From positions 1 through 64,000 of the forward strand of contig CAKASQ030000069.1 in assembly GCA_916988195.3 (NCBI GenBank): a stretch of 64,000 bases of DNA, in the 5' to 3' direction. Made by a program: the position numbers and the translations under genes. The DNA is from Oscillospiraceae bacterium. GTDB lineage: Bacteria > Bacillota > Clostridia > Oscillospirales > Oscillospiraceae. Shown one piece after another: positions 1-64,000 of the stretch (its first letter is position 1; every line of letters starts with the position of its first letter). The notes beneath the pieces were generated by a model. That model made no database searches and had not been told where the DNA came from. It was given only the letters and a program-made list of their open reading frames with translations.

Positions 1-1
1 C

Positions 2-109
2 GACGACTGGATGGACTACTATAATAACGATCGATACCAGTGGGATCTGGCAAAGCTCTCGCCGAACGAGTATTACCAGTACCTGACAACCGGCAGCTAT
101 CCATGCTAG
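2..109 (+). pseudogene. IS3-family transposase, C-terminal end (cut by window edge)
   Basis: The frame is open from the first base to a TAG stop and encodes 35 residues. The segment YNNDRYQWDLAKLSPNEY matches the conserved end of the IS3/IS150-type DDE transposase (orfB), where a YYN..R motif is followed by a LSP.EY motif. Only the C-terminus is visible, so I cannot say whether the upstream part is intact. The remnant lies beside an IS110 fragment, which marks this as an insertion-sequence graveyard. Confidence 0.6.
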
Positions 110-123
110 CGGAATGGGTCACC

Positions 124-639
124 TTATTTTGTCCTTGACTTGGGGAGCAATTTATTCCGCGTGTGGGTCACGGTGTGGGTCAGCCGTTTTTGCAAGTCCG
201 CCGTGTAAAGACACCTCCGAAGATGGGCTCTCACGCAAGCGCGATCCTTGCCTGTGCTGAAATTCAGCCTATCCAGATGTGCGTTGGAAAGCTTCTGCGG
301 CGTCGGATACTTTTTTAGGAGCGCCACGGAGGACTTGCAGAAAATCGTATCGAACTGCGCCTCGTATTCCGGAAAAACACGGTCGATCAGAGCGATCAGT
401 TTTCGCTTGAGGTCGCCGGCCATGTCGACCAGATAGAAGCGGTTCCGGCACAGCTCCTTCAGCGCCAGCAGACGATCCTGTGCAACATTGCTTTCGGCAT
501 AGCGCCCAAAGCGGATCAGCTCGGCAATGATGAAGGAATCCTTGGCATCGGTTTTGATCTTGCGGATGAACATATCCCTCATGGCGCTGGTCTGGATCGG
601 GTTGAGCAGAATGACGTGGTACCAGAAAATGCGCGGCAT
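124..639 (-). pseudogene. IS110-family transposase internal fragment
   Basis: The minus-strand frame encodes 171 residues. Its first half (VILLNPIQTSAMRD, then a KTD.KDS.IIAEL.RFGRY-like stretch) is typical of the IS110 DEDD transposase N-terminal domain. The usual start of the family is missing upstream and the C-terminal transposase_20 domain is absent. The last 30 or so residues do not resemble IS110 and are encoded by a different sequence that includes a 23-bp repeat also found beside the integrase at 5.27 kb. I therefore read it as a broken internal piece. Confidence 0.55.
160..182. repeat. 23-bp repeat, left copy (possible att-like site)
   Basis: The sequence CGTGTGGGTCACGGTGTGGG plus TCA recurs with one mismatch at 5274-5296, just past the integrase terminator. 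Each copy is itself a tandem of GTGTGGGTC. Two copies about 5.1 kb apart that enclose a tyrosine integrase gene could be attachment-site remnants, but this is inference. Confidence 0.4.
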
Positions 640-729
640 GAGCTATCAGGAGGTGTTGCGAACGAACGGTCAGATCTCATTCCCGGAGGTGCTCCGTCAG
701 CAGAAACGGCTCTGAGCTTACAGAGAAAA

Positions 730-761
730 GCAGCTTGCAGGTCTAAAAACTTGCAAGCTGC
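730..761. terminator. Intrinsic terminator
   Basis: A 10-bp perfect stem (GCAGCTTGCA / TGCAAGCTGC) closes a loop of about 12 nt. It lies downstream of the stop of the minus-strand 53-aa gene at 781 and would end that operon. The run of T on the minus strand is short, so efficiency is uncertain. Confidence 0.55.
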
Positions 762-780
762 CTTCTAAAAAATCCATGCT

Positions 781-942
781 TTACTGCACCCGATACCCAG
801 CTAGAATCAGGCTGACAATCATCTGCCAGAAATCGTTTTCCCCTGCGCTGTAATATCGGCTGTTTGTAATTTTGTGAAAGGATACAATGCGGTTTTCTTC
901 ATCCAGCCATGCCTCAAATCTGCCCGATTCATCTTTGTTCAT
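781..942 (-). CDS. 53-aa protein translationally coupled to the lipoprotein gene
   Basis: I do not recognise this small protein. Its ATG overlaps the TGA of the upstream lipoprotein gene in an ATGA arrangement, and the frame runs to a TAA just before a terminator hairpin, so it looks like the last gene of the HTH-lipoprotein operon. The product is acidic and aromatic at its start, has a segment rich in S, Y and N in the middle, and ends in a short hydrophobic stretch (FWQMIVSLILAGY). It might be the tail of a larger protein that has been lost, but the coupling argues for real translation. Confidence 0.5.
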   Translation of the reverse strand: MNKDESGRFEAWLDEENRIVSFHKITNSRYYSAGENDFWQMIVSLILAGYRVQ

Positions 943-3215
943 CCTGCGTTTTCAGCGAGATACAGCTCCATGCGCTTTTGAATCTGTGCAGCTGTTTCTG
1001 CCGCAGTTCGTTCTCCGGCCCAGAGTGCGCCGCACTCCGCTTCCAGAATGTTTGCTGCCTGCCACGGATAATAGATTTGAGCAGAAATATTCTCAAAGAA
1101 TGTTTCATACCGCGCAGCATCTTCTTCGGACAGCGGAACGACCGGGTAAACCGTGCCGTCTACCGTAAACTCCGTTGCAAGATCGGGGTCGTTTGTGTTT
1201 CTGGCTTCCATTGCCGCAGCGATTTCACTTTCAAATGCGGATGCCGTCATCGGAAACGCGAAGCGCCCGAGCACCGTCTGGCTGGTGTCCGAAAGCAGGA
1301 ATTGCAGAAATGCCGCCGCGCCGTCTGTGTGATCGGTATTTTTGAAGACCGCGATCTCTGCATCCGGGCGTATCTTTGTGCCGTTCGGACCGGGCCAGCC
1401 TATCCACGCAAGCGGCTCACCGACCGTATAGCTTTCCGCGCTGTGCATCTGCCCGATATTACTCAGAATGACCGGCTCTGCCAGTGCCAGATCCCGCCGG
1501 ATCAGAAGCATGGAGTTTTCTACTTCAAACCCCAGCTCCTCCGTGTCAGCCAGCGTGGCGGCATAGTCCAGCAGCGACCGAAATTCTTCCGAGTCAAAGC
1601 TGCACGTTTTCGTTTCTTCATCCAGGAATGCGTCGAGAAGATGCTGTTCCATATAGAAAAGGAACAGCTCGCGGCTCATGCCTGAGAACATGGAAATGTC
1701 AGACGAGTCGGCCAGAGCAAGAAACTCTTGCACCGTCCAGTGCTGGCGGTCTCCGAGCTTTAACTGCTTTCCAACGAGGGTTTCTACGGTGAAGCAGCCC
1801 GGAAAGGTGTAATTGGCACCGTGGTAAGAGACGGACTTCCAGAGCCACGGCAGAATACCCCCCTGCGGCAAAATCGTGTTGAGATCGAGAAGCATCCCCC
1901 GGTCTGCAAAGCTATGCCACGGAAGGTTTGAGAAATCGATCATATCCGGTGTATCCCCCGCTGCAATGGCAGTATTCCATGTGGTAAACAGATCCATGTA
2001 GCTGCCGCTGTCAAGCAGCGAGGAAAAGTCCAGAATTTCCACCTGATATTCAGAATTGCTCCGGTTGAACTCCCGCACCTGCGCGATGGTTTGCCCACCG
2101 GGATTGACCGTCGCAAGCGTCAGCACGGATTTTTGCTTTCCTCCGGACGCGCCGGGACAAAGCGCGGCGAGCACCGGGACGTCATAGGAGCGATCCGCAA
2201 AGACAAAGCTGCCGTTCGCCGTGCGGCTGAAGGGCTGTCCTCCGCGGACGTTGAGCTTCGCAAGATCTGCGATTTTTTCTGCCACACCGGTCTGAAGCGG
2301 CACGCGGTAAAGTGCGGTCGTGTCCGACAGATAAAGTACACCCGGCTCGTCTGCGCCATAGCACAGTACTGGAAGACCGTTCGAGATTCCGGAAATCGGG
2401 ACCTGCTTTTCACTTCCAACGGCTTGCAGCGCCGCGCCTTCTTCTGTGTCTGCGATAAACCACACCTGTCCGTCAGAATCCGCTGCAAATTTTTCGGTGA
2501 GCAACGCAAGTGGCTCCTGCGCAGTCAGATGGCCAGCTGTGTCAAAGCTGGAAAGCATCCCGTTCGAGAAGGTATAAAGAAGAAAACTGCCGTCACTGCC
2601 GATCAGGAACTCCGGTTCTTCGTTCAAGTTCATGCCATCGAGCAGAACTTTTTCTGTTGCCGTTCCGTCCGCATCCAGGCGTTCTACCGTAAAATCCGTA
2701 GTAAGCGATTCACCGTCATCTGCCCGCCAAAAACGACAGACCAGAGCCCAGAGACTTCCGTCCGGAGCGATTGCCGCAGAGGAAAGCGCGATGTCCCGCG
2801 CACCATCCAAGGCAGGCTGATAGCAGAAAGCTGTTTTCTTCTGCGCTTCCAGATCATATTGAATGAGCTGCGTCGGAATGACCCCGTCGTCTCCAACCAG
2901 AAACCGGCCGCTTGCATCGCACGGGGTAGCGACCACATAAATAAGGTTTCCGTCTGCTGGAAAAACGGAACGAACACGGTATCCTTCGATTGGCAGCTTT
3001 GTGTAGCAATACTCGCCTGCCGCATCTGCGCTTACAACCTCGGTGCTCGGCGCAAAGATCGCACCCGTTTGAACCAAAGATGAAGTTCCCTGTTCTCGTC
3101 GCATATTCTCAGCGTTTTTTTGCGATGTTTCTTTGCTGCACGCGCAGAGCGCCAGCAAAAGCAGCGCCGCCAGTGCGGCGCAAAGGCAGTTCCGAAAGAT
3201 TCTGATTTTCTTCAA
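939..3215 (-). CDS. Large lipoprotein: propeller-like domain plus extracellular solute-binding domain
   Basis: The 758-residue product begins with a lipoprotein signal: charged MKKIRIFRN, a Leu/Ala-rich core and the lipobox LCAC with the lipidated Cys at position 26. Residues of about 80-360 consist of repeating blade-like units (for example IAPDGSLWALV) that suggest a beta-propeller. From about residue 365 onward the sequence resembles family 1 extracellular solute-binding proteins (IAQVREFNRSNSEYQVEI, later TPDMIDFSN). No permease genes adjoin it. It lies 36 bp downstream of a membrane-anchored XRE regulator and is probably transcribed with it, so a sensory or substrate-capture role at the cell surface is plausible. 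Confidence 0.75.
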   Translation of the reverse strand: MKKIRIFRNCLCAALAALLLLALCACSKETSQKNAENMRREQGTSSLVQTGAIFAPSTEVVSADAAGEYCYTKLPIEGYRVRSVFPADGNLIYVVATPCDASGRFLVGDDGVIPTQLIQYDLEAQKKTAFCYQPALDGARDIALSSAAIAPDGSLWALVCRFWRADDGESLTTDFTVERLDADGTATEKVLLDGMNLNEEPEFLIGSDGSFLLYTFSNGMLSSFDTAGHLTAQEPLALLTEKFAADSDGQVWFIADTEEGAALQAVGSEKQVPISGISNGLPVLCYGADEPGVLYLSDTTALYRVPLQTGVAEKIADLAKLNVRGGQPFSRTANGSFVFADRSYDVPVLAALCPGASGGKQKSVLTLATVNPGGQTIAQVREFNRSNSEYQVEILDFSSLLDSGSYMDLFTTWNTAIAAGDTPDMIDFSNLPWHSFADRGMLLDLNTILPQGGILPWLWKSVSYHGANYTFPGCFTVETLVGKQLKLGDRQHWTVQEFLALADSSDISMFSGMSRELFLFYMEQHLLDAFLDEETKTCSFDSEEFRSLLDYAATLADTEELGFEVENSMLLIRRDLALAEPVILSNIGQMHSAESYTVGEPLAWIGWPGPNGTKIRPDAEIAVFKNTDHTDGAAAFLQFLLSDTSQTVLGRFAFPMTASAFESEIAAAMEARNTNDPDLATEFTVDGTVYPVVPLSEEDAARYETFFENISAQIYYPWQAANILEAECGALWAGERTAAETAAQIQKRMELYLAENAG

Positions 3216-3251
3216 GATAACCTCCTTTTGCGCGGGCGGATTGCCGTATCG

Positions 3252-3722
3252 TCAGTCCCAAGTAAAATCAAAGCCTTCGCCTTGCTTCCTAATATCTCCA
3301 ACATGATCTACTTCCAAATCTGTGATCCTCTTTACATCGACAGATTTTTCAGACGAGTCAGGCTTTTTCAGAATCAGCAGAAGCGCCAGTATCAGCAGCG
3401 CGCCGCAAAGCGCGGCGACCATGTATTTCAGCCATGCCCGTGGACGGTGCTTTTCGGAAATAACGGTTTCGACCGGAACGGCTTCCGGCTCATCGGAAGT
3501 GGTCTCCACAGCCGGCTTCTCTGTGTTTTCCGTGTTCAGAAGCCGGTCGATGGACACGCCATAAAGCTCTCCCAGCGCAAGAAGTTTTTCCGTGGACGGC
3601 TTCGACTGTCCGCTTTCCCAACGCGAAACTGCCTGCCGGGAAACGTTCAACTTCGCAGCAACATCTGCCTGCGTCAATCCTGCCGCTTTTCGCGCCTGTG
3701 TCAATTTTTCGTCGAGTTCCAT
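3252..3722 (-). CDS. XRE-family regulator with C-terminal membrane anchor
   Basis: The chosen ATG at 3722 has a GGAGAG ribosome binding site, whereas upstream in-frame starts have none. Residues 1-65 form a Cro/C1-type helix-turn-helix (LTQADVAAKLNVSRQAVSRW). After an acidic linker, residues of about 95-118 form one transmembrane helix (YMVAALCGALLILALLLIL), followed by a short external tail of about 40 residues. This resembles membrane-tethered one-component regulators. The lipoprotein gene follows after 36 bp. The direct repeats upstream at 3772-3810 are a likely autoregulatory operator. Confidence 0.75.
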   Translation of the reverse strand: MELDEKLTQARKAAGLTQADVAAKLNVSRQAVSRWESGQSKPSTEKLLALGELYGVSIDRLLNTENTEKPAVETTSDEPEAVPVETVISEKHRPRAWLKYMVAALCGALLILALLLILKKPDSSEKSVDVKRITDLEVDHVGDIRKQGEGFDFTWD

Positions 3723-4055
3723 GCGTTTCTCTCCTGCCTGATTGTATGAAATTCCACGATTTTTGTAAACCAAAAATCGGTTGCTTTTGCGCAAATATTG
3801 GTTGCTTTGCAGATTTTTTGATAGTCCAAGCAAAATTCAATTTACATAATACCATTATAAAGCAGACAGGAAAGATGTCAAGGATGAAGATGGAAGCTGG
3901 ACTGCGCAAAAACTGCGCCGCTGTAAACAAAGAATAGGAATTTCCAAGACACACAAAACCAGCTGAAAAATATTCCGATCTTCCGAAAAAATCAGTAGAC
4001 TTTGTGCCGGTTCTGTGGTAGTTGTTTGTGTTACCAAAGCGAAGGAGGCACAGAC
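3723..4055. other. Intergenic region between divergent XRE regulator and integrase
   Basis: This 333-bp AT-rich stretch separates the divergent regulator and integrase genes. It holds the direct repeats described separately and the integrase ribosome binding site (GAAGGAGG at 4041-4048). I see no RNA gene and no convincing consensus promoter in it. Confidence 0.5.
3772..3810. promoter_or_regulatory. Direct-repeat operator candidate
   Basis: Two copies of GGTTGCTTT begin 21 bp apart (3779 and 3800), each preceded by an AAAT/ATATT tract. They lie 57-86 bp upstream of the XRE regulator start, which fits binding by a dimeric regulator on one face of the helix. The assignment is an inference from position and repetition. 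Confidence 0.4.
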
Positions 4056-5210
4056 ATGGCAAAGAAACGGGCAAACGGCGAGGGCAATATCCGCAAGCGA
4101 AAAGACGGGCGCTGGGAAGGACGGTACACTGCTGGGTACGACGAGAAAACCGGCAAACGAATCACCAAGAGTGTCCTCGGCAAAACGCAGGCAGAGGTAA
4201 AAGAAAAGCTGGCGAAAGCAGTCGCGGAAGCGGAAAGCGTCGATGTACGGAGAGCAGACGAGTACACGCTCGGCACATGGCTGCAAACGTGGTATGAACT
4301 CTACGCAAAACCACACCTGCGATTCTCAACTGCCGAGTATTACCGGCGTGGAATCGAGTTACACATTGTCCCGCGCATCGGGGATATTCCGCTGAAAAAG
4401 CTGACTGGGCGCGATCTGCAATGGCTCTACAAAGACCTGCAAGAACACGGACGGCTCCGCGAAGCGCAGAAGGGCAAGCAGCCGGGGCTGAGTGATTCCA
4501 CGATCCGCGGCATCCACACGATGCTGCACAACGCGCTCGACCGGGCAGTCAAGGAACGCCTGATTGTGCGCAATCCAGCGGATGACTGCATTCCGCCCAA
4601 AATCCCGAAGTACGAAATGAGGATCCTGCTGCCGGAACAAATCAAGTCCTACCTGACCGCTGCTGACCAGCGCGGCGTCCTGCCGATGTTCTATCTGGAA
4701 CTCATCAGCGGACTACGCAAAGGCGAGCTGGTAGCGCTCCAATGGTCAGACTTGGACATCGAAAACAAGACGATTTCCGTCAGCAAGCAGGCGGGACGCA
4801 ACAGCGCAGGCGAACCCGACATCACTCGTCCGAAAACAGAAAACTCCATCCGCAAAATATCGATTCCGCAGGATGCCGTCGATCTGCTAATCGCGGAGCA
4901 TCAGAAGCACCCGAGCAACCCGTGGATGTTCCCATCACCTAAAACGGGCGAGATGTACCACCCGGACTCGGTGGTCAACATCCACAAGAAGATCCTAAAG
5001 GATGCAGGGCTGGAACACCTGAGATTTCATGACTTGCGACACACATTCGCGACCTTGGCGCTCCAAAATGGCGTGGACGTAAAGACAGTATCCAGTATGC
5101 TTGGCCATTTCGACGCAGGCTTCACGCTCCGCACCTACACCCACGTCACGCGGCAGATGCAGGAAAGTGCAGCCGAAAAGATGGGTAATTTCATGGCACA
5201 GGTCATGTAA
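4056..5210 (+). CDS. Tyrosine recombinase/integrase
   Basis: The 384-aa protein starts at the ATG that follows GAAGGAGG. Residues 1-60 look like the AP2-like arm-binding domain of ICE and phage integrases (GEGNIRKRKDGRWEGRYTAG), residues of about 70-170 like the SAM-like core-binding domain, and the rest like the catalytic domain. The catalytic set is visible: Arg221 (SGLRKGEL), His325-Asp-Leu-Arg328-His (HDLRHTFAT), His351 (MLGHFD) and Tyr361 (TYTHV). Length and motifs indicate an intact enzyme. A strong terminator and a 23-bp repeat follow directly. Whether it serves the large element to the right or a smaller 5-kb cassette is unclear. Confidence 0.9.
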   Translation: MAKKRANGEGNIRKRKDGRWEGRYTAGYDEKTGKRITKSVLGKTQAEVKEKLAKAVAEAESVDVRRADEYTLGTWLQTWYELYAKPHLRFSTAEYYRRGIELHIVPRIGDIPLKKLTGRDLQWLYKDLQEHGRLREAQKGKQPGLSDSTIRGIHTMLHNALDRAVKERLIVRNPADDCIPPKIPKYEMRILLPEQIKSYLTAADQRGVLPMFYLELISGLRKGELVALQWSDLDIENKTISVSKQAGRNSAGEPDITRPKTENSIRKISIPQDAVDLLIAEHQKHPSNPWMFPSPKTGEMYHPDSVVNIHKKILKDAGLEHLRFHDLRHTFATLALQNGVDVKTVSSMLGHFDAGFTLRTYTHVTRQMQESAAEKMGNFMAQVM

Positions 5211-5217
5211 AAACAAA

Positions 5218-5264
5218 AGAGCGGCGGAGAGGATGAGATACATATCCTCTCCGCCGCTCTTTGG
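5218..5264 (+). terminator. Strong terminator after integrase
   Basis: A 17-bp stem (AGAGCGGCGGAGAGGAT and its complement at 5244-5260) closes a 9-nt loop, followed by a short T stretch. It begins 8 bp after the integrase stop. Confidence 0.8.
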
Positions 5265-5273
5265 ACATTTCGC

Positions 5274-5296
5274 CGTGTGGGTCGCGGTGTGGGTCA
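5274..5296. repeat. 23-bp repeat, right copy (possible att-like site)
   Basis: This matches the repeat at 160-182 except for one base (G for A at the tenth position of the GTGTGGGTC tandem). It lies 10 bp downstream of the integrase terminator, a usual place for an attachment site of a tyrosine integrase. Confidence 0.4.
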
Positions 5297-5427
5297 AGCC
5301 GGATTTCACAGGTTTTCACGAAGTGCGTTCCCCAAAATGGTATATACATTTATAGGAAAAATTCTGCTGGGTTGATGCCTGAAAAACACCACTTTTCTAC
5401 AAAATCAGAAATCCGAAAATAGTTGCA

Positions 5428-5462
5428 AAAACGCCTGATATTCAGAGAATATCAGGCGTTTT
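5428..5462. terminator. Bidirectional terminator at tRNA-Tyr 3' end
   Basis: A 16-bp perfect stem (AAAACGCCTGATATTC with its complement) closes a 3-nt loop and has A/T runs on both sides. It touches the CCA end of the minus-strand tRNA-Tyr gene and would end that transcript. Confidence 0.8.
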
Positions 5463-5546
5463 GGTGGGGGAAGGTGGATTCGAACCACCGAAGTCACTGA
5501 CAACAGATTTACAGTCTGCCCCCTTTGGCCACTCGGGAATTCCCCC
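5462..5546 (-). tRNA. tRNA-Tyr (anticodon GUA)
   Basis: The 85-nt minus-strand sequence has a 7-bp acceptor stem (GGGGGAA/TTCCCCC), an encoded CCA end, the anticodon context CTGTAAATC with GTA, a long class II variable arm and the T-loop GGTTCGAATCC. All features fit bacterial tRNA-Tyr. Confidence 0.95.
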
Positions 5547-5575
5547 ATATTCAGTTTGCTGCGCTGCGGAAAGAT

Positions 5576-5651
5576 TGGAGCTGGTAGACGGACTCGAACC
5601 CCCGACCTGCTGATTACAAATCAGCTGCTCTACCAACTGAGCTATACCAGC
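5576..5651 (-). tRNA. tRNA-Thr (anticodon UGU)
   Basis: The 76-nt minus-strand sequence has the acceptor pair GCTGGTA/TACCAGC, a D-arm AGCTCAGTTGGTAGAGC, the anticodon loop TTTGTAA with TGT, the T-loop GGTTCGAGTCC and an encoded CCA. It lies 29 bp upstream of tRNA-Tyr on the same strand and is probably cotranscribed with it. Confidence 0.95.
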
Positions 5652-5746
5652 AACTCAAACAGCAAGACTGATTATAATGGGTAAAGCTCAAAATGTCAAG
5701 CATTTTTTCGTTTTTTCGAAAAAAATTTTTAAACTGCGCCAACCGT

Positions 5747-6517
5747 CTATGGCCGGTAGCCGATGGCGCGGGAAATGACGCTGCCCGCCTCGCAGACCAG
5801 ACGCGTCGCCAGGAGGAAATCCTCCGAATAGACCTGCCGGAACATACCGACCACGCCGACAGCGTAGCGCACCTCTCCGGTCGCGTCACGCACCGGCGCG
5901 GAAACTGAGCGCAGACCGACCTTGAACTCCCCGTTTTCCACGGCGTAGCCCTGCTCGCGGATCTTCTGAAGCTCGGGCTGGAGCTGCTCAGGGGTAATGA
6001 GCGTATGGGGCGTATAGGCCTTGAACTCGGAAATGGACAGGAGCCTGCGGCACTCCGCCTGCGAGAGGTTGGCCAGAAACAGTTTTCCCTGCGACGTGCA
6101 GTGCAGCGGCAGCCGCGCGCCGACCTCAGAGACCACGCGAAGGCTCGCCCGGCTCTCTTCTTCTGCCAGCGTCACAACGGCTGCGCGGTCAAAGACCGAC
6201 AGGAATACGGACTCTCCGAGCTCCGCGCAGATTTTCTGCATATGCGGCCGCGCAATCGCGCCGATGTCCCAGGCATTGGACACCGCACAGCCATATTCAA
6301 ACAGGCGAATCCCGAGCCAGTAGCGCCCGTTCGGTGTCTGCTCGATGAGACCGGCCTCGCGCATCGTGGAAAGAAGCCCGTGAATTGTGCTCTTCGGCCA
6401 ACCTGTCGCCTGATAGAGCTCGGTGAGCGTGGCGGGCTTAGTACGCTCGGCGAGCAGGTCCAGAAGCCGGATGGCCTTTGCCACCGAATGTATCGTTTTG
6501 CTTTCAAGCTCTGCCAT
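5747..6517 (-). CDS. IclR-family transcriptional regulator
   Basis: The 256-aa protein starts after AAAAGGAG. Residues of about 8-70 form the winged helix (SVAKAIRLLDLLAERTKPAT, GWPKSTIHGLLSTMREAGL). The remainder is the IclR effector domain, with GKLFLANL and a C-terminal GLRSVSAPVRDATGEV segment typical of the family. IclR proteins usually control carbon catabolism from small organic acids. The neighbouring broken dhaK and dapA-like pieces suggest it once governed a sugar-acid or dihydroxyacetone operon, which is inference. Confidence 0.85.
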   Translation of the reverse strand: MAELESKTIHSVAKAIRLLDLLAERTKPATLTELYQATGWPKSTIHGLLSTMREAGLIEQTPNGRYWLGIRLFEYGCAVSNAWDIGAIARPHMQKICAELGESVFLSVFDRAAVVTLAEEESRASLRVVSEVGARLPLHCTSQGKLFLANLSQAECRRLLSISEFKAYTPHTLITPEQLQPELQKIREQGYAVENGEFKVGLRSVSAPVRDATGEVRYAVGVVGMFRQVYSEDFLLATRLVCEAGSVISRAIGYRP

Positions 6518-6654
6518 AGTACCGGCTCCTTTTCGTTTATTTTATATAGTGTATCATGCTTCCGGTTCGCAGGCAAGCTTTTACATTCGCCATTGCCGAA
6601 ATTTGTTCGTGTACCTGCATATCTGCCTCACGCCTCTGCGCACACCGTGCAAAA

Positions 6655-6692
6655 CGGCAAAACCGGGCTCCCGCTTGCGCGAAAGCCCGGTG
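6655..6692 (-). terminator. Terminator of the dhaK remnant
   Basis: An 8-bp stem (ACCGGGCT / AGCCCGGT) lies 17 bp downstream of the minus-strand dhaK stop, followed on that strand by TTTT. It is the original 3' end of that gene. Confidence 0.65.
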
Positions 6693-6708
6693 GGGGGATT
6701 CTTAAAAA

Positions 6709-7478
6709 TCAGAAGACGGCGTACGGGATTTCGACCGGGTAGTCCAGATACTTCTTCATTTCGTCGTCAAGACGGAGCAGGGACACCGAGCAGCCCGCCA
6801 TATCGATGGAGGTGCAATACTCGTTGACATAGCTCTTGAAGACCTTAATGCCGGCGTCCTTGAGCATCTGCGCAACCTTGTTGTACGCGATGTACTGCTC
6901 CATGAGCGGCATGCCGCCCAGACCGTTGACCATGACAGCGACCTCATCGCCTGCCTTGAAGGGCAGATCGTCGAGGCAGTTCTGCGTCATCAGGTCGACA
7001 ATCTCGTCGGCGGGCATCAGCTTCGTGCGCTGACGGCCGGGCTCGCCATGCAGGCCGACGCCGATTTCCATCTCGTCGTCGCCGATTTCGAACGTCGGAG
7101 CGCCCTTGGCCGGGGTGGTGCAGGAGGTCAGGCCGAAGCCCATGCTGCGCACATTCGCGTTCACGCGGTCGGCAAGCTCAACGAGCTCATCGAGGCTCTT
7201 GCCCTCTTCCGCTGCGGCGCAGACGATCTTATAGCCGAGAATCGCGCCCGCAACGCCGCGGCGGCCCGCGGTGAACGTGCTGTCCTTGACTGCCACGTCG
7301 TCGTCAGCAATCACGATCTTGGCGTTGATGTCGTCCATCTCGCACATTTCGCAGGCCATACCGAACTGGCCGCGGTCACCCGTGTAGTTCTTGACCATGA
7401 ACAGAACGCCGGCGCCGGTATCGACAGCCTTGGCGGCCTCATAGATGGCGTCAGCCGTCGGAGCGGCGAAAACGGGAG
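6709..7478 (-). pseudogene. dhaK: dhaK-like dihydroxyacetone kinase subunit, N-terminus missing
   Basis: From VFAAPTADAIYEAAKAVD to the stop the frame follows the DhaK family closely, including VKNYTGD, the GRRG.AG region, GL..CTTPAKG and VNGLGG. Full-length DhaK is about 330 residues, and here about 255 C-terminal residues remain. The N-terminal part with the GGSGHEP substrate site is gone. The frame stays open upstream of about 7478 but encodes Arg/Ala-rich sequence unlike DhaK that is antisense to a dapA-like piece. The gene is therefore truncated at a rearrangement point and probably inactive. DhaK normally binds dihydroxyacetone for PTS- or ATP-dependent phosphorylation. Confidence 0.75.
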
Positions 7479-7691
7479 AGGGCGCAAGCGCTCCATGCCC
7501 GCCTGACGGCGCAATCCGACGCGGGAATCGGGCGCATGGGCGTGCGCGGCGTGAAACTTGGTATGCAGCTGCGCGGCCTTTCCGGAGGGCACGTCCGCTG
7601 CCCGCTGCACGACGCGACGCAGGAGGAGCGCGACCTTGTGACGCGGCTTTTCGCGCAGTACGGCATTTCCCGCCATCTCGAGACGCGGTAG
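7474..7691 (+). pseudogene. Dihydrodipicolinate synthase-family (dapA-like) C-terminal fragment
   Basis: A plus-strand frame of about 70 codons ends at a TAG. It reads A..LHARLTAQSDAGIG.. and then GHVRCPL...T.EERDLV, the pattern of the last helices of DapA/N-acetylneuraminate lyase-type aldolases (a V.PPL.PL...ER..L motif). It has no start and no catalytic Lys or Tyr region. Its 5' end coincides with the truncation point of dhaK on the other strand, so two genes were cut and joined head to head. Confidence 0.5.
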
Positions 7692-7725
7692 CCCAGCATT
7701 CCCCAAAGTCCATATTGCATCAAAA

Positions 7726-7765
7726 AAGGCTGGAACGCACACACATGCGTTCCAGCCTTGATTTT
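7726..7765. terminator. Bidirectional terminator
   Basis: A 14-bp stem (AAGGCTGGAACGCA and its complement) closes a 6-nt loop. A run of A precedes it and GATTTTT follows it, so it can end both the plus-strand dapA-like piece and the minus-strand metG piece. Confidence 0.8.
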
Positions 7766-7776
7766 TACTTGATTTC

Positions 7777-8271
7777 TCAGTACATCTTCGCGCCCGCGGG
7801 GATGTGCGGATCGAGCATCAGAAGATGGAGCTTTTCAGCTCCTTCCTCATGGTGAACAGCACTGATTAACATGCCGCAGGAGTCGATGCCCATCATGGGT
7901 CTGGGCGGCAGATTCGTGATGGCGACGCACGTTTTGCCGACCAATTCTTCCGGCTCGTAGTATTCGTGGATACCAGAAAGAATCACTCTATCCTCTCCAG
8001 TTCCGTCATCCAGCACGAATTTCAGAAGTTTTTTGGACTTTTTGACTGCTTCACACGTCTTGACCTTCACGGCGCGGAAGTCAGATTTGCTAAACGTATC
8101 GAAGTCCACAAAGTCCTTAAAGAGCGGCTCAATTTCGACCTTGGAGAAGTCGATGACTTCCTCCTTGACGGGCGCAGTCGGAGCGGCTTCGCTCTTCGCA
8201 GCATCCTTCTTCGGCATGTCGAGCGGCTTCATTGTCGGGAATAAAATTTTGCTCTCTCCATCCCGCCTCAT
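7777..8271 (-). pseudogene. metG: Methionyl-tRNA synthetase C-terminal tRNA-binding domain, truncated
   Basis: The 164-aa frame holds the MetRS C-terminal OB-fold (EMAP-like) domain: FSKSDFRAVKVKTCEAVKKS, DDGTG..R.ILSGIHEYYEPEEL, NLPPRPMMGIDSCGM and the end DPHIPAGAKMY. A short stretch before it (ILFPT.KPLD) corresponds to the LFPR boundary after the anticodon-binding domain. The catalytic Rossmann core with HIGH and KMSKS is missing, and sequence upstream of about 8255 is unrelated. It is either a 5'-truncated metG cut by the incoming element or a free-standing tRNA-binding protein. I favour truncation. Confidence 0.7.
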
Positions 8272-8683
8272 ACCGCTCCGTAGTGCGCAAAATCCGCATA
8301 ATTGCTGGGTTTTTGAAACTATTTATCATCCGTCTTGTGTCCTATTGGGCCGTCCGCTTCACTCGAAAAGTTGTATAAAAATTGTAGTTGTTTGTAGGCG
8401 TATTTTTTTGTGAAAAAGTGTGTCAACTCCAAAATGTCAAAAATTGGATAAATCTTCCACAAAAAGGACTGGCACATTGTAGAGCCATGAAGAACATCCC
8501 TGATACTGTTTCTTTATCGCTTTTAGCCTATATTATAAGGTATCGATGCTAAAACTGCGGAAACCAGCAATGCACAAACTGCTTATTTGCAGCTCATACA
8601 AATATGAGTATAACCCCATCAGTTATTCAAGTCAACATTTTTCAATGAACTACTTGTCTGCATAAAAAACTAGGAGGTTCACT
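8272..8683. other. Non-coding left border region of the conjugative element
   Basis: This 412-bp AT-rich stretch has no credible gene. It separates the cut metG piece from the first element gene, so the left end of the element, and possibly an oriT, should lie here. A TATTAT -10-like box occurs at 8531-8536 without a clear -35. The ribosome binding site TAGGAGG precedes the ATG at 8684. I see no perfect long inverted repeat. Confidence 0.4.
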
Positions 8684-9844
8684 ATGCCAGAATACCAACT
8701 TCAAATTAAACAAGTGGTAGATTACCCACGATGCCGGATTTATCGTGAGTTCATCCACAAACTGATCAACGACCGGAGCATCCGCATAAACGGAGGCTCC
8801 GGCCTTTTTCATTTTACTGTACTTTGCAGCTATGCAAACTTCCGCACCTCATACCGCCGTATTGACGGAATCAGTTATACAGTCTCGCCCGGCGAATGGG
8901 TGTGCACCGTCAAGGAACTGTCTTGCTGGTTCCGCACCCGCTTTCATCGGCAGGCGCTGTCCATGCTGGATACCCTTCAGAAGCAGCACTTGATTTCCTA
9001 TACACTGCTGGGCCGTGGCAATGTAGTCAAATATAAAATCCTCCACTGGGCCCGCCACAATTCCGCACTGGAGTACAATGCCCCATGCCAAAAGGATACC
9101 GGTTTTTTCTTCCTTCCAGTCTCTGTTGCCCTGGAACTGGTCAGCTCTGCCCGCTGCTCTGAAATGGACATCGTTCTGGATCTGTGGGTATCCGCTGTCT
9201 ACAACGATACACAGGTTCAGGGGTCAGAGGTCGGTCCGGTAGCCTACTTTCGCAATGGTACAGGAAACCCGCTGGTCAGTTATACCGAACTCTCCTGCCG
9301 CTGGGGGCTGTCACGCGCTACCGTATGCCGTATACTGAAAAAACTGGACGGTCTTGGGTATATCTCTATCATGTCGTTTCCCGGCCGGCATGGAAGCGTG
9401 ATCTACCTGCAGAACTACCTGTCCACCATGTTTGAGATTTCCGATGTTTTAATCGACAAGGAGGAAGTTGCCATGACCTTAAACATTCATCTGGAGCTTC
9501 CGGAAACTGCTGAAACCGAAGAGAGCCATTCCATCTCTGAGCATGAGGTCATTGTTTCGGATGCACTTTCCAGCGTTTCAAAATCGCACATTGAAACGAT
9601 ACTCCGCAAGATGGCTGACATCCTATCTACGCAAGGGATTTCCTGTTTTTCTTGCCCGCTCTCCCGCTATAAGTTATATCCCTTATCGGACGACTGCTGG
9701 GAAGAGTTGATTCCGCGTGCGCGAGGGAAATCCACAGCCCACTTTGGTCTGACCATCCTCTGCGGCACAAACACTTCAATCGCCACTTTTGAACTTACAC
9801 TCACTCCCTTTGAGGAGCACGAAAATAGGAGGAACCTGAAATGA
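8684..9844 (+). CDS. Winged-helix DNA-binding protein at the head of the transfer region
   Basis: The 386-aa protein starts after TAGGAGG. Two winged-helix-like segments are visible: residues of about 70-120 (VKELSCWFRTRFHRQALSML) and about 200-245 (SYTELSCRWGLSRATVCRIL). Such proteins open many clostridial ICEs and may act as a replication or transcription initiator, but I cannot assign a function. A strong terminator-like hairpin lies inside codons 30-42. The stop overlaps the next gene start (ATGA). Confidence 0.6.
   Translation: MPEYQLQIKQVVDYPRCRIYREFIHKLINDRSIRINGGSGLFHFTVLCSYANFRTSYRRIDGISYTVSPGEWVCTVKELSCWFRTRFHRQALSMLDTLQKQHLISYTLLGRGNVVKYKILHWARHNSALEYNAPCQKDTGFFFLPVSVALELVSSARCSEMDIVLDLWVSAVYNDTQVQGSEVGPVAYFRNGTGNPLVSYTELSCRWGLSRATVCRILKKLDGLGYISIMSFPGRHGSVIYLQNYLSTMFEISDVLIDKEEVAMTLNIHLELPETAETEESHSISEHEVIVSDALSSVSKSHIETILRKMADILSTQGISCFSCPLSRYKLYPLSDDCWEELIPRARGKSTAHFGLTILCGTNTSIATFELTLTPFEEHENRRNLK
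8773..8809 (+). terminator. Intragenic terminator-like hairpin
   Basis: The arms CCGGAGC-a-TCCG and CGGA-g-GCTCCGG form an 11-bp stem with one mismatch and a 6-nt loop, followed by CCTTTTT. It lies within the first 42 codons of the gene at 8684. Confidence 0.45.
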
Positions 9845-10392
9845 GAAAATTTGTTGAACCTGATGTTGCTGATAATCCCCTGTACCATGATACCTGGAAA
9901 CTGCTGAAAAAATACCGGGATGTTGTGTGGAGCCTGGAGCTTTCTGTCCAGCATGTCCGCACCAAGTTTGAGATCGAGTATGGCACCTCCATCGAGGATT
10001 TTCTGGATTCAGTCTATCTGGCTGGCGCTGATTTGGCCGGAAGCGACATCGAGCACCATGCCAAATGCATTGAACGCAGCCACAAAATGCTCAAGCTGCT
10101 GGATTTCGCAGTCGAATTGCTGCGTACCAAGCACAAAAACGGTGAGGCATATTACTGGCTGCTGTACTACTCCTTCCTCTCGCCGCAGCAGCTCAAAAAT
10201 GTTGAGGAAATCATCGAGACCCTACGACCGCATATTCGTGACATCAGTTTCAGAACCTACTACCGCAAACGCCGGGAAGCTATTGAAGCCCTCAGTTCCG
10301 TCCTTTGGGGCTATACCTCCAAGGACAGTTTAGACATGCTGGAACAGTTCTTTCCAGAGACAAAATCACCTTCCGGACAATCGGGCAAATAA
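9841..10392 (+). CDS. Putative transcription-control protein (helical, sigma/ArpU-like end)
   Basis: The 183-aa product is all-helical in appearance. Its C-terminal third (LRPHIRDISFRTYYRKRREA) resembles region 4 of sigma-like factors or ArpU-type phage activators, but the match is loose. The ATG overlaps the stop of the preceding gene, so the two are translated together. Promoter A begins right at its stop codon, which makes this pair a separate unit upstream of the transfer operon. Function is unproven. Confidence 0.5.
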   Translation: MRKFVEPDVADNPLYHDTWKLLKKYRDVVWSLELSVQHVRTKFEIEYGTSIEDFLDSVYLAGADLAGSDIEHHAKCIERSHKMLKLLDFAVELLRTKHKNGEAYYWLLYYSFLSPQQLKNVEEIIETLRPHIRDISFRTYYRKRREAIEALSSVLWGYTSKDSLDMLEQFFPETKSPSGQSGK

Positions 10393-10460
10393 TTGGCACA
10401 ATTCGGGAACAAAATTGGCATGGTTCTGCTCTTTCAGTGTAAATACCGATGTGTTAAACT
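10393..10460 (+). promoter_or_regulatory. Promoter A with paired TTGGCA boxes
   Basis: A TAAACT -10 box (10455-10460) has a weak TTTCAG at the -35 position. Two TTGGCA boxes start at 10393 and 10415, 22 bp apart, the second 40 bp before the -10. The promoter at 25.5 kb has the same boxes at exactly the same spacings and shares the core GTAAAT between -35 and -10. A weak -35 plus paired boxes suggests activation by a bound regulator. Confidence 0.5.
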
Positions 10461-10504
10461 GAATATGCTCAAACTTGCACCCAAAACCGAACAGGACAGT
10501 AACG

Positions 10505-10529
10505 GCACCTTTCATCAGGGTGCTTTTTT
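10505..10529 (+). terminator. Leader hairpin 1 after promoter A
   Basis: A short stem (GCACC/GGTGC, extendable by a G-T pair) is followed by TTTTTT. It lies about 50 bp after promoter A and before the first transfer gene. Confidence 0.45.
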
Positions 10530-10561
10530 GCTGCCCAGATGGCCGCCCGGCCATTTGAAAG

Positions 10562-10592
10562 CCCACATTTGTTTTGACAGGTGTGGGTTTTT
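10562..10592 (+). terminator. Leader hairpin 2 after promoter A
   Basis: A 6-bp stem (CCCACA/TGTGGG) is followed by TTTTT. It is the second hairpin with a T run between promoter A and the pilin gene at 10643. Confidence 0.5.
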
Positions 10593-10642
10593 CTGTTCCC
10601 TATTGAGCATCAAAAAATCATTCAGAATTGGAGGATCGCAAA

Positions 10643-11044
10643 TTGAAGAAAACGAAAACCCCTCAAACTCCGCAGCTTCAGGAGCCGGATACCCAGTCCA
10701 AGCGCAGGCTTTCGCTGCCCAAAGTAGCTTACAGCGCCTTCCTGTGTGTGATGATGTCCATGATGTTCTGCCAGCCGGCTTATGCGGCAACAGATGTATG
10801 GACCAAGGCCAAAGAGATCATGCAGGATGTATACACCCAAATCCTTGCCATCTCCACTATCGCCGCCATCGTCACTGCTTCGGTAGCCTTGCTGCTCATG
10901 AACTTCTCCCGTTCCGGACGGACGGTGGATGAAAGCCGCGCCTGGCTCAAACGAATCTGTATCACCTGGGCTATCCTCAATGGCTTGGGCTTTATCATGG
11001 CGTATGTGACGCCGCTCTTTAGTGGCGGACAATGGACAGGCTGA
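10643..11044 (+). CDS. VirB2/TrbC-like pilin-type conjugation protein
   Basis: The likely start is TTG at 10643, seven bases after GGAGGA. The 133-aa product has a signal peptide with an A-Y-A cleavage site (residues of about 20-48, ending CQPAYA), then a hydrophobic segment (ILAISTIAAIVTASVALLLMNF) and a second one near the end (ITWAILNGLGFIMAYVTPLF). Size and the pair of membrane helices after a cleaved signal fit the VirB2/TrbC pilin family. It heads the transfer operon. Confidence 0.6.
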   Translation: MKKTKTPQTPQLQEPDTQSKRRLSLPKVAYSAFLCVMMSMMFCQPAYAATDVWTKAKEIMQDVYTQILAISTIAAIVTASVALLLMNFSRSGRTVDESRAWLKRICITWAILNGLGFIMAYVTPLFSGGQWTG

Positions 11045-11084
11045 TTGACCGTCTGACTGCTCGCCGGAAAGGAGGATTGCATTT

Positions 11085-11795
11085 ATGGGCATTTTAGACG
11101 GCATAGTGGAATGGATCGCAGAACAGGTAATGGCCGGTCTTGATCTGGTGACCACATCGGTTTTGGGTGCGCTGGGCTGTGATATGGCTGTATTTCTGCG
11201 TTATTTTCCCGCAGCAGAGACTATGTACTCTGTTTTCGTGGCTCTGGCAATCGGGATCATCCTGCTCAACTGGGTCTGGCAGTTATTCAAAAACTTCGGT
11301 CTTGGCGCAGGTGTGGAAGCAGAAGACCCGGTAAAGCTGAGTATCCGTTCCGTTATTTTTATCCTGCTGACGCTCTTTTCAGATGAGATCGTCAATATTG
11401 TTCTTACCATCGGCGGCACCCCCTACCACTGGATCATGGAGTCCGACCTTCCTGCATTAAGCTTTGCAGACTTCAATTCCGTGATGCTGGTCATCATCGG
11501 TGTGTGTGCCAATGGGGCTGTGGCGCTGATTACCTTGATTTTGGTTCTCATCCTGGCCTGGAACTACCTAAAACTTCTGTTCGAGGCAGCCGAACGGTAT
11601 GTGCTGCTCGGTGTACTGGTCTACACGGCTCCTGTGGCTTTTTCTATGGGTGCCAGCCAGACCACAGCAAACATCTGGAAATCCTGGTGCCGGATGCTTG
11701 GCGGTCAAATTTTCCTATTGGTCATGAACGCCTGGTGCCTGCGCCTGTTCACAAGCATGGTGGGGTCCTTCCTTGCGAACCCGCTTTCGTTGTAA
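11085..11795 (+). CDS. VirB6/TrbL-like conjugal membrane protein
   Basis: The 236-aa product follows a GGAGG site and has five or six membrane helices, including FVALAIGIILLNWVWQLF and MLVIIGVCANGAVALITLIL. The W-rich C-terminal helix pattern (ANIWKSWCRMLGGQIFLLVMN) is typical of TrbL/VirB6-type channel proteins in Gram-positive T4SS operons. Position between the pilin-like gene and the VirB4 fusion supports a role as inner-membrane channel component. Confidence 0.6.
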   Translation: MGILDGIVEWIAEQVMAGLDLVTTSVLGALGCDMAVFLRYFPAAETMYSVFVALAIGIILLNWVWQLFKNFGLGAGVEAEDPVKLSIRSVIFILLTLFSDEIVNIVLTIGGTPYHWIMESDLPALSFADFNSVMLVIIGVCANGAVALITLILVLILAWNYLKLLFEAAERYVLLGVLVYTAPVAFSMGASQTTANIWKSWCRMLGGQIFLLVMNAWCLRLFTSMVGSFLANPLSL

Positions 11796-11808
11796 GGAGG
11801 TCTTATCC

Positions 11809-12804
11809 TTGAAGAAACTCAAAAAATTTTTGTTTGCGGCCTTTACAGTCGCAATTCTCTCCTGCCTGCTCTGCCAGCCGGCTTTTGCCGCTATCTCCGA
11901 AAGCGATGTGCAGGCTCAGGTAGACGCTGTGGGAAAAGAAGCCGTTTCCGGCAATGTGTTTATCTGGTTTCTCTGTGCTATCGGCTTTCTCAAAGTCGGC
12001 CAGAAAATCGATTCCTTCCTCTCCAGTCTTGGTGTCAATGTAGGACATACCGGCGGCAGCATGCTGGCTGAGGCTATGATTGCTGCCAGAGGCATCGGCG
12101 GCATCAAGAACTTTTCCAGTCACCACTTTGGCGGCGGGAGAAACAGCAGTTCCACCAATGTCAACGCAAACGGTGGTAAAGGCAGCGGCGGCTTTGGGGC
12201 AGGGTTTGCCAGCGGCGGTCTTGCTGGAGTGGTGAACCGAAAAGTCACAAACAGCGCCATCAAGACAGCCACCACAACTCCCGGCTCCAAGCCTTCCGGT
12301 CTTGGCAGTCTTTTAGGCGATGCTGCAGCCGGAGGGATCGGCGGTCATATGTACGCTTCTTCCGTCAGTAAGGGCGGCAATTTTGCCAACAATGTAATCG
12401 GCAGCGTAGCCACGGGCAGTATCAGCCAGATGGGTTCCATTTCCGGTGAAAAAGCCGCCGAAGCCCTGCACTCTTACATGGGATATGCGGCACTGGAATC
12501 CGGAGCTGAAAATGTTCCGACCTTCCAAAATGTCGAAATTGGCGGCGGCCGCATCACCGGCACAGAAGTGACTGCGGAACATCCCGAAGGCATCTCCTTT
12601 GGTATGTACCACGCAGACCAATATGTTGCCCCGGAAGGCCAGTACACCACCGTTCATGCCGTGGATGGCACAGCATGGTATAAGCAGTACGCTGTGGATG
12701 CTGTTGACAAATCGCCCTATATGGCTCCTGACGGTTCTATCGCCTTCAACGAATCCATTGTCAAAAAGCTGCCTCCAGCCCCGAGGAGAAAGGACAAGAT
12801 ATAA
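11809..12804 (+). CDS. Secreted/membrane Gly-Ser-rich conjugation protein
   Basis: Start TTG at 11809 follows AAGGAGG with good spacing, and the longer frame lacks such a site. The 331-aa product has a signal peptide ending CQPAFA, one further helix (VFIWFLCAIGFLKVG) and a long Gly/Ser/Asn-rich middle (about residues 85-210), then a mixed C-terminal domain. The signal closely resembles that of the pilin-like gene at 10643. Similar Gly-rich membrane proteins occur in TrbL-like positions of these elements. The exact role is unknown. Confidence 0.5.
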   Translation: MKKLKKFLFAAFTVAILSCLLCQPAFAAISESDVQAQVDAVGKEAVSGNVFIWFLCAIGFLKVGQKIDSFLSSLGVNVGHTGGSMLAEAMIAARGIGGIKNFSSHHFGGGRNSSSTNVNANGGKGSGGFGAGFASGGLAGVVNRKVTNSAIKTATTTPGSKPSGLGSLLGDAAAGGIGGHMYASSVSKGGNFANNVIGSVATGSISQMGSISGEKAAEALHSYMGYAALESGAENVPTFQNVEIGGGRITGTEVTAEHPEGISFGMYHADQYVAPEGQYTTVHAVDGTAWYKQYAVDAVDKSPYMAPDGSIAFNESIVKKLPPAPRRKDKI

Positions 12805-14181
12805 ATGCCAGAAGATCAAAAAAGCAGTTTTTCCGAAGCTGTGGAGACCGGCGCCTCCGCAGCGCATACCATCCGCGGCGCAATCAAAACCGGAAAAGCT
12901 ATTTCCTCCGCTGCCAAAGGCGCTGCCGCAGGCGGTCCTTACGGTGCAGTTGCAGGCGCAGTGTGGGCAGGCCGGAAGCATATCGGAAAAATCATTGTGG
13001 CAGTCATTGCCCTGCTTATGCTGCCGGTATTATTTGTTCTCATGCTCCCCGGTCTTATTTTCGGCGGACTGACCAATGCCTTTTCGCCATCTGACCCCGA
13101 AATTCCGATTTTGAATAGCGAAACAGCGATTATTGAGAACGCCAACGAGATCACCTTTACCCTCAACGGCATCTTGGGCGAGGCACTGGATGATGTACTT
13201 GCCCGGATCGAAGCTGACTTTGCGGCATCGGGAGCCGACCATATGGAGGTCAAAAATGCCTATTCCGGCGGTCCCATTTATAACGCCAACCTGTTTATCT
13301 CTCAGTATTGTGCGGCCAAAGACAAGGATTTTGAAAGCATTTCTCTGAATGACCTTGCCGCCACCCTGCGGGAAAACAAGCAGCATCTATATTCCTACAC
13401 CAGCAAGCAAGAGATTCGTGAGAGCACCGTGACTGATCCGGAGACTGGGGAAGAAACAACGGTGTCCGAAACATGGATGGTCTATACTGTCCGTTACAAC
13501 GGTGAGTCCTATTTTTCTGATGTTGTATTCCAGCTTACCGATGACCAAAAGGAGCTTGCATCTGATTACGCTTCCAACCTAAGCCTGTTCTTGGGCGATG
13601 GTCTGCTGCAAAATCTGGAAGCGTGGACCGGAAACAGCATCACCGCTCTGGGCGATGTTACTTTCACCGACGGGATCACTCCTGTTGTTTACTACAATCA
13701 ACTGGATGAACGCTATGCCGGTAAAGCATATGGTACGGACAATATTGGCGGTTATGGCTGCGGCCCTACCGCTATGGCAATCGTGGTGTCCTCTCTGACG
13801 GACGATATGGTTGACCCTGTGGAGATGGCCGAGTGGTCTTACAACAACGGCTACTGGTGTAAAAGCAGTGGTTCTTACCATGCGCTGATACCTGCCGCCG
13901 CTGGAGAATGGGGGCTTCCGGTTTCCGGCTGTACCACTGCGGAACCACAGCGCATCACAGACGCACTGGCTAATGGTAAACTGGTAGTAGCAATCATGTC
14001 TGAAGGCCACTTTACCTCTTCCGGTCACTTCATTGTCCTACGTGGCGTAAAAGACGGCAAGATCATGGTGGCTGACCCTGACAGTTACACACGGAGCGAA
14101 CAGCTCTGGGATCTGTCCATTATCTTAAATGAGGCCAGCCGGCGCGCTGGAGCTGGCGGTCCGTTCTGGATTATCGGCTGA
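12805..14181 (+). CDS. Membrane-anchored C39-type cysteine peptidase (T4SS operon)
   Basis: The gene begins directly after the previous stop. The 458-aa product has an Ala-rich start and a membrane segment at about residues 68-92. The C-terminal 190 residues form a C39-like papain-fold domain: Cys319 in GYGCGPTA, His408 in SSGHFIVL and Asp424 in ADPDS give the expected triad order. In T4SS operons this place is normally taken by a VirB1-like wall hydrolase. Here a peptidase fold may open the wall or process a secreted partner, which is inference. Confidence 0.7.
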   Translation: MPEDQKSSFSEAVETGASAAHTIRGAIKTGKAISSAAKGAAAGGPYGAVAGAVWAGRKHIGKIIVAVIALLMLPVLFVLMLPGLIFGGLTNAFSPSDPEIPILNSETAIIENANEITFTLNGILGEALDDVLARIEADFAASGADHMEVKNAYSGGPIYNANLFISQYCAAKDKDFESISLNDLAATLRENKQHLYSYTSKQEIRESTVTDPETGEETTVSETWMVYTVRYNGESYFSDVVFQLTDDQKELASDYASNLSLFLGDGLLQNLEAWTGNSITALGDVTFTDGITPVVYYNQLDERYAGKAYGTDNIGGYGCGPTAMAIVVSSLTDDMVDPVEMAEWSYNNGYWCKSSGSYHALIPAAAGEWGLPVSGCTTAEPQRITDALANGKLVVAIMSEGHFTSSGHFIVLRGVKDGKIMVADPDSYTRSEQLWDLSIILNEASRRAGAGGPFWIIG

Positions 14182-14214
14182 TGTGCCCGCCCGGCTTCGG
14201 AAACGAGGTTAATC

Positions 14215-17200
14215 ATGAATCATAAAATCGACCGAGATACCTACATAATACCACCGAATTTCATCGAGTCAGGCACCTTCTTCGGTGGTATGTTCAAAGC
14301 CCGCAATGTGATTGAAGCCGGCATCCTGGCATTTGCCATTGGTGTGCCGGTTTTTTCATTGCTCCCTCTTGGCCTGACTGCCCGTATCATCGCTTTGTGC
14401 CTGACCGCACTGCCAGCAGCATTGGTGGCGCTTATCGGAGTTTCCGGTGAGAGCCTTTCCTCTTTTCTGCTGATTTTCATAAAGTACCTGCGAAACCGCC
14501 GCATTGTAGGCGGTAACAGCGCAGAAGATGCGGTTCCTGCGGCAGAGCATGGCGGCAAGCATATCAAAAAGAAGGTACACAAGCCCGATAAGGCTCCCCG
14601 GCGGTCACGGCGCTCCGGCAGAGAGGATTTCCCAGCGGAGTTTGATGAAGTTCGTGGCTACGAGATCCGCCAAAAACTCCGTCCTGTGAAAAAGCAGAAG
14701 CCTGCCAAAGAGAAGAAAGCCGCCAAGCAAAAAAAGAAGGTCTCCAAAGAGCGCAAAGTAAAACGCCCTATCCGCACTCAGGAGCCGAAGCCCGCCTGCC
14801 TTAACCCGGTAGCAGATTATCTGCCGATTTCCAAAATTGAAAACGGCATCATCTACACGAAGGACCACCGCTATGTCAAGGTCGTCGAGGTAGTACCCAT
14901 CAATTTTATGCTGCGCAGCGCCCAGGAACAGCGGAACATCATCTATTCCTTTGTGTCCTACTTGAAAATCAGCCCCATCAAGCTGCAAATCAAGGTACTG
15001 ACACGTCGGGCAGAGATCAACCGCCATCTGGATACCGTTCGGAAGGAGATGGAACAGGAGACCAATGAACAATGTCTGCTCATGCAGGAAGACTACCTCC
15101 AGTTCGTTCAGCAGATCGGTTCCCGTGAGGCAATTACCCGACGTTTCTTCCTGATTTTTGAATATGAGCCGTGGAGCAACACCAAGCGCTCTGATGAAGA
15201 AGGCGAGGCAATCAATGCCCTGCAAAGTGCAGTCCATACTGCTACCAACTACCTCCGTCAGTGCGGTAACGAGGTCATCGTTCCGGAAAACTGGGATGAG
15301 TTTACGGTAGATGTCCTCTATAACCTGCTCTGCAGAAATGAAAGTGCTGTAAAGCCGCTCTCCGTCCGGGCACAGGAGGTTGTGGCTGAGTACCTTGCCA
15401 AAGGGCGCGACAGTGAGATCGACCATATCCCTGCCACCGAATTCTGTGCGCCAAAAAGCATTGACTTCACGCATGGTCACCATATCTGCATTGACGGTCT
15501 GTATTATGCTTATTTGCTGGTGCCCTCTGATGGCTACAAAACGCAGGTTCCAGCCGGCTGGCTCAGTCTTATCGTCAATGCCGGTGACGGGATCGATATG
15601 GATATGTTCCTCTCTCGTCAGCCCAAAGAAACCATCATCCAGAAAGTCGGACAGCAGCTGCGTATCAACCGTTCCAAAATCAAGGACGCCAGCGACACCA
15701 ACACCGACTTTGATGACATTGATGGCGCTATCCGAAGCGGGTACTTTCTCAAAGAGGGCCTTGCCAACAACGAGGACTTCTACTACTTGAATCTGCTGAT
15801 TACCATTACTGCCTCCAACGAGGAAGACTTGGAATGGAAAGTCAGCGAAATGAAGAAGCTCCTGCTCTCACAAGACATGAACGCCTGCACCTGCCATTTT
15901 CGGGAGGAACAGGCGTTTTTATCTGCCCTGCCATTGGTGGCAATGGAAAAGAAACTGTATGAGCGGGGTAAGCGCAACCTGCTGACAGGCGGTGCCGCAA
16001 GCTGTTATCCCTTTACATCCTATGAGATGTGTGATGATAACGGTATCCTGCTGGGCGTCAACAAGTACAACAGTTCCCTTATTATCGTGGACATCTTCAA
16101 TTCTGCGGTCTATAAGAACGCCAATATGTCGATCCTTGGCACGAGCGGAGCCGGAAAAACCTTTACCATGCAGTTGATGGCGCTGCGAATGAGGCGGAAA
16201 AATATCCCCATTTTCATTGTTGCGCCCCTAAAAGGCCATGAATTCCATCGCGCCTGCTCCAATGTGGGCGGCTCCTTTATCCAGATTTCACCGGCCAGTC
16301 CCCACTGCATCAATGTCATGGAGATTCGGCGGGTAGACCGCTCGGTGAATGAACTTCTGGACGGTCCAGGCATCCAGTTATCTGAACTTGCAGCAAAGAT
16401 CCAGCAGCTCCACATATTTTTCAGTCTGCTGATCCCCGATATGTCTCACGAGGAACGACAGCTTTTGGACGAAGCCCTTGTTCGTACCTATAACACAAAA
16501 GGCATCACTCATGATAACGCCTCTTTGGAAGACCCTGCACAGCCCGGCCAGTACCGTGAGATGCCAGTGCTTGGTGACCTGTACGAAATTTTGAAAACCT
16601 CCAAGGAAACGATACGCATGGCCCACATCCTAAACCGTCTGGTAAACGGAAGCGCCAGCACCTTCAATAAGCAGACCAATGTTCGGCTCGACAACAAGTA
16701 CACTGTTTTGGATATTTCCTCCCTCACCGGAGACCTGCTCACCGTAGGTATGTTTGTGGCGCTGGACTTTGTTTGGGACAGAGCCAAAGCCGACCGTACA
16801 GAAGAAAAAGCCATCTTCATTGATGAGTGTTGGCAGCTTCTATCCGGTGCCGGTGCTGCTGGTGTAAGATTGGCCGGCGATTTTCTTTTGGAAATTGCCA
16901 AAACCATACGCGGTTACGGCGGCGCCTCGATTTTTGCAAGCCAGGATCTTGCCGATTTCTTTGACCTTGACGGCGGCAGATTTGGTAAGGGCATCATCAA
17001 CAACTCCAAGACCAAGATCATTCTGAATCTGGAGGACGACGAAGCCCAGCGGGTACAGGAAGCCCTGCACCTGTCCGATGCTGAAACAATGGAGATCACT
17101 CACTTTGAAAGAGGTCACGGTCTGATTTCTACCAATAACAACAATATTATGGTGGAGTTCAAAGCCAGCCCTCTGGAAAAGGATCTGATCACTACCGACC

Positions 17201-17271
17201 GCCGCGAGCTGCGTGAAATCGTAGAGCGAAAACGCCGTGAACAATCCACATCTGCCGAACAGCAGATATAA
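14215..17271 (+). CDS. virB4: PrgI/VirB3-VirB4 fusion, T4SS ATPase
   Basis: Residues 1-100 are a PrgI/VirB3-like membrane domain with two helices (ILAFAIGVPVFSLLPLGLTA and nearby). A Lys-rich linker (about 115-185) leads to a VirB4 ATPase. The Walker A motif GTSGAGKT lies at about residue 642 and the Walker B AIFIDECWQL at about 866. At 1018 aa it is complete. VirB4 powers assembly and substrate transfer of the conjugation channel from the inner membrane face. Fusion with the VirB3-like part replaces two genes of other systems. Confidence 0.9.
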   Translation: MNHKIDRDTYIIPPNFIESGTFFGGMFKARNVIEAGILAFAIGVPVFSLLPLGLTARIIALCLTALPAALVALIGVSGESLSSFLLIFIKYLRNRRIVGGNSAEDAVPAAEHGGKHIKKKVHKPDKAPRRSRRSGREDFPAEFDEVRGYEIRQKLRPVKKQKPAKEKKAAKQKKKVSKERKVKRPIRTQEPKPACLNPVADYLPISKIENGIIYTKDHRYVKVVEVVPINFMLRSAQEQRNIIYSFVSYLKISPIKLQIKVLTRRAEINRHLDTVRKEMEQETNEQCLLMQEDYLQFVQQIGSREAITRRFFLIFEYEPWSNTKRSDEEGEAINALQSAVHTATNYLRQCGNEVIVPENWDEFTVDVLYNLLCRNESAVKPLSVRAQEVVAEYLAKGRDSEIDHIPATEFCAPKSIDFTHGHHICIDGLYYAYLLVPSDGYKTQVPAGWLSLIVNAGDGIDMDMFLSRQPKETIIQKVGQQLRINRSKIKDASDTNTDFDDIDGAIRSGYFLKEGLANNEDFYYLNLLITITASNEEDLEWKVSEMKKLLLSQDMNACTCHFREEQAFLSALPLVAMEKKLYERGKRNLLTGGAASCYPFTSYEMCDDNGILLGVNKYNSSLIIVDIFNSAVYKNANMSILGTSGAGKTFTMQLMALRMRRKNIPIFIVAPLKGHEFHRACSNVGGSFIQISPASPHCINVMEIRRVDRSVNELLDGPGIQLSELAAKIQQLHIFFSLLIPDMSHEERQLLDEALVRTYNTKGITHDNASLEDPAQPGQYREMPVLGDLYEILKTSKETIRMAHILNRLVNGSASTFNKQTNVRLDNKYTVLDISSLTGDLLTVGMFVALDFVWDRAKADRTEEKAIFIDECWQLLSGAGAAGVRLAGDFLLEIAKTIRGYGGASIFASQDLADFFDLDGGRFGKGIINNSKTKIILNLEDDEAQRVQEALHLSDAETMEITHFERGHGLISTNNNNIMVEFKASPLEKDLITTDRRELREIVERKRREQSTSAEQQI

Positions 17272-17296
17272 CAATTTGAAAGGCGAGGTGATTCCC

Positions 17297-17356
17297 ATGT
17301 GCAACTTTCCTGCCAGACGCCGCTATGCGTCTGCTTTGCGTCTGTATTACGCCTAA
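17297..17356 (+). CDS. Possible 19-aa leader peptide
   Basis: An ATG after GAAAGGCGAGGTG opens a 19-codon frame (MCNFPARRRYASALRLYYA) that ends just as a long-armed hairpin begins (17356-17407). An AGACGC/GCGTCT inverted repeat lies inside the frame. It could be a leader peptide for the gene at 17465 or chance. I see no homologue. Confidence 0.3.
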   Translation: MCNFPARRRYASALRLYYA

Positions 17357-17407
17357 AAGCCAGTTTTGCCAGCCAGATCATCTTTTGGGCTTACACTGAC
17401 TGGCTTT
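17356..17407 (+). terminator. Weak terminator-like hairpin
   Basis: A 9-bp stem (AAAGCCAGT/ACTGGCTTT) with a 34-nt loop is followed by CCTTCCTATTT. The loop is long and the T tract poor, so termination is doubtful. Confidence 0.3.
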
Positions 17408-17431
17408 CCTTCCTATTTAATGCGTCTTGAA

Positions 17432-17451
17432 TACGCCTATATTACGCCATT
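17432..17451. repeat. TACGCCTATAT-type repeat, copy near 17.4 kb
   Basis: TACGCCTATATTACGCCATT is nearly the same as the sequence at 62053-62073 upstream of parM. A further TTACGCCTA lies at 17347-17355. The element may carry ParR-binding or other shared operator repeats at both places. Confidence 0.4.
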
Positions 17452-17464
17452 GGAGGTGATACCC

Positions 17465-17992
17465 ATGAAGACCAGGGCTGAAATCTATGGAAATGAAGCT
17501 GCGGCTCTGCTGCGGATCGTCACGATGTATCCCGGTCTCAATATGCAGCAGCTTCTTTGCTTTCACCCTGGCAAAGAAGAAATCATCAAGACCCTGCTCT
17601 CCCATCTGCAAAAGCAGGGCCGTATTTTTCAAACTGATACAGGCGGTTACTTTCCGTCTGGTTGGGCAGCAAAATCGGACAGCTCCCTGATACGGGCTGC
17701 CTGGGTACTCTTGGATTTTATCGGGCAGGTGGAATACCATGCTCCCGGTGATTTTCCGGTCAAGCTTATCTTCTTTGCAAACGGTGAACTATACGAAATC
17801 GTCTACGCAGCTTCCGGCCAGGAGGCCCTAATCAACCATGCGCTTCGGGATGACCGCAGCGGTGGACGCCGCATCATTTTGGTCGATAATCCGGAAGACA
17901 TTCGCCGCATTGACTGCCCTGGCATTTCCGGTTTCTGCACCGTGGATGCAGCGGGCCAGGTGCATTACTTTAAAAAAACAGGAGGAACTTGA
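17465..17992 (+). CDS. DUF5697-like ICE protein
   Basis: Start ATG at 17465 follows GGAGGTG. The 175-aa product begins with a winged-helix-like part (residues 10-60, MYPGLNMQQLLCFHPGKEE..KTLLSHLQKQGRI) and ends in an alpha/beta domain with a FFANGELYEIVYAA segment. It resembles the DUF5697 proteins that lie next to virB4 in clostridial elements. Role unknown, perhaps regulatory. The next gene starts right after its stop. Confidence 0.5.
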   Translation: MKTRAEIYGNEAAALLRIVTMYPGLNMQQLLCFHPGKEEIIKTLLSHLQKQGRIFQTDTGGYFPSGWAAKSDSSLIRAAWVLLDFIGQVEYHAPGDFPVKLIFFANGELYEIVYAASGQEALINHALRDDRSGGRRIILVDNPEDIRRIDCPGISGFCTVDAAGQVHYFKKTGGT

Positions 17993-18655
17993 TTGGAACG
18001 AAAAATCATCTCACACCGGATTGGAAGCATTCTTGATGATATATCCCGTTTGAGCAATGCTCTTTACGCGATGGATACCACGGATATTCAGCGCTATCCG
18101 GACAACTATGAAGTCTTATCCACTGATGCCGCCCTGCGGGCAGAGAAAATTGCCTGCAGGCTGCGGCATTTGATATATTCCAGCACCACCATCCGCAAAG
18201 GCGATTACCTGACATCCGCCGGTATTGTACACGGAATTGAGGTTGTCTATGAGGACGGTGTACTGGAGGTCACCCTGCCTGGTCTGCTCCCAAAACGCAA
18301 GCAGAGGCAAAACACTGAGTTTCTGCTCGACCCGTTCTACTTCTCATTGGAGCAATACGCCAAAGAGCATCCCATGCCCCACTTCAGCGATTGTGTGGTG
18401 TGCTTTACGCAGGTTTATGACCAGTGCCTTCCCACCCGGCGTATCCGTGACTACGACAATCTGGAAGAAAAGCAGCTTCTGGATGTCCTCTCCACCTTCG
18501 TCATGGCTGACGATACCGGACTGCTCTGCGATGCCTACAACACCGCTGCGCTGGGCGAAAAGGACTGTACCAGAATCAGTGTCATGGAAAAAAAGCGGTT
18601 TCCCGCCTGGCTTGCTGAGCATGAAAACACCCTAAAATCCATCTCGGATTTTTGA
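17993..18655 (+). CDS. DUF6100-like ICE protein
   Basis: A TTG start directly abuts the preceding TGA and follows AGGAGGA. The 220-aa product has a helical N-terminus (ISHRIGSILDDISRLSNALYAMD) and a mixed C-terminal half with no catalytic motif that I recognise. It resembles DUF6100 proteins of clostridial ICEs. Tight coupling with the DUF5697-like gene suggests joint function. Function unknown. Confidence 0.5.
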   Translation: MERKIISHRIGSILDDISRLSNALYAMDTTDIQRYPDNYEVLSTDAALRAEKIACRLRHLIYSSTTIRKGDYLTSAGIVHGIEVVYEDGVLEVTLPGLLPKRKQRQNTEFLLDPFYFSLEQYAKEHPMPHFSDCVVCFTQVYDQCLPTRRIRDYDNLEEKQLLDVLSTFVMADDTGLLCDAYNTAALGEKDCTRISVMEKKRFPAWLAEHENTLKSISDF

Positions 18656-18701
18656 GCATTTTCAGCCATTGCTTGTCCGACCTGCCGCAACATCGTATTT
18701 C

Positions 18702-18724
18702 GCTCCGGATTTCGGGGCTTTTTT
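18702..18724 (+). terminator. Intrinsic terminator between co-oriented genes
   Basis: A 6-bp stem (GCTCCG/CGGGGC with one G-T pair) and a 5-nt loop are followed by TTTTTT. It lies 100 bp upstream of the next gene with no obvious promoter between. Confidence 0.6.
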
Positions 18725-18801
18725 CTGTCGTTACACCACGGATTTTTACCGAAGTTCCTTGCAGTCTCGGTAAAAGCCACACACCACAAGGAGGTGATCA
18801 C

Positions 18802-18852
18802 TTGGGAAATTCCCACAGCCAGACACGATGGCGTACAGGCTTCTCTCTCTGA
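18802..18852 (+). CDS. Possible 16-aa leader ORF overlapping the next gene
   Basis: AAGGAGGTGATCAC is followed by a TTG that opens a 16-codon frame (MGNSHSQTRWRTGFSL) ending inside the next gene in another frame. The next gene has no good ribosome binding site of its own, so this short frame may couple its translation. Alternatively it marks a shifted start of the main protein. Confidence 0.3.
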   Translation: MGNSHSQTRWRTGFSL

Positions 18853-19913
18853 CTGCCATCTCCGGCGAGTTCCCCACAGACCAGCTTAACAGACTTCCCG
18901 GCAGTCCGTATTATCTGGAGTCTGTTGTCACTGCACTGAAAAAAGACGGGCTGCTGCGTACCTATTATCGGGATAAACTGCGCGGCTACCGTCTGGGGCC
19001 GCGAGCCAAAGCCACTCTACTGGATAGCCGACCGGACAGGTTTGCCAGCTACCTGACGGGAGATACCGACACCAACCGTTTGAAATGCGAAATTGACCGA
19101 AGACTCCGGCTACACCGCCTGGCAGAAACCTATGTGACCATGGATAATGCGGGTGTATGTGTGTATCGGGATGAAAAACCGGCAATTTTTGCGCCGGAGG
19201 GTTACGCTGGCGGCAGGATTGTCTATCCTGCTTTTTTCAGTTCCAGAGAAGTGAAAGAAATGGGGATTGACACCACGAAGATCCGCAGTTCCCGCTCCAC
19301 TGGAATACTCCTTGCGCCCTCCGGCATCTTCGTGACCTACAACAGCAGCAGCGCCCTGATGAAGTGGCGCTACAAATCGGAAATGCGGGTCAAGGCATTG
19401 ATTTGGAGCGTAATCTGCCAACAGCGCCTGTCCCCACAGTTTCGCCATGAGGATGTTCATGGACTGATTCTGGGCAACAGCATGGATCTGGCTTACCAGA
19501 TTTTGACCAGCACCGGAGGACGCAAACATGATTTCTTCATGCTGGATGGCAGCTATGAGCATTTTCTTTATCTTACCAACGACCATCAGGGGGAGGTGAT
19601 ACTTGCACTGTTGTGCGACCCCGGGAAAACTGCGGAGCTGGATCGCATTCTGCTCCAAGGTCTTACTGCGAGGCAGCCCGGACTGGCTATTGAGCATGAC
19701 GGCATTTCACCGGATGGCTCACCAGTCCTATTTGGCTATTTCTGCGATCTGCCCCGTATCGCACGCTTTAACACCTCTCTCGAACTATCCGAGCGCCCGG
19801 GCACACTGATCTGCTTTGACTTCCAGGCAGAGGTACTTCGCAGCTACTGCGGTTCCCGGATGCGCTTCCAGACCATTGATTTCACAAAATTCGAGGGGAG
19901 GTTATTCCCATAA
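18828..19913 (+). CDS. Winged-helix-like ICE protein before virD4
   Basis: The 361-aa frame begins at an ATG whose nearest strong ribosome binding site is 30 bp upstream and belongs to a 16-codon frame. An in-frame stop at 18795 rules out a longer version. Residues 1-70 look like a winged helix (LLSLTAISGEFPTDQLNRL, VTALKKDGLLRTYYRDKLRGY). The rest is alpha/beta without motifs that I recognise. Homologous genes commonly precede the CD1115-type coupling protein. It may be a relaxation or accessory DNA-binding protein, unproven. Confidence 0.55.
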   Translation: MAYRLLSLTAISGEFPTDQLNRLPGSPYYLESVVTALKKDGLLRTYYRDKLRGYRLGPRAKATLLDSRPDRFASYLTGDTDTNRLKCEIDRRLRLHRLAETYVTMDNAGVCVYRDEKPAIFAPEGYAGGRIVYPAFFSSREVKEMGIDTTKIRSSRSTGILLAPSGIFVTYNSSSALMKWRYKSEMRVKALIWSVICQQRLSPQFRHEDVHGLILGNSMDLAYQILTSTGGRKHDFFMLDGSYEHFLYLTNDHQGEVILALLCDPGKTAELDRILLQGLTARQPGLAIEHDGISPDGSPVLFGYFCDLPRIARFNTSLELSERPGTLICFDFQAEVLRSYCGSRMRFQTIDFTKFEGRLFP

Positions 19914-21865
19914 ACAAGAAAAAACTGATTGTGAGCCTGATTGCAGCGCCCTTTGCCATTCTTGCAATCCTATACGCAGGCGGCTTTCTGGCACAGCTTT
20001 TGGGTAACTATGCAACCTGGAAACAGGGCGGCGGTATTCCCGGCGATGGTACTTCACCGTTGGCCGCTTCGCCCGACTTCCTTCTCTGCCTTTCCTCTGT
20101 GCTCCGACCGCCTTATGGCGTGTATGGCATTTTGATCTGCATTGGCTTGTTAGCAGTGCTGCTCATCATGGTCATGCGCATGGGATATGGTGATGCCGGC
20201 GAGTATGATGAAGACCGTAATTTCTCCTACTCCGCCAAAGGCACTTATGGCACCTCCGGCTGGATGTCCCGCAAAGAGATGTCCGGCGTACTGGATCTGG
20301 TGCCCGATCTGCGCAAACACAAGGGTGTTGTACTGGGTATGCTGGATGGCAAAGCAGTCTGCATACCGGAAGATACCAGAATCAACAGTAATCTGGCAGT
20401 CTACGGCGCCAGTGGTTCCATGAAAACCCGTTCGTTTTGTATGAACCGTATCCTTCAGGCCACTGTCCGAGGCGAAAATGGCGCCGGAGAATCGTTGATC
20501 ATCTGCGATCCCAAATCGGAATTGTACGAGAAGTCAAGCGAATTTCTCCGCAGCCGGGGCTATTGTGTCAAGGTATTCAACCTCGTTTCGCCTGAAAACT
20601 CAGATTCCTGGTGTTGCCTTGCCGAAGTTGAGGGACAGGAACTAATGGCCCAGCTTTTTGTAGATGTCATCATCAAGAACACCACGAACAACGGCAAGAG
20701 CGACCATTTCTGGGATGCCTGCGAGATGAATCTGCTCAAGGCCTTGGTACTGTATGTGGATCAAGGCTATGCGGAAGAAAACCGCAACATTGGCGAAGTC
20801 TACCGGCTGCTGACTCTCAATGGGGAATCCCAACTTGACACATTGTTCGAGGCGCTTCCTTCCACGCACCCTGCCAAAGCACCCTACAGCCTGTTCAAGC
20901 AGGCCAGCGACACAGTGCGAAGCGGCGTGATTATCGGTCTGGGCAGCCGCCTGCAGGTATTCCAGTCTGAGCTGATCAAAAAAATTACCGCTAAGAATGA
21001 GATCGATCTGGAGCTTCCGGGTCAGCAGCCCTGTGCCTACTTCCTCGTTACCAGCGACCAGGACAGCACCTTTGATTTTCTGGCCTCGCTGTTTCTATCT
21101 TTCTGCTTCATCAAACTGGTGCGATATGCAGACCACAACTGCGAGGGCGGCAAACTGCCTGTGCCTGTCCATATCCTTGGGGAAGAACTGACAGCGTGCG
21201 GCACGATCCCAGACCTCTCCCGCCGGCTCAGCGTAATACGCTCCCGGAATATCTCCATGTCCTGTGTGTTCCAAAATCTCGCAGGATTGCAGAACAGATA
21301 CCCGCAGAATTTGTGGCAGGAAATCATTGGAAACTGTGACGCGCAGTTGTTTTTAGGCTGTACAGACCAGCTTACTGCCGAATTTATTTCTGCCAGGACA
21401 GGGCTTGCCTCTGTAGCAGTATCCAGTAAATCCAAACAGCTGGGCACCTGGCGTATCTCCAACTATACACCGGAGTTTCGTGAGACCTCCGGTGTTGGAA
21501 AACGCCCTGTACTTACTCCTGATGAAGTCCTGCGGCTCCCGCTGGATCAGGCGCTCATCATCATCCGTGGCAAGAAGGTTCTGCAGGTAGACAAAATGGA
21601 TTACTCAAAACACCCGGAAGCCAAGTACCTGCGTTCCTGCAAAGCATCTGCCCATGTGCCGGAATGGCGCCGCTTGGAAGAAGAAGCCGCCAAAACACCG
21701 CAGCCCACGCCGAAACCGGCTCCTGCAGCAAAGAAACCGGCAAAGCGCAAAGCCACCAAGCCAGCATCCCCCACGGATAAATCACCCAAAGAGGCTCCGG
21801 CCCCTAAATCTGCCGGTACGCCGGAAGGCATTATCACCACAGACAAGGATTCCATCCTGTCTTGA
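19910..21865 (+). CDS. virD4: VirD4/TraG-like coupling protein (CD1115 type), possible ATA start
   Basis: The product links the relaxosome to the T4SS and drives DNA transfer. Two membrane helices at the N-terminus are followed by a P-loop GASGSMKTRS at about residue 165 and the stretch HILGEELTACG at about 421, where most relatives have D-E-F. The conserved RSR-ISMS and IIGNCDAQLFLG segments identify the family. The tail is Lys/Pro-rich. The best N-terminus (MNKKKLIVSLIA) needs an ATA start at 19910, eight bases after GAGGGGAGG, overlapping the previous TAA. Otherwise GTG at 19931 would serve. Confidence 0.85.
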   Translation: MNKKKLIVSLIAAPFAILAILYAGGFLAQLLGNYATWKQGGGIPGDGTSPLAASPDFLLCLSSVLRPPYGVYGILICIGLLAVLLIMVMRMGYGDAGEYDEDRNFSYSAKGTYGTSGWMSRKEMSGVLDLVPDLRKHKGVVLGMLDGKAVCIPEDTRINSNLAVYGASGSMKTRSFCMNRILQATVRGENGAGESLIICDPKSELYEKSSEFLRSRGYCVKVFNLVSPENSDSWCCLAEVEGQELMAQLFVDVIIKNTTNNGKSDHFWDACEMNLLKALVLYVDQGYAEENRNIGEVYRLLTLNGESQLDTLFEALPSTHPAKAPYSLFKQASDTVRSGVIIGLGSRLQVFQSELIKKITAKNEIDLELPGQQPCAYFLVTSDQDSTFDFLASLFLSFCFIKLVRYADHNCEGGKLPVPVHILGEELTACGTIPDLSRRLSVIRSRNISMSCVFQNLAGLQNRYPQNLWQEIIGNCDAQLFLGCTDQLTAEFISARTGLASVAVSSKSKQLGTWRISNYTPEFRETSGVGKRPVLTPDEVLRLPLDQALIIIRGKKVLQVDKMDYSKHPEAKYLRSCKASAHVPEWRRLEEEAAKTPQPTPKPAPAAKKPAKRKATKPASPTDKSPKEAPAPKSAGTPEGIITTDKDSILS

Positions 21866-21899
21866 ACAAAACTATCAAATTCATAGGAGGTTTTAATCT

Positions 21900-23396
21900 A
21901 TGGCAACCAAGAAAAAAGAACTTCTGGAACAGGACGCTCCTGTTACCGAAACCGTTATGTCGGAAGGCGAAACTCTGCTGACCGATACCGCTCAACCTGA
22001 ATCCCTTCCTGCTGACGCTGGCGATGGTCTGGATTTGAACGAACTGCTGGGGCAGATGGATCAGCCCCAGGAGGACACCTCTGCCGAAGATATGGCTGAA
22101 GATCCCCTTCCTGAACTCACCGAGGAGGAAATGTTCGGGGATACGCCTGCTGAAACAGACGATCAAAGCACTGCTCCCACTGATATGCCGGAAGACTCTG
22201 ATGTGCAGCCGCCTGATGTTTACGAAGATAACGCCGACGCTGTGCAGGAACCCCCTGCATCTCCCAAGCCCAAGCGTACCAGCCGAAAGAAGAAAGAAGC
22301 AGCTGCTCCTGAAGAAACTGTCACAGAGGAAGTTCCTACCAAAACAACAGAGTCGGCGGATACAGCCGAAACCATTTCTGTTGCGGAGGAACCTGCTGTG
22401 GAGCCTGACGTTCCTGCCGTGGAGGAAGCCGCCGCTCCTGCCCCCACTCCTTCTCCTCCCCGGCGCCAGCCCCGCCCCCAGCGCGGCGAGGCCCCCGTCC
22501 TTACCATCCGCAGCCGGGATGATGTCGAGACTGCCGAAGACCGTGATGATGTAATCTGGCATGAGATCCATAATGCCTACCGTACCCGCAAGATCATCAC
22601 CGGCAAGCTGGGCGGCATTGAACAGCTGGACAACCGCAAGACGGTGGCAGTTGTGGATTACAAGGGGTTCCGTGTCATTATCCCTATCAAGGAAATGATG
22701 ATCAATCTGGGCCGCAGCCCTTCCGGTCAGGAATATGCCGACCTTATGCTGCGCCAAAACAAAATCCTCGGCAACATGCTCGGCGCTGACATTGACTTCA
22801 TCGTGCGTGGTATCGACTCCAAAACCCGCAGCGTAGTTGCCAGCCGCAAGGAGGCCATGCTGCGCAAACGCCAGATTTTCTATCTGGATACGGATGCTGC
22901 CGGTATGTACCGTGTCTATGAGGGCCGCATCGTCCAGGCGCGTGTGATTGCAGTGGCCGAAAAGGTTGTGCGCGTGGAAGTTTTCGGCGTTGAAACCTCC
23001 ATCCTTGCCCGTGACCTTGCCTGGGACTGGATCGGTGACGCCCATGAGCGTTTTTCCGTAGGCGATGAGGTGCTGGTTCGGATTCTCAGCGTGCGGCGCA
23101 ACAGTCTGGAGGACTTGGGCATCAAGGCTGACATCAAGAGTATTTCCGAGAACACCGACAGGGACAACCTGCAGAAGTGCCGTATCCAGGGCAAGTATGC
23201 CGGTCGTGTCACAGATGTCCACAAGGGCGTTGTCTATGTGCGCCTCTCCAACGGCGTCAATGCGGTAGCCCACTCCTGCTATGACTACCGGATGCCCGGC
23301 AAAAAGGACGATGTATCTTTTGCCGTCACTCGTCTGGATATGGAGCGGGGTGTGGCCGTAGGTATTATCACTCGGATCATCCGTCAGAACCTGTAA
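21900..23396 (+). CDS. S1/OB-fold RNA-binding protein with acidic Pro-rich N-terminus
   Basis: The 498-aa protein starts after AGGAGG. Residues 1-205 are low-complexity, acidic and rich in Pro, Ala and Glu with one basic patch. The ordered C-terminal part holds two S1-like units: about 335-420 (YEGRIVQARVIAVAEKVVRV..., FSVGDEVLVRILSV) and about 427-498 (GKYAGRVTDVHKGVVYVRL). S1 proteins bind single-stranded RNA. Such genes regularly follow virD4 in clostridial ICEs, but their role in transfer is unknown. Confidence 0.7.
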   Translation: MATKKKELLEQDAPVTETVMSEGETLLTDTAQPESLPADAGDGLDLNELLGQMDQPQEDTSAEDMAEDPLPELTEEEMFGDTPAETDDQSTAPTDMPEDSDVQPPDVYEDNADAVQEPPASPKPKRTSRKKKEAAAPEETVTEEVPTKTTESADTAETISVAEEPAVEPDVPAVEEAAAPAPTPSPPRRQPRPQRGEAPVLTIRSRDDVETAEDRDDVIWHEIHNAYRTRKIITGKLGGIEQLDNRKTVAVVDYKGFRVIIPIKEMMINLGRSPSGQEYADLMLRQNKILGNMLGADIDFIVRGIDSKTRSVVASRKEAMLRKRQIFYLDTDAAGMYRVYEGRIVQARVIAVAEKVVRVEVFGVETSILARDLAWDWIGDAHERFSVGDEVLVRILSVRRNSLEDLGIKADIKSISENTDRDNLQKCRIQGKYAGRVTDVHKGVVYVRLSNGVNAVAHSCYDYRMPGKKDDVSFAVTRLDMERGVAVGIITRIIRQNL

Positions 23397-23403
23397 GCAA
23401 AGT

Positions 23404-23445
23404 GCCTGGGAAGCAGCGGCGAACTGTTTCCCAGGCTTGCTTTTT
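23404..23445 (+). terminator. Intrinsic terminator after the S1 gene
   Basis: A 9-bp stem (GCCTGGGAA/TTCCCAGGC) with a 15-nt loop is followed by TTGCTTTTT. It separates the T4SS genes from the defence cassette. Confidence 0.7.
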
Positions 23446-23530
23446 ATCATTACCGAAACTCCCGCCGCATATCCTCTCCACACGGCTGTTCTCTTAAATC
23501 CTCTATATAGATTTTTATTTTTCGTTTGCG

Positions 23531-23559
23531 TTGATTTTTCACAAAAATGCGGATATAAT
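23531..23559 (+). promoter_or_regulatory. Promoter of the AAA/RloB cassette
   Basis: TTGATT (23531-23536) and TATAAT (23554-23559) are separated by 17 bp, a near-consensus sigma-A promoter. It lies 32 bp before the AAA ATPase start and differs from the element's other promoters. Confidence 0.75.
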
Positions 23560-23590
23560 ATGTTATAGCAAGGATTTAGGAGGTTGTTTT

Positions 23591-24787
23591 ATGCTGATTC
23601 AATTTAGTGTAGAGAACTTTCTCTCTATCAAAGATAATGTCGTGTTATCCCTGCTTGCCAGTAAGGATAACGAACATCCGGAGCATCTGATTGTGGACGG
23701 AAACAAAAAGCATTTGAAGTCTGCCGTGATTTACGGCGCCAATGCTTCCGGAAAGTCCAATGTCTTGAATGCGTTTTGGTTCATGGTAAATTATGTGCTG
23801 ACTTCGCATAACCAGCAGCTCCACAAAACCATTGAGCGTTCGCCGTTCAAGTTTGACCGGGAAACACCCTCTCGCCCCAGCAGCTTTGAGGTCATCTTCA
23901 CCACAAATGGCATCCGATATGCGTATGGCTTTTCTGTAACAGACAAAGCTGTTATCGAAGAATATCTGTATTACTATCCCAATGGCAGGCAGGCACTCAT
24001 TTTTGAGCGAAAAGACACAAAAGATTTTCGCTTTACCGTTGATATCGATGAACAAAACACTCTCAAGGATCGCACTTCGGCCAACAAGCTCTATCTGTCT
24101 GTCGCATCAAACTGGAGCTATTCCAAAGTGATTCCGGTTCTGGAATGGTTTGCTTCCTGCCAGATCATCACGAAAAATTCTGTTGCAGACGCCTACGGCC
24201 TTGAAGCAGAACAACTCAAAGATGATGACTACCGGCATGTGATCGCCTCTATGCTGCGTGTTGCAGATTTTGGCATACAGTCCCTTCAGATGCGTGATGC
24301 AGAACCCGCTCCTTCTCAGCGTAATGATATCTTTACCAATATTGAGGCCATTCACACGGTACAGGATACAGAGGGAAATACTTCTTCCTACGCGCTGAAC
24401 ATGGCAGAGGAATCTGATGGCACCAACAGTTATTTCAAACTGATCGGTGTTGTAAAAAAGGTGCTGGATGAAGGAACGCTTCTTGTCGCTGACGAGATGG
24501 ACGCTCATCTGCATCCTCTTCTGACAAAGCATCTGGTCTCGCTTTTTAACAGCGTGGAGTTCAATCCAAATGGAGCCCAGTTGATTTTCACATCACACAA
24601 CACCAATCTTCTTGACCTGGATGTGCTGAGGAGAGATCAGATTTGGTTTACCGAAAAAGACGAGCAAACAGCGGCTACCGATCTGTTCTCCCTTTACGAT
24701 TTTTCCATCCGCAAGGATGCCAAGGTGGAGAAGGGCTATCTGATTGGCCGTTATGGTGCGATCCCCTTTATCAAGGGAGGGCTGTAA
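23591..24787 (+). CDS. AAA-family ATPase (RloA/AbiL-like)
   Basis: Start ATG at 23591 follows TTAGGAGG. The 398-aa protein opens with IQFSVENFLSIKD, the typical start of AAA_15/AAA_21 OLD-like ATPases. Walker A is GANASGKSN at residues 49-57. The Walker B region ADEMDAHLHP lies at about residue 300, with a TSHNTNLLD switch segment behind it. It overlaps functionally with the RloB gene that begins two bases after its stop. Such pairs are known from AbiL-type abortive-infection systems, where they restrict phages. Confidence 0.85.
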   Translation: MLIQFSVENFLSIKDNVVLSLLASKDNEHPEHLIVDGNKKHLKSAVIYGANASGKSNVLNAFWFMVNYVLTSHNQQLHKTIERSPFKFDRETPSRPSSFEVIFTTNGIRYAYGFSVTDKAVIEEYLYYYPNGRQALIFERKDTKDFRFTVDIDEQNTLKDRTSANKLYLSVASNWSYSKVIPVLEWFASCQIITKNSVADAYGLEAEQLKDDDYRHVIASMLRVADFGIQSLQMRDAEPAPSQRNDIFTNIEAIHTVQDTEGNTSSYALNMAEESDGTNSYFKLIGVVKKVLDEGTLLVADEMDAHLHPLLTKHLVSLFNSVEFNPNGAQLIFTSHNTNLLDLDVLRRDQIWFTEKDEQTAATDLFSLYDFSIRKDAKVEKGYLIGRYGAIPFIKGGL

Positions 24788-24788
24788 A

Positions 24789-25436
24789 ATGGCACGTGGA
24801 AAAATCGAAAAGCGTGGACAGCGACGCAGAAAAATAAAGCCTGTCATTCTGATTGTGACGGAGGGCTCTCAAACTGAGCCTAAGTATTTTGAACACTACC
24901 GCAACCGTCAGACAAACATTGATATTCGTGTGGTCGGCAGCCGTACCAGCGGAGGTGAAACTGATTACCTCAGCCTGATCAGGAAAGCCGTGGAATATCA
25001 GAACAAAAATCAGATTTCCGTATCAGAGGGAGACTCTGTATGGGTAGTTGCAGACGGCGATGTGAACTACAACAACCCTGACCCCATCACTGCAAAGGAC
25101 AGTCTGCTCTCCAAGGCAAGGAAAATGGCAGATGCGAAGGGGATTCAGATTGCACTCTCTAATCCCTGCTTTGAATTTTGGTATCTGTTGCATTTCCAGT
25201 ACACCACCAAATTTTTCAAAGACTACCCCGCAGTGAAAAACGCATTGACCACTTATCTCCCTGATTATGAGAAAGCTGGCGATGTATATACCCAGTTAGC
25301 AGAACATACAGCCATTGCGATTCAGAACGCCAAACGTGTAGAGCAATACCATCTTCAAAATGACAGCAGCAAACCGTTTGGAATTGCTGTCAATCCATTT
25401 ACCGACATCTATAAGCTGGTGGAATCACTGCTGTAA
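24789..25436 (+). CDS. rloB: RloB-family protein, partner of the AAA ATPase
   Basis: The 215-aa product begins with a basic stretch and the TOPRIM-like motif VTEGSQTEPKYF (Glu25), followed by ADGD at residues 88-91. Both agree with the RloB family, whose TOPRIM-like core suggests nuclease activity. The motif NPCFEFWYLLHF at about residue 130 is also typical. It starts 2 bp after the ATPase stop, so the pair forms one operon with its own promoter. A defence role is inferred from the family. Confidence 0.85.
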   Translation: MARGKIEKRGQRRRKIKPVILIVTEGSQTEPKYFEHYRNRQTNIDIRVVGSRTSGGETDYLSLIRKAVEYQNKNQISVSEGDSVWVVADGDVNYNNPDPITAKDSLLSKARKMADAKGIQIALSNPCFEFWYLLHFQYTTKFFKDYPAVKNALTTYLPDYEKAGDVYTQLAEHTAIAIQNAKRVEQYHLQNDSSKPFGIAVNPFTDIYKLVESLL

Positions 25437-25454
25437 TGTCTCAAAGAAACATGG

Positions 25455-25522
25455 TTGGCACAAAATTGTCTCTACATTGGCACAGTCCTGCCCTTTCGCC
25501 GTAAATCCATATCTGTTATACT
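25455..25522 (+). promoter_or_regulatory. Promoter B with paired TTGGCA boxes
   Basis: TATACT (25517-25522) is the -10 box and TTTCGC stands at the -35 place. TTGGCA boxes start at 25455 and 25477, 22 bp apart, with the second 40 bp before the -10, exactly as at promoter A. It would drive the Tad-like genes after the defence cassette. Confidence 0.55.
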
Positions 25523-25546
25523 TGGTACAGTCAAAACTTTGCATAG

Positions 25547-25575
25547 CAGCCGCTCCGGTTTGGAGCGGCTGTTTT
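25547..25575 (+). terminator. Leader terminator after promoter B
   Basis: A 10-bp perfect stem (CAGCCGCTCC and its complement) with a 5-nt loop is followed by TTTTCAATTT. It lies 25 bp after promoter B and 18 bp before the first Tad-type gene. Confidence 0.75.
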
Positions 25576-25592
25576 CAATTTCAGTAAAGGTG

Positions 25593-26051
25593 GTGGTTTC
25601 TATTCTCTTTCAAAAAGCCCGGAAGGTGCTGAACAACGAGCGGGGCGAGGCCAACTATTTCAGTACGGTGGTCTTCATCTTCATCGCTGTCCTGCTGCTG
25701 GCCTTCATTATTGACCTGTTCAGCATCATTTCCACCAAGCAGGAACTTGACCATGCTGCCGATCAGATGGTCAAACAGATCCAGCTTTCCGGCGGCGTCA
25801 ACGGCGAGACCGATGAGCTGTTTGAATTTTTGAGTTCTCAGATCGAAGGAGCCGAAAATATTTCCTACTCCATTGACGCTACCTACACATCACCCAGGCC
25901 ATCCGGTATGACAAATGCCATCCAGTTGGGCACCCCCTTCTTCATTACCATCGAGGGAGATGCCAAACTGGGCGGGTTCTGGAATTTTGACCTGGTAAAC
26001 ATCACAGTGGTTGCCCGTGGCAGCGGCGTCAGTGAGCACTACTGGAAGTGA
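25593..26051 (+). CDS. TadE/DUF4320-like pseudopilin
   Basis: The start is uncertain: GTG at 25590 or 25593, or a non-standard ATT at 25602 that would fit the AAAGGTGG site better. The product of about 152 aa has a NERGE motif followed by a hydrophobic helix (FSTVVFIFIAVLLLAFIIDLF), the class III prepilin pattern in which the peptidase cuts after Gly and leaves Glu at +1. It resembles DUF4320 proteins of clostridial ICEs. It should be a minor pilin of the Tad-like system. Confidence 0.65.
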   Translation: MVSILFQKARKVLNNERGEANYFSTVVFIFIAVLLLAFIIDLFSIISTKQELDHAADQMVKQIQLSGGVNGETDELFEFLSSQIEGAENISYSIDATYTSPRPSGMTNAIQLGTPFFITIEGDAKLGGFWNFDLVNITVVARGSGVSEHYWK

Positions 26052-26059
26052 GGTGACCT

Positions 26060-26560
26060 ATGAAACGCATATTCCTGCGGTTGAAACAGCCACTGCGAAA
26101 CGAACGGGGCGAGATCACCTTTTTCGCCTGCTTTTTTGTGGTAGGCATCGTAATGCTGATTTCCTTCCTGCTCCTGTACGCTTCCATCCGGATCACCTGC
26201 ATCAACATCCGCAACGGCGCTAAAATGGAGTTAAATAACCTTAGCGGCACGATTTATGCAGATACCTACCGTTCCCAGCGTGAAACTAACTTTGAAGAGT
26301 ACCTAAATACCCTTTACTCCAGCAGTGACTATACCGACATGCTGGAGGCTACAGTGGCAGGTGGCCTGGACTCCAAGATTCCGCTTTCAACGGAGGATTA
26401 CAAGGTTTCCGACATCAGTCTGGAGTTCAATGTAGAGGATGGACGGGTTGAGTACATCTTTTACTGTGACGTGGAGTTCTATGTACGGATGTTCGGTCAC
26501 AGTTATCCAGCTATCACCCAACGGGTGGAGCTGACAGGCTACCACAACACAAAATTCTAA
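26060..26560 (+). CDS. Second TadE-like pseudopilin
   Basis: The 166-aa product has the same NERGE motif (residues 13-17) followed by a helix (FACFFVVGIVMLISFLLLYAS), then a soluble beta-rich domain. It lies 8 bp after the first pseudopilin gene and should be processed by the prepilin peptidase at 28953. Together the two act as minor pilins, by analogy with TadE/TadF. Confidence 0.65.
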   Translation: MKRIFLRLKQPLRNERGEITFFACFFVVGIVMLISFLLLYASIRITCINIRNGAKMELNNLSGTIYADTYRSQRETNFEEYLNTLYSSSDYTDMLEATVAGGLDSKIPLSTEDYKVSDISLEFNVEDGRVEYIFYCDVEFYVRMFGHSYPAITQRVELTGYHNTKF

Positions 26561-26633
26561 CCATACTGTTGAAAGCCCGGCACATTCTACCGTATAGGCT
26601 TTATATAACAGCAAAAAGGAGTGTATGTAAAAT

Positions 26634-27203
26634 ATGAAGAAGTTTTTCCAATCCAAAGGCTTTATTGTTTCCTCGCTGGCTCTCCTCTGTGTCACTATTC
26701 TGGGTGTCTGCTGGTTCGTAAGCCGCGACCGTACCGGAGATTTTAGGCCGGATGAATCCCCACCCAGCAGCGTCACCGGCGATTGGTCAGATGGCGGCAC
26801 ACAGACAGATGGTGATAATGGAGCAGATGCTTATGCTCCCGGCCAGTCCACAGATGCCGAAGAAGAATATCCCAAAGTAACCTCCCAAACGGAGGATGAG
26901 GTTGTGATCAACTTCACCGATACTGAAAAGCCTGAAGAAACGCCTCCTCCGGTGCCGGAAGGTAAGACCGAAATCAAAGATCCTGGTCAGGAGCATACCG
27001 TCAATCCCGACCCGTCAGTTCTGGAGGTTACTGCCCCGCCCGCCGAGCAAGCGCCGCCCAGTAATGAGCCGGCTCCAGGCTCCAGCAATGGAAATGGAGC
27101 TATATACGATCCGGTATTTGGCTGGGTTGTTCCCGGCGATGTACAGCAGTCCACCGGTGACAGCGATGGGGATCTGAACAAACAGGTCGGCAATATGGGC
27201 TGA
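26634..27203 (+). CDS. DUF6550-like membrane-anchored acidic Pro-rich protein
   Basis: The 189-aa product has one N-terminal membrane helix (FIVSSLALLCVTILGVCWFV) and then a disordered acidic tail rich in Pro, Asp, Glu and Thr, ending in a short conserved part (GAIYDPVFGWVVPG). It resembles DUF6550 proteins of ICE Tad loci. It may be a surface spacer or an assembly adaptor. Role unknown. Confidence 0.5.
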   Translation: MKKFFQSKGFIVSSLALLCVTILGVCWFVSRDRTGDFRPDESPPSSVTGDWSDGGTQTDGDNGADAYAPGQSTDAEEEYPKVTSQTEDEVVINFTDTEKPEETPPPVPEGKTEIKDPGQEHTVNPDPSVLEVTAPPAEQAPPSNEPAPGSSNGNGAIYDPVFGWVVPGDVQQSTGDSDGDLNKQVGNMG

Positions 27204-27231
27204 TTTACTACAACTGAATATGGCACTACTT

Positions 27232-27265
27232 GGCCGTCACAGGATTGTGGCGGCCTTCCTATTTT
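27232..27265 (+). terminator. Intrinsic terminator before the surface protein gene
   Basis: A 10-bp stem with one G-T pair (GGCCGTCACA/TGTGGCGGCC) and a 4-nt loop is followed by TTCCTATTTT. The next gene starts 18 bp later. Confidence 0.65.
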
Positions 27266-27283
27266 CAAAAGGAATGGAGCGTG

Positions 27284-28981
27284 ATGTATTTGAAACGACT
27301 TCTCGCCTTCCTATGCTGCTTTACCCTTGTTTTCTGTCTATTCCCCTCCTCTGCCTTTGCAACGGGCGGAAATGGAAACATAGATGGCGGCGGTGGCAGC
27401 ATGGGTCACGGCACAAGCAGCAACTTCTGGAACTCAGGCAACGATGGCGTCCGCATTACTGTTGTTGACGCATCCAGCGGAACTGCCGTATCTTCTCCGC
27501 TAGACTTTTCAAACCGGACGCAGAAGACCAGTCTTCTCCATTTTGGGAAAGTCAACAAACTGCAATACCTGGGCGGCGCCGGCCTGTCCCTCCAGTCCGG
27601 CGTTGCCTATTCCTGCATTAGACCTACGCAATCTATGCCCACAATCGTCAGCAGCAAGGGGCAGAGCAACATCGAAGCCATCAAACGGTATTTCTGTTCT
27701 GAATATGCGTGCATGATGGTCGCTCAGGCAGCCGGAGTCGATTATGAGCGGATGATTGCCGGCGAGTACAAGCTGCTGATCGAGCCCATTGCCTATTTCA
27801 CGCACAACGGCCAGTATTACTGTATGACAGCTACTGAAGCCGGCCTGTATGATCAGATGTCCGGCGGCAACCTGCGGAAAACCATGACCTCGCTTACCCA
27901 TAAAAATCTGCCGCTGTCAATGTTCCTGGAATTCAGCGACCTTGGCATCTCCGCCTGGACAGGCAGCACCACTGGAAAGCAGAACAATTCCGACATCATC
28001 AGCACCCTTGGCGTTGGTATCGTCTGGTTTGATGAAGCTCCGCCGGAAGGAGAAATTGAGGCCCCTGATGTCGAATACCGAGTAGATACGGATGTGATCA
28101 CCGCCGTCACACTGCGGACAGATCAGGATCTGACGCCGGATAATCCGGCATCGGTTACCTTCCATATTCTCGGCACCACCTACCGGGTCAATGATATAGT
28201 GATCCCAGCCGGTGACAGCCAGGTAGTCTGGGTCAAATGGCATACCCCCTCTACCCCACAGACCGTGACCATTACAGTATCTGTCAGCGGCGCCTATACC
28301 GCTCAGGATACCTTTGTCGCAAAAATCGTGGATCTGAATGAGCACATTCCACCTGACCCTGTGGCAACCGACACGAATCCCGGCTACTCTGTGCCGCCCC
28401 TTCCCAGTGAAACGCAGAAGCTCACTGCCAACTGGGGCGTCTGGAGCTGCTACTGGGTGCCTGTATGGGTATGGTGCGACCACGGTGAAGATGGCGGGCA
28501 CTGGGTGGATGAAGGATATTGGGAATACGAATATACGGGCTACTCCGCTTCCATCAGCGGCGAGATGTCCCTAATGCCAGACGATATTGTACCCACAGCA
28601 TCCGGCAAGACGATGAAAAGCGGGTACGGCGTTAAAACCGAAGTGCGGGCAACGCTGTCCACAGATGCCCCGACCAGCCACATTACTTATCCCCAAACTG
28701 CTTTTTCCGTATTTCCTGAGTTCCAGTATCAGACCTATCTGCGGCTTCTGCAGCGTTCCGGCGGCCAAAGTGCAAAATTCATCTTCAAGCCCAACGAATT
28801 TTCCACCTATGACCGGACCGTGCATTTCACACCGCTGTGGTTCCCCGATGCCACCGACTACACCATCTATACACAGGTGTGGGATACCTGGACTCCTGAC
28901 GGCATGTTATCCATCAACCTAAATGACTATGTTTCGATCCAAGGGAGCCTTTATGATGACTGGTATACCAATCGAGAATAG
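27284..28981 (+). CDS. Large secreted surface protein of the Tad locus
   Basis: The ATG at 27284 is chosen because a signal peptide (LKRLLAFLCCFTLVFCLFPSSAFA) follows at once. The 565-aa product has a Gly-rich stretch, a middle domain, an Ig-like domain at about residues 265-355 (VTFHILGTTYRVNDIVIPAG, VTITVSVSGAYTAQD) of CARDB type, and a Trp-rich segment near residue 400. No sortase motif or membrane anchor is visible at the C-terminus. The place in the Tad operon suggests an adhesin or tip protein, which is inference. Its end overlaps the prepilin peptidase gene. Confidence 0.6.
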   Translation: MYLKRLLAFLCCFTLVFCLFPSSAFATGGNGNIDGGGGSMGHGTSSNFWNSGNDGVRITVVDASSGTAVSSPLDFSNRTQKTSLLHFGKVNKLQYLGGAGLSLQSGVAYSCIRPTQSMPTIVSSKGQSNIEAIKRYFCSEYACMMVAQAAGVDYERMIAGEYKLLIEPIAYFTHNGQYYCMTATEAGLYDQMSGGNLRKTMTSLTHKNLPLSMFLEFSDLGISAWTGSTTGKQNNSDIISTLGVGIVWFDEAPPEGEIEAPDVEYRVDTDVITAVTLRTDQDLTPDNPASVTFHILGTTYRVNDIVIPAGDSQVVWVKWHTPSTPQTVTITVSVSGAYTAQDTFVAKIVDLNEHIPPDPVATDTNPGYSVPPLPSETQKLTANWGVWSCYWVPVWVWCDHGEDGGHWVDEGYWEYEYTGYSASISGEMSLMPDDIVPTASGKTMKSGYGVKTEVRATLSTDAPTSHITYPQTAFSVFPEFQYQTYLRLLQRSGGQSAKFIFKPNEFSTYDRTVHFTPLWFPDATDYTIYTQVWDTWTPDGMLSINLNDYVSIQGSLYDDWYTNRE

Positions 28982-29465
28982 CCTCTGGACAGCTTACCTG
29001 CTTACCATATTTTTTGTGGTGGCCGGCTTTGCTGTCTACGATGTGCTTTACAGACGGGTGCCTGATCGGGCACTCGTCTTTTTTATCCCCTTAGCTGCCC
29101 TGGCGCCGGTCCTGCAGGGGTATTTCCTGTTAAATCATGGGCTCCCGCCGCTCTTCCTCTGGCCGGTCGCTACCCATGCCCTGGTAGGCGCCCTGCTCGG
29201 CTTTTGTATTCCATTGGCAGCTGCACTGGCAACAAACGGCACCGGTCTGGGCGGCGGGGATATCAAGTTCTGCGGGATATTAGGGCTGGTCTATGGCCCT
29301 TCTGGCATGGCGCTGGTCTTTCTGACTGCCGCTGTTACTGCAATGCCTGTGATCTTTCTTCTCAGACGGCTTTATCGAACTGGGCAGCCCCTTGCTATCC
29401 CGTTCCTGCCATTTCTCGCCTGTGGCTGCTGTACAGCGACCCTGGCCCAACTATTTTTAAGATAG
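28953..29465 (+). CDS. A24-family prepilin peptidase (TadV-like)
   Basis: The start ATG at 28953 follows AAGGGAG inside the end of the previous gene. The 170-aa membrane protein carries both catalytic aspartates of the family: Asp30 in YDVLYRRVPD and Asp103 in GLGGGDIK. Six helices are predicted by eye. It lacks the N-methylation domain, as is usual in Tad systems. Its substrates should be the NERGE and NQRGD proteins of this locus. Confidence 0.85.
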   Translation: MMTGIPIENSLWTAYLLTIFFVVAGFAVYDVLYRRVPDRALVFFIPLAALAPVLQGYFLLNHGLPPLFLWPVATHALVGALLGFCIPLAAALATNGTGLGGGDIKFCGILGLVYGPSGMALVFLTAAVTAMPVIFLLRRLYRTGQPLAIPFLPFLACGCCTATLAQLFLR

Positions 29466-29477
29466 GAGACAACGCTT

Positions 29478-30317
29478 ATGAAACTGAATAACCGATTCAT
29501 CTTCGGTATCCTCTCTCTGCTGTTGGCGGCAGTTATCGCCTTTGTGGCACTTCCAACCATCGCCCGTCAGACCAATGGAAAAGAGGAAATCGTCCGTATC
29601 ACCCAGCCGGTATTGAAAGGCGAGCAAATCTCGTCAGAAAATGCCGAGGTGGTTGAGGTAGGCGGCTATAACCTCCCCTCCAACATCGCCCATCAGCTCT
29701 CCGATGTAAATGGTCTTTACGCTACCGCCGACTTGGCTGTGGGTGACTATATCCTTACCAGCAAGATCAGCTCTGTACCGGTTTCGTCCGATGTGGCGCT
29801 CAACAGCATCCCTTCCGGTAAGGTTGCTATCTCGCTGACCGTTAAAACACTTGCTTCCGGCCTCTCTGACAAGCTTCAGCCCGGTGACATCATCCGTATT
29901 TACCACTTTCTTGATACGGCGGCCGAAGTACCGGAACTGCGTTTTGTCAAAGTATTGTCCGTTACAGACTCAGACGGCATCAATGTGGATAATGCCAAGG
30001 AGCCCACGGAGGATGAAGAAAAGCAGCAGTCAGCCACTATCACTGTGCTGGCAAGCCCTGAACAGGCGAAGATCATTACCGGTCTTGAAAATGACGGCGT
30101 AGCTCATGTGGCTCTTATCTCCCGCAACAATGACAAACTGGCAGATGAGCTGCTTGCCGAGCAGGATAAGACTCTGCAGGAAATCTACTTCCCCGAAACT
30201 TTGATTGAGGAAGAAGCTGCAGATGCGGAAAATTCTGACGCTGAAAGTGAACCCCAGGAAACGGAAACTGCAGAGTCTGCACAATCCACTAATGAAACTG
30301 CACCCTCGGCAGAATAA
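29478..30317 (+). CDS. cpaB: CpaB/RcpC-like SAF-domain pilus assembly protein
   Basis: The 279-aa product has an N-terminal membrane helix (FGILSLLLAAVIAFVALP), a SAF-like domain at about residues 35-100 (ITQPVLKGEQISSENAEVVE, ADLAVGDYILTSKI) and an RcpC-like domain behind it (VAISLTVKTLASGLSDKLQPGDII). The tail is acidic and low-complexity. CpaB/RcpC proteins assist Tad pilus assembly at the cell envelope. Confidence 0.75.
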   Translation: MKLNNRFIFGILSLLLAAVIAFVALPTIARQTNGKEEIVRITQPVLKGEQISSENAEVVEVGGYNLPSNIAHQLSDVNGLYATADLAVGDYILTSKISSVPVSSDVALNSIPSGKVAISLTVKTLASGLSDKLQPGDIIRIYHFLDTAAEVPELRFVKVLSVTDSDGINVDNAKEPTEDEEKQQSATITVLASPEQAKIITGLENDGVAHVALISRNNDKLADELLAEQDKTLQEIYFPETLIEEEAADAENSDAESEPQETETAESAQSTNETAPSAE

Positions 30318-30344
30318 TCAAATCAAGGAAGGAGAATCTTCGTT

Positions 30345-31139
30345 ATGGGTAAAGTTATCACCGTCTGGGGAAGCCCCGGCAGCGGCAAATCCATGTTCTG
30401 CTGTATTCTGGCAAAAGCCCTGACCCGGGACAAGCGGAAAGCCATCATTATCAATGCCGATATGAATGTCCCTATGCTGCCGGTCTGGCTACCGGAGCAG
30501 ATCATCCAGACCAATACCTCTATCGGTCAGGTTTTGAGCAGTGTGGAGATTGATACATCTCTGGTTGCCAGTCATGTGACAGTGCTGAAAAACTATCCCT
30601 TCATTGGGATGATGGGCTATGCGGCAGGAGAAAACCCGCTGAGCTACCCAGAGGTCAAATATACCATGGTACTGCTGCTCATTCATGCTGCCGCCAAACT
30701 GGTAGATTTCGTCATTCTGGACTGCAGCACCAGCATAACCAATGTGTTCACTCCCGCCGCCATTGAAGCTGGCGATGTGGTCATCCGTATCCTCACCCCG
30801 GACCTAAAGGGCATCAACTACCTGAAAGCCCATCAACCTCTGCTTGTGGACGAACGCTTCCGGTTTTCTGAGCATATGACATTCGCCGGTCTGGCCCGTC
30901 CCTTCCACGCCTTGGATGAAATGGGCTATATCATTGGCGGGTTTGACGGCCTGCTTCCCTACAGTAAGGAGATCGACCGCTGTGCTACCGAAGGCGGTAT
31001 GTTCAAGGCTATCACCTACTGTAACCCCAAATACACTGCTTCACTGAACAAGGTACTGGAAATTCTGGAGCAGATGGAACTGGCTGAGCAGTCAGAGGAA
31101 GATGCGGGGTATGAATGTGAGGAGGATGCCGATGAGTAA
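30345..31139 (+). CDS. TadZ/CpaE-like ParA-family ATPase
   Basis: The 264-aa product starts with a deviant P-loop, ITVWGSPGSGKSMF (residues 5-18), followed by AIIINADMNVPMLP, typical of the MinD/ParA group. The segment FVILDCSTSI is the second conserved aspartate strand. It lies between cpaB and tadA like TadZ, which localises the pilus machine. It lacks an obvious receiver-like domain. The final codons overlap the next gene. Confidence 0.7.
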   Translation: MGKVITVWGSPGSGKSMFCCILAKALTRDKRKAIIINADMNVPMLPVWLPEQIIQTNTSIGQVLSSVEIDTSLVASHVTVLKNYPFIGMMGYAAGENPLSYPEVKYTMVLLLIHAAAKLVDFVILDCSTSITNVFTPAAIEAGDVVIRILTPDLKGINYLKAHQPLLVDERFRFSEHMTFAGLARPFHALDEMGYIIGGFDGLLPYSKEIDRCATEGGMFKAITYCNPKYTASLNKVLEILEQMELAEQSEEDAGYECEEDADE

Positions 31140-32508
31140 TTTGAATGATATATTCTTCACCCCGGTCGCCAATCAGGAGCTGACCTATGACCAGGTACTG
31201 GAGGATGTGCAGCGGTATTTTGCCGAAAACCATGCTTCCACCATTGCCGAAGCTGGGGAAGGCAATGCAGAGCGTGCCACAAGCCTGCTGAAAGAACTGA
31301 TGGAACACTACATTGTCAAACGCAAATATGCCCTTGACGGGCTCTCTACAAAAGAACTGTGTTCCAAGCTCTATGAAGACATGGCCGGCTACTCCTTTTT
31401 GAAGAAATGGATCTATAAGCCCGGTGTTGAGGAGGTCAACATCAACGCCTACAACGACATTGAAGTGATCGAATCCAGTGGGCGCAGCATCAAGATCCCT
31501 GATAAATTCAGTTCGCCCCAGCACGCCATCGATGTGATCCGCCGAATGCTCAACGCCTGCGGCATGGTCATTGATGACACCATGCCCAGCATTGTAGGAT
31601 TTCTGGACAAGAACATCCGTATTTCGGTGGATAAAACTCCCATTGTGGATGCGGATGTAGGCGTCAATGCTTCCATTCGTATTGTCAACCAGCAGACCGT
31701 CAGTGAAGAAAAACTGCTGAACTCTGGCAGTGCCACTGCTGAAATGCTTCACTTTCTGACTGCATGTATCCGCTATGGGGTGTCCGTCTGTATTGCAGGC
31801 TCTACCGGCTCCGGCAAGACCACAATCATGGCCTGGCTGCTGTCCAATGTACCCAATAACCGACGCCTTATTACCATTGAAGAAGGCAGCCGCGAATTTG
31901 ATCTGGTCAAGCGGGATGCGCAGGGCAATATTCTTAATTCCGTAGTACATCTGCTGACCCGCCCCAGCGAGAACCCTGCGTTGAACATCAATCAGGATTT
32001 TCTTCTGGAGCGGGTGCTGCGTAAGCATCCGGATGTCATCGGTGTAGGTGAAATGCGGTCAGCGGCAGAAAGCCTGTCCGCAGCCGAAAGTTCCCGTACC
32101 GGCCATACTGTATGTACCACCATCCACTCCAACTCCTGCAACAGTACTTACCGCAGGATGATGACCCTTGCCAAACGCAAGTACAACATGGATGACTCCA
32201 TCCTCATGCAGATCATGGTAGAGGCGTATCCCATCATCGTCTTTACCAAGCAGCTGGAGGACCGTTCCCGTAAGATCATGGAAATCATCGAGGGCGAGGA
32301 CTACCAGGACGGGCGGCTGATCGCCCATTCCCTATACAAATATGAAGTGGAGGACAATGTAACTGATGACCGTGGTGAAACCCGTGTGGTAGGGCACCAT
32401 AAAAAAATCGGCTTGATCTCCGATTCCTTGAAGAAAAGGCTGTTGGACAATGGCATTTCCAACAAGGAATTGGAAGAATTCATGCAGCCGCCAAAGGAGG
32501 TGGGGTAA
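31132..32508 (+). CDS. cpaF: TadA/CpaF secretion ATPase
   Basis: Start ATG at 31132 follows GAGGAGG and overlaps the stop of the TadZ-like gene. The 458-aa protein has the CpaF N-terminal region, then the GspE-type motor with Walker A AGSTGSGKTT (about residues 222-231), the Asp box, Walker B DVIGVGEMR and the His box (GHTVCTTIHSNS). It powers assembly of the type IVc pilus. It is complete. Confidence 0.9.
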   Translation: MSNLNDIFFTPVANQELTYDQVLEDVQRYFAENHASTIAEAGEGNAERATSLLKELMEHYIVKRKYALDGLSTKELCSKLYEDMAGYSFLKKWIYKPGVEEVNINAYNDIEVIESSGRSIKIPDKFSSPQHAIDVIRRMLNACGMVIDDTMPSIVGFLDKNIRISVDKTPIVDADVGVNASIRIVNQQTVSEEKLLNSGSATAEMLHFLTACIRYGVSVCIAGSTGSGKTTIMAWLLSNVPNNRRLITIEEGSREFDLVKRDAQGNILNSVVHLLTRPSENPALNINQDFLLERVLRKHPDVIGVGEMRSAAESLSAAESSRTGHTVCTTIHSNSCNSTYRRMMTLAKRKYNMDDSILMQIMVEAYPIIVFTKQLEDRSRKIMEIIEGEDYQDGRLIAHSLYKYEVEDNVTDDRGETRVVGHHKKIGLISDSLKKRLLDNGISNKELEEFMQPPKEVG

Positions 32509-33441
32509 TTGCAATGGATCTATCTTATCTGTTTTATCCTGATCAGTGCTGGGCTTTTGGCTCTGTTTGGTGTGAAGCCGGGTGATTTTATTGACGCCCT
32601 CTTCCGCTCCCAGCGAAAATCCGCCACCTTGTCGGATGAACTGAATGTTCTTCTGGGTACGCCAGCCAAGGGTTTCTTTAACCAGGATTACGAACTGAAA
32701 CAGATCTTGAAGGGCACCGGACGGGCGGACCGCTATGAGGCAATAAAACGACTGTCCCTGATCCTGTTCGCTGTGGGGGCTGTGCTGGCCCTTTTGATTG
32801 GGAATGTGTACATGGTGCCCATTCTGGGTATCGGTTTTTCCCTTATACCGATCTGGTATCTGCGCAGCACTGCCGCCAGCTATAAAAAGCACCTAAATGA
32901 AGAACTGGAAACCGCTATTTCCATCATCACGACTTCCTACCTGCGTACCGAGGATCTAATCCGTTCTGTCAAGGAAAACCTGCCCTATATCAATGAGCCG
33001 GTAAAAGCCAACTTTGAAGCCTTCGTTTATGAAGCGGAACTGATCAATGCCAACATCACCAGCGCTATCAACAGCCTGAAGATGAAGATTCCCAACCGGG
33101 TCTTCCATGAATGGTGCGGCACCCTCATCCAGTGCCAGTCCGACCGCAGTATGAAGAATACCCTTCCTACCATCAACCAGAAATTCTCCGATGTGCGTGT
33201 GGTGCAGTCGGAACTGGAGGCAATGATGCAAGGGCCGCGGCGTGAAGCCATCACCATGATATTTCTGGTTATCGCCAATGTGCCGCTGCTCTATTTCTTG
33301 AATGAGGATTGGTTCCACACCCTTATCTTCACCACACCGGGCAAAATTGCACTGGCGATCTGTGCAGCCATCATCCTGTTTGCGCTGACCCAGATTATGA
33401 AACTGAGCAAGCCCATCGAATATGGAGGTGATAGCGTATGA
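32509..33441 (+). CDS. tadB: TadB-like pilus platform protein
   Basis: The TTG start follows AAAGGAGGTGGGG directly after the cpaF stop. The 310-aa product has N-terminal and central helices (LILFAVGAVLALLIGNVYMVPIL) and a C-terminal pair typical of the T2SF/TadB fold, with the cytoplasmic segment ELETAISIITTSYLRTEDL. Gene order cpaF-tadB-tadC supports the assignment. Confidence 0.75.
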   Translation: MQWIYLICFILISAGLLALFGVKPGDFIDALFRSQRKSATLSDELNVLLGTPAKGFFNQDYELKQILKGTGRADRYEAIKRLSLILFAVGAVLALLIGNVYMVPILGIGFSLIPIWYLRSTAASYKKHLNEELETAISIITTSYLRTEDLIRSVKENLPYINEPVKANFEAFVYEAELINANITSAINSLKMKIPNRVFHEWCGTLIQCQSDRSMKNTLPTINQKFSDVRVVQSELEAMMQGPRREAITMIFLVIANVPLLYFLNEDWFHTLIFTTPGKIALAICAAIILFALTQIMKLSKPIEYGGDSV

Positions 33442-34316
33442 CCTTTCTGGCGCTCATCGCCATCATCTTCTTCGGTTTCGCTGTCTACAACCTGACCTGC
33501 GCCTTTGTGGACATCCCGACCAAGAAGACCTCACAAATGATGATGCTCTCCCGCAAACAGCAGGGCACCAAAAACGAAAAGCTGCTTGATGTCTATGTGA
33601 CAAAAATCGCCGGTTGGATCGCCCCTTATTTGCGGCTGGACCGGCTCAAGCGCAATAAGGTGCAACGCGCTTTGGACATTGCAGGTCTGCAGCTTACCCC
33701 GGAGGTCTATACAGCCAGAGCCTGGGTAACTGCCGGGGCAGTTGGCCTGTGTGCCATCCCCATGGCATTTCTTATTCCGCTGCTGGTACCTATTTTGATT
33801 GGCCTTGCGGTGGCGCTGTGGTTTTCAACCTACTATGCAGCCTTTGATTTTGTTAAAAAGCGCCGCAAACTGATCGAGGGCGAGATTCCCCGATTTGCTT
33901 TGACCGTCGGCCAGAGCCTTGAAAATGACAGGGATGTACTTAAAATCCTGACTTCCTACCGCCGTGTGGCTGGGAAAGACTTCGGCGCCGAACTGGATCA
34001 GACCATTGCTGATATGAAGACCGGCAACTATGAAAATGCCCTCATTCGATTTGAAACCCGCATTGGCAGCCCCATGCTGTCCGATGTAATCCGTGGCCTG
34101 ATTGGTGTCCTGCGCGGTGATGACCAGCGGATGTACTTCAAAATGATTACCTTCGATATGCGTCAGATCGAGCAGAACAATCTGAAAAAGGAAGCTGCCA
34201 AACGTCCCAAAAAGATCCAGCGTTACTCTATGATGATGCTGATTTGCATTATGATCATCTACCTGGTGGTGCTCTGTACCGAGGTTATGAGTTCGCTCGG
34301 GGCGTTCTTTGGCTAA
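33438..34316 (+). CDS. tadC: TadC-like pilus platform protein
   Basis: The ATG overlaps the tadB stop. The 292-aa product has helices at both ends (FLALIAIIFFGFAVYNLTCA; MMMLICIMIIYLVVLCTEV) and a central pair (AIPMAFLIPLLVPILIGLAV) plus a T2SF-like cytoplasmic part (EIPRFALTVGQSLENDRDVL). It should pair with TadB in the inner-membrane platform. The operon core ends here; a terminator and smaller pilus genes follow. Confidence 0.75.
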   Translation: MTFLALIAIIFFGFAVYNLTCAFVDIPTKKTSQMMMLSRKQQGTKNEKLLDVYVTKIAGWIAPYLRLDRLKRNKVQRALDIAGLQLTPEVYTARAWVTAGAVGLCAIPMAFLIPLLVPILIGLAVALWFSTYYAAFDFVKKRRKLIEGEIPRFALTVGQSLENDRDVLKILTSYRRVAGKDFGAELDQTIADMKTGNYENALIRFETRIGSPMLSDVIRGLIGVLRGDDQRMYFKMITFDMRQIEQNNLKKEAAKRPKKIQRYSMMMLICIMIIYLVVLCTEVMSSLGAFFG

Positions 34317-34452
34317 TCGGCATCCGCCACGGTACTTACGGGCGTTTTCATACCTGCTCCTCATATAGAAGACAGATACACAGGGAGGTGAGCGTTTGTA
34401 CCCAAGCGATTTTCCATAGCGGCAGACACATCATTTCTTTTCATCTGAACTG

Positions 34453-34488
34453 AGCCGGACTGTTTCATCAGCCCGGCTTCATTTTTTA
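34453..34488 (+). terminator. Intrinsic terminator after tadC
   Basis: A 6-bp stem (AGCCGG/CCGGCT) with a 14-nt loop is followed by TCATTTTTT. The next small gene starts 14 bp later. Confidence 0.6.
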
Positions 34489-34501
34489 CAGGAGAATGCC
34501 T

Positions 34502-34648
34502 ATGCCCAAAAAGAAATTTTATCCGCCGAATGATACCGGCACCCAAAAACGCCGCTTTCGTTGCTTGCTGTTCCAGCGGCCTAAAGCATATCCGAACCGG
34601 CCCCGTTCCAACAAAAACAATCTGATCAAGCCTATCCGCCGCGCTTAA
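34502..34648 (+). CDS. 48-aa basic protein
   Basis: An ATG after ACAGGAG opens a 48-codon frame for a strongly basic protein rich in Lys, Arg, Pro and Asn (starting MPKKKFYPPNDTG, ending IKPIRRA). I do not recognise it. It lies between the tadC terminator and the pilin-like gene. The good ribosome binding site supports translation. It may bind nucleic acid or act as a small regulator. Confidence 0.45.
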   Translation: MPKKKFYPPNDTGTQKRRFRCLLFQRPKAYPNRPRSNKNNLIKPIRRA

Positions 34649-34709
34649 CAGACGGTGGACTTGATATACCTATCCACTCAATCATCAAACATATAACAGG
34701 AGGTTACCC

Positions 34710-34931
34710 ATGAGAAAATTCACAACCCGTATCTATACCAAAGCCAACTATCTGCTCAACCGCGGCCGTATGGCATTGTCCAATCAGCGCGGCGATTTTT
34801 ACATTTCGGACGCCGTCAAGATCATTATCGCCGTAGTTTTGGGTGCGCTGCTCCTGGCGGCTCTGACCCTCATCTTCAACGATACGGTCATCCCCCGCAT
34901 CACTGAGGAGATTGAAAGTCTGTTCTCCTAA
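34710..34931 (+). CDS. DUF6133-like Flp-type pilin
   Basis: The 73-aa product starts after AGGAGG. It has a basic leader, the motif NQRGD (Gly-Asp as cleavage site) and one long helix (AVKIIIAVVLGALLLAALTLIF), then a short tail. Size and form fit a Flp-like major pilin; related proteins are labelled DUF6133 in clostridial elements. It is the best candidate for the major subunit of the Tad-like pilus. Confidence 0.7.
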   Translation: MRKFTTRIYTKANYLLNRGRMALSNQRGDFYISDAVKIIIAVVLGALLLAALTLIFNDTVIPRITEEIESLFS

Positions 34932-34942
34932 GCACCAAATCA

Positions 34943-34984
34943 GGGGCCAGTTTGCAGAACTTCTGCAGCTGGCCCCCTTTTTTA
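34943..34984 (+). terminator. Strong terminator after the pilin gene
   Basis: An 8-bp GC-rich stem (GGGGCCAG/CTGGCCCC) with an inner GCAG/CTGC stem is followed by CTTTTTT. It lies 12 bp after the pilin stop, as expected for a highly expressed small gene. Confidence 0.8.
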
Positions 34985-35015
34985 TTTGCAGATAACGAAT
35001 AACGGAGGTGAAAGC

Positions 35016-35363
35016 ATGAATCAAAAACCGTGTCAGTTCTATTCCTTTCTGCAGGCAGTCCGGGGTAACTGGCGTAACGCCCTGTTCATCCGCTGCAGCG
35101 GTTCACTTTGTCCAATGATCCGGCAGGCATCCTGTGAGGGGTTCCTGATGGCAGCAGACGCAAGCTGTCAGCCGATCTTTCTGTCCGTCCAGACAGTGCG
35201 GAAGCTGAGTGGGGAAGCAGTGGACCCCGAAGAATGCTCTGCAATTCTGGAGTGCCGCTCGTTCCGGACTGCTTATACCAAGTTTCTGGAATGGCATACC
35301 TCTTCGGACCATGTATGTCCGTTTTTACAGCTATGCCCAGACCGGGATACCTACTTCGGATGA
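35016..35363 (+). CDS. Cysteine-rich 115-aa protein, unknown
   Basis: The ATG at 35016 follows GGAGGTG. The product carries nine cysteines (for example RCSGSLC, ASCEG, VCPFLQLCP) spread along the chain. This could be a metal site or several disulfides, but no signal peptide is present. I do not recognise the family. It lies between the pilin and a zinc-finger gene. Confidence 0.5.
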   Translation: MNQKPCQFYSFLQAVRGNWRNALFIRCSGSLCPMIRQASCEGFLMAADASCQPIFLSVQTVRKLSGEAVDPEECSAILECRSFRTAYTKFLEWHTSSDHVCPFLQLCPDRDTYFG

Positions 35364-35419
35364 TTCTGCCTGTTAAGACGCAATGCCGCCGTCATCGGCG
35401 CGTAATGGAGGTGATTTTA

Positions 35420-35827
35420 TTGAAACAAAAGCAAATCAAATGTCCTTATTGTCATGCTCACGCTTCTCTTCGGCCTGCAAGCCTTGTGTATGGATCTACT
35501 CCACAGACCAGAGGAAAATTCCTGTATGTCTGCGACAGATGGCCGGCCTGCAATGCCTATGTCAGTGCTCATGAGCGCACATTGCTCCCCATGGGGACAC
35601 TGGCGAATGGCGATCTGCGCCACAAACGCATTCTGGCCCATCGTGCCCTAAAAAAACTGCAGCAGGACTGCCATATGGAAAAATGGGAGGTCTATATCTG
35701 GCTGCAAGCCAAGCTGGGGCTGGATGCACACCAGACCCACATCGGCCAGTTTTCCGAATATATGTGCGAGCAAGTCATTTCCCTCTGTCAGCAGGCTCCG
35801 GCGTACACATCCGGGCGTGCTGCCTGA
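35420..35827 (+). CDS. Zinc-finger protein (DUF3268-like)
   Basis: The TTG start at 35420 follows GGAGGTGA. The 135-aa product begins KCPYCHAHASL and has a second cysteine pair region (VCDRWPACNAYV), which together form a zinc ribbon. The C-terminal half is helical. It resembles zinc-finger-containing DUF3268 proteins of mobile elements. A nucleic-acid role is likely but unproven. Confidence 0.6.
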   Translation: MKQKQIKCPYCHAHASLRPASLVYGSTPQTRGKFLYVCDRWPACNAYVSAHERTLLPMGTLANGDLRHKRILAHRALKKLQQDCHMEKWEVYIWLQAKLGLDAHQTHIGQFSEYMCEQVISLCQQAPAYTSGRAA

Positions 35828-35843
35828 ACGGAGGTGAAGCCTG

Positions 35844-36425
35844 ATGAAGCAAAACTTTAAGCTTACCAAAGACCAGCAGACACTGGTAGAAAAAAACCTA
35901 TCCATCGTTCACTGGGTCATTGTCAACAACATCCATGTAAATCCCGGCATCTGTGGTCTGGAGTATGGAGATCTGTTTCAGGAAGGATGCCTGTGGCTCT
36001 GCAAGGCCGCTTTTACCTACCATGCCGGACAGGCGCAGTTTTCAACCTACGCCAAAAAGGTTGTGAAAAATGGACTCCTCTCCTACTGCCGAAAAATCTG
36101 TAGTCAGGGGCGGCACGTCAGTCGGCTGATCATCGGAGAACAGGGCGAGCTGGCCGCAGATGGAGAGCAGGTAGACCAGCCGGATGACCATTTTGACTCC
36201 CACCTTTCTCGTCTGGAGACCCTTGATCTGCTGGAAGCCAGCAAACAGAACTATCAGGGCGTTGCCAGACTTGGCATCGAAGCACTGGCGCTGAAGGTTC
36301 AGGGAATGCGCATTACAGACATCGCCGCCCTCTATCAAGTCCCTCCTTCCCATGTGGGCGCCTGGATCTCCCGCTCCCTGGAAAAACTTCGCAATGACCC
36401 TGACTTTTTAACCTGCCTGCTTTGA
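35844..36425 (+). CDS. Sigma-70-like factor of the element (1)
   Basis: The 193-aa protein starts after CGGAGGTGAAG. Residues of about 40-85 resemble sigma region 2 (YGDLFQEGCLWLCKAAFTYH, FSTYAKKVVKNGLLSY). The C-terminal part (RITDIAALYQVPPSHVGAWI) is a region-4-like helix-turn-helix. It is one of at least three sigma-like genes in the window and may direct transcription of element genes. Confidence 0.7.
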   Translation: MKQNFKLTKDQQTLVEKNLSIVHWVIVNNIHVNPGICGLEYGDLFQEGCLWLCKAAFTYHAGQAQFSTYAKKVVKNGLLSYCRKICSQGRHVSRLIIGEQGELAADGEQVDQPDDHFDSHLSRLETLDLLEASKQNYQGVARLGIEALALKVQGMRITDIAALYQVPPSHVGAWISRSLEKLRNDPDFLTCLL

Positions 36426-36485
36426 TCTGTTGAAAATCAGCATCAGCAACAGTAAGGGATATGTATAAGAAGGAGGTATCGAAAT

Positions 36486-37181
36486 ATGGCAATCAAAACC
36501 CTATACACTGCGGTCGGCCGGTTTGAACGAAGGACAAACGGCTGCAACCGCAGTTGTCCAATCATCCTGTTAGGCGGTCAGGAGTACATGGCCGATATGC
36601 AGGAAATGGTGATTTGGAGCATGCTCAACTGGAGAATCCTGCGCTGGGATAACATCGCACAAGAATACGAAAAGCTAGCCACCGCATCCGGTTACTGTAC
36701 CGAGCGTTCTTGGGAAGACTGTACAAACCGACTGCTTACCCGCGGTCTTCTGGTATCCGGCAGCGGTGAAACAGAATACGATGCTTTGTATGACCTGCTT
36801 GGTTCGCTCAGCATTATCCCAACCAGCGGACCGTTCTTCCTCCGGCTCGCCTCTTTTGTCAAGCTGACGCTGCTGGCACATGTTCCGGTATCCGCTGCGC
36901 GGAAACTGTTCCAGAAAGATAAACGCACCAAATACGAAGCTCTGGTCATGCGCCTTGCCGGACAAGCCCTGCTCTCCACTGCAGAGATCATCAAGTGCAT
37001 AGATAAAAATATTTCCCGCCTCCCCAATGAATGTGCGCTTTTGGATTCCCTCTACGGAGATGAAACGACCACCAGTGACAACATTGCCAGCATGGTCAAA
37101 ATCAGCCAGAGCAGCAAGCCAGTGACATTAGCCGTTGCCAATCTTTATCTGCGGCAGCAGATTATCTTTGAGAGGGTATGA
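36486..37181 (+). CDS. Unknown ICE protein (winged-helix-like)
   Basis: I do not recognise this 231-aa product. It is mostly helical. A stretch at residues 35-95 (MVIWSMLNWRILRWDNIAQEYE, DCTNRLLTRGLLVSGSG) looks like a winged helix, and the C-terminal part is helical with a Leu-rich segment. It overlaps the next gene by four bases, which suggests cotranslation with a small membrane protein. Confidence 0.45.
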   Translation: MAIKTLYTAVGRFERRTNGCNRSCPIILLGGQEYMADMQEMVIWSMLNWRILRWDNIAQEYEKLATASGYCTERSWEDCTNRLLTRGLLVSGSGETEYDALYDLLGSLSIIPTSGPFFLRLASFVKLTLLAHVPVSAARKLFQKDKRTKYEALVMRLAGQALLSTAEIIKCIDKNISRLPNECALLDSLYGDETTTSDNIASMVKISQSSKPVTLAVANLYLRQQIIFERV

Positions 37182-37669
37182 GCATGATGAAACAATGGAC
37201 TCTTTTTCCCACTGTATTGCAGCGAAAGTTTCTGCTCACTCTGCTGGCCGGAATCGCCAGTGCGGGAATCAGCGTCATCATCTGTGTGGCGACTAAAGAT
37301 CATATCCTGCTGGCATTGGGGATTGTCGTACTCTGCGCCTGTCTTATATCCTGTCGAGGGATCTGGGCGACTGCAACACATAAGAACTACGAGGTAGTGG
37401 AAGGCATCTGCGCCGGTATCAGTACACCTATGCTCCGCCGCTACCGCAAAGTACATCTGATAGACAGCCATGGCATAGAGATCACACTGCTTCTCAGTAA
37501 ATCGGCCCTGCTTAAAATAGGCGAGCCCTACCGATTTTACTTTCAGAAAGGGTCACGGCCTGTCGTTGGAAATGACTATCTGGACGCAGCACTTTCAACG
37601 AACAGCTTTTTGGGCTATGAAGCAATCAGCGAGCCGGAGGAGCATCCCGATCCGTCCTCTGAATCCTAA
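37178..37669 (+). CDS. Small membrane protein, unknown
   Basis: The ATG overlaps the previous stop. The 163-aa product has two adjacent membrane helices at residues of about 17-58 (FLLTLLAGIASAGISVIICV; ILLALGIVVLCACLISC), then a soluble beta-rich domain of about 100 residues. No family recognised. A strong terminator follows its stop by 4 bp, so it ends the transcription unit. Confidence 0.5.
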   Translation: MSMMKQWTLFPTVLQRKFLLTLLAGIASAGISVIICVATKDHILLALGIVVLCACLISCRGIWATATHKNYEVVEGICAGISTPMLRRYRKVHLIDSHGIEITLLLSKSALLKIGEPYRFYFQKGSRPVVGNDYLDAALSTNSFLGYEAISEPEEHPDPSSES

Positions 37670-37673
37670 AAAT

Positions 37674-37704
37674 GCGAGGTGGTTTTGAGCCACCTCGCTT
37701 TCTT
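37674..37704 (+). terminator. Strong terminator ending the pilus region
   Basis: A 9-bp perfect stem (GCGAGGTGG and its complement) with a 7-nt loop is followed by TTTCTT. Confidence 0.8.
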
Positions 37705-37814
37705 AAAGGGCATTTTGCAAATCACAATGACCAACGCCTGATTTCCTTATATTTTGCAGAATACATTCCTTCTGTCCCTATTTATTGGGTAGATCAAGGA
37801 AAGGAGGGTTTCCT

Positions 37815-38423
37815 ATGTATAAGCCCCACACCATCGAACAATATAAAGTCTATCGCTTTCTGGAAGAAAACTTTGCGCTGGAGCATTTCCTGCTCGCTCC
37901 TTTGTCACGCTTCGGACTGATGCTGGAGGACAAAACCGGTGAAAAAATCGCGTTTGCCTTTCTCAATGACTGTGTGCAGGAAATACCTGTACCGGCTCCA
38001 GCTGCTCCGAAAACAGTAATCGCTTTTTTAAAACAATTCCGCAGCCTTACGCCCCGCCCAGTCATCCATGACTTTGAAGCGCTGACCCGCTGGTGGCTGG
38101 ACAATCCCAACCCGCTTACCTACCAGCAGGCGCTTGGTATGTCCGATATTCTTTACCGCCATTTTCTGTCTCATCCTCTGATCAATGAAGATGACGCCCT
38201 TCGGCTGGCACGCAAAGGACTCGTTACTGAATCGGAATATAACGACCTGCAGCTATGGTATTTCAACGGCCATACGATGTCCTGCTGGTTTGGTTCCCTG
38301 GGAGTGGATGGCACCGGCAGCCTATATGGTCTGATCTTTGACTACCAAACTGCATCTCCTACAAAAACGCAGTTCTACCTATTGGACGACTACTACCGTA
38401 TTATGAACCATCTTACAGAGTAA
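37815..38423 (+). CDS. Unknown 202-aa ICE protein
   Basis: The start ATG at 37815 follows GGAAAGGAGGG. The product is a soluble mixed alpha/beta protein with many aromatic residues (WWLDNPNPLTYQQALGM; YFNGHTMSCWFGSLG). I see no catalytic motif and no family match. It stands alone between a terminator and the next promoter. Confidence 0.45.
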   Translation: MYKPHTIEQYKVYRFLEENFALEHFLLAPLSRFGLMLEDKTGEKIAFAFLNDCVQEIPVPAPAAPKTVIAFLKQFRSLTPRPVIHDFEALTRWWLDNPNPLTYQQALGMSDILYRHFLSHPLINEDDALRLARKGLVTESEYNDLQLWYFNGHTMSCWFGSLGVDGTGSLYGLIFDYQTASPTKTQFYLLDDYYRIMNHLTE

Positions 38424-38489
38424 GACCTTTTCAACTACTACATATCGTACTTGTCGCTGGCTACAAATCTATATATAGCGTTTTACATC

Positions 38490-38518
38490 TTGACAGGCAC
38501 AAGATACAGTGCTATACT
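38490..38518 (+). promoter_or_regulatory. Promoter C (consensus)
   Basis: TTGACA (38490-38495) and TATACT (38513-38518) are 17 bp apart, an almost perfect sigma-A promoter. It would transcribe the ssb region through a leader of about 190 bp that contains terminator-like structures. Confidence 0.8.
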
Positions 38519-38625
38519 GAACTTGTAATTGATTTTTGTGCGTATCCCATTTGGGAATACAGGTCTTTTTGATCTGTACCGTAGGCCAAAAGCCTGCATT
38601 GCACACGCTGTTAAGTTTGTATGCA

Positions 38626-38680
38626 AGTGTCAGTGATTTTTTGCGCCCTTTTAGGGCCGAAAAACTGCTGGCACTTTTTT
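38626..38680 (+). terminator. Leader terminator structure after promoter C
   Basis: Split arms (AGTG-CAGT with ACTG-CACT) enclose a T run and an inner GCCC/GGGC hairpin, then TTTTTT follows. The ssb start lies 37 bp later. The layered structure could switch between two forms. Confidence 0.45.
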
Positions 38681-38716
38681 ATATAGATAATAATGCCAAT
38701 GGCAGAAAGGAGTGTT

Positions 38717-39118
38717 ATGGCACAGATTTTTGTGTTCGGGCGCGTCATGAACGACCTTGTACCCAAAGAAAGCCAGTCCAAACAAAGCTATGTATGCTTT
38801 GATCTGATGGAACGCACCAAAAACTGGACGCAGTTCTATCAGGTATGGGCCTGGGATGCAGATGTCACCCGGCTCATGCAATTCAAGGTCAAAAAAGGCA
38901 GTATGATCTGGCTTGCCGGCTCACAGCGGCTGGTAGATGTTCGCATGAAGGACGGTAAATTGGAAAAGAAGCTGAAGGTCAGTCTAAATGACTTTGGTTT
39001 CCTCCCCAAACAGCCCGCCGCAGCGAACAGACAGGAGAATGACCCGGACATTACTGCGGAACCCGCACCACCTCTCACAGAGGTATTGGACGGCGACCGT
39101 GAATCCCTGCCGGAGTAG
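38717..39118 (+). CDS. ssb: Single-stranded DNA-binding protein-like
   Basis: The ATG at 38717 follows GAAAGGAG. Residues 1-100 follow the SSB/OB-fold outline (IFVFGRVMNDLVPKES, WTQFYQVWAWDADV, GSMIWLAGSQRLVDVR). The C-terminal 30 residues are acidic and disordered but do not end in the usual DDIPF. At 133 aa it is in the normal range. SSBs protect transferred single strands in recipients. Confidence 0.6.
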   Translation: MAQIFVFGRVMNDLVPKESQSKQSYVCFDLMERTKNWTQFYQVWAWDADVTRLMQFKVKKGSMIWLAGSQRLVDVRMKDGKLEKKLKVSLNDFGFLPKQPAAANRQENDPDITAEPAPPLTEVLDGDRESLPE

Positions 39119-39133
39119 TTTACTTCGGCGCCC

Positions 39134-39197
39134 AAGAGGGACCGTATCAAGTTTTTCAGAATGAAACTGAAAGCTTGGTGCGGTCCCTCTTTTTTTG
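39134..39197 (+). terminator. Strong terminator after ssb
   Basis: An 11-bp stem (AAGAGGGACCG and its complement) encloses an inner CAAG/CTTG hairpin and is followed by TTTTTTTG. The next gene begins 38 bp later. Confidence 0.75.
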
Positions 39198-39234
39198 TTT
39201 TCCAACAAATTCAGAAAAAAGGATGGTATCAAAC

Positions 39235-40050
39235 ATGAATAATGACAAAGGACTTTTGAGCGGCAGCATCACGATCCTGATTGGTGCGGTCATCGCAATT
39301 ATGGCTCTGGTACGTGGGCCCTGGCAGGTTTGGCTACTTCTGGGCGTTTTCACTCTCTGGGGACTGTGGGTAGTTTTGATCTTGCTTCTCCCCTATATGC
39401 AGCAGGCTAAACGGCATCGCCAGCGTCAGCAGCGCACCAGACGGCTCCATGCAGAAGGCATCCAAACAAGAAGTTTTGAGATCCCTGACCTGGGCAGCAC
39501 CAGCTCCGATGAACTGCTGGTTCGCCACACCAACCATCGTATTCTGGCATATCTGCGCTCCGCTTATCCGCAAGCCACCTTCGAGTGGTGTGAAAAGCAG
39601 CCGGAGCAGCTGATCCGCAATGGCGGTACCGGCCGCATCCGTGTGTTTGGCATTGACGAGTTTGATCACGCTGATGTGACACTGGATCAGAACGCCAATA
39701 TCAAATGCGATATGGTCAAGATCGTTCCGCTATCCAAGGTCGGCGGAGAAACAAACGAGGATGATGCAACACCTCCGAACAGGCAGCCTGTTGATCCCCG
39801 TATCTGGTATGAAACGCAGGGACGCTCTGTACTGGAAGCACTGATCTCCGACCTTAATTCCCGTGGACACAGCAAACTGACGCTTCGGGAAGACGGTGAT
39901 ATCTGCATTGAGCAGGACGAAGATGCTGTTTCTCAGGAGCATCTGAACAACTTTCCCCAGAAGGTCTACTGGCCCCGTCTGGCAGAGGTACTGGAAAGCA
40001 ATGGTCTGGCGGCTGAAGTCACTGCCCAGGGTATTCAGGTATCCTGGTAA
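39235..40050 (+). CDS. Membrane protein with large cytosolic domain, unknown
   Basis: The start at 39235 is the first ATG after a GAAAAAAGGATGG region. The 271-aa product has two N-terminal helices (SITILIGAVIAIMALVRG; WLLLGVFTLWGLWVVLILL), a basic stretch and a soluble alpha/beta domain with an acidic C-terminal part. No family recognised. It lies between ssb and a DUF932 gene, which points to a DNA-processing context. Confidence 0.5.
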   Translation: MNNDKGLLSGSITILIGAVIAIMALVRGPWQVWLLLGVFTLWGLWVVLILLLPYMQQAKRHRQRQQRTRRLHAEGIQTRSFEIPDLGSTSSDELLVRHTNHRILAYLRSAYPQATFEWCEKQPEQLIRNGGTGRIRVFGIDEFDHADVTLDQNANIKCDMVKIVPLSKVGGETNEDDATPPNRQPVDPRIWYETQGRSVLEALISDLNSRGHSKLTLREDGDICIEQDEDAVSQEHLNNFPQKVYWPRLAEVLESNGLAAEVTAQGIQVSW

Positions 40051-40095
40051 TGCTTCTGATGCCAAGGAACACAGAGAAAGGAGTGAACTTGACGA

Positions 40096-41169
40096 ATGAA
40101 ATCAGGACTTACCATCGTGGAAATGGCACAGCAGATTGAACGCCAATCCAAACTCAAGCAAGACTATTTGCTTGATACCAGGCGACTTCAAGTAGAACCT
40201 TTTGGTTCTCAACTTTATCTCCACACCTTTGATGACCACGATGACCCACTGGTGGAGCCATTGGAGATCAACCAGATCGCCCATCGGCAGATCGGCACAC
40301 ATCTGAAGATTCCGGCTGCTTACTATGACCGTATGCTTTCCGATTATCCGGAACTGCTGGCAGAGAATGTGAATTCCTGGTTCCAGCGGGAACCGACCCA
40401 GCGTATGGTCCGCACCCTGGATGGCACTGTACGGGCGTTTTTGAGCAACCGCTATCGCCGCATTGACAATCTGGACATTGCAGAAATCGTCCTTCCTGTC
40501 ATTCAGCAAATGGAGGACGCCTATTTTGAAAGCTGCCAGATCACGGACAGCCGTATGTACATCAAGGTAGTCAACAAGCGGCTTGAAGCCGAAGTTGTAC
40601 CCGGTGACATCGTACAGTCCGGCGTTATCATCAGCAATAGTGAAGTTGGACTGGGTTCCGTCAACATCCAGCCTTTGGTCTATCGGCTGGTATGCAGTAA
40701 CGGCATGGTCGTCAACGATGCCCAGACTCGCCGCACTCACATCGGCCGGGTCAATGAGGCAGATGAAAACTTCCAACTGTTCTCACAGGAGACGTTGGCC
40801 GCTGATGACCACGCATTTGCCATGAAGATCAAAGATACCGTGATGGCCGCCGTGGATGAAACGCGGTTTACACGGGTAGTTGGCATGATGCGTGAAGCCA
40901 CAACCGTTCAGATGAATACCACTGATATTCCCGGCGTTGTCCGTCTGGCAAGCAAGGATTTCAATATCACCGAGGAAGAAAGCACCGGCGTTCTGCAGCG
41001 TCTGATTGAAGGCAAAGATCTGACCCTCTATGGGCTATCCAATGCCGTAACACGCTTTAGTCAGGATGTGGACAGCTATGACCGCGCCACTGCCCTGGAG
41101 GGGATCGGATACAATATCCTGTCCATGCCCCGACAGCAGTGGAACCGTATCAATCAGATGGCCGCCTGA
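40096..41169 (+). CDS. DUF932 (phage/plasmid-like TIGR03299-type) protein
   Basis: The 357-aa protein follows GAAAGGAG. It shows the DUF932 pattern: IPAAYYDRML near residue 75, LDGTVRAFLSNRYRRIDN near 115, and later LVCSNGMVV. These proteins are common on plasmids and phages next to SSB genes. Their biochemical role is unknown, though they probably act on DNA. Confidence 0.75.
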   Translation: MKSGLTIVEMAQQIERQSKLKQDYLLDTRRLQVEPFGSQLYLHTFDDHDDPLVEPLEINQIAHRQIGTHLKIPAAYYDRMLSDYPELLAENVNSWFQREPTQRMVRTLDGTVRAFLSNRYRRIDNLDIAEIVLPVIQQMEDAYFESCQITDSRMYIKVVNKRLEAEVVPGDIVQSGVIISNSEVGLGSVNIQPLVYRLVCSNGMVVNDAQTRRTHIGRVNEADENFQLFSQETLAADDHAFAMKIKDTVMAAVDETRFTRVVGMMREATTVQMNTTDIPGVVRLASKDFNITEEESTGVLQRLIEGKDLTLYGLSNAVTRFSQDVDSYDRATALEGIGYNILSMPRQQWNRINQMAA

Positions 41170-41207
41170 CCATCTGCAACCATCACAATTTTTAAGGAGG
41201 AACCACT

Positions 41208-42041
41208 ATGTATAATCAGAACAGCGATTTGATGAAACAGGAAAAATTCATGCTCCCCACTATGATCGAAGGCGATTTCAGCGCCGAGGAACTGGCTGAG
41301 GACGCCGATGGTCTGCAGATGAGCTTTCAGCGTGTCAAGATTCCCGCCGGCGGCACACTCCAATTTGAGATGCCGTCCGATGATCCGGACAATCCCGACT
41401 ATGAAAAGAATCTGGTAGGCGTCATTCTACATAACCACGCCACCTGCGCCTACTGGCCGGCTGGCAGCGAATATGACGACGATACCACGCCGCTTTGTTC
41501 TTCTGTGGATGGCAAGGTTGGCATCGGCACTCCCGGAGGCGCCTGTGCTGCCTGCGTGATGAACCGCTTTGGTTCTGCACCTGATGGCAGCAAAGGAAAA
41601 GCCTGTAAAAATATGCGTGTGCTCTACCTGCTTCGCAGTGGTGAGTACATGCCTCTGCAGGTAAATCTGCCTCCTACCAGCATCAAGCCCTTCAAGGAAT
41701 TTCTGAACCGGGCCTTCATGCTCCGCCGCCGCGCCACTTACGGCAGTATCGTGCAGATTGGTCTCAAGCGTGAGAACAACGGCACCAATGACTACAGTGT
41801 TGCTACCTTCAAACTGCTGCAGGATTTCCAGGGCGAGGAGCTGGCTCAGATCCGGGCTTACGCCAACAGTTTTAAGGAGCAGATCAAACTCCTGCTCCAG
41901 CAGCGTGCCGAGATCACTGAGGAGCAGCGCGACACCGGCTGCGATTATGTAATCGAGCCTGGCGCCATGACCAACGAGCCGGCAGACGGTCACTATACTG
42001 TCAGCCAGATCAATGGTGACTGCGAGCAGCTGCCCGCATAA
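41208..42041 (+). CDS. Conserved ICE protein with zinc-like cysteine cluster
   Basis: The 277-aa protein follows AAGGAGG. A cysteine cluster (PLCSSVDG, GACAACVMNRFG, GKACKNMR) in the middle suggests a zinc site. The segment KNMRVLYLLRSGEYMPLQVNLPP is strongly ordered and resembles a protein family seen beside SSB and DUF932 genes on phages and plasmids. Function is unknown; ssDNA binding is a fair guess from context only. Confidence 0.5.
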   Translation: MYNQNSDLMKQEKFMLPTMIEGDFSAEELAEDADGLQMSFQRVKIPAGGTLQFEMPSDDPDNPDYEKNLVGVILHNHATCAYWPAGSEYDDDTTPLCSSVDGKVGIGTPGGACAACVMNRFGSAPDGSKGKACKNMRVLYLLRSGEYMPLQVNLPPTSIKPFKEFLNRAFMLRRRATYGSIVQIGLKRENNGTNDYSVATFKLLQDFQGEELAQIRAYANSFKEQIKLLLQQRAEITEEQRDTGCDYVIEPGAMTNEPADGHYTVSQINGDCEQLPA

Positions 42042-42080
42042 GTATTCTGATGTGGCCTGCGCCACATGACACATGAACAA

Positions 42081-42125
42081 AGGGATGCCTTCGGTTTAAC
42101 ACACCGGAGGTATCCCTCTTTTTTT
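42081..42125 (+). terminator. Intrinsic terminator
   Basis: A 12-bp imperfect stem (AGGGATGCCT..CGGT with ACCGGAGGTATCCCT) is followed by CTTTTTTT. The sigma-like gene starts 20 bp later. Confidence 0.75.
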
Positions 42126-42144
42126 ATTTAAGGAGGAAAACACA

Positions 42145-42684
42145 ATGTTATGTGAAGTACCATTAACCAAAGAACAACAGGCATTTGCCACTGATCATCA
42201 CGGACTGGTCTACAAGTTCCTGAATGAAAACCATCTGCCGGAAGATGAATTTTATGATGTGGTTGTTTTCGCATACTTAAAGGCAGTAAAAGATTACTTC
42301 AACTCTCCATCTGCACAAAAATTCTCTTTTAGCACAATCGCCACACGACAAATGAAATTCCGGCTCTATGATTACTTCCGCACCCAGGAGCGCCGCAAGC
42401 GCAATATGGAGGTTCTCAGTATTCACGTCGGATTATATCCCGATGGTGCACCTTTAGAAGATACCATTCCTGCCCATGACCCAATCATGCAGCAGTTGGA
42501 AATGGATCTTCTGCTCCACGAGCTGGCCGGCAGAGTCTCCAAGCAGCAAATGGATATTGTTCATCTGAAACAGGGCGGCTATGGTCTCCGTGAGATTGCC
42601 CGCACCCAGAAGGTTCCCATGCGGCGCATTAAAGAGTTGCTGGCTGAAGTCCACGATGTACTGCTGGACATTTGCTATGGATGA
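42145..42684 (+). CDS. Sigma-70-like factor of the element (2)
   Basis: The 179-aa protein follows AAGGAGGA. The N-terminal part (DHHGLVYKFLNENHLPEDEFY, FSFSTIATRQMKFRLYDYF) resembles sigma region 2 and the C-terminal part (YGLREIARTQKVPMRRIKELL) region 4. It resembles the sigma-like gene at 35844 but only distantly. It may drive element promoters. Confidence 0.65.
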   Translation: MLCEVPLTKEQQAFATDHHGLVYKFLNENHLPEDEFYDVVVFAYLKAVKDYFNSPSAQKFSFSTIATRQMKFRLYDYFRTQERRKRNMEVLSIHVGLYPDGAPLEDTIPAHDPIMQQLEMDLLLHELAGRVSKQQMDIVHLKQGGYGLREIARTQKVPMRRIKELLAEVHDVLLDICYG

Positions 42685-42747
42685 ACCCATTACAGATAAG
42701 AAATACCCTTACATCCACATTTTCAAAAAGATTGGAGGTCAAACCGA

Positions 42748-42993
42748 ATGAAGAAAGAAAAGAAACAGATCGTTTTGAATGGCTCTCTGCTGCGTCCGCT
42801 GTCTGTTGGGCGTGGTGCGCTTCTGCACGCCGGAGGAAACATCTACCATACTTCGCGTGTGGTGACGATTCTGGAGGAGTCGGAGGATTGCGTCCGTTTT
42901 GAAACGCAGAACTCCCACTACCATCTGTCCATGTCCCCTTTTCCGCTGGCGGCTGTCAGTCCGCTCCCTGTGAGATTGGCCGCATGTGCGTGA
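42748..42993 (+). CDS. Small 81-aa protein, unknown
   Basis: The ATG follows TTGGAGG. The product has a beta-rich pattern (GRGALLHAGGNIYHTSRVVTI, CVRFETQNSHYHLSM) that fits a small SH3- or OB-like fold. I do not recognise it. A terminator lies between it and the next gene. Confidence 0.5.
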   Translation: MKKEKKQIVLNGSLLRPLSVGRGALLHAGGNIYHTSRVVTILEESEDCVRFETQNSHYHLSMSPFPLAAVSPLPVRLAACA

Positions 42994-43049
42994 AGGGACT
43001 GTAAATGGTTTGGAACAGCCGGCTCCCGCTGACTATTCCACAAGTTCTG

Positions 43050-43084
43050 GCCGTGGCGGATACCATTCCGTCACGGCTCTTTTT
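43050..43084 (+). terminator. Intrinsic terminator before the YkgJ-like gene
   Basis: GCCGTG and CACGGC arms enclose an inner CGGA/TCCG stem, followed by TCTTTTT. The ribosome binding site TGGAGG of the next gene comes right after the T run. Confidence 0.7.
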
Positions 43085-43097
43085 ATGGAGGAACAAA

Positions 43098-43781
43098 ATG
43101 AATGAAGAAATCATGAATGAGATCCAACCAGTCCGCCCCAAAGACCAGTTTCCCTTTTCCTGCCGTCAATGCGGGGCATGCTGCCGCAATATTGAAGGCT
43201 GTGTAATGGTGGAAAGTCTGGATGCCTACCGTCTGGCTCGCTATCTCCGAACAAAAGGTGAGCTCATCGAAGGAATAGAGGATTTCCTGTTCCGCTACTG
43301 CGATCCGGAACCTCTGACCGAAGAAGGCTTCCCTATCTATATGCTCAAGACAAAAGCCCCAAACGGCTCCTGTATCTTCCTTATGGATGGTCGCTGTTCC
43401 GTCTACCCTGCCCGTACCCGTACCTGCCGTATCTATCCTCTTACCGTAGGTCCAGGGGAGCGTGGCCGTGATTTTGAATACTGCCTGTGTCTGGACCGGC
43501 ACCGGAGCCACTTTACCGGCAGCCGGGTATCCGTCAAGGACTGGTTGTATCAGAATTTTAAGAGGGAAGACAAAGAATATGTAAAGCGGGAATATGAGAT
43601 TGCCACCGAACTGGGCAAACTGATGCGCGCCATTGACCCTGCCATGCGGCAAGGCATTGTATTCAAGGTACTCTACTACCGCTATTACAATTTTGATTTA
43701 GACCAGCCTTTTCAGCCTCAGTATGAGCAGAATAACCGACACCTGTTAGCAGACCTGCACCGGATTGCCGGGGAACAGTAA
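43098..43781 (+). CDS. YkgJ-family cysteine-cluster protein
   Basis: Start ATG at 43098 follows TGGAGG. The 227-aa protein carries the CxxCGxCC-type motif (FSCRQCGACCRNIEGC, about residues 20-35), a second pair region with C-I-F and RCSVYPARTRTCRIYPL, and CLCLD, all typical of YkgJ/Fe-S or zinc cluster proteins (UPF0153-like). The family is thought to bind a metal cluster, and its role is unknown. Confidence 0.75.
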   Translation: MNEEIMNEIQPVRPKDQFPFSCRQCGACCRNIEGCVMVESLDAYRLARYLRTKGELIEGIEDFLFRYCDPEPLTEEGFPIYMLKTKAPNGSCIFLMDGRCSVYPARTRTCRIYPLTVGPGERGRDFEYCLCLDRHRSHFTGSRVSVKDWLYQNFKREDKEYVKREYEIATELGKLMRAIDPAMRQGIVFKVLYYRYYNFDLDQPFQPQYEQNNRHLLADLHRIAGEQ

Positions 43782-43816
43782 AAGGCAAATGGCTTTTAGA
43801 AAGGGGGCCTTATTTT

Positions 43817-44245
43817 ATGAATTTACACGAAACAGCAATGGGGCAAAGATTTTTTAATGTTCAGCTCCCCGCACTGATTAACACACTCAAAGACATTGCG
43901 GCGGCGCTTTCCCGCCCTGCACCATCTGCTATATCCTTTCCGGCAGACCCACGCTTTCTCACTTCGCTCTATTACGGCGAATATGAAGCAGATGTGTTCA
44001 AGCCCGATAAACGCTTCACACCTTTTAACCAGACAGTACAACAGAAAGAAAAAGCTCTGCTTCCGCTGCTCTCCAGCGAGGCGTCCATCGCTTTTGAACA
44101 GTATCAGACTGCGGTACAATGCCGCAATTCTGCTGTATTGGAGCAGGCATACGCCTCTGGTTACCGTACCGCTGTGCAGATGTTTGCGGCAGGCTTAGGC
44201 CCACAGCCGCCAATACCGGAACATGAGGAGGATAGCAATGGATGA
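43817..44245 (+). CDS. Unknown 142-aa ICE protein
   Basis: The ATG follows AAAGGGGGCC. The product is helical, with a segment IAFEQYQTAVQCRNSAVLEQAYASG near the middle and an acidic tail. No family recognised. Its end overlaps the start of the next gene, which suggests a coupled pair. Confidence 0.45.
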   Translation: MNLHETAMGQRFFNVQLPALINTLKDIAAALSRPAPSAISFPADPRFLTSLYYGEYEADVFKPDKRFTPFNQTVQQKEKALLPLLSSEASIAFEQYQTAVQCRNSAVLEQAYASGYRTAVQMFAAGLGPQPPIPEHEEDSNG

Positions 44246-44723
44246 GAACAGACTGCCCGAACTGCCCCAGGAATCTTTTCGGCCAATGATCGCACAATCA
44301 GTCCAACTGGAACAGTTTTTGGGGGAAGAACTGATTTTTTGCTTTCGGGATCTTGATGGCGTCCATACCTTTACTACCTGCTATGGCGATATCTACAAAA
44401 CAGTCAACGCACTGCGGGACTATGTCCGGCTTTTGGAATCGGTGTGCGATCAGTGGGAGCTGACTGGATTCCATCGTGCTACCTATGAGTACCATGCCGA
44501 AAAGCTTCGTAAAATTGCGGATAAGCTGCAAGCTGGTATCGGCTACGACTATGACAAAGCCGTGGAAAGATGCAAAAAGAAACGAGCCAAAAAGTCCCAC
44601 AGCAGCGATGTCGGGGAAGATGCCCTTCTGCTGACAGTACAGGCTGCCAACAAGTCCGCTGACAATAAAAAGGAGGCTGCGCCTTATGAGGAAGATACCC
44701 CTTGGGAACCTGAACTCGAATAA
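44238..44723 (+). CDS. Unknown 161-aa ICE protein
   Basis: The start ATG at 44238 (MDENRLPELP) follows GAGGAGG and overlaps the previous stop. The product has a mixed N-terminus, a long helix (residues of about 75-110, EYHAEKLRKIADKLQAGIGYD) and a basic then acidic C-terminus. No recognised family. A further small frame begins inside its end. Confidence 0.45.
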   Translation: MDENRLPELPQESFRPMIAQSVQLEQFLGEELIFCFRDLDGVHTFTTCYGDIYKTVNALRDYVRLLESVCDQWELTGFHRATYEYHAEKLRKIADKLQAGIGYDYDKAVERCKKKRAKKSHSSDVGEDALLLTVQAANKSADNKKEAAPYEEDTPWEPELE

Positions 44724-44868
44724 CCCTATAAAAACATCTGTTAAAAAGTATCATGCAAGCGTTGCCCGGCAATCTTCCAGAGAACGGAACCGATTGCTGG
44801 CCTGCAAGAGCTTTGCGTTTATCCACGCCAATGTGCATAAGCACTGCCGCCACTTCCGGCGCGGATAG
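44686..44868 (+). CDS. Possible 60-aa basic protein
   Basis: An ATG 11 bp after AAAGGAGG opens a frame overlapping the last 38 bases of the previous gene. The product is basic (KTSVKKYHASVARQSSRERN, ending NVHKHCRHFRRG) and similar in character, though not in sequence, to the 48-aa protein at 34502. A very stable hairpin covers its end. Overlap and small size make it uncertain. Confidence 0.4.
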   Translation: MRKIPLGNLNSNNPIKTSVKKYHASVARQSSRERNRLLACKSFAFIHANVHKHCRHFRRG

Positions 44869-44879
44869 CCGCCCGGAAG
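44853..44879 (+). other. Stable GC-rich hairpin without T run
   Basis: CTTCCGG-c-GCGG and CCGC-CCGGAAG form an 11-bp stem with an ATAG loop. No T run follows, so it is not a normal terminator; it may protect mRNA or affect translation of the next gene, whose start is 20 bp downstream. Confidence 0.5.
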
Positions 44880-44898
44880 CTACCCACGGAGGATGCCT

Positions 44899-45438
44899 AT
44901 GGAACGAGATGAACTACGCACCACTTTAGTGAACCATCTGGAAACCCTGCGGCGCAATCTGCAGATCGTATCCATGGAGGTGCTGAAAACCAAGTACAAA
45001 AAACCATTTGATGCCCTGCGGCAAGACATCTGTAAAGCCGCTACCGCCTATACCCGCTTTCTGGTATTTGACGGTATGCGGATCAAACACAAATACTTTG
45101 ATGAGGCTGTACCCTATATCGATACAGCTGTGAAGCAAACCAAGCGGCTCAAACAGATTTCAGATGCTGCCTTTCAGCGTCAGGATATTGACGAGATCGA
45201 ATCCCTCGCCCTTGCCTTGCGCAAAGAGATAGAAGCAGCTCTGCAGCCCTTCTATATGGGACATATGTGCCTTTATGTGACGCCGGAATGCTTTGACGAC
45301 CCGCCCAAGACGCCGGAAGTCTACAACGATGCAACCGCCTGCGTCTGGCGGGATGGTACATGGCAGCTTCTGGAGGATACCAGCAAAGGGTTCCTGCTCT
45401 TTGTTCAATCCAAATCCAAGGAGGAAGCTGCCGCATGA
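44899..45438 (+). CDS. Unknown 179-aa helical ICE protein
   Basis: The ATG follows CGGAGGA. The product is almost entirely helical with an amphipathic N-terminal half (TLVNHLETLRRNLQIVSMEV, DIDEIESLALALRKEIEAAL) and a short Trp/Asp C-terminal part. No family recognised. It overlaps the following gene in an ATGA arrangement. Confidence 0.45.
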   Translation: MERDELRTTLVNHLETLRRNLQIVSMEVLKTKYKKPFDALRQDICKAATAYTRFLVFDGMRIKHKYFDEAVPYIDTAVKQTKRLKQISDAAFQRQDIDEIESLALALRKEIEAALQPFYMGHMCLYVTPECFDDPPKTPEVYNDATACVWRDGTWQLLEDTSKGFLLFVQSKSKEEAAA

Positions 45439-45980
45439 AAAATACATCCCAGCAATATCTAAACAGCGAAGCACACGGTTATCTCATGGAGGCCAAAGCC
45501 TGCAAGCTTTTGCTCAAAGACTTGGAGCGCATCCGCGCCAAGCTCAAGCGGCACATCGAAAAGGAAGCCGCAGACCGCGAGGCAGAATTTGAAGCAGCTA
45601 TGCAATACCATAGCGAAAGCGACATCCAGGAAGCCTACGGCTGGGAATTTATCAGCGAACAGCAATATGAACGCTATCTGGAATTGTTCCGTCAAGGCCG
45701 CAAGGCACTTGATGAACACAGCCCCTCTGTTACAGAGCTGGCTCTCTCCATCCTGAACCGCATCTTTCAGGATATTGATAGAGACTGCCGCCAATGCGAG
45801 TTTGAAGCCCTGTCGCCGGAAGAACAGCTTGCCGAGTTGAAGCGTGCTGAAGAATCCAAGCAGGCATGGAGGCAGTATATCGCCAGTCTGAAAGAAATGG
45901 TCGGCTCTATGACTGGAAAGACCAATGACCACACTGCGTCAAAAAATGCAGCAACTATACACAAGGAGGATGCAAAATGA
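45435..45980 (+). CDS. Unknown 181-aa helical ICE protein
   Basis: The ATG overlaps the TGA of the preceding gene. The product is rich in Glu, Lys and Ala helices, likely a coiled coil (LLLKDLERIRAKLKRHIEKE). No recognised domain. It overlaps the next gene by four bases, so three consecutive genes are coupled. Confidence 0.45.
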   Translation: MKNTSQQYLNSEAHGYLMEAKACKLLLKDLERIRAKLKRHIEKEAADREAEFEAAMQYHSESDIQEAYGWEFISEQQYERYLELFRQGRKALDEHSPSVTELALSILNRIFQDIDRDCRQCEFEALSPEEQLAELKRAEESKQAWRQYIASLKEMVGSMTGKTNDHTASKNAATIHKEDAK

Positions 45981-47071
45981 AAATTCACGAAGATCGTTCT
46001 CATATGAATATTGATACCAGATGGTTTGAAAAAGGCTATGCCAAAGAAGACGTCCACTCCCTACGCCTGCAGTCTCTATGCACCGAAGCAGAGGCAGCAG
46101 CAAACAAACAGTTTTATGACAGCCACACCCGCGAAGAATGGGAGCAGTATATCCGTCAGGCAAGTTTGGAGAGCAGCGCAGCAATGAAACCCGTCATGGA
46201 AGCCATCGCACAGGACTTTGTCTGCTACCAGTATGACGAAAATATCCCTGTGTCCTATGGCAGCGACCGATGGGATCTGTACTTCTGGTGTAATCCCTTT
46301 AACGGCGCCGCAAACGCATCCGAACGGGATTTCTCATATTTCACGCTGACCTTTAACGAACGTCAGATGCTGGAGAAACGAAGAAAAATCTGTCAACAGG
46401 TGCTGGATCTCCTATGCTCACGCTTTCAGGAGCATCCTAATCTCGATGTAGCCGTACAGTATTCCATATGGTTTGACCATCCAAAGATCCACGATGCGGT
46501 GGAGCGCGCAAAGCCCCGTCTGCATGGCCTGCGCTGTATTCAGGACCAAAAAGAAGGAAAGCTGCTCCTGCAGGACGGTGCCCTGCTCTTCAAGCCAAAA
46601 TACGCAAAGAAATATACCCGCACGCTGAGCCAGAGCCAGATTTTGTCCCTTAGTTGGGAACTGGGCGTAGAGGACGGAGAGCCTGATACCGATGCTGCAC
46701 CTGTTACCTTGCCTTACAAGAAATTTGGTGCCACGCACCCCATCCAGCTGCAGGTGACTTCCTACCTGAATGGAAACCTTGCCATACAAATGGTGACATT
46801 GGAAAGCGGTGACCCGGAACCCTGGGCGACTCTCACCGTCAACCTGCCCGGCCAACGGCAAAAAGACCATGCCTTTATCGACACCAATGCCGATTCGGAA
46901 TTTCCCACCTGGCTCATACGACATGGTCTGGCTATCCCAACCGGTCACACCATGCAGAGTGGGTTCTGCACCTATCCTGAATATCGTTTTCGTGCCAACC
47001 GGCTGCAGGAACTGGATCCGGAAGGGTATGCAGGCTACCTGAAAAACTTTGAAAGGCGGTGCAGCGCATGA
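45977..47071 (+). CDS. DUF4313-like protein with extra N-terminal domain
   Basis: The 364-aa product overlaps its neighbours on both sides by ATGA junctions. Residues of about 245-355 (IQLQVTSYLNGNLAIQMV, ATLTVNLPGQ, AFIDTNADSEFPTWLIRHGLA) resemble DUF4313 proteins of mobile elements. The N-terminal 230 residues are a separate unrecognised domain. Its C-terminal domain is paralogous to the N-terminal half of the gene at 47520. Confidence 0.55.
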   Translation: MKIHEDRSHMNIDTRWFEKGYAKEDVHSLRLQSLCTEAEAAANKQFYDSHTREEWEQYIRQASLESSAAMKPVMEAIAQDFVCYQYDENIPVSYGSDRWDLYFWCNPFNGAANASERDFSYFTLTFNERQMLEKRRKICQQVLDLLCSRFQEHPNLDVAVQYSIWFDHPKIHDAVERAKPRLHGLRCIQDQKEGKLLLQDGALLFKPKYAKKYTRTLSQSQILSLSWELGVEDGEPDTDAAPVTLPYKKFGATHPIQLQVTSYLNGNLAIQMVTLESGDPEPWATLTVNLPGQRQKDHAFIDTNADSEFPTWLIRHGLAIPTGHTMQSGFCTYPEYRFRANRLQELDPEGYAGYLKNFERRCSA

Positions 47072-47391
47072 AATATAAGGCAGTTTATGATGTACTGAAT
47101 GAAAGGCGGCAGACTACCCCCGGTTTCTGTTACCATGACCGCAGCGGCTGGCGTGCTTACCCCAAAACCTACATGACCATGCAGTGCCCTTTATGGATTA
47201 TTGCTGAAGATGCTGCCACGGGCAGGCGTCTGTGGATCACCCAGGAGGGCACCCGATTTAGCATTTCCATTCGAAGGATGGATGAACAGGGGCGTAACTA
47301 TGGCCCTACCTATCGCATTACTTGTGAAAACAGGACAAAGCTGGCTCAGGTTCTGCGCTATCAGTTCGAGTCAAAGACTTTGGCTGTGTAG
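47068..47391 (+). CDS. 107-aa protein paralogous to the C-terminal half of the 47520 product
   Basis: The ATG overlaps the previous stop. The 107-aa product has a DRSGWRAYPKTYMTMQCPLWI segment and a beta-rich end. The same pattern (YSGWRCPDGVSTTLPLWI) recurs in the C-terminal half of the protein at 47520. Function unknown. Confidence 0.5.
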   Translation: MKYKAVYDVLNERRQTTPGFCYHDRSGWRAYPKTYMTMQCPLWIIAEDAATGRRLWITQEGTRFSISIRRMDEQGRNYGPTYRITCENRTKLAQVLRYQFESKTLAV

Positions 47392-47460
47392 CTGACGATG
47401 ACCAGAGAGGAACTGCATTCCTCTCCCTGCTCCGGTTTCCTTGTTCGGAACACACACTAA

Positions 47461-47505
47461 GAAGCACCGGCAATCTGCATTTTTGCAGGCGTCCGGTGCT
47501 TCTTT
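47461..47505 (+). terminator. Terminator-like hairpin touching a ribosome binding site
   Basis: A 10-bp perfect stem (GAAGCACCGG and its complement) with an inner CTGC/GCAG stem is followed by TTT and then at once by GGAGG of the next gene. The hairpin may reduce both read-through and translation. Confidence 0.65.
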
Positions 47506-47519
47506 GGAGGAAAACGCTT

Positions 47520-48227
47520 ATGAATACTCTCGCATTTACGCTGGGCGAACACCGAGCCCAGCTGACTTTGAAAATCAGTACATATCCCAACGGCAATCTC
47601 GCCATCAAACTTTATGAAAAGGATCACGGCATCCTAATTTTTTGGGAAACCCTTACCACCAACTTAACCGGATTCCGCCCCGACCACTGCGCTTTCATCA
47701 ATATAAAAGCCGCAGACGGACTTTTTCCGGTCTGGCTATCAGACAATCACCTTGCGGAACCTACCGGACAAATTCTTGAATCGAATGGCCGTCTTTACCC
47801 TGAATACCTGTTTTATGGCAAAGAATTGGACGCCCTGGACCATGAGGGGCACACCCTCTACATCCGGCATCAGAAAGGCGAGCTGGGGCGCCGCTTTGAG
47901 CGGCTATATCTTGCCCTGCGCCGGCTGGCACGAGAAATCAATGAGTTCAGCTACACTGATTACAGCGGCTGGCGGTGTCCAGATGGGGTTTCCACCACCC
48001 TGCCCCTCTGGATCGAGGCGTCTGACCCTTCTCATGGCCGCAAATTCATCTTCACACAGAAAGGACCCGCACTCCAGACTACCATCCGCTATGCCGATGG
48101 TACGAAAAAGCAGCGCATCTACCGGCGTAAAGAGGACATGGCTGCCGAACTGATGACCATGTTTCAGGAGGAATTGCGTGTCTACCCTCCCTGGTCTGAA
48201 GACCGGAGGAATCGGTACGAATATTAA
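47520..48227 (+). CDS. Fused DUF4313-like protein
   Basis: The ATG at 47520 follows TTTGGAGG. The 235-aa product joins an N-terminal DUF4313-like domain (LTLKISTYPNGNLAIKLY, TTNLTGFRPDHCAFINIKAADGL, similar to residues 245-355 of the 45977 product) to a C-terminal domain like the 47068 product. It thus looks like a fused second copy of that gene pair. Function unknown. Confidence 0.55.
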   Translation: MNTLAFTLGEHRAQLTLKISTYPNGNLAIKLYEKDHGILIFWETLTTNLTGFRPDHCAFINIKAADGLFPVWLSDNHLAEPTGQILESNGRLYPEYLFYGKELDALDHEGHTLYIRHQKGELGRRFERLYLALRRLAREINEFSYTDYSGWRCPDGVSTTLPLWIEASDPSHGRKFIFTQKGPALQTTIRYADGTKKQRIYRRKEDMAAELMTMFQEELRVYPPWSEDRRNRYEY

Positions 48228-48253
48228 AGGTAGTAAAATAGGAGGACATCATC

Positions 48254-48910
48254 ATGAAGATCCGTATCTATCCCCAATCCCTGTTGGAAACCGTATGGCA
48301 GCAGGACAAACTGCTGTTTACCCCAGAGGCAGCGCAACCACCCTTGTGTCTTCGGTGTGGTCAGCCGCTGGACCGCAGGCTGGTCATCAACGCCCTGAGC
48401 CGCTATGCAGATGTCCATATCTGCGAGGCGTGCGGTATGGATGAAGCCCTGCGTGATGCCAACCGTTGCCCACTCCCCCTAACAGAATGGGCAGCTGTCA
48501 AAAACGGTTTGAGCCAGCAGCGGACCGATTTTGAAGATCCGCTGCTGACTACTTCCTGCACCTTTGAATATCTGTTTCAGCAAGGCTCCCGTCCTGCCAG
48601 CGAGATAGCCTATTCCCGTTCTGATTATGATGGATGGAAATGGTGGACCACCTGGCATCAGTGCCAAAAGGATACGCCTGTTCTGGAAGTTGCCCGTGAA
48701 ATTGATGCTTTTCAGAATGCGCTGTTCCAACTGCCGGAGTTTCGGAATTTGGACACGCTGACACGGTTCTGTCGAGGGTACGCCCAGCCCACCAGCGAGC
48801 CCACCGAATTCAATCTGTATTCGGAAACTGCCCACTTTTATATCTGGCTGCGGCTAGTCACCCGGCATCGAGATTATAATGCCTATGTGCATTATTATCT
48901 GAAAGGTTAA
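48254..48910 (+). CDS. Zinc-ribbon protein, unknown
   Basis: The ATG follows TAGGAGG. The 218-aa product has a zinc-ribbon-like pair of knuckles at about residues 32-60 (CLRCGQPLDRR; HICEACGMDEAL). The rest is helical and aromatic. No family recognised. It ends the accessory block and is followed by a strong terminator. Confidence 0.5.
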   Translation: MKIRIYPQSLLETVWQQDKLLFTPEAAQPPLCLRCGQPLDRRLVINALSRYADVHICEACGMDEALRDANRCPLPLTEWAAVKNGLSQQRTDFEDPLLTTSCTFEYLFQQGSRPASEIAYSRSDYDGWKWWTTWHQCQKDTPVLEVAREIDAFQNALFQLPEFRNLDTLTRFCRGYAQPTSEPTEFNLYSETAHFYIWLRLVTRHRDYNAYVHYYLKG

Positions 48911-48918
48911 AAGTTTGC

Positions 48919-48967
48919 AACGCACTGGATACAGTATGCCTATCAGCTCTGTATTCGGTGCGTTTTT
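48919..48967 (+). terminator. Strong terminator ending the accessory region
   Basis: AACGCAC and GTGCGTT arms, plus an inner GATACAG/CTGTAT stem, are followed by TTTTTC. It separates the ICE core from the cargo region. Confidence 0.75.
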
Positions 48968-49010
48968 CTCTATGAAATAGTTATTTATTTTGCTATGTAC
49001 TTATAAAAGC

Positions 49011-49039
49011 TTGTTGCAAAAGTCAACCCGCTATATAAT
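49011..49039 (+). promoter_or_regulatory. Promoter upstream of the two-component genes
   Basis: TTGTTG (49011-49016) and TATAAT (49034-49039) are separated by 17 bp. It lies 135 bp before the response regulator. Confidence 0.55.
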
Positions 49040-49074
49040 TATGAAGAAATATATTTTTCAAAATCTGTCCGTTG

Positions 49075-49093
49075 TAATATTTCGCAGACATTT
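49075..49093. repeat. TAATATTTCG..GACATTT repeat, left copy
   Basis: TAATATTTCGCAGACATTT recurs as TAATATTTCGTGGACATTT at 54204-54222 just beyond the ABC permease gene. The two copies bracket the two-component/ABC module. Confidence 0.4.
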
Positions 49094-49131
49094 GCCTGTT
49101 ATAATATCCGCAAAAGCAAAGGAAGTTGAGG

Positions 49132-49154
49132 ATTTTTTGAGATTTACCATATAT
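49132..49154 (+). promoter_or_regulatory. Shared operator-like element before the response regulator
   Basis: GATTTTTTGAGATTTACCAT is repeated with little change as GATTTTTGAGATTTATCATT at 50950-50972 before the ABC gene. The sites precede exactly the two units a response regulator of this type would control. Confidence 0.45.
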
Positions 49155-49174
49155 CATATAAAGAACGGAGGTGC

Positions 49175-49852
49175 ATGATTTTGAATCCTAAATTACTGAT
49201 CGTTGATGATGAACGCGGTATTGTTGATATGATACAGAGTTATTTTCAAACACAATATGATATTCTGACTGCTTATAGCGGACAAGAAGCGCTCAAAAAA
49301 GTAGCCTGCAAACCAGATTTAATTTTATTGGACATCAATATGCCGGGAATGGATGGTCTGACTGTATGCCAGCAGATACGGGAACACATTGCCTGTCCCA
49401 TTCTTTTTTTGACTGCTCGTATTGAATCCAGCGATAAGATCATTGGATTTCAGGCTGGGGCGGATGATTATATCGTCAAGCCCTTTGATTTGGATGAATT
49501 GGGGGCGCGTATTGCCGCACATCTGCGCCGGGAGCAGCGACGCCAAAATAATTCGGCAGTGCGCTTCTTTGGTGAATTGATACTGGATTATTCCGCCCGA
49601 ACAGTTACAATCAATAATCTGAACATCCCTCTATCTAAGAGGGAGTTTGAGATTGTAGAACTTTTATCCCTCAATGCAGGACAGGTTTTTGACCGCGAGC
49701 GAATTTATGAGCTTGTGTGGGGCTTGGATGGGGACGGAAACAGCGATACAATTATGGAGCACATTCGGAAAATACGCGCTAAATTTGCAGCACATACATT
49801 GCACAATTACATTGAAACGGTTTGGGGGTGTGGTTATCGGTGGAACGCCTAA
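49175..49852 (+). CDS. OmpR-family response regulator
   Basis: The ATG follows CGGAGGTG. The 225-aa protein has a receiver domain (residues 5-118; VDDERG, phospho-acceptor Asp53 in LLDINMPGMDG, later Lys in VKPFDLDEL) and a winged-helix output domain (about 130-222; LSKREFEIVELLSLN, YIETVWGCGYRW). It overlaps the kinase gene and probably controls the adjoining ABC exporter. Confidence 0.9.
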   Translation: MILNPKLLIVDDERGIVDMIQSYFQTQYDILTAYSGQEALKKVACKPDLILLDINMPGMDGLTVCQQIREHIACPILFLTARIESSDKIIGFQAGADDYIVKPFDLDELGARIAAHLRREQRRQNNSAVRFFGELILDYSARTVTINNLNIPLSKREFEIVELLSLNAGQVFDRERIYELVWGLDGDGNSDTIMEHIRKIRAKFAAHTLHNYIETVWGCGYRWNA

Positions 49853-50940
49853 AAAATATGGGACTAAAGAAATCTTTCCTGCTATTATCCCTCTCCTGTT
49901 TGGCAGCGGCATTTCTCCTGCTTGGGGCAGTTATCTTCCTTTGCCGAGGCATTGAAAACCATTATCCTTTAGGCGGTGTAGAAATCTTGTCGGATGGCTC
50001 TGTTGTACCTCTGCCGTCTCCTACGGTGTCACAACAGCGTATTTTAGCTACCCTAAACATTGTGCAGACGGTTTCCTGTATTCTTTTTCCAGTAGGCGGA
50101 TTGATTGTTTCAGTCTTTCTTTTTTATTATCTCAAATTGAAACAGCCTATTTCCTGCCTACAAAATGGCATTATGCGGATTCAGAATAATGATCTGGATT
50201 TTTCGCTGCCGATTTTGTCTAACGATGAAATGGGACAACTATGTGCTGCCTTTGAAGAAATGCGGAGTGAACTTCTGAAATCGAATCGGCTGTTGTGGCA
50301 ACAGGCCGAGGAACGCAAACGGCTCAATGCCGCATTTTCCCATGATCTGCGTAACCCGATTACGGTATTAAAAGGAAGTGTAAAACTTTTGCGGCAAGGT
50401 ATTCAGGACGAACAGACCATAGACCGGCTGGAAAGTTACACTTTACGGATCGAGCAGTATGTAGAAGCTATGAGCAGTGTTCAAAAGTTGGAACAACTCT
50501 CTGTTAAGCCAAAAGAAATCAGACTATCAGTTTTGCAGAGTGAATTGCAGGAAACAGCACGACTGTTAGCGCTATCCAAAAAAGTTTCTGTTTTAGTACC
50601 ATCAGGCGGAACAGTTTGTATAGATCACGGGCTATTTCTTACCGTAGCGGAAAATCTGATTGGAAATGCGGCGCGATTTGCAGAAAAAGCAATCTCTATT
50701 CAAATAACGCTGCAAAATGATTCTATGACCTTGAATATAGAAGATGATGGTGCTGGTTATCCGCTGTCTCTCATGCAGAATGGGCCAAACCCCTTTGAAA
50801 CGACAAGTAGTAATTCCTCACATTTCGGAATGGGGCTTTACAGCAGCAGAATTTTATGTGAAAAACATGGTGGCCGATTGATTTTGGAAAATCGGGCCAG
50901 GGGCGGTGCATCCGCAACGGCTATTTTTCATTTCGTGTAA
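49840..50940 (+). CDS. Sensor histidine kinase
   Basis: The likely start is GTG at 49840, 13 bp inside the regulator gene. The 366-aa protein has two membrane helices (residues of about 11-33 and 80-102) around a short outer loop, a HAMP domain, the phospho-acceptor His168 in FSHDLRNP, the N box ENLIGNAARFA near residue 271 and G boxes DDGAGYPL and GMGLYSSRI. The short sensing loop fits kinases that sense peptides or antibiotics through a partner ABC transporter. Confidence 0.85.
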   Translation: MERLKNMGLKKSFLLLSLSCLAAAFLLLGAVIFLCRGIENHYPLGGVEILSDGSVVPLPSPTVSQQRILATLNIVQTVSCILFPVGGLIVSVFLFYYLKLKQPISCLQNGIMRIQNNDLDFSLPILSNDEMGQLCAAFEEMRSELLKSNRLLWQQAEERKRLNAAFSHDLRNPITVLKGSVKLLRQGIQDEQTIDRLESYTLRIEQYVEAMSSVQKLEQLSVKPKEIRLSVLQSELQETARLLALSKKVSVLVPSGGTVCIDHGLFLTVAENLIGNAARFAEKAISIQITLQNDSMTLNIEDDGAGYPLSLMQNGPNPFETTSSNSSHFGMGLYSSRILCEKHGGRLILENRARGGASATAIFHFV

Positions 50941-50949
50941 TCTTTGAGC

Positions 50950-50972
50950 GATTTTTGAGATTTATCATTTAC
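50950..50972 (+). promoter_or_regulatory. Shared operator-like element before the ABC genes
   Basis: GATTTTTGAGATTTATCATT matches the element at 49132-49154. It lies just before the hairpin that covers the ABC gene's ribosome binding site. Confidence 0.45.
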
Positions 50973-51009
50973 ACTCTCCTTATACCACAAATAAGGAGAG
51001 TGTTTTTTT
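50971..51009 (+). promoter_or_regulatory. Hairpin covering the ABC gene ribosome binding site, with T7 run
   Basis: A 13-bp perfect stem (ACACTCTCCTTAT and its complement) with a 7-nt loop is followed by TTTTTTT and immediately by the ATG at 51010. The 3' arm contains AAGGAGAG, the only ribosome binding site for that gene. The structure can thus act as a terminator and also hide the site. Confidence 0.65.
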
Positions 51010-51684
51010 ATGAATATTGAGGCAAAGAATTTATCAAAGATTTATGGTGACGGTGAAAACCGAGTAGTGGCTTTGGATCATGCAAATCTCGAAATTGTAT
51101 CCAGCGATTTTATTTCTATTATGGGACCATCTGGAAGCGGAAAAAGCACCTTGCTTCATTTGCTTTCCGGCTTGGATAAGCCATCTTCCGGCTCGCTGAC
51201 CTACGATTGTAAAGATATTTACAGTTACAGCGATAAGGAGTTGTCGGCATTCCGCCGGAAACGGATTGGATTTATTTTTCAGCAATTTAATCTGCTTCCG
51301 GTTCTGACGGCGAAAGAAAATATTATCATGCCTCTTTTGCTGGATAAGCAAAAACCGGATGAAGCATACCTGAAACAGCTTACAGAACTGCTTGGCATTC
51401 AGGGCCGCTTGGAACATCTGCCCCATGAGTTATCCGGCGGCCAGCAGCAGCGTGTAGCCATTGCCCGCGCTTTGATTGCAAAGCCGGATGTAATTTTTGC
51501 GGATGAGCCTACGGGAAATCTGGACAGCAAAAGCGGCGGCGAAGTCATGGAACTGCTTCAAAATGTATGGAAAAAGATGGGGAAAGCTCTCGTTGTCATT
51601 ACCCATGACAGCCATATTGCACGAATGGCAGACCGGCAGTTTCAGATTGTAGATGGTGTGCTTACGGAGGTGACAGCGAAATGA
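51010..51684 (+). CDS. ABC transporter ATP-binding protein (MacB/FtsE type)
   Basis: The 224-aa protein has Walker [10 protein letters not shown] (residues 39-47), the Q-loop [10 protein letters not shown], the signature ELSGGQQQR and Walker [14 protein letters not shown]. Such LolD/MacB-type subunits work with FtsX-like permeases, here the next gene, with which it overlaps by four bases. The unit next to a two-component system suggests peptide or antibiotic efflux or sensing. Confidence 0.9.
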
Positions 51685-54173
51685 AATCTTATCGTACATT
51701 AGCATTGAAAGAACTGCTGTCCCAAAAAGTCACTTCTATTCTTATTTTGATTGCCGTTGTGCTGTCTACTATGATGACAACCATTGTAGGACAATCCATT
51801 GGCGTACTTAGTGCAATGCGGGAACAGCAGGCCATCGCTATCGGAGGAAACCGATATGCCACTTTTTTGCAGATGAATGCAGATCAGCTTCACGCACTGG
51901 AACAGGATGAGCATCTTTCCTATGTAGGGAAATCTATTTATATGGGAAGTTTAGAACTCTCCCCATCTCTTACCCTTGGTTTGATGGAATATTTGGATGA
52001 CAATGCCGCTATCTATCCGTCCAGTACCAGTGTAGAAGAAGGTCGTCTGCCGGAAGCCCCGATGGAAATAGCTCTTTCGGAAGATATTCTGAAATATCTT
52101 GGCTTTGAGGGCGGTATTGGAGATAAGATTACACTTTCACTGCAAAAAAATCTTCGCCACAACATTGCGGACAGCTATTCCTATACAGCAGAATTTGTTC
52201 TTACAGGGATATTGAAAAATAACTACTTGGGATATACAAGCGGCACTGTTACAGGAGTTGTAGGGGAAGGAACTGCTGAACAACTTCTACCGGAATCTTA
52301 TATTTATTACAATGTGGATATTCGGACTGCCGATAAAAAGAGTTTTCAAGCAGTTGTCGATGACATCAATAAGGAATTGAACATCCATGAGCTTGATACC
52401 AGCTACAATATTGTATATTTGAACGCTTTGGGAATTTCCTATACTGCAAATTCCGAGGGTGCTAATGATAAGGGATTCTCTTTTATGACAGTCGCAGGGA
52501 TATTAGTGGGTACTTTGATTTTGCTGGCTGCTGGTCTTGTGATTTACAACATTCTGAAAATATCTGTATCAAAACGGATAAAGGGATATGGAACACTTCG
52601 GGCTATTGGAGGCGAAAAAGGACAGCTTTATCAGATCATTGTAATTGAAGTAATCCTATTATGCCTGATGGGGATTCCTATTGGTATGCTTCTTGGCTTC
52701 TTGAGTGCCAGAGGAATTTTAGAGGCAGCTACCGGCTTGGTTTCCCCTGAATTGTTCTTGGTTCAGGATGCTTCTGAATTGAAAACTCTAATAGCAGAGA
52801 ACAGTTCTTTGAATGGAACCTTACTGGTTTTAAGCGGAGCAATCACTTTGGCGTTTGCGCTGTTTGCAGCATTGCCAGCAGCCAGATCAGCCGCAAGGGT
52901 ATCCCCCATTATGGCGATGTCTGGAACAAATCTGAAAATTCGCCGCAGAAAGCGTAAAACAAAGAAAATCCATAATTTTGAAGCATACTATGCCCGTCTG
53001 AACTTAAAGAGAAATAAAGGCCGTACTGCAATTACAATTTTGTCCCTTGTTATGAGTATCACGGTTTTTATAGCGCTGCAAGGGTTTTCCTCTCTCCTGA
53101 ACGCTGCAAGCGCACTGCAAGATAACCATTTAGGAGATTATCAGATCACAAATGAAAGTGTTGGATTTACCACAGATGATCTGAACACTTTGCGGAAAAA
53201 TGAAGCTGTGCAAAGTGTAGCCGCCATACAATTTTCGCTTTACGAACAAAATGAAAATGGGCTGCTCGATGAAATCAGTCTTGAATTTCAACTGAAACCC
53301 GGTGAAACTTTTCAGGTTGTCGGATTGAACGATGAATATTGGGATTATTTTATGGGGGATCAATTACCAGAAGAACAGCTTGGACAACTGAAATCAGGGG
53401 ACGCCTGTATAGTAAGGAATCCTATTCCCATAAGCTACGGCAAAGATGTTCTTGAATTTACAAATATAGAGGCCGGAGAAAACATCTGTGTTGCGGGAAT
53501 GGAGCTGAATGTTTTGAAAACCTTGGATGGCTATGACGGTTATCTTGGTATTGGAAATGGCGGTTTCACAAATGGTGTTCAGGTGATCGTTGATGATGCT
53601 ATCTATGAACGCCTGACGGGAAAAGATACCTATTCAGAGTTTTTGCCTACGCTGAACGAGGGCGCAGACAGGGAAATTTTTGATACATTTATCGAGGCAT
53701 TTTGTGATAGGACGCCGGGGACAACATTCTTGTCGTATGAAGAAAGCGACCAGCAACTGAAAGAGAGCTTTGCACAGATTCAAATGCTGGCATGGGGGCT
53801 GATCCTTTTCGTTGGCCTGATCGGTATTCTTAATATCATCAATACCGTTTACACAAATATTCACACCAGAGTAACAGAAATCGGTATGCAGCGGGCCATT
53901 GGAATGAGCGCCGGTAGCCTTTATAAAACTTTTCTTTGGGAAGGTGCATATTACGGAATCATTGCCTCTGTGATCGGAAGCGTACTGGGATATGTTTGTA
54001 CGATCTTCATTGAGGCGGCCACGAGCGACACCATCCAACTTGTTACAATCCCTGTCATGCCCATTCTTGAAGCAACCCTCTTGGCAGTAGGAGCTTGCTT
54101 GCTGGCAACAGCAATTCCGCTACGGAAAATTTCAAAAATGAATATTGTGGATTCGATTGAAACGGTTGAGTAG
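51681..54173 (+). CDS. FtsX-like ABC permease (830 aa)
   Basis: The product has an N-terminal helix, a large outer domain, a triple-helix FtsX unit at about residues 265-410 (GILVGTLILLAAGLVIYNIL), a second start-like helix at about 450 (AITILSLVMSITVFIALQGF), another outer domain and a C-terminal triple-helix unit (LAWGLILFVGLIGILNIINT). Ten helices with two FtsX units fit the large mechanotransmission-type permeases. The gene overlaps the ATPase gene and forms its partner. Confidence 0.85.
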   Translation: MKSYRTLALKELLSQKVTSILILIAVVLSTMMTTIVGQSIGVLSAMREQQAIAIGGNRYATFLQMNADQLHALEQDEHLSYVGKSIYMGSLELSPSLTLGLMEYLDDNAAIYPSSTSVEEGRLPEAPMEIALSEDILKYLGFEGGIGDKITLSLQKNLRHNIADSYSYTAEFVLTGILKNNYLGYTSGTVTGVVGEGTAEQLLPESYIYYNVDIRTADKKSFQAVVDDINKELNIHELDTSYNIVYLNALGISYTANSEGANDKGFSFMTVAGILVGTLILLAAGLVIYNILKISVSKRIKGYGTLRAIGGEKGQLYQIIVIEVILLCLMGIPIGMLLGFLSARGILEAATGLVSPELFLVQDASELKTLIAENSSLNGTLLVLSGAITLAFALFAALPAARSAARVSPIMAMSGTNLKIRRRKRKTKKIHNFEAYYARLNLKRNKGRTAITILSLVMSITVFIALQGFSSLLNAASALQDNHLGDYQITNESVGFTTDDLNTLRKNEAVQSVAAIQFSLYEQNENGLLDEISLEFQLKPGETFQVVGLNDEYWDYFMGDQLPEEQLGQLKSGDACIVRNPIPISYGKDVLEFTNIEAGENICVAGMELNVLKTLDGYDGYLGIGNGGFTNGVQVIVDDAIYERLTGKDTYSEFLPTLNEGADREIFDTFIEAFCDRTPGTTFLSYEESDQQLKESFAQIQMLAWGLILFVGLIGILNIINTVYTNIHTRVTEIGMQRAIGMSAGSLYKTFLWEGAYYGIIASVIGSVLGYVCTIFIEAATSDTIQLVTIPVMPILEATLLAVGACLLATAIPLRKISKMNIVDSIETVE

Positions 54174-54203
54174 AACACTATTTTTTGAAATGCCCGAACT
54201 TTC

Positions 54204-54222
54204 TAATATTTCGTGGACATTT
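54204..54222. repeat. TAATATTTCG..GACATTT repeat, right copy
   Basis: TAATATTTCGTGGACATTT matches the copy at 49075-49093 in 17 of 19 positions. It begins 31 bp after the permease stop. Confidence 0.4.
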
Positions 54223-54261
54223 AGGTTTTAGAATGACCTTATCAGTGAAAGCAGATGGATA

Positions 54262-54375
54262 AAGGAGCTTTTGTCTATTTGCTGTGCTGATTCTGGTACT
54301 GTTGGCGGCCACTGGCGCAGCAGTTTTCCGCATTTACCCCAAGCAAAGGAGGCGAACAATATGGGCAAAATTTTA
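54262..54375 (+). pseudogene. C-terminal remnant of a membrane protein (CD1107-like)
   Basis: A frame bounded by a TAA upstream encodes a helix (AVLILVLLAATGAAVF) followed by a basic end (RIYPKQRRR), the usual tail of CD1107-like mobile-element membrane proteins. It runs into the start of the next gene. No upstream part is present, so it looks like a decayed 3' end. Confidence 0.35.
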
Positions 54376-54783
54376 ATATTATCCGTCACTGACCACGAAG
54401 AACATATACTCAATAAAATTATGGAAACTATCGCAAACGAGCCGGAGCTTAACCATATTGCGCCTCCTCTCCCTTGCAACATTCTTTCTTTTACAAATCT
54501 GGAAATCCGGCTGAAGGAGCAGACAGTGTCCTGCAGCGGTCAACTTGTTACTCTGACTCACCATGAGTTTGCTGTCCTTACATATCTGGCTCGTCATCCT
54601 GGCTGGGTATTCTCAGCCAGCCAGATTTATGAGGCCGTATGGGATAGAGACGGTGAACGCTGCGGCACTGCCGTTGCCAGTATCATCAGTCAGATCCGGC
54701 GCAAGTTGACGCCGGATACACCAAAGGGTGGCTATATTCGCACTGTACTGGGCAGTGGATATAAATTTGAATCCGTGATATAG
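54361..54783 (+). CDS. Orphan OmpR-type winged-helix protein (copy 1)
   Basis: The ATG follows AAAGGAGGCG. The 140-aa product has a short N-terminal part (KILILSVTDHEEHILNKIME) in place of a receiver domain and a Trans_reg_C winged helix (about 45-140; LTHHEFAVLTYLARHPGWVF, GTAVASIISQIRRKL, GYIRTVLGSGYKF). No phospho-acceptor domain is present. It is nearly identical over most of its length to the gene at 57803, and a third copy lies at 62185. Target unknown. Confidence 0.75.
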   Translation: MGKILILSVTDHEEHILNKIMETIANEPELNHIAPPLPCNILSFTNLEIRLKEQTVSCSGQLVTLTHHEFAVLTYLARHPGWVFSASQIYEAVWDRDGERCGTAVASIISQIRRKLTPDTPKGGYIRTVLGSGYKFESVI

Positions 54784-54925
54784 GAAACGCCGGACATATG
54801 CTGATTGGCTCTGTCCGGCGCTTCGTTTTTTAGAAACAAGGCCGCAAGTATTGCTTCCTGTGTTACTTGAAAAAAACATATATAAATTCGACAAATGGCA
54901 GTCTACTCTTCCCAAAATAGACTAT

Positions 54926-55279
54926 TTACAGTTTTGAACCACAAGGCGGTGTAATATCCAATCCTTCAAGAAAGTGTATTCCCCAGTTACACATAGAATC
55001 TAATACCGGAATGATACTTTTTCCAAAAGCGGTAAGAGAATACAAAGTTTTAGGTGGTTTTTCTGGAATTACTTCTCTGTGAATCATGCCGCATTCTTCC
55101 AAATCGCGAAGTTGTTGTGAAAGCATTTTAGGGGTGGCTTTTGGAATTAAGCGTTGTAATTCCATGTAGTGCAAAGGTTTTTCTATCAAATGCCAAAGAA
55201 TGAGCGGTTTATATTTTCCTCCGATTAGAAAAAGTGTGGCTTCCACTGGACAACTAAATTGATCTTTTTGATAATTCAT
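54926..55279 (-). CDS. HxlR-family transcriptional regulator
   Basis: The start ATG at 55279 follows AAAAGGAG. The 117-aa protein shows the HxlR winged helix (CPVEATLFLIGGKYKPLILWHL, LQRLIPKATPKMLSQQLRDLE, EVIPEKPPKTLYSLT). Cys10 stands at the place of the redox-active Cys of YodB/HypR-type regulators. It is divergent from a nitroreductase gene, a classical pair in which the regulator represses the enzyme until electrophiles react with the Cys. Confidence 0.85.
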   Translation of the reverse strand: MNYQKDQFSCPVEATLFLIGGKYKPLILWHLIEKPLHYMELQRLIPKATPKMLSQQLRDLEECGMIHREVIPEKPPKTLYSLTAFGKSIIPVLDSMCNWGIHFLEGLDITPPCGSKL

Positions 55280-55428
55280 TTTTATGAATTCACTCCTTTT
55301 TGGGTACTTTCTTTGAGGGAAGTATCTACCTGAAAAGTGCAATCTTGTTATTCTGCTGCACCATGTTAAAATTAGTACGACGATTGAACATGTCAATTAA
55401 ATTATACAACACCAAGAAAGGATTGACC

Positions 55429-55950
55429 ATGATGAATTTTATTGAGATTGCAAAAAAACGGTATTCTGTACGCAATTACAGCAGCAAAAAGGTGGAAAAA
55501 GAGAAGCTTGATAAAATTTTGCAGGCTGCTCATGTTGCACCAACAGCAGCAAACTTACAGCCGGTTCACTTAATTGCAGTAGAAAGCAAAGAGGGACTGG
55601 AAAAAATCAGCAAAGGGGCAAATATTTATAATGCTCCTCTTGCAATTATTGTATGCGCAGATCATAACAAAGCATGGGTTCGCCCATTTGACCAAAAGCA
55701 AACCGGAGACATTGACGCAGCTATCCTAACAGACCATATGATGTTGGAGGCAACAGAATTAGGTTTAGGTACCGTATGGGTATGTTACTTTCAGCCTGAT
55801 GTTATCCGAAAAGAATTTGATTTGCCCGATAATTTAGAGCCAATCAATATTTTAGTAATCGGTTATGGAAATGAAGAAGCTGCAGATACAGAAAGACATG
55901 ACCATCTGAGGATTCCACTCACCGACTTAGTTTCGTATGAAAAACTGTAA
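55429..55950 (+). CDS. FMN-dependent nitroreductase-family oxidoreductase
   Basis: The start ATG at 55429 follows AAAGGA. The 173-aa protein has the NfsB/FrhA-like pattern: KRYSVRNYSSKKV near the N-terminus (FMN phosphate binding), HVAPTAANLQPVHL, and TELGLGTVWVCYFQPD. The family binds FMN and reduces nitro compounds or quinones with NAD(P)H. The next genes import riboflavin and make FMN, its cofactor. Confidence 0.85.
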   Translation: MMNFIEIAKKRYSVRNYSSKKVEKEKLDKILQAAHVAPTAANLQPVHLIAVESKEGLEKISKGANIYNAPLAIIVCADHNKAWVRPFDQKQTGDIDAAILTDHMMLEATELGLGTVWVCYFQPDVIRKEFDLPDNLEPINILVIGYGNEEAADTERHDHLRIPLTDLVSYEKL

Positions 55951-55998
55951 CTGAGTATAAGATGATTTCCGAAATGCTTCCGAACTTTCTTCAACTCA

Positions 55999-56027
55999 TT
56001 GCTTCCAAAAGTGGTTGATGTTATAAT
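55999..56027 (+). promoter_or_regulatory. Promoter of the riboflavin unit
   Basis: TTGCTT (55999-56004) and TATAAT (56022-56027) are 17 bp apart. The FMN riboswitch starts about 25 bp downstream. Confidence 0.7.
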
Positions 56028-56051
56028 TGCGGGGAAACAACTGAATAAAAG

Positions 56052-56161
56052 TGTCTTCGGGGCAGGGTGAAATTCCCGATTGGCGGTAAAGTCCGCGAGC
56101 GTAAAACGCACGATTTGGTGTAATTCCAAAACCAACAGTATAGTCTGGATGAAAGAAGATA
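56052..56161 (+). ncRNA. FMN riboswitch aptamer (RFN element)
   Basis: The sequence follows the RFN consensus from start to end: CTTCGGGGCAGGGTGAAATT, then a TTGGCGGT segment with AGTCCGCGAGC, then GATTTGGTG.AATTCC, ACCAACAGTATAGTCTGGAT and the closing GAAGAA that pairs with the opening TCTTC. FMN binding should lead to termination at the hairpin at 56222-56262. It controls the RibU gene and the kinase fusion behind it. Confidence 0.95.
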
Positions 56162-56221
56162 TGGTTAGATTTCCGCAGATTTTGAGAGGCTTACTTTCTT
56201 TTCTGTGGCCTAATTATAATG

Positions 56222-56262
56222 TTAACACCTGAAAGACCTTTTCTTTTGGGTGTTAATTTTTT
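56222..56262 (+). terminator. Riboswitch expression-platform terminator
   Basis: An 8-bp stem (TTAACACC/GGTGTTAA) with a 19-nt loop is followed by TTTTTT. It lies between the aptamer and the ribosome binding site of RibU (GGAGG), as expected for transcriptional control. Confidence 0.8.
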
Positions 56263-56281
56263 GTCACGGAGGAAAGCAATT

Positions 56282-56926
56282 ATGAACAGTAAAACAAAAA
56301 GAATCACCGCTATTGGGATGCTATGTGCAATCACTTATGTCACCATGGTTGTTGGCAGGATTCCGATTATTCTATTCTTAAAGTATGACCCATCAGATGT
56401 TATTGTAACTTTAGGCGGCTTTATTTGGGGACCGATGACTTCCTGTATCGTATCTGTCATTGTGGCAACCCTTGAAATGATTACAGTAAGCGATACCGGA
56501 ATATTAGGTTGTATCATGAATATCGTACAAACACTATCTTTTGCGTGTACGGCGTCTATCATTTACAAAAAAAAGCACACTCTATCTGGTGCACTGATTG
56601 GTCTGGCATCGGGGTGGCTAATAACGGTTATTGTTATGCTGCTGTGGAACTATTTGGTAACACCACTTTATATGGGGTATCCAAGAGAAGCGGTTGTGGA
56701 ATTGTTACTCCCTGCCTTTCTTCCATTTAACTTGTTGAAAGGCGGGTTAAATGCATCCATTACCTTTTTATTGTATAAGCCCATAGTTACCGCTTTAAGA
56801 AAAAGTGGATATATTTCTACTTTGGAAAAAGACACAAGGCAGCAACATACCGGTCTGCTTATACTGGCAAATTTCATCATTGTGACTTGTGTTTTGATCA
56901 TCCTTTCAATGAATGGGATTATATGA
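56282..56926 (+). CDS. ribU: RibU-like riboflavin ECF transporter S component
   Basis: The ATG at 56282 follows CGGAGG. The 214-aa protein has about six helices and the S-component outline (AIGMLCAITYVTMVVGRIPII; KYDPSDVIVTLGGFIWGP, where PSD/L motifs of RibU lie). The FMN riboswitch upstream supports riboflavin as substrate. It needs an ECF energising module from elsewhere in the genome. Confidence 0.85.
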   Translation: MNSKTKRITAIGMLCAITYVTMVVGRIPIILFLKYDPSDVIVTLGGFIWGPMTSCIVSVIVATLEMITVSDTGILGCIMNIVQTLSFACTASIIYKKKHTLSGALIGLASGWLITVIVMLLWNYLVTPLYMGYPREAVVELLLPAFLPFNLLKGGLNASITFLLYKPIVTALRKSGYISTLEKDTRQQHTGLLILANFIIVTCVLIILSMNGII

Positions 56927-57627
56927 GGATCGAAATGAAAGAAAATACGAATGCGCCTATTTACACACTAACAGGAATCGTTATACACGGCCGAGGTATT
57001 GGAAAGCATGTGGGGACACCTACCGCAAACATGGAAATAGCAAAAAATACATTTTTGCCAAAGACAGGGGTATATGTGGCAGATATTCTTTTAAGTGACA
57101 ACAGATATTATGGTGTTACTCATATTGGGGCACGCCCCACACTTGATAATGATGATTCTGTTTCAATCGAAACACATATTTTTGATTTTGATAGGGACAT
57201 ATACGGGAGTACGATAACTGTCAACCTATATAAGAAATTGAGAGAAGTTAGAAAATTTAACGAATTATCATTGCTGCTTGCACAAATTGCAAACGACCGG
57301 ACAATGGCACTAAAATTTTGGGGATTGAAGCAAGCAAGTCACACCTTACACATTGATGTTAACCGGCATTGTGTAATATTAGAACAGAAGGAAGTTTATT
57401 TATCAACAAACGAATTTGAAGTTCTTTATCTGCTACAACAGTCTCCTCAAACCACATTCACAAAAGAGCAGATTTATGAAAAGATTTGGCATGAGCCTAC
57501 AAATAACCATTTGCACGCAGTAGAAAATACAATTTTCCAAATACGCAAAAGGCTAAAACCATATTGCAAGGGGCACGAGTATATAAAAACTGTAATTGGC
57601 TACGGTTATAAGTTTAATTCTGGGTAA
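56923..57627 (+). CDS. Riboflavin kinase fused to an OmpR-type winged helix
   Basis: The ATG at 56923 overlaps the RibU stop; ATG at 56935, after GAGG, is the other option. Numbered from 56923, residues 12-127 are a bacterial flavokinase domain: GIGKHVGTPTAN (PTAN at 33-36), YGVTHIGARPT (63-73), the general-base Glu83 in SIETHIFDFD and the LREVRKF segment. The FAD synthetase domain of bifunctional RibF is absent. Residues 142-234 are a Trans_reg_C winged helix (LSTNEFEVLYLLQQSPQ, FQIRKRLKPY, YIKTVIGYGYKF). It should make FMN and bind DNA. The pairing recalls archaeal RbkR and Bacillus RibR, but domain types differ. Confidence 0.85.
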   Translation: MRIEMKENTNAPIYTLTGIVIHGRGIGKHVGTPTANMEIAKNTFLPKTGVYVADILLSDNRYYGVTHIGARPTLDNDDSVSIETHIFDFDRDIYGSTITVNLYKKLREVRKFNELSLLLAQIANDRTMALKFWGLKQASHTLHIDVNRHCVILEQKEVYLSTNEFEVLYLLQQSPQTTFTKEQIYEKIWHEPTNNHLHAVENTIFQIRKRLKPYCKGHEYIKTVIGYGYKFNSG

Positions 57628-57802
57628 GGTGATATTTAAGCATTAGAACAAATGGCCCCAGTCCCAGAGTTTTGAAGTCTCTATATTCAGCAACCTTTTA
57701 CAAATAGAAAAGGCTCTGGCACTATATCCCCATCTCATTTAAGATTTTCCAAAAACAGAACCACTGCTTATGCACATAAGGAGAAGAAAGGATGTGAACA
57801 AT

Positions 57803-58228
57803 ATGGGCAAATTTTTAATATTATCCGTTGCAGACCACGAAGAACATATACTCAATAAAATTATAGAAGCTATTGCAAACGAACCAGAGCTTGACCATAT
57901 TGCTCTCCCACCCTCTAACGCCAGCCTCTCCTTTCCAGACCTTGAAATTCGGCTAAAGGAGCAAACTGTATCCTGCAACGGTCAACTTGTTACTTTGACT
58001 CACCATGAGTTTGCTGTCCTCGCTTATCTGGCTCGTCATCCTGGCTGGGTATTTTCTGCCAGCCAGATTTATGAGGCTGTGTGGAATGTGGACGGTGAGC
58101 ACTGCGGAACTGCCGTTGCCAGCGTCATCAGTCAGATACGACGCAAGTTGACGCCGAATATGCCCAAGGGTGGCTATATCCGGACTGTACTGGGCAGCGG
58201 ATATAAATTTAACAGTTCTCCCTTTTAA
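57803..58228 (+). CDS. Orphan OmpR-type winged-helix protein (copy 2)
   Basis: The ATG at 57803 has AAAGGATG upstream. The 141-aa product is a near-copy of the 54361 product (same KFLILSVADHEEHILNKI start, LTHHEFAVLAYLARHPGWVF and GGYIRTVLGSGYKF). It has no receiver domain. The two copies bracket the flavin module. A bidirectional terminator follows. Confidence 0.75.
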   Translation: MGKFLILSVADHEEHILNKIIEAIANEPELDHIALPPSNASLSFPDLEIRLKEQTVSCNGQLVTLTHHEFAVLAYLARHPGWVFSASQIYEAVWNVDGEHCGTAVASVISQIRRKLTPNMPKGGYIRTVLGSGYKFNSSPF

Positions 58229-58235
58229 GTCAGTA

Positions 58236-58277
58236 AGAAAGGCTCCGAGGCCGTAAGAATCTCGGAGCCTTTCTCAT
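58236..58277. terminator. Bidirectional terminator
   Basis: A 14-bp perfect stem (AGAAAGGCTCCGAG and its complement) with an 11-nt loop separates the convergent genes at 57803 and 58282. Confidence 0.8.
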
Positions 58278-58281
58278 TGAC

Positions 58282-58464
58282 TTAAATCTTAAATAATTTA
58301 ATCGCCTTCAACAAAATAATGCTCAATTCCTGGTACAGATCCTCATCCAGTACACCATCAATAATGGCATACTTGAGCAGCAATGGTCGATACATCTGTA
58401 AAATCGCCGTAATGGCATCCTCGTTTCCGGCTTTGGCATTGAGAAGCAGACATTCAAAATTCAT
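58282..58464 (-). CDS. Tn916 Orf8-like helix-turn-helix protein
   Basis: The 60-aa product (starting MNFECLLLNAKAGNEDAI, then LQMYRPLLLKYAI, LDEDLYQELSIILLKAI) resembles the small HTH/sigma-region-2-like protein that pairs with an ORF7-type sigma factor in Tn916-family elements. Its start overlaps the sigma gene stop. Confidence 0.7.
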   Translation of the reverse strand: MNFECLLLNAKAGNEDAITAILQMYRPLLLKYAIIDGVLDEDLYQELSIILLKAIKLFKI

Positions 58465-58868
58465 CTCTTGTCACCTCCTTCAATGCTCTTTCTGATTTTC
58501 TGAATCGTCCTGTAATAAAGTGCAGCCACCCCTTTGTAGGACAGCCCAAACCTTACTCCCAGAGTCTCGAAATCTTCCTCCTCCAGCGTTCGAGCCAGAA
58601 ATATCTGGCGTTCCCGTTCATTGAGTTTCTGCAACGCCTCCAGAAGCGCTCCATTCTCAATGACATCCATAAGCGGTAATCTGTCCAAGACCACTTCCTC
58701 TGAGCTGGGTTCAGACTCATAGACCACTTCCACAGTACTCTCTATACTGCTGCGCTTATAAAGCTGGATCAAATAATCTTTTCTGCGGCGCTTGACCGCC
58801 GAAACTAAATATGCTGTAAACCTGAATTGCAGGTCATCTTCTGCCTGCCCATTGTTCCGTTGCCACAT
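58461..58868 (-). CDS. Sigma-70-like factor (Tn916 Orf7-like)
   Basis: The ATG at 58868 follows TGGAGGTAA. The 135-aa product has a basic N-terminus (MWQRNNGQAEDDLQFRFTAYL) and a region-4 helix-turn-helix (LNERERQIFLARTLEEEDFE, GLSYKGVAALYYRTIQKI). It matches the Tn916 ORF7-type sigma-like regulators. It is translated together with the 60-aa partner. Confidence 0.75.
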   Translation of the reverse strand: MWQRNNGQAEDDLQFRFTAYLVSAVKRRRKDYLIQLYKRSSIESTVEVVYESEPSSEEVVLDRLPLMDVIENGALLEALQKLNERERQIFLARTLEEEDFETLGVRFGLSYKGVAALYYRTIQKIRKSIEGGDKR

Positions 58869-59374
58869 GGCTTTACCTCCAAAAGTCTCAAGAATTCCGA
58901 TGGATTTCCTGAGCTTCTGGCGGTGACCTGCACCGGACAAAACCTGGCTGTGATAGAGAAAAACAGCCAGCTTTGTACCAATGGACAAAACCAGCTGTTC
59001 CTTGAATTGCTGCATCGAGCAGTTCAATAGATTCCGTCCGAGCAGGTGGAGGTTTTTCCTTATGTAGAGAAAACTCCCTTGTCCTGCCGCGACGATATAT
59101 CCCTATTGAGAGCCGTTCATGAAAAGCCGTGTGTCCTGGAGTTATGAAAGCAATGAACTGCTCGATGTTGTGGAATCCTTTCTCCATAACATCGTTACTC
59201 CCTGTCCGCAGTTATGCGGACGGCACACAGGCGGCCTGCATCATCCCCTTTCTTTCGCGATATGGCAGCGCAACGCTGCCGCCCTGCTAATAATTATTAA
59301 ATTGTGAAATAATACTTTTTTCAAATGCTATTCCAGCTATTCTATTAAATTAAAACAAAAGGCGGCCTCCATCC
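58869..59374. other. Region without intact genes, remnant-like
   Basis: This 506-bp stretch has no credible complete gene. On the plus strand a frame from about 58886 to 59149, broken by one TAG at 59028, encodes protein-like sequence (NLAVIEKNSQLCTNGQNQLF and, after the stop, EVFPYVEKTPLSCRDDISLL). This could be the tail of a lost gene. The minus-strand frames look less protein-like. Confidence 0.3.
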
Positions 59375-59397
59375 TTATTGCCAGGATAAAGACCGCC
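59361..59397 (-). terminator. Attenuator-like terminator overlapping the leader peptide
   Basis: On the minus strand GGCGGTCT and AGGCCGCC arms plus an inner ATCCT/AGGAT stem form a long hairpin, followed by TTTTGTTTT. The 20-codon frame ends inside its loop. Confidence 0.65.
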
Positions 59398-59437
59398 CTC
59401 TTCTTCCGATTTTCATTGGGTACTGTACTGATCTCAT
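59375..59437 (-). CDS. 20-aa leader peptide
   Basis: The ATG at 59437 follows GTGGAGGTGGGGG. The frame encodes a 20-residue basic peptide (MRSVQYPMKIGRRGRSLSWQ) and stops within the loop of a strong terminator hairpin. This arrangement is typical of ribosome-stalling attenuators before resistance or transposon genes. The gene once controlled is unclear; today the region behind it holds only remnants and then the Orf7-like sigma gene. Confidence 0.5.
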   Translation of the reverse strand: MRSVQYPMKIGRRGRSLSWQ

Positions 59438-59584
59438 ACCCCCACCTCCACTTATCGAGTTTTCATTGGTTTTGGGATCACTGCCATAATCATAGTGTAA
59501 CTGACAGTTTTCGGAAACTCTTGGAGTAGCATTGGAATCGCTTTCGAGCAAAAAGAAAATCATTCGACATTATATGACAAAACA

Positions 59585-59640
59585 AGCTCTAAAACGGACA
59601 CACTACTTTGCAATCTTTCTTAGTGTTCCGCTTTAGAGCT
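59585..59640 (-). terminator. Terminator of the SLOG gene
   Basis: A long imperfect stem (about 18 bp, TAGAGC/GCTCTA at the base) lies directly after the minus-strand SLOG stop, followed on that strand by TTGTTTTG. Confidence 0.65.
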
Positions 59641-59646
59641 CTTCCT

Positions 59647-60201
59647 TTATTTTTTCCATAAAGTTGTATCTTCCATCGCTACCTGTGCTGTATCTGGATG
59701 GATATAAATGATTTGGAGTCCTTTCTTCTTGGCGTAGTTGACCGCCTGCTGGGTTCCAGACCGCATATTGTGTGCATTATCATAGACAGCTATCATATAT
59801 CCGGCCTGCTCCACCATATAATAATTGCGTTTCTTATAGCTTTCACTTGATGGCGTTTCACACAGTATTAAGACCTTTTCAGCATATCTGCGAATAAAAT
59901 CCATCCTCTTTCGGTGCCAGTCATCCCAGTCTGAATCGTAACCCTCAAAAGGGAGCGCCAAGCACAATTCCACATCTTGATATGTTTGCTGTTCTTTCAT
60001 GCGCAGCAGTATCTCCGCTGCCCACATATCAGCGCCCATTGCTCCTCCAACCCAAAAGCATCGTACTCCCTGGTTATAAAGTCGTATGAGTTGCTCCTGC
60101 AGACACTTTTTAATCCGTTGGCAGCGTTTATCCTTTTCATTATATTTGAACTTAAATCTGGTCGGCCTGTGGCCTGTAATCACACACGAAAAACTGTTCA
60201 T
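59647..60201 (-). CDS. SLOG-family (YpsA/DUF1273-like) nucleotide-binding protein
   Basis: Start ATG at 60201 follows AAAGGAGAG. The 184-aa product begins CVITGHRPTRF and has the Gly-rich loop GGAMGADMWAAE (about 53-64), both hallmarks of the SLOG/YpsA Rossmann-like fold. The family binds nucleotides or related ligands; some members act in defence or stress. It lies on the maintenance side of the element. Confidence 0.8.
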   Translation of the reverse strand: MNSFSCVITGHRPTRFKFKYNEKDKRCQRIKKCLQEQLIRLYNQGVRCFWVGGAMGADMWAAEILLRMKEQQTYQDVELCLALPFEGYDSDWDDWHRKRMDFIRRYAEKVLILCETPSSESYKKRNYYMVEQAGYMIAVYDNAHNMRSGTQQAVNYAKKKGLQIIYIHPDTAQVAMEDTTLWKK

Positions 60202-60327
60202 ATGGCTCTCCTTTCCCGTCATACTCCTCTGCATATTATACTTGCCATAGACGAGATAAATCAACCATGACCGCTTAATAATCCATGTCATAGCGGATAA
60301 AATGTAACTATAGCATGGAGGTGGCGC

Positions 60328-60657
60328 ATGGAAAATCTATTGAAAGATATGGGTAAACGGATCTTCGACCGGAGGAAACAACTGAATATGACCCAAGAAA
60401 CTCTGGCAGAGCTGGCTCATGTCACACCACAGACCATCTCCACCGCAGAACTGGGGCAAAAGGCTATGCGGCCTGAGACAATCCTCAAAGTCTGTGATGC
60501 ACTTCACATCAGCACCGAGTATTTGTTGCGAGGCGTCATCACAGAAGCAGATTCTTCTCTTCTTATGAAGAAGATTTCCACACTAACGCCCAAACAATAC
60601 AGGCATTTTGAAGATATTTTAGACAGTTTTATCGCGGCCATACAGGAAGAGGCATAG
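60328..60657 (+). CDS. XRE-family regulator
   Basis: The ATG follows ATGGAGGTGG. The 109-aa protein carries a Cro/C1-type HTH (residues 8-65; LNMTQETLAELAHVTPQTIS) and a short helical tail. It is divergent from the SLOG gene and may regulate it or the segregation genes. Confidence 0.8.
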   Translation: MENLLKDMGKRIFDRRKQLNMTQETLAELAHVTPQTISTAELGQKAMRPETILKVCDALHISTEYLLRGVITEADSSLLMKKISTLTPKQYRHFEDILDSFIAAIQEEA

Positions 60658-60687
60658 GAGCATCACTGGCTCCCATGCCTCTTTTGA

Positions 60688-61098
60688 TTATCCCCTGCTG
60701 CGGAACGCAGATAAAGTACTGGCAATCAGGCTGCGTGTCCTATCGTCCATTTCCGGATCATCGTCCACTTCCTGTGCAGTCGAAAGCATCACAGGCGCTG
60801 CAGGCTTCTCCACCAATCTGGCTGTGGGAATCTGCTCTTTTGCTTTTTCCTGTCCCATACCTTCCTGCCGCAAAATCTCTTTGACAATAGCCACCACCGC
60901 TTCTTTGCTGATGATCGAAGCATTTAGCGGCTGTGGCTCTTGCCCAAAGTGCTCATTATAGTAGACCACTGCATTTGCCACATATTGCGCTTTTGTGCGG
61001 GGACTCTGCAATTCCAGTAACCCAATGGCCGTCTCGTGTATGGGATCGCCCTCATTAAAGCGCAGCGTAAACCGTCCTCGTTCTTTTTTCTCGCCCAT
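60688..61098 (-). CDS. ParR-like centromere-binding protein
   Basis: The start ATG at 61098 (MGEKKERGRFTLRFNEGDPI) is chosen over the longer frame, which overlaps parM. The 136-aa product has an RHH-like N-terminal strand and helix pattern and a disordered tail, and lies directly after parM, the usual place of parR. It should bind repeats upstream of parM and couple DNA to the filament. Confidence 0.65.
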   Translation of the reverse strand: MGEKKERGRFTLRFNEGDPIHETAIGLLELQSPRTKAQYVANAVVYYNEHFGQEPQPLNASIISKEAVVAIVKEILRQEGMGQEKAKEQIPTARLVEKPAAPVMLSTAQEVDDDPEMDDRTRSLIASTLSAFRSRG

Positions 61099-61102
61099 AC
61101 CA

Positions 61103-62017
61103 TCACCTGCCTGCTGTTTCAATCCGATACAGATACTCATAGCCATCCGCATTTGCATTGATTTTCGGTACGAAGAATGGTGCTCCCACCTTGCCCGAAG
61201 TTTCGATCTGCCGCTTCAAAAGAATGGCACCGCCGCCTACAAATACTACCTTGCAATATTGCAAGTCCAACATTCGCTCCCGCAACGTGCTGAACAGGTC
61301 ATTGATAAATTCCTGCGCCATCTGTTCTGTCAGCCGTATGGCTGCATCCGGATATTGAGTCTTTTTTCCCATCAGTATGGCATCCACATCTCCTTCATCC
61401 AACAACAGATCCAGCTCCGAATTCACCTTTGAACGCACCTTATTGTACAACAGGATCACGCCATTTTCTAACGAATCACAGGAGGTAAGGTCAATCTCTC
61501 CGTTTTTCATCAGCAGATAGTCAGCAGTAAACCCACCAATATCCAAAATTACCGCCTTTGGCTCTTCAACAAGCGTGTGAAGCATGGTGGCCGCCGCTGC
61601 ATATGCCTGTGGAAAGCAGGCCACATCTTCAATATAGATGGAATACGGCTTGCCCTGCACCTCAAATTCTACCATTCCCCGCTGCCCAAAGTATTGTGTA
61701 AACCGCTCCACCTGGGCGCCAAAGTGTGCCGGCGGCAACCCTACTGCCAGTTGGATACGCTGAACCTCTGAGGAATATGCTCCCCTCGCTTCAATCTCAC
61801 CAGCCAGAGCAAATAGGGTCAGGATAAAGAAGCGATCGTCCTCCGTTTTATCTTTCCGATAAGGAATCCGCTCAGTAGACAGCGTATAGTAGGTATTCTG
61901 ATACCTCAGCACATTCTGTCCAAAGGGACGGGTGACACTCTGCTTCAGACCGGACACAAAGGGGTTGCAATGAACCGTTTTAATTTGTTTGTTGCCATGA
62001 TCAACGCCAATAAGCAT
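61103..62017 (-). CDS. parM: ParM/StbA-like actin-type segregation ATPase
   Basis: The ATG at 62017 follows AAAGGAGG. The 304-aa protein shows the actin-fold motifs: phosphate 1 GVDHGNKQIK (residues 4-13), phosphate 2 VILDIGGFTADYL, and adenosine VFVGGGA. These identify plasmid-type ParM/Alp filaments. With the ParR-like gene it forms a type II partition system, which would keep the excised circle stable. Confidence 0.85.
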   Translation of the reverse strand: MLIGVDHGNKQIKTVHCNPFVSGLKQSVTRPFGQNVLRYQNTYYTLSTERIPYRKDKTEDDRFFILTLFALAGEIEARGAYSSEVQRIQLAVGLPPAHFGAQVERFTQYFGQRGMVEFEVQGKPYSIYIEDVACFPQAYAAAATMLHTLVEEPKAVILDIGGFTADYLLMKNGEIDLTSCDSLENGVILLYNKVRSKVNSELDLLLDEGDVDAILMGKKTQYPDAAIRLTEQMAQEFINDLFSTLRERMLDLQYCKVVFVGGGAILLKRQIETSGKVGAPFFVPKINANADGYEYLYRIETAGR

Positions 62018-62052
62018 ATGTAATGCCTCCTTTTTGCTTTATACATATCCTT

Positions 62053-62073
62053 TACGCCTATATGACGCCTATT
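62053..62073. repeat. Direct repeats upstream of parM (parC candidate)
   Basis: Two ACGCCTAT units 11 bp apart form TACGCCTATATGACGCCTAT. They lie 36-56 bp before the parM start, the usual site of a ParR-binding centromere. A near-copy lies at 17432-17451. Confidence 0.45.
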
Positions 62074-62103
62074 CTCAACAATCACACACTATTTTTATGA
62101 AAA

Positions 62104-62142
62104 CAAAAAGCAGGAGACCCATCATAAAGGTTTCCCGCTTTT
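62104..62142 (-). terminator. Terminator of the third orphan winged-helix gene
   Basis: A 14-bp imperfect stem (AAAAGCGGGAAACC with GGTCTCCTGCTTTT on the minus strand) is followed by TTTTTGTTT on that strand. Confidence 0.7.
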
Positions 62143-62184
62143 GGCTGCTTCATAATGTGCGCAGCTAATATATATTTGATTGTT

Positions 62185-62619
62185 CTATTCTGCCATACCC
62201 TGCGGAACTTCAAATTTGTATCCGCTCCCCAAAACAGTACGGATATAACCCGCTTTCGGCATATCCGGAGTCAGTTTTCTGCGGATCTGACCAATGACGC
62301 TGGCAACGGCTGTTCCGCAGTTTTCACCATCCTCACCCCACACTTCTTCATAGATCTGCCCGGCAGAAAATACCCAGGATGGGTGGTTTGCCAAGTATAC
62401 CAATGTCGCAAATTCCCGATGGGTCATAGAAATCAACTCGCCGTTTCGGTGTACAGTTCTCTCCTTCAGGCGAAGCTCCAATCCCGGAAAAACAAGAGTA
62501 TTACAAGGGTGAGATGACACAATATGGTCAAATCCCGGCTCGGCTGCAATAATCTCCATAATTCTGCTAAGTATATATTCTTCATGGTCTGTTACCGACA
62601 ATACAAAGATTTTTCCCAT
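62185..62619 (-). CDS. Orphan OmpR-type winged-helix protein (copy 3)
   Basis: The 144-aa product (KIFVLSVTDHEEYILSRIME start; MTHREFATLVYLANHPSWVF; GYIRTVLGSGYKFE end) is a more distant paralogue of those at 54361 and 57803. It has no receiver domain. It lies beside a DUF6440-like gene and an FtsX permease on the same strand, which suggests it regulates them. Confidence 0.75.
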   Translation of the reverse strand: MGKIFVLSVTDHEEYILSRIMEIIAAEPGFDHIVSSHPCNTLVFPGLELRLKERTVHRNGELISMTHREFATLVYLANHPSWVFSAGQIYEEVWGEDGENCGTAVASVIGQIRRKLTPDMPKAGYIRTVLGSGYKFEVPQGMAE

Positions 62620-62674
62620 ATGTCCCTCCCTTATTCATAATTAGAATGCTGATACCCTGCAACCAATATAAAGT

Positions 62675-62839
62675 TTACTTGTTTATTTCAGTAATAACGA
62701 CTGTTCCGTTTTTATCCAGCAAAGGGGTAATCCCCGTATCATGGACAAGGTAGTTTACACCTGTTTCGGTGTCTACAACAATACTCAAGGAAGTTCCCTG
62801 TGTATAGATTGTTTCAAAGCGCTTTTCTTTGTTTGCCAT
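62675..62839 (-). CDS. DUF6440-like small protein
   Basis: The ATG at 62839 follows AAAGGAG. The 54-aa product (ending LVHDTGITPLLDKNGTVVI and a short tail) matches the DUF6440 pattern, in which a RETGV.YL segment precedes a G-x-TPLLD motif. Function unknown. Confidence 0.7.
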   Translation of the reverse strand: MANKEKRFETIYTQGTSLSIVVDTETGVNYLVHDTGITPLLDKNGTVVITEINK

Positions 62840-62989
62840 AGTAATCCACTCCTTTGCATGGTGTAAGGTATCAGCATTTCTAATTTATTACTCTATGATA
62901 AAGGCCAAATGTTGCAGAAATCTCCTAACCTCTTTCTTTTTCGGCAAGAAAACAGGCGGAATTGCTTCATTTTTGTAGCAATTCAATTT

Positions 62990-64000
62990 TTATCTCATTT
63001 CCGGTCGAAGAATAACCCGTTTGAATAAGAACATTGTTGCACCAAAATAGGTCAGGTAGATTGCACAGAATAGCAGGATCGTCACCAGACCATAAAGAGG
63101 TACAAGTCCCTGCTGCAAGATTGCCTCTCCGAAAAAGAACTGTGCCCCTGTGATCAGTAAAACCGTCAGCAAAAGAGGGAATAGCAGTGGGATCAAAAAG
63201 ACTGTGGACAGTTCCCTGCGGATCAGGGAAGCCTGCCTGTGGCTCGGTACACCCAAACGGTCAATGACTGCATAATTCTTCTGGTTTTTGTCTATGGCAG
63301 AAAGCTGCTCAAATGCAAGAACCGAGCAGGATAGAATGATGAAAATAATGCTTAAATACAATCCGCAGAACGAAATAGCTGTAAATCCCGTCAGCGAATT
63401 GGCAACGCCCCACGCCTTTACTGTAACACCCATCGTTACTTTTTCCGGAAGCTGTTGACCGGACTGCAATTCCGGCTGCCATTTCCCACTGTTCAGGAAT
63501 TGCTTCAAGTCGCTTTTCAATTCCGGGTATCCGCCATCTTCCAGTTTCATCGCCAGACGGATTTTTTCTCCGACGAATTGTGAAGCTGCTTCATCCGGCA
63601 GAACAAGTACATATCCCTTCGTTCCGGCCATTTGATACTGCTCCATCGGCTCCGTCAGGATCGGCGTTTCCGCAGCAGACAAGGTCCGACCATTGAATGT
63701 GATCTCCGGCTGCTGCGCCAAGCCCTGTCGGATTCCGTCCATATAGTTCCATGTATCGCAATGAACCAAAAATTCGTTGTTGCTCATGGAAACAGGAGAA
63801 AGCCCCAGGATTTCACGCAAATGGTTATAGTCGGACAAGGACAAGGCTTCGATCGGTTTTTCAGGAACCGCATACAGATAATAACTCACAGAATCCTCGA
63901 CTCCACAATGCTCCTCTGTAAAGGAAACGATGGAATCCATGTTGGATTTTTCCAAAGGTGCATCAATCGCCACGCCTGCATCATAGGGATAATAGGCTTT
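62990..64000 (-). CDS. FtsX-like ABC permease, C-terminal part (cut by window edge)
   Basis: The frame stays open to the last base, so the N-terminus is outside. The visible 336 residues have an outer domain and a FtsX-type helix block (ISFCGLYLSIIFIILSCSVLAF; IPLLFPLLLTVLLITGAQF; LYGLVTILLFCAIYLTYFG). This resembles BceB/VraE-type permeases for antimicrobial peptide resistance. A GAATTGCT/AGCAATTC hairpin lies just after its stop. A matching ATPase is probably beyond the edge. Confidence 0.7.
   Translation of the reverse strand, partial: KAYYPYDAGVAIDAPLEKSNMDSIVSFTEEHCGVEDSVSYYLYAVPEKPIEALSLSDYNHLREILGLSPVSMSNNEFLVHCDTWNYMDGIRQGLAQQPEITFNGRTLSAAETPILTEPMEQYQMAGTKGYVLVLPDEAASQFVGEKIRLAMKLEDGGYPELKSDLKQFLNSGKWQPELQSGQQLPEKVTMGVTVKAWGVANSLTGFTAISFCGLYLSIIFIILSCSVLAFEQLSAIDKNQKNYAVIDRLGVPSHRQASLIRRELSTVFLIPLLFPLLLTVLLITGAQFFFGEAILQQGLVPLYGLVTILLFCAIYLTYFGATMFLFKRVILRPEMR

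Follow-up and report, generated by a model that had tools for sequence, protein, structure and literature searches.

What is known of flavin control in bacteria mostly concerns the FMN riboswitch. The locus considered here, located in a 64,000-nucleotide stretch of an Oscillospiraceae genome (hereafter, the window), raises the question of what is done by a riboflavin kinase with a DNA-binding domain of its own in an operon that also carries such a riboswitch, and which of the neighboring genes belong to the same unit. A preliminary description of the window saw there a compact five-gene flavin module on an apparent mobile element, which could provide a self-sufficient response to electrophiles or nitro drugs. 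Profile matches confirmed the presence of all the parts that it named, i.e., the HxlR regulator, the nitroreductase (NTR), the FMN riboswitch, the RibU importer, and the riboflavin kinase (RFK) with a DNA-binding domain, hereafter referred to as RFK.wHTH (wHTH, winged helix). Absent from that description were the operator (55967-55984), the terminator (56221-56257), and the start of the unit at the operator. The features of the block are as follows:

54926-55279, minus strand: HxlR-family regulator (PF01638, E=2.6e-28), divergent from the nitroreductase; the profile search covered 54926-55258, and the ATG start at 55279 was read from the sequence
55432-55950, plus strand: nitroreductase, NTR (PF00881, E=2.1e-27), outside the predicted operator/riboswitch control
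55967-55984, plus strand: putative operator, direct repeat TTCCGAA-ATGC-TTCCGAA (7+4+7, 11-bp period, PhoB-box-like)
55999-56027, plus strand: predicted promoter, -35 TTGCTT (55999-56004), 17-nt spacer, -10 TATAAT (56022-56027)
56049-56164, plus strand: FMN riboswitch aptamer, or RFN element (Rfam RF00050, 113.4 bits)
56221-56257, plus strand: intrinsic terminator (hairpin followed by a run of T), serving as the riboswitch's expression platform
56282-56926, plus strand: RibU-type riboflavin ECF S component (PF12822), with orthologs beside every fusion
56923-57627, plus strand: RFK.wHTH (PF01687 + PF00486)

When 84,980 species genomes were scanned, four close intact relatives and one decayed copy (L005) emerged, and further searches added L087, L088, L099, L110, and L124. 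With L005 not counted, the set comprises 10 intact fusion loci (the window, L001-L004, L087, L088, L099, L110, and L124), six of which (the window, L087, and L001-L004) are close relatives, i.e., the independent depth of the comparison is about five lineages. RFK.wHTH is a rare protein: its whole-genome frequency amounted to 2/394 in the order, 3/400 in the family, 1/391 in the class, and 2/329 in the phylum (the counts include the window's own genome where it was sampled), and the family of G341 yielded two fusions and one standalone RFK among 247 genomes. It was found neither in the viral contig collection nor, as a near-full-length match, in phage records. In the decayed copy (L005, 7453-8703), ribU lacks its 5' end, the riboswitch and the operator are missing, and RFK.wHTH is frameshifted; an unrelated HxlR-type gene abuts it.

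Judging from the comparison of these loci, the conserved mobile unit is operator-riboswitch-RibU-RFK.wHTH (55967-57627), hereafter the rib unit, which starts at the operator and not at HxlR. The DNA similarity of the window to L001, L003, and L004 starts at 55963-55966 and stops at 57619-57644, i.e., at or beside the operator and within approximately 20 nt of the rfk stop codon. The neighbors of the unit are relaxase and MobC-like genes in L001 and L004, ParM in L003, an integrase in L088, and genes resembling chromosomal ones in L099, L110, and L124 (names assigned by inspection of the sequences). The varied neighbors, along with the similarity edges at the operator and rfk, suggest that the rib unit is a mobile entity; six of the fusion loci are situated in or beside mobile elements. 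For the window, the location in a mobile element was borne out by genes for a tyrosine integrase, a T4SS coupling protein, a VirB4/TraG-like ATPase, and an actin-like ParM. Across 24.4 kb, this element shares 98.4% identity with a circular Subdoligranulum record of 247 kb.

Aligning the upstream regions brought out a direct repeat, perfect in its two halves, at the border of the conserved block. In all 10 intact loci, YTCCGAA-N4-YTCCGAA lies exactly 14 nt 5' of the -35 box, and the layout 7-4-7-14-(-35)-17-(-10) is invariant (YTCCGAA, 4 nt, YTCCGAA, 14 nt, TTG, 17 nt, TAT); in L088, L099, L110, and L124, with a protein identity of 42-63%, the stretches separating the boxes show no further relationship, and the flanking sequence has diverged. 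The L124 locus was obtained once the motif was already fixed, and its match is exact. The fixed spacing between operator and promoter could stem partly from shared descent. The 3.2-Mb host genome contains the exact repeat TTCCGAA-ATGC-TTCCGAA only once, and the degenerate form occurs once per genome in 8/8 fusion genomes searched, at the rib operon wherever the locus was checked. A wider regulon, sought via the repeat in these genomes, was not found: with a single match per genome, none backs the site. The repeat is also absent from the sister genome G1147, whose RFK is devoid of the wHTH. Among 2.9 million viral contigs, the repeat combined with the -35 TTG was matched five times, with none of the tested window genes in these matches, and the fuller operator-plus-promoter pattern was not encountered.

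The operator spans about -67 to -50, centered near -58, without reaching the -35 and -10 boxes. By its sequence, it corresponds to a PhoB-type operator, in which 7-bp direct repeats recur every 11 bp 5' of -35; both TTCCGAA halves come close to being palindromes (TTC-N-GAA), so it is the spacing that carries the direct-repeat reading. Where the unit occurs in different families and in another class, the operator goes with it, and its presence tracks the wHTH, not RFK activity or the riboswitch (L099, L110, L111, and L124). L111 possesses the riboswitch, ribU, and a standalone RFK, and lacks both the wHTH and the operator, the repeat being absent genome-wide; L110 retains the fusion and the operator with a short leader devoid of the FMN riboswitch.

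RFK.wHTH combines a Flavokinase domain (PF01687, E=2.9e-37, residues 14-131) with a Trans_reg_C domain (PF00486, E=3.6e-17, residues 156-231), the latter being a PhoB/OmpR-type winged helix with the recognition helix at about residues 198-211. In the AlphaFold model (mean pLDDT 78), the first half matches RFK modules (5a89, 1q9s) and the second half matches PhoB-type DNA-binding domains, including 1gxp (PhoB on the pho box). The N-terminal FMN adenylyltransferase domain (~185 aa) that distinguishes bifunctional RibF is lacking; it is present in nearly all other RFK matches fetched, the exceptions being L041, with 60 aa before the RFK match, and L045, cut at the contig end. The earlier assignment to monofunctional kinases, i.e., PF01687 without a FAD-synthetase domain, thus holds. 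The window protein displays the PTAN motif and the catalytic Glu of ATP-type RFK as T34, N36, and E83, mapped by alignment to T208, N210, and E268 of the Corynebacterium ammoniagenes FAD synthetase (CaFADS), in which replacement of these residues by Ala or Asp abolishes FMN production (PMC2573891).

The catalytic motifs are intact in eight of the 10 fusions. In L099, the kinase lacks the equivalents of T208 and N210, and the operator, riboswitch, and recognition helix are kept; the protein itself is intact, its structure model preserves the RFK fold, and the codon-position GC pattern indicates that the kinase half is still coding. In L124, the equivalent of E268 is missing, with the helix and operator intact. 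The recognition helix HAVENTxFQIR is invariant at 10 of 11 positions across the 10 fusions, and invariant positions make up 31/93 of the wHTH vs. 19/120 of the RFK region. The loss of catalytic residues in two lineages that kept the helix and the operator suggests a flavin-sensing role for the RFK domain. RFK.wHTH very probably regulates the transcription of its own operon. The fusions form one clade (support 0.934), whose sister is the standalone RFK of L111 (0.832); in the simplest history, a riboswitch-ribU-rfk operon gained the winged helix and the operator once and later moved onto mobile elements.

The second layer of control belongs to RNA. The aptamer exceeds the RF00050 cutoff by a wide interval (113.4 vs. 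66.2 bits) and is accompanied by an expression platform: the terminator hairpin at 56221-56257 (-16.9 kcal/mol, z -4.8) lies between the aptamer and ribU and is retained, with altered sequence, in L004, L088, and L099. With such a strong terminator just 5' of ribU, the riboswitch most likely works by premature termination. Downstream, the start codon of RFK and the stop codon of ribU overlap (ATGA), and the RibU ortholog in L099 also matches PF07155, the profile of the riboflavin ECF S component.

The reading that we favor, at a probability of roughly 0.78, is that of a mobile operon for riboflavin acquisition with two levels of control, where RFK.wHTH would bind the repeat and its RFK fold would sense the ligand. 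Encoded by the second gene of the operon, RFK.wHTH would occupy YTCCGAA-N4-YTCCGAA as a tandem dimer and, being bound, set initiation at the ribU-rfk promoter. The RFK fold would serve as the sensor, the binding of flavin (riboflavin vs. FMN) and/or ATP-Mg altering the binding to DNA. The nascent mRNA would then be checked again, with the FMN riboswitch terminating it before ribU when FMN is plentiful; the riboswitch would represent a second, faster FMN check on the same transcript. In most members, RFK.wHTH would also make FMN and, hence, report its own reaction in a trigger-enzyme-like manner. DNA binding, ligand, and sign are what we infer here, starting from the domains, the operator and its spacing, their co-occurrence, the catalytic losses, the riboswitch, and the terminator seen in the DNA. 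As for the sign, activation at low FMN is slightly favored, because the site is situated 5' of -35, clear of the core promoter, at a constant phase.

A repressor is the less likely alternative: the FMN- or riboflavin-bound form of RFK.wHTH would block initiation, and FMN would be a co-repressor duplicating the action of the riboswitch. The near-consensus -10 boxes at the 17-nt spacing suggest that an activator may be unneeded, and in L110, where the riboswitch is absent, the regulator alone would then supply the shut-off. However, an operator placed at about -67 to -50, off the -35 and -10 boxes and with an invariant 14-nt phasing, is more typical of activators touching RNA polymerase. A role of the wHTH as an accessory to the folding or oligomerization of a plain RFK, with the repeat bound by a host regulator or remaining as a relic of recombination, is very improbable. 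One would then expect no operator that tracks the wHTH rather than RFK or the riboswitch and accompanies the unit across families and into another class, nor a recognition helix that is the most conserved part of the protein and remains, together with the operator, after catalysis was lost twice; the kinase motifs still intact in 8/10 members and the six loci in or beside mobile elements speak for it.

The electrophile/nitro-drug module of the preliminary description, in which HxlR would sense thiol stress and the rib genes would supply FMN to the NTR, appears improbable as well. Three loci indeed have the HxlR-NTR pair 5' of the rib unit, namely the window, L087, which represents the same element, and L002, whose DNA is 94.7% identical, but the five-gene order was limited to them: the unit occurs without the pair beside it in six of the 10 (L001, L003, L004, L088, L099, and L110), and L120 harbors the pair without the unit. 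An NTR precedes the unit in four loci, i.e., the three above and the distant L124, where the NTR ortholog (75.6% identity) has no HxlR nearby. The latter case suggests that no single accident accounts for the linkage of the NTR; according to the loci compared, the nitroreductase is a recurrent yet separable neighbor of the rib unit. Thus, what stands of the mobile flavin module is the rib unit with its import and FMN-forming parts, without HxlR and the NTR as fixed members. Likewise, two control layers (the riboswitch and the DNA-binding kinase) are predicted for the ribU-rfk operon, but neither would act on the NTR, since the operator, promoter, and riboswitch are all downstream (3') of it. 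Since no terminator was detected in the interval from the NTR to the operator, transcription may read through.

The supposed self-sufficiency is also unlikely: RibU requires the host's shared ECF module, and the host already possesses a RibF and a second riboswitch-controlled ribU. The RibF encoded by the 3.2-Mb genome is an ordinary one, and the second FMN riboswitch is located on the same contig outside the window (C69, 116506-116617, L090), 5' of another ribU-like gene that is 30% identical. No lumazine synthase was detectable in the host genome; hence, the host is probably a riboflavin auxotroph depending on imported riboflavin, for which additional regulated uptake is plausible cargo.

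The closest functional parallel comes from archaea. As Rodionova et al. reportedly described in 2017, RbkR is an RFK fused to a winged helix, which regulates riboflavin genes along with its own gene; CTP is said to strengthen its DNA binding and FMN to weaken it. Two later papers describe it as both a gene regulator and an enzyme (PMC8305020, PMC7693651). RFK.wHTH is likewise a riboflavin kinase with a winged helix and a predicted regulatory role. At the same time, the HTH of RbkR is N-terminal and its kinase is an unrelated, CTP-dependent one, whereas RFK.wHTH features an ATP-type PF01687 kinase and a C-terminal PF00486 domain. A PhoB-box-like operator, an FMN riboswitch, and carriage on mobile elements further set RFK.wHTH apart. 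With its different kinase and domain order, it would work like RbkR and is not a member of that family; on the evidence of these architectures, the two arose independently.

Other cofactor enzymes, e.g., BirA and NadR, possess their own DNA-binding domain. They resemble the proposed system in that one protein makes the cofactor form and would report to its own vitamin operon, and differ from it in the vitamins served and in the enzyme part, which is not homologous. With the PhoB/OmpR response regulators, RFK.wHTH shares the winged-helix fold and the direct-repeat operator with an 11-bp period; the DNA-binding domain is the only part in common, as the RFK fold takes the place of the receiver domain and the phosphorelay is absent. 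RibR of Bacillus subtilis is a monofunctional, RNA-binding flavokinase (PMC7693651). It is, as proposed for RFK.wHTH, a riboflavin kinase with a second regulatory function, concerning riboflavin genes that also carry FMN riboswitches. However, RibR acts on the riboswitch RNA and sits in a sulfur operon, whereas RFK.wHTH possesses a DNA-binding domain and a putative operator in the DNA and belongs to the ribU operon; Pfam recognized no RNA-binding domain in it. The order of aptamer, terminator, and ribU is usual for the Firmicutes operons under the FMN riboswitch (PMC3766115, PMC4418817, PMC12934955). The kinase-regulator gene and the upstream operator go beyond these operons, and no mention of them was found in the three papers. 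Nor was an earlier account of a bacterial flavokinase-winged helix regulator found in the open-access literature.

In a broader perspective, we lean, with some reserve, toward the view that a bacterial ATP-type RFK has turned into a flavin-sensing transcription factor independently of RbkR. It would have been stacked on the FMN riboswitch, replaced it in one lineage, and lost catalysis in two, representing an enzyme-to-regulator transition in progress and spreading via mobile elements among gut Clostridia. If true, bacteria would possess a second, DNA-level flavin sensor built from a kinase, a convergent counterpart of the archaeal RbkR. The natural variants with and without the kinase residues, the riboswitch, or the wHTH could then help to understand why RNA and protein sensors are both kept for one vitamin. 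It would also mean that vitamin acquisition travels among gut bacteria as cargo together with its own regulation.

A few minor observations concern the surroundings of these loci. In L124, a gene for a low-molecular-weight phosphatase (PF01451; 9512-9991, minus strand) separates the NTR from the operator of the rib unit; its product might conceivably take part in FMN turnover. In L001, a GNAT-acetyltransferase-like gene (6328-6834, minus strand) adjoins the rib unit, possibly by coincidence; the last gene of the B. subtilis rib operon is the GNAT gene ribT (PMC12542839).

Directly upstream of the HxlR-NTR-rib block of the window, a response regulator, a histidine kinase, and a MacB/FtsX-type ABC transporter are encoded at 49175-54173, a set of the kind linked to antimicrobial peptides. 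Pieces of an FtsX-like permease are present at 62990-63973, and more regulator-kinase-ABC sets, resembling the former at low identity, follow beyond the window on C69 (64001-84000, L089). The window also harbors three receiver-less paralogs of the PhoB-type wHTH (54361-54783, plus strand; 57803-58228, plus strand; 62185-62619, minus strand), which are 68-84% identical. Two of them are direct repeats flanking the HxlR-NTR-rib block and could serve as recombination arms for its gain or loss. Another receiver-less wHTH protein is encoded in L002 (8968-12937) between MgtA-type ATPase-like and MgtC-like genes, which suggests that transporters are more generally paired with PhoB-type winged helices dedicated to single operons.

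Follow-up and report, generated by a model that had tools for sequence, protein, structure and literature searches.

We found that the 64,000-nucleotide window (the whole stretch of DNA that was analysed) carries an operon in which a riboflavin kinase (RFK) domain and an OmpR/PhoB-type winged helix (wHTH) are joined in one protein, directly behind a putative riboflavin transporter gene and an FMN riboswitch, and downstream of a tandem direct repeat that we predict to be the operator of that protein. We consider it likely that this is a self-contained, partly mobile riboflavin-scavenging operon, and that its kinase is bifunctional and doubles as the operon's own transcription factor.

The fusion gene occupies positions 56923-57627 of the forward strand and encodes 234 residues in a single frame with no internal stops, as judged from the list of open reading frames, Pfam and alignment to relatives. 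Residues 14-131 (56962-57315) form the riboflavin kinase domain, which includes T34, N36 and E83 (Pfam Flavokinase, E = 2.9e-37), and residues 156-231 (57388-57615) form the winged helix with the recognition-helix stretch LHAVENTIFQIRKRLKP (Pfam Trans_reg_C, PF00486, E = 3.6e-17, 62.6 bits against a cut-off of 26.2). These matches bear out the original prediction, made from the letters of the sequence, that a flavokinase and a Trans_reg_C domain share one frame. It had also held that the FAD synthetase half is missing, and this is correct: neither Pfam nor the RibF models detected an FMN adenylyltransferase half, and the RibF models matched in the RFK part alone, with scores far under their cut-offs. 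No receiver domain was matched in the protein, whose N-terminus is the RFK domain. An AlphaFold model of moderate confidence (mean pLDDT 72, pTM 0.56) displays the RFK barrel and the winged helix with no defined interface between them, and the linker that joins them, about 20 residues long, is poorly conserved across the fusions. When this model was searched with Foldseek, the best matches were RFK modules, followed by OmpR-family effector domains with much weaker scores.

A frameshift or assembly error splitting the protein into two genes, one of the dangers foreseen with the original prediction, is ruled out: the frame is continuous in L009, L010, L011, L012, L089, L124 (genome G707), L127 (G338), L128 (G069) and L191 (G1157). 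The other danger, that related genomes would have no such fusion, has not materialized either, since at least five diverged lineages carry an intact fusion, at 91% to 29% identity and always directly after ribU. We therefore rejected an artefact as the origin of the fusion. A scan of GTDB genome contigs recovered near-copies at 88-91% identity (L009-L012) and one copy at 73% (L013), and a further copy (L089) lies on a Subdoligranulum record classed as a plasmid. Three diverged fusions, those of G338 (40%), G069 (29-31%) and G707, came from family- and order-wide searches, and that of G1157 emerged when G707's family was searched. A model of the protein's tail separated the fusions, at E values of 1e-47 or lower, from the next matches, ordinary winged helices that began at 1e-25. 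The architecture is rare. In the window's family 4 of 400 genomes have it, the window included, and in G707's family 2 of 188; a sample of 391 genomes from across the class contained no fusion besides that of the window itself. Neither three viral-contig scans nor a phage collection contained a full-length fusion, and we rejected a phage origin on these grounds. Only one copy is frameshifted, that of L013 (4453-5704): the frameshift falls in the wHTH, and the 5' part of ribU, the riboswitch and the operator are gone, so that by its sequence L013 is a decaying copy.

The window copy has the kinase motifs P33-T34-A35-N36, G69-A-R-P-T73 and E83, and alignment to the C. ammoniagenes enzyme CaFADS (motifs 207-PTxN-210 and 254-GxxPT) places T34, N36 and E83 at its T208, N210 and E268, in agreement with the earlier claim that PTAN, GARPT and Glu83 are all present. 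CaFADS variants with Ala or Asp at these positions failed to make FMN, apart from traces with E268D (PMC2573891). The three residues are invariant in 26 of 26 RibF rows and are present in the window's group, G707 and G1157; from the full catalytic set we infer that the window copy has kinase activity. Two lineages depart from this pattern. T34A and N36G are shared by G338 and G069; G069 has E83D in addition, the GxRPT segment is missing in G338, and the proteins of both are predicted to be kinase-inactive. Of the elements that shape the flavin pocket, both retain the GVY segment, F112 and the R107/D125 pair (residue 125 is G in L010, the single exception). In G338 (L127) the wHTH is 53-57% identical to that of most other lineages, as against 29-36% for the RFK domain. 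Because the catalytic residues were lost while the pocket frame and the wHTH persist, we suggest that the RFK part of these two proteins serves as a flavin sensor. Each of the two lineages is represented by one genome, and searches of their genera found no further members.

We lean slightly towards a broader reading of this series, in which the fusions constitute an RFK-based bacterial family of flavin-sensing transcription factors. An active kinase-regulator, as in the window, G707 and G1157, would have become a dedicated flavin sensor in G338 and G069 through loss of its catalytic residues, and one operon would be under two independent flavin controls, the protein at initiation and the riboswitch at termination. 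G338 and G069, with their degraded catalytic residues, would then provide a natural enzyme-to-sensor series that is directly testable.

For the window operon we propose that RibU would bring riboflavin in and that the RFK domain would phosphorylate it to FMN, trapping the vitamin. The fused wHTH, most likely as a dimer, would bind TTCCGAA-N4-TTCCGAA near -60 of its own promoter, and flavin occupancy of the RFK site would modulate DNA binding or activation, so that two flavin controls would act in series, RFK-wHTH on initiation and the FMN riboswitch on termination. It is plausible that flavin occupancy of the RFK domain alters regulation of the operon; we infer the identity of the ligand, the sign of regulation, DNA binding and the control of that binding by flavin. 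The original prediction had already proposed a DNA-binding switch of this kind. Its fusion, its riboswitch context and its idea of a flavin-linked switch are all supported, and the DNA-binding side has gained a predicted operator. Sensing of riboflavin, FMN or ATP by the kinase site is presumed as before, with indirect support from the relatives in which catalytic residues were lost and the flavin-pocket frame and the wHTH were kept.

A more economical version would make the protein a constitutive autoregulator, the wHTH binding the operator and the RFK domain being merely an enzyme whose ligand state has no effect on DNA binding. The operator, described below, is well supported, and we saw no sign of coupling between the domains in the poorly conserved linker or in the model without an interface. 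However, an enzyme-only role leaves unexplained why G338 and G069 keep the flavin-pocket frame together with the wHTH after catalytic loss, and the fusion has been kept across five lineages. We regard this version as unlikely.

The first gene of the operon (56282-56926, forward strand) encodes an ECF transporter S component (Pfam ECF_trnsprt, E = 4.8e-19), and its product has counterparts of 44-73% identity in three other lineages. We assign it as RibU on the basis of the riboswitch and of resemblance, no RibU-specific model having matched. Its stop codon overlaps the start of the fusion in the sequence ATGA (56923-56926), and this overlap suggests translational coupling of the two genes. Upstream lies an FMN riboswitch aptamer (RF00050, 56049-56164, forward strand) that scored 113.4 bits against a gathering score of 66.2. 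It is followed on the same strand by a strong hairpin called as an intrinsic terminator (56221-56262; z = -6.2 for 56200-56274), and because of this hairpin the expression platform looks like one of FMN-dependent termination. The aptamer score and the ATGA overlap confirm the earlier placement of the fusion directly behind ribU under an FMN riboswitch. The promoter (55999-56027, forward strand) was recognized by eye as a -35 element TTGCTT (55999-56004), a 17-nt spacer and a -10 element TATAAT (56022-56027), and the same geometry is found in G707, G338 and G1157. Its -35 element agrees with the consensus at 3 of 6 positions, and the automatic scan, which calls at least 4 of 6, therefore omits the window promoter.

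Tandem 11-bp direct repeats are the usual sites of OmpR/PhoB-family proteins. Such a repeat, TTCCGAA-N4-TTCCGAA, lies upstream of the promoter at 55967-55984 of the forward strand (half-sites 55967-55973 and 55978-55984), and we predict from its conservation across lineages that it is the operator. The repeat is exact in the window's group, G707 and G338, and has two mismatches in G1157. In all four, 14 nt separate the second half-site from the -35 element and the promoter spacer is 17 nt; the DNA around repeat and promoter has diverged among these lineages and the geometry of the repeat is constant, although, because the promoter regions share ancestry, the lineages are not fully independent witnesses to conservation of the repeat. 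The -35 hexamers behind the repeat are TTG-type in the window's group, G707 and G338. Among 200 loci the exact repeat was found at fusion operons alone, and the whole genomes G000, G336, G338 and G707 contain it once each, every time before the fusion operon. When 150-bp stretches of the window were taken at random, only about 1.75% contained any exact 7-mer repeated at an 11-bp period, and the same 7-mer would hardly recur at the same place by chance. G069, the fifth lineage, differs in both elements: its 11-bp repeat is CTCCGTTTTT/CTCCGGTTTT and lies one base away from where the others have theirs, and its recognition helix reads HQVENVVSQLRKKF as opposed to HAVENT[IV]FQIR in the other four lineages.

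From these data we think it probable that the fused wHTH binds the TTCCGAA repeat and regulates its own operon. A repeat centred near -60 and a weak -35 element would suit an activator, and for this reason we favour activation over repression, by a modest measure. With one mismatch allowed, matches to the repeat in the whole genomes G000, G336, G338 and G707 were few and close in number to those of a reversed-pattern control, and we do not claim a regulon beyond the protein's own operon. Nor did we find 11-bp repeats of this kind ahead of the small winged-helix genes discussed below, or such a repeat near the stand-alone wHTH of L192, whose helix is nearly the same as that of the fusions.

Some other regulator, such as a response regulator of the host, might instead occupy the repeat, with the fused wHTH binding elsewhere; 11-bp direct repeats are general to the OmpR family, and every host has many response regulators of the same fold. 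This is quite improbable, however, given that in different hosts the exact repeat has a single copy per genome, located at this operon, that it travels with the operon, and that it is altered in the one lineage with a changed recognition helix, G069.

Autoregulation of transcription by the fused wHTH also has to be set against the idea of a protein that acts mainly on RNA, as RibR does, and tunes the FMN riboswitch rather than the promoter. The flavokinase RibR is a precedent (PMC7693651), and the fusion lies directly downstream of an FMN riboswitch; but its C-terminal domain is a canonical DNA-binding wHTH, and what is conserved in cis is a DNA repeat that precedes the promoter, lies outside the transcribed region and is kept in a lineage where no riboswitch was detected. 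We consider an RNA-acting role very improbable. Four of the five lineages have the riboswitch ahead of ribU; the exception is G1157, where none was detected at the ribU-fusion operon (L191/L193). The repeat and the promoter are both kept there, and in that lineage control by the protein may stand alone.

A tree built from RFK domains has a branch that sets the fusions apart from the RibF rows; its support, 94/59, is not strong, and the topology is consistent with the fusion having arisen once. In a tree of winged helices, those of the fusions group with small receiver-less proteins of mobile elements and not with most response regulators (96/92); the orphan wHTH of L192 falls among the fusion group in this tree, whose alignment is short. 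Close copies of the fusion differ by 11 amino-acid and 32 silent variants in the wHTH and by 32 and 47 in the RFK domain (p = 0.12). The dN/dS of the wHTH is low, and by these counts it appears to be constrained no less than the RFK domain. We rejected a stronger constraint on the wHTH, since only the pair of the window and L010 was significant (p = 0.003) and the pooled tests gave p = 0.12 to 0.18. We give next to no credence to the wHTH being a mere vestige, left by the accidental joining of a winged-helix gene from a mobile element, such that only the kinase matters: its grouping in the tree and the two genes of that kind flanking the operon would agree with this, but the low dN/dS with constraint no weaker than on the RFK domain, its retention where the RFK domain has eroded (L127) and the matching repeat at fixed geometry all argue against it.

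BirA and NadR are enzymes of cofactor metabolism with a DNA-binding domain that controls genes of their own pathway, and the fusion as we propose it would likewise be enzyme and regulator of the same pathway. They differ from it in their enzymes and folds, in having an N-terminal HTH and in having no riboswitch on the same transcript. The fusion shares with RibF a homologous RFK domain and the same catalytic residues, but has a DNA-binding domain in place of the adenylyltransferase. Like OmpR/PhoB response regulators it has a Trans_reg_C wHTH and, as predicted operator, a tandem 11-bp direct repeat; unlike them it has an RFK domain where the receiver would be, and its wHTH groups with receiver-less proteins. 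Archaeal RbkR (Rodionova et al., 2017), as described in PMC8305020, is both a gene regulator and a riboflavin enzyme and combines an HTH with a CTP-dependent riboflavin kinase, so that kinase and DNA-binding domain are in one chain as in the fusion. The HTH of RbkR is N-terminal and its kinase (MJ0056-type) belongs to another family, whereas the fusion has a bacterial ATP-type kinase (PF01687), a C-terminal OmpR-type wHTH, a RibU operon with a riboswitch and relatives that look kinase-dead. The fusion is thus not an RbkR, as kinase family, domain order and HTH type all differ; MJ0056 was a weak fold match to the fusion in Foldseek (TM 0.24). The B. subtilis flavokinase RibR is reported to interfere with FMN riboswitches (PMC7693651), and it resembles the fusion as a monofunctional bacterial-type flavokinase with a regulatory role tied to such riboswitches. 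The target of RibR is riboswitch RNA and its gene belongs to a sulfur operon, whereas the fusion has a DNA-binding wHTH, a predicted promoter operator and a ribU operon; the distinction between the second domains follows the description of RibR. In the searchable literature (open-licence papers) we found no bacterial flavokinase with an OmpR-type domain. If our reading is true, the fusion would stand beside RbkR and BirA as their bacterial counterpart, a cofactor enzyme that also acts as transcription factor for its own uptake operon and adds this control to that of an FMN riboswitch.

The limits of the conserved unit show that the predicted operator moves with the genes. Homology to the window is confined to 55963-57644 in L009, 55966-57627 in L011 and 55966-57619 in L012, so in these copies the moved unit begins at the repeat and ends at or near the stop codon of the fusion. 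Relaxase genes lie near the L009 and L012 copies and an integrase gene near the L124 copy. The uptake unit is carried in part on mobile elements and moves between gut Clostridia together with its predicted operator. The original prediction had also pointed to a nearby nitroreductase. This gene (55432-55950, forward strand) does adjoin the operon in the window, L010 and L089, and only there; like the HxlR-type regulator gene beside it (54926-55396, reverse strand), identified by Pfam as well, it lies outside the conserved unit, being missing from the block common to L009, L011, L012, L124, L127 and L128. The pair belongs to a larger block common to L010 and L089 only, and with the neighbourhood unconserved we rejected a functional tie to it.

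The host of the window has no lumazine synthase, an enzyme present in 14 of 14 control genomes, and its genome is 98% complete; the host therefore cannot make riboflavin by the usual route and depends on uptake. It has its own RibF (G000:C31) and, on the same contig as the window, a second FMN riboswitch (G000:C69:116506-116617, L198) before what appears to be its own ribU, with no TTCCGAA operator. Given these, the window operon is an additional uptake unit, with a kinase that is not essential to the host. Riboflavin auxotrophy is predicted for about half of Lachnospiraceae (PMC12934955), and, together with the absence of lumazine synthase from the host, this gives the operon a bearing on competition for vitamin B2 in the gut.

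Some neighbouring and related genes deserve mention in their own right. Two small receiver-less winged-helix proteins, identified by Pfam and the wHTH tree, flank the operon outside the unit: one, of a mobile element, at 57803-58228 and a second at 54361-54783, both on the forward strand. Others are encoded at 62209-62481 of the window (reverse strand), at 1492-1824 of L159 (reverse strand) and at 5343-5654 (reverse strand) and 5905-6249 of L192. The cargo beside these genes includes ABC permeases, a MATE-like transporter (L192) and, by eye, a gene resembling those for tetracycline ribosomal protection (L159), and such receiver-less winged-helix proteins of mobile elements may form a cargo-linked family of regulators. 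Downstream of the window, L194 (G000:C69:64001-84000) contains a run of FtsX/MacB-type ABC permease genes. Finally, L125 of G420 encodes at 4066-4467 a stand-alone riboflavin kinase of 133 residues with neither adenylyltransferase nor wHTH, which adjoins a gene that by eye resembles one for asparaginyl-tRNA synthetase.
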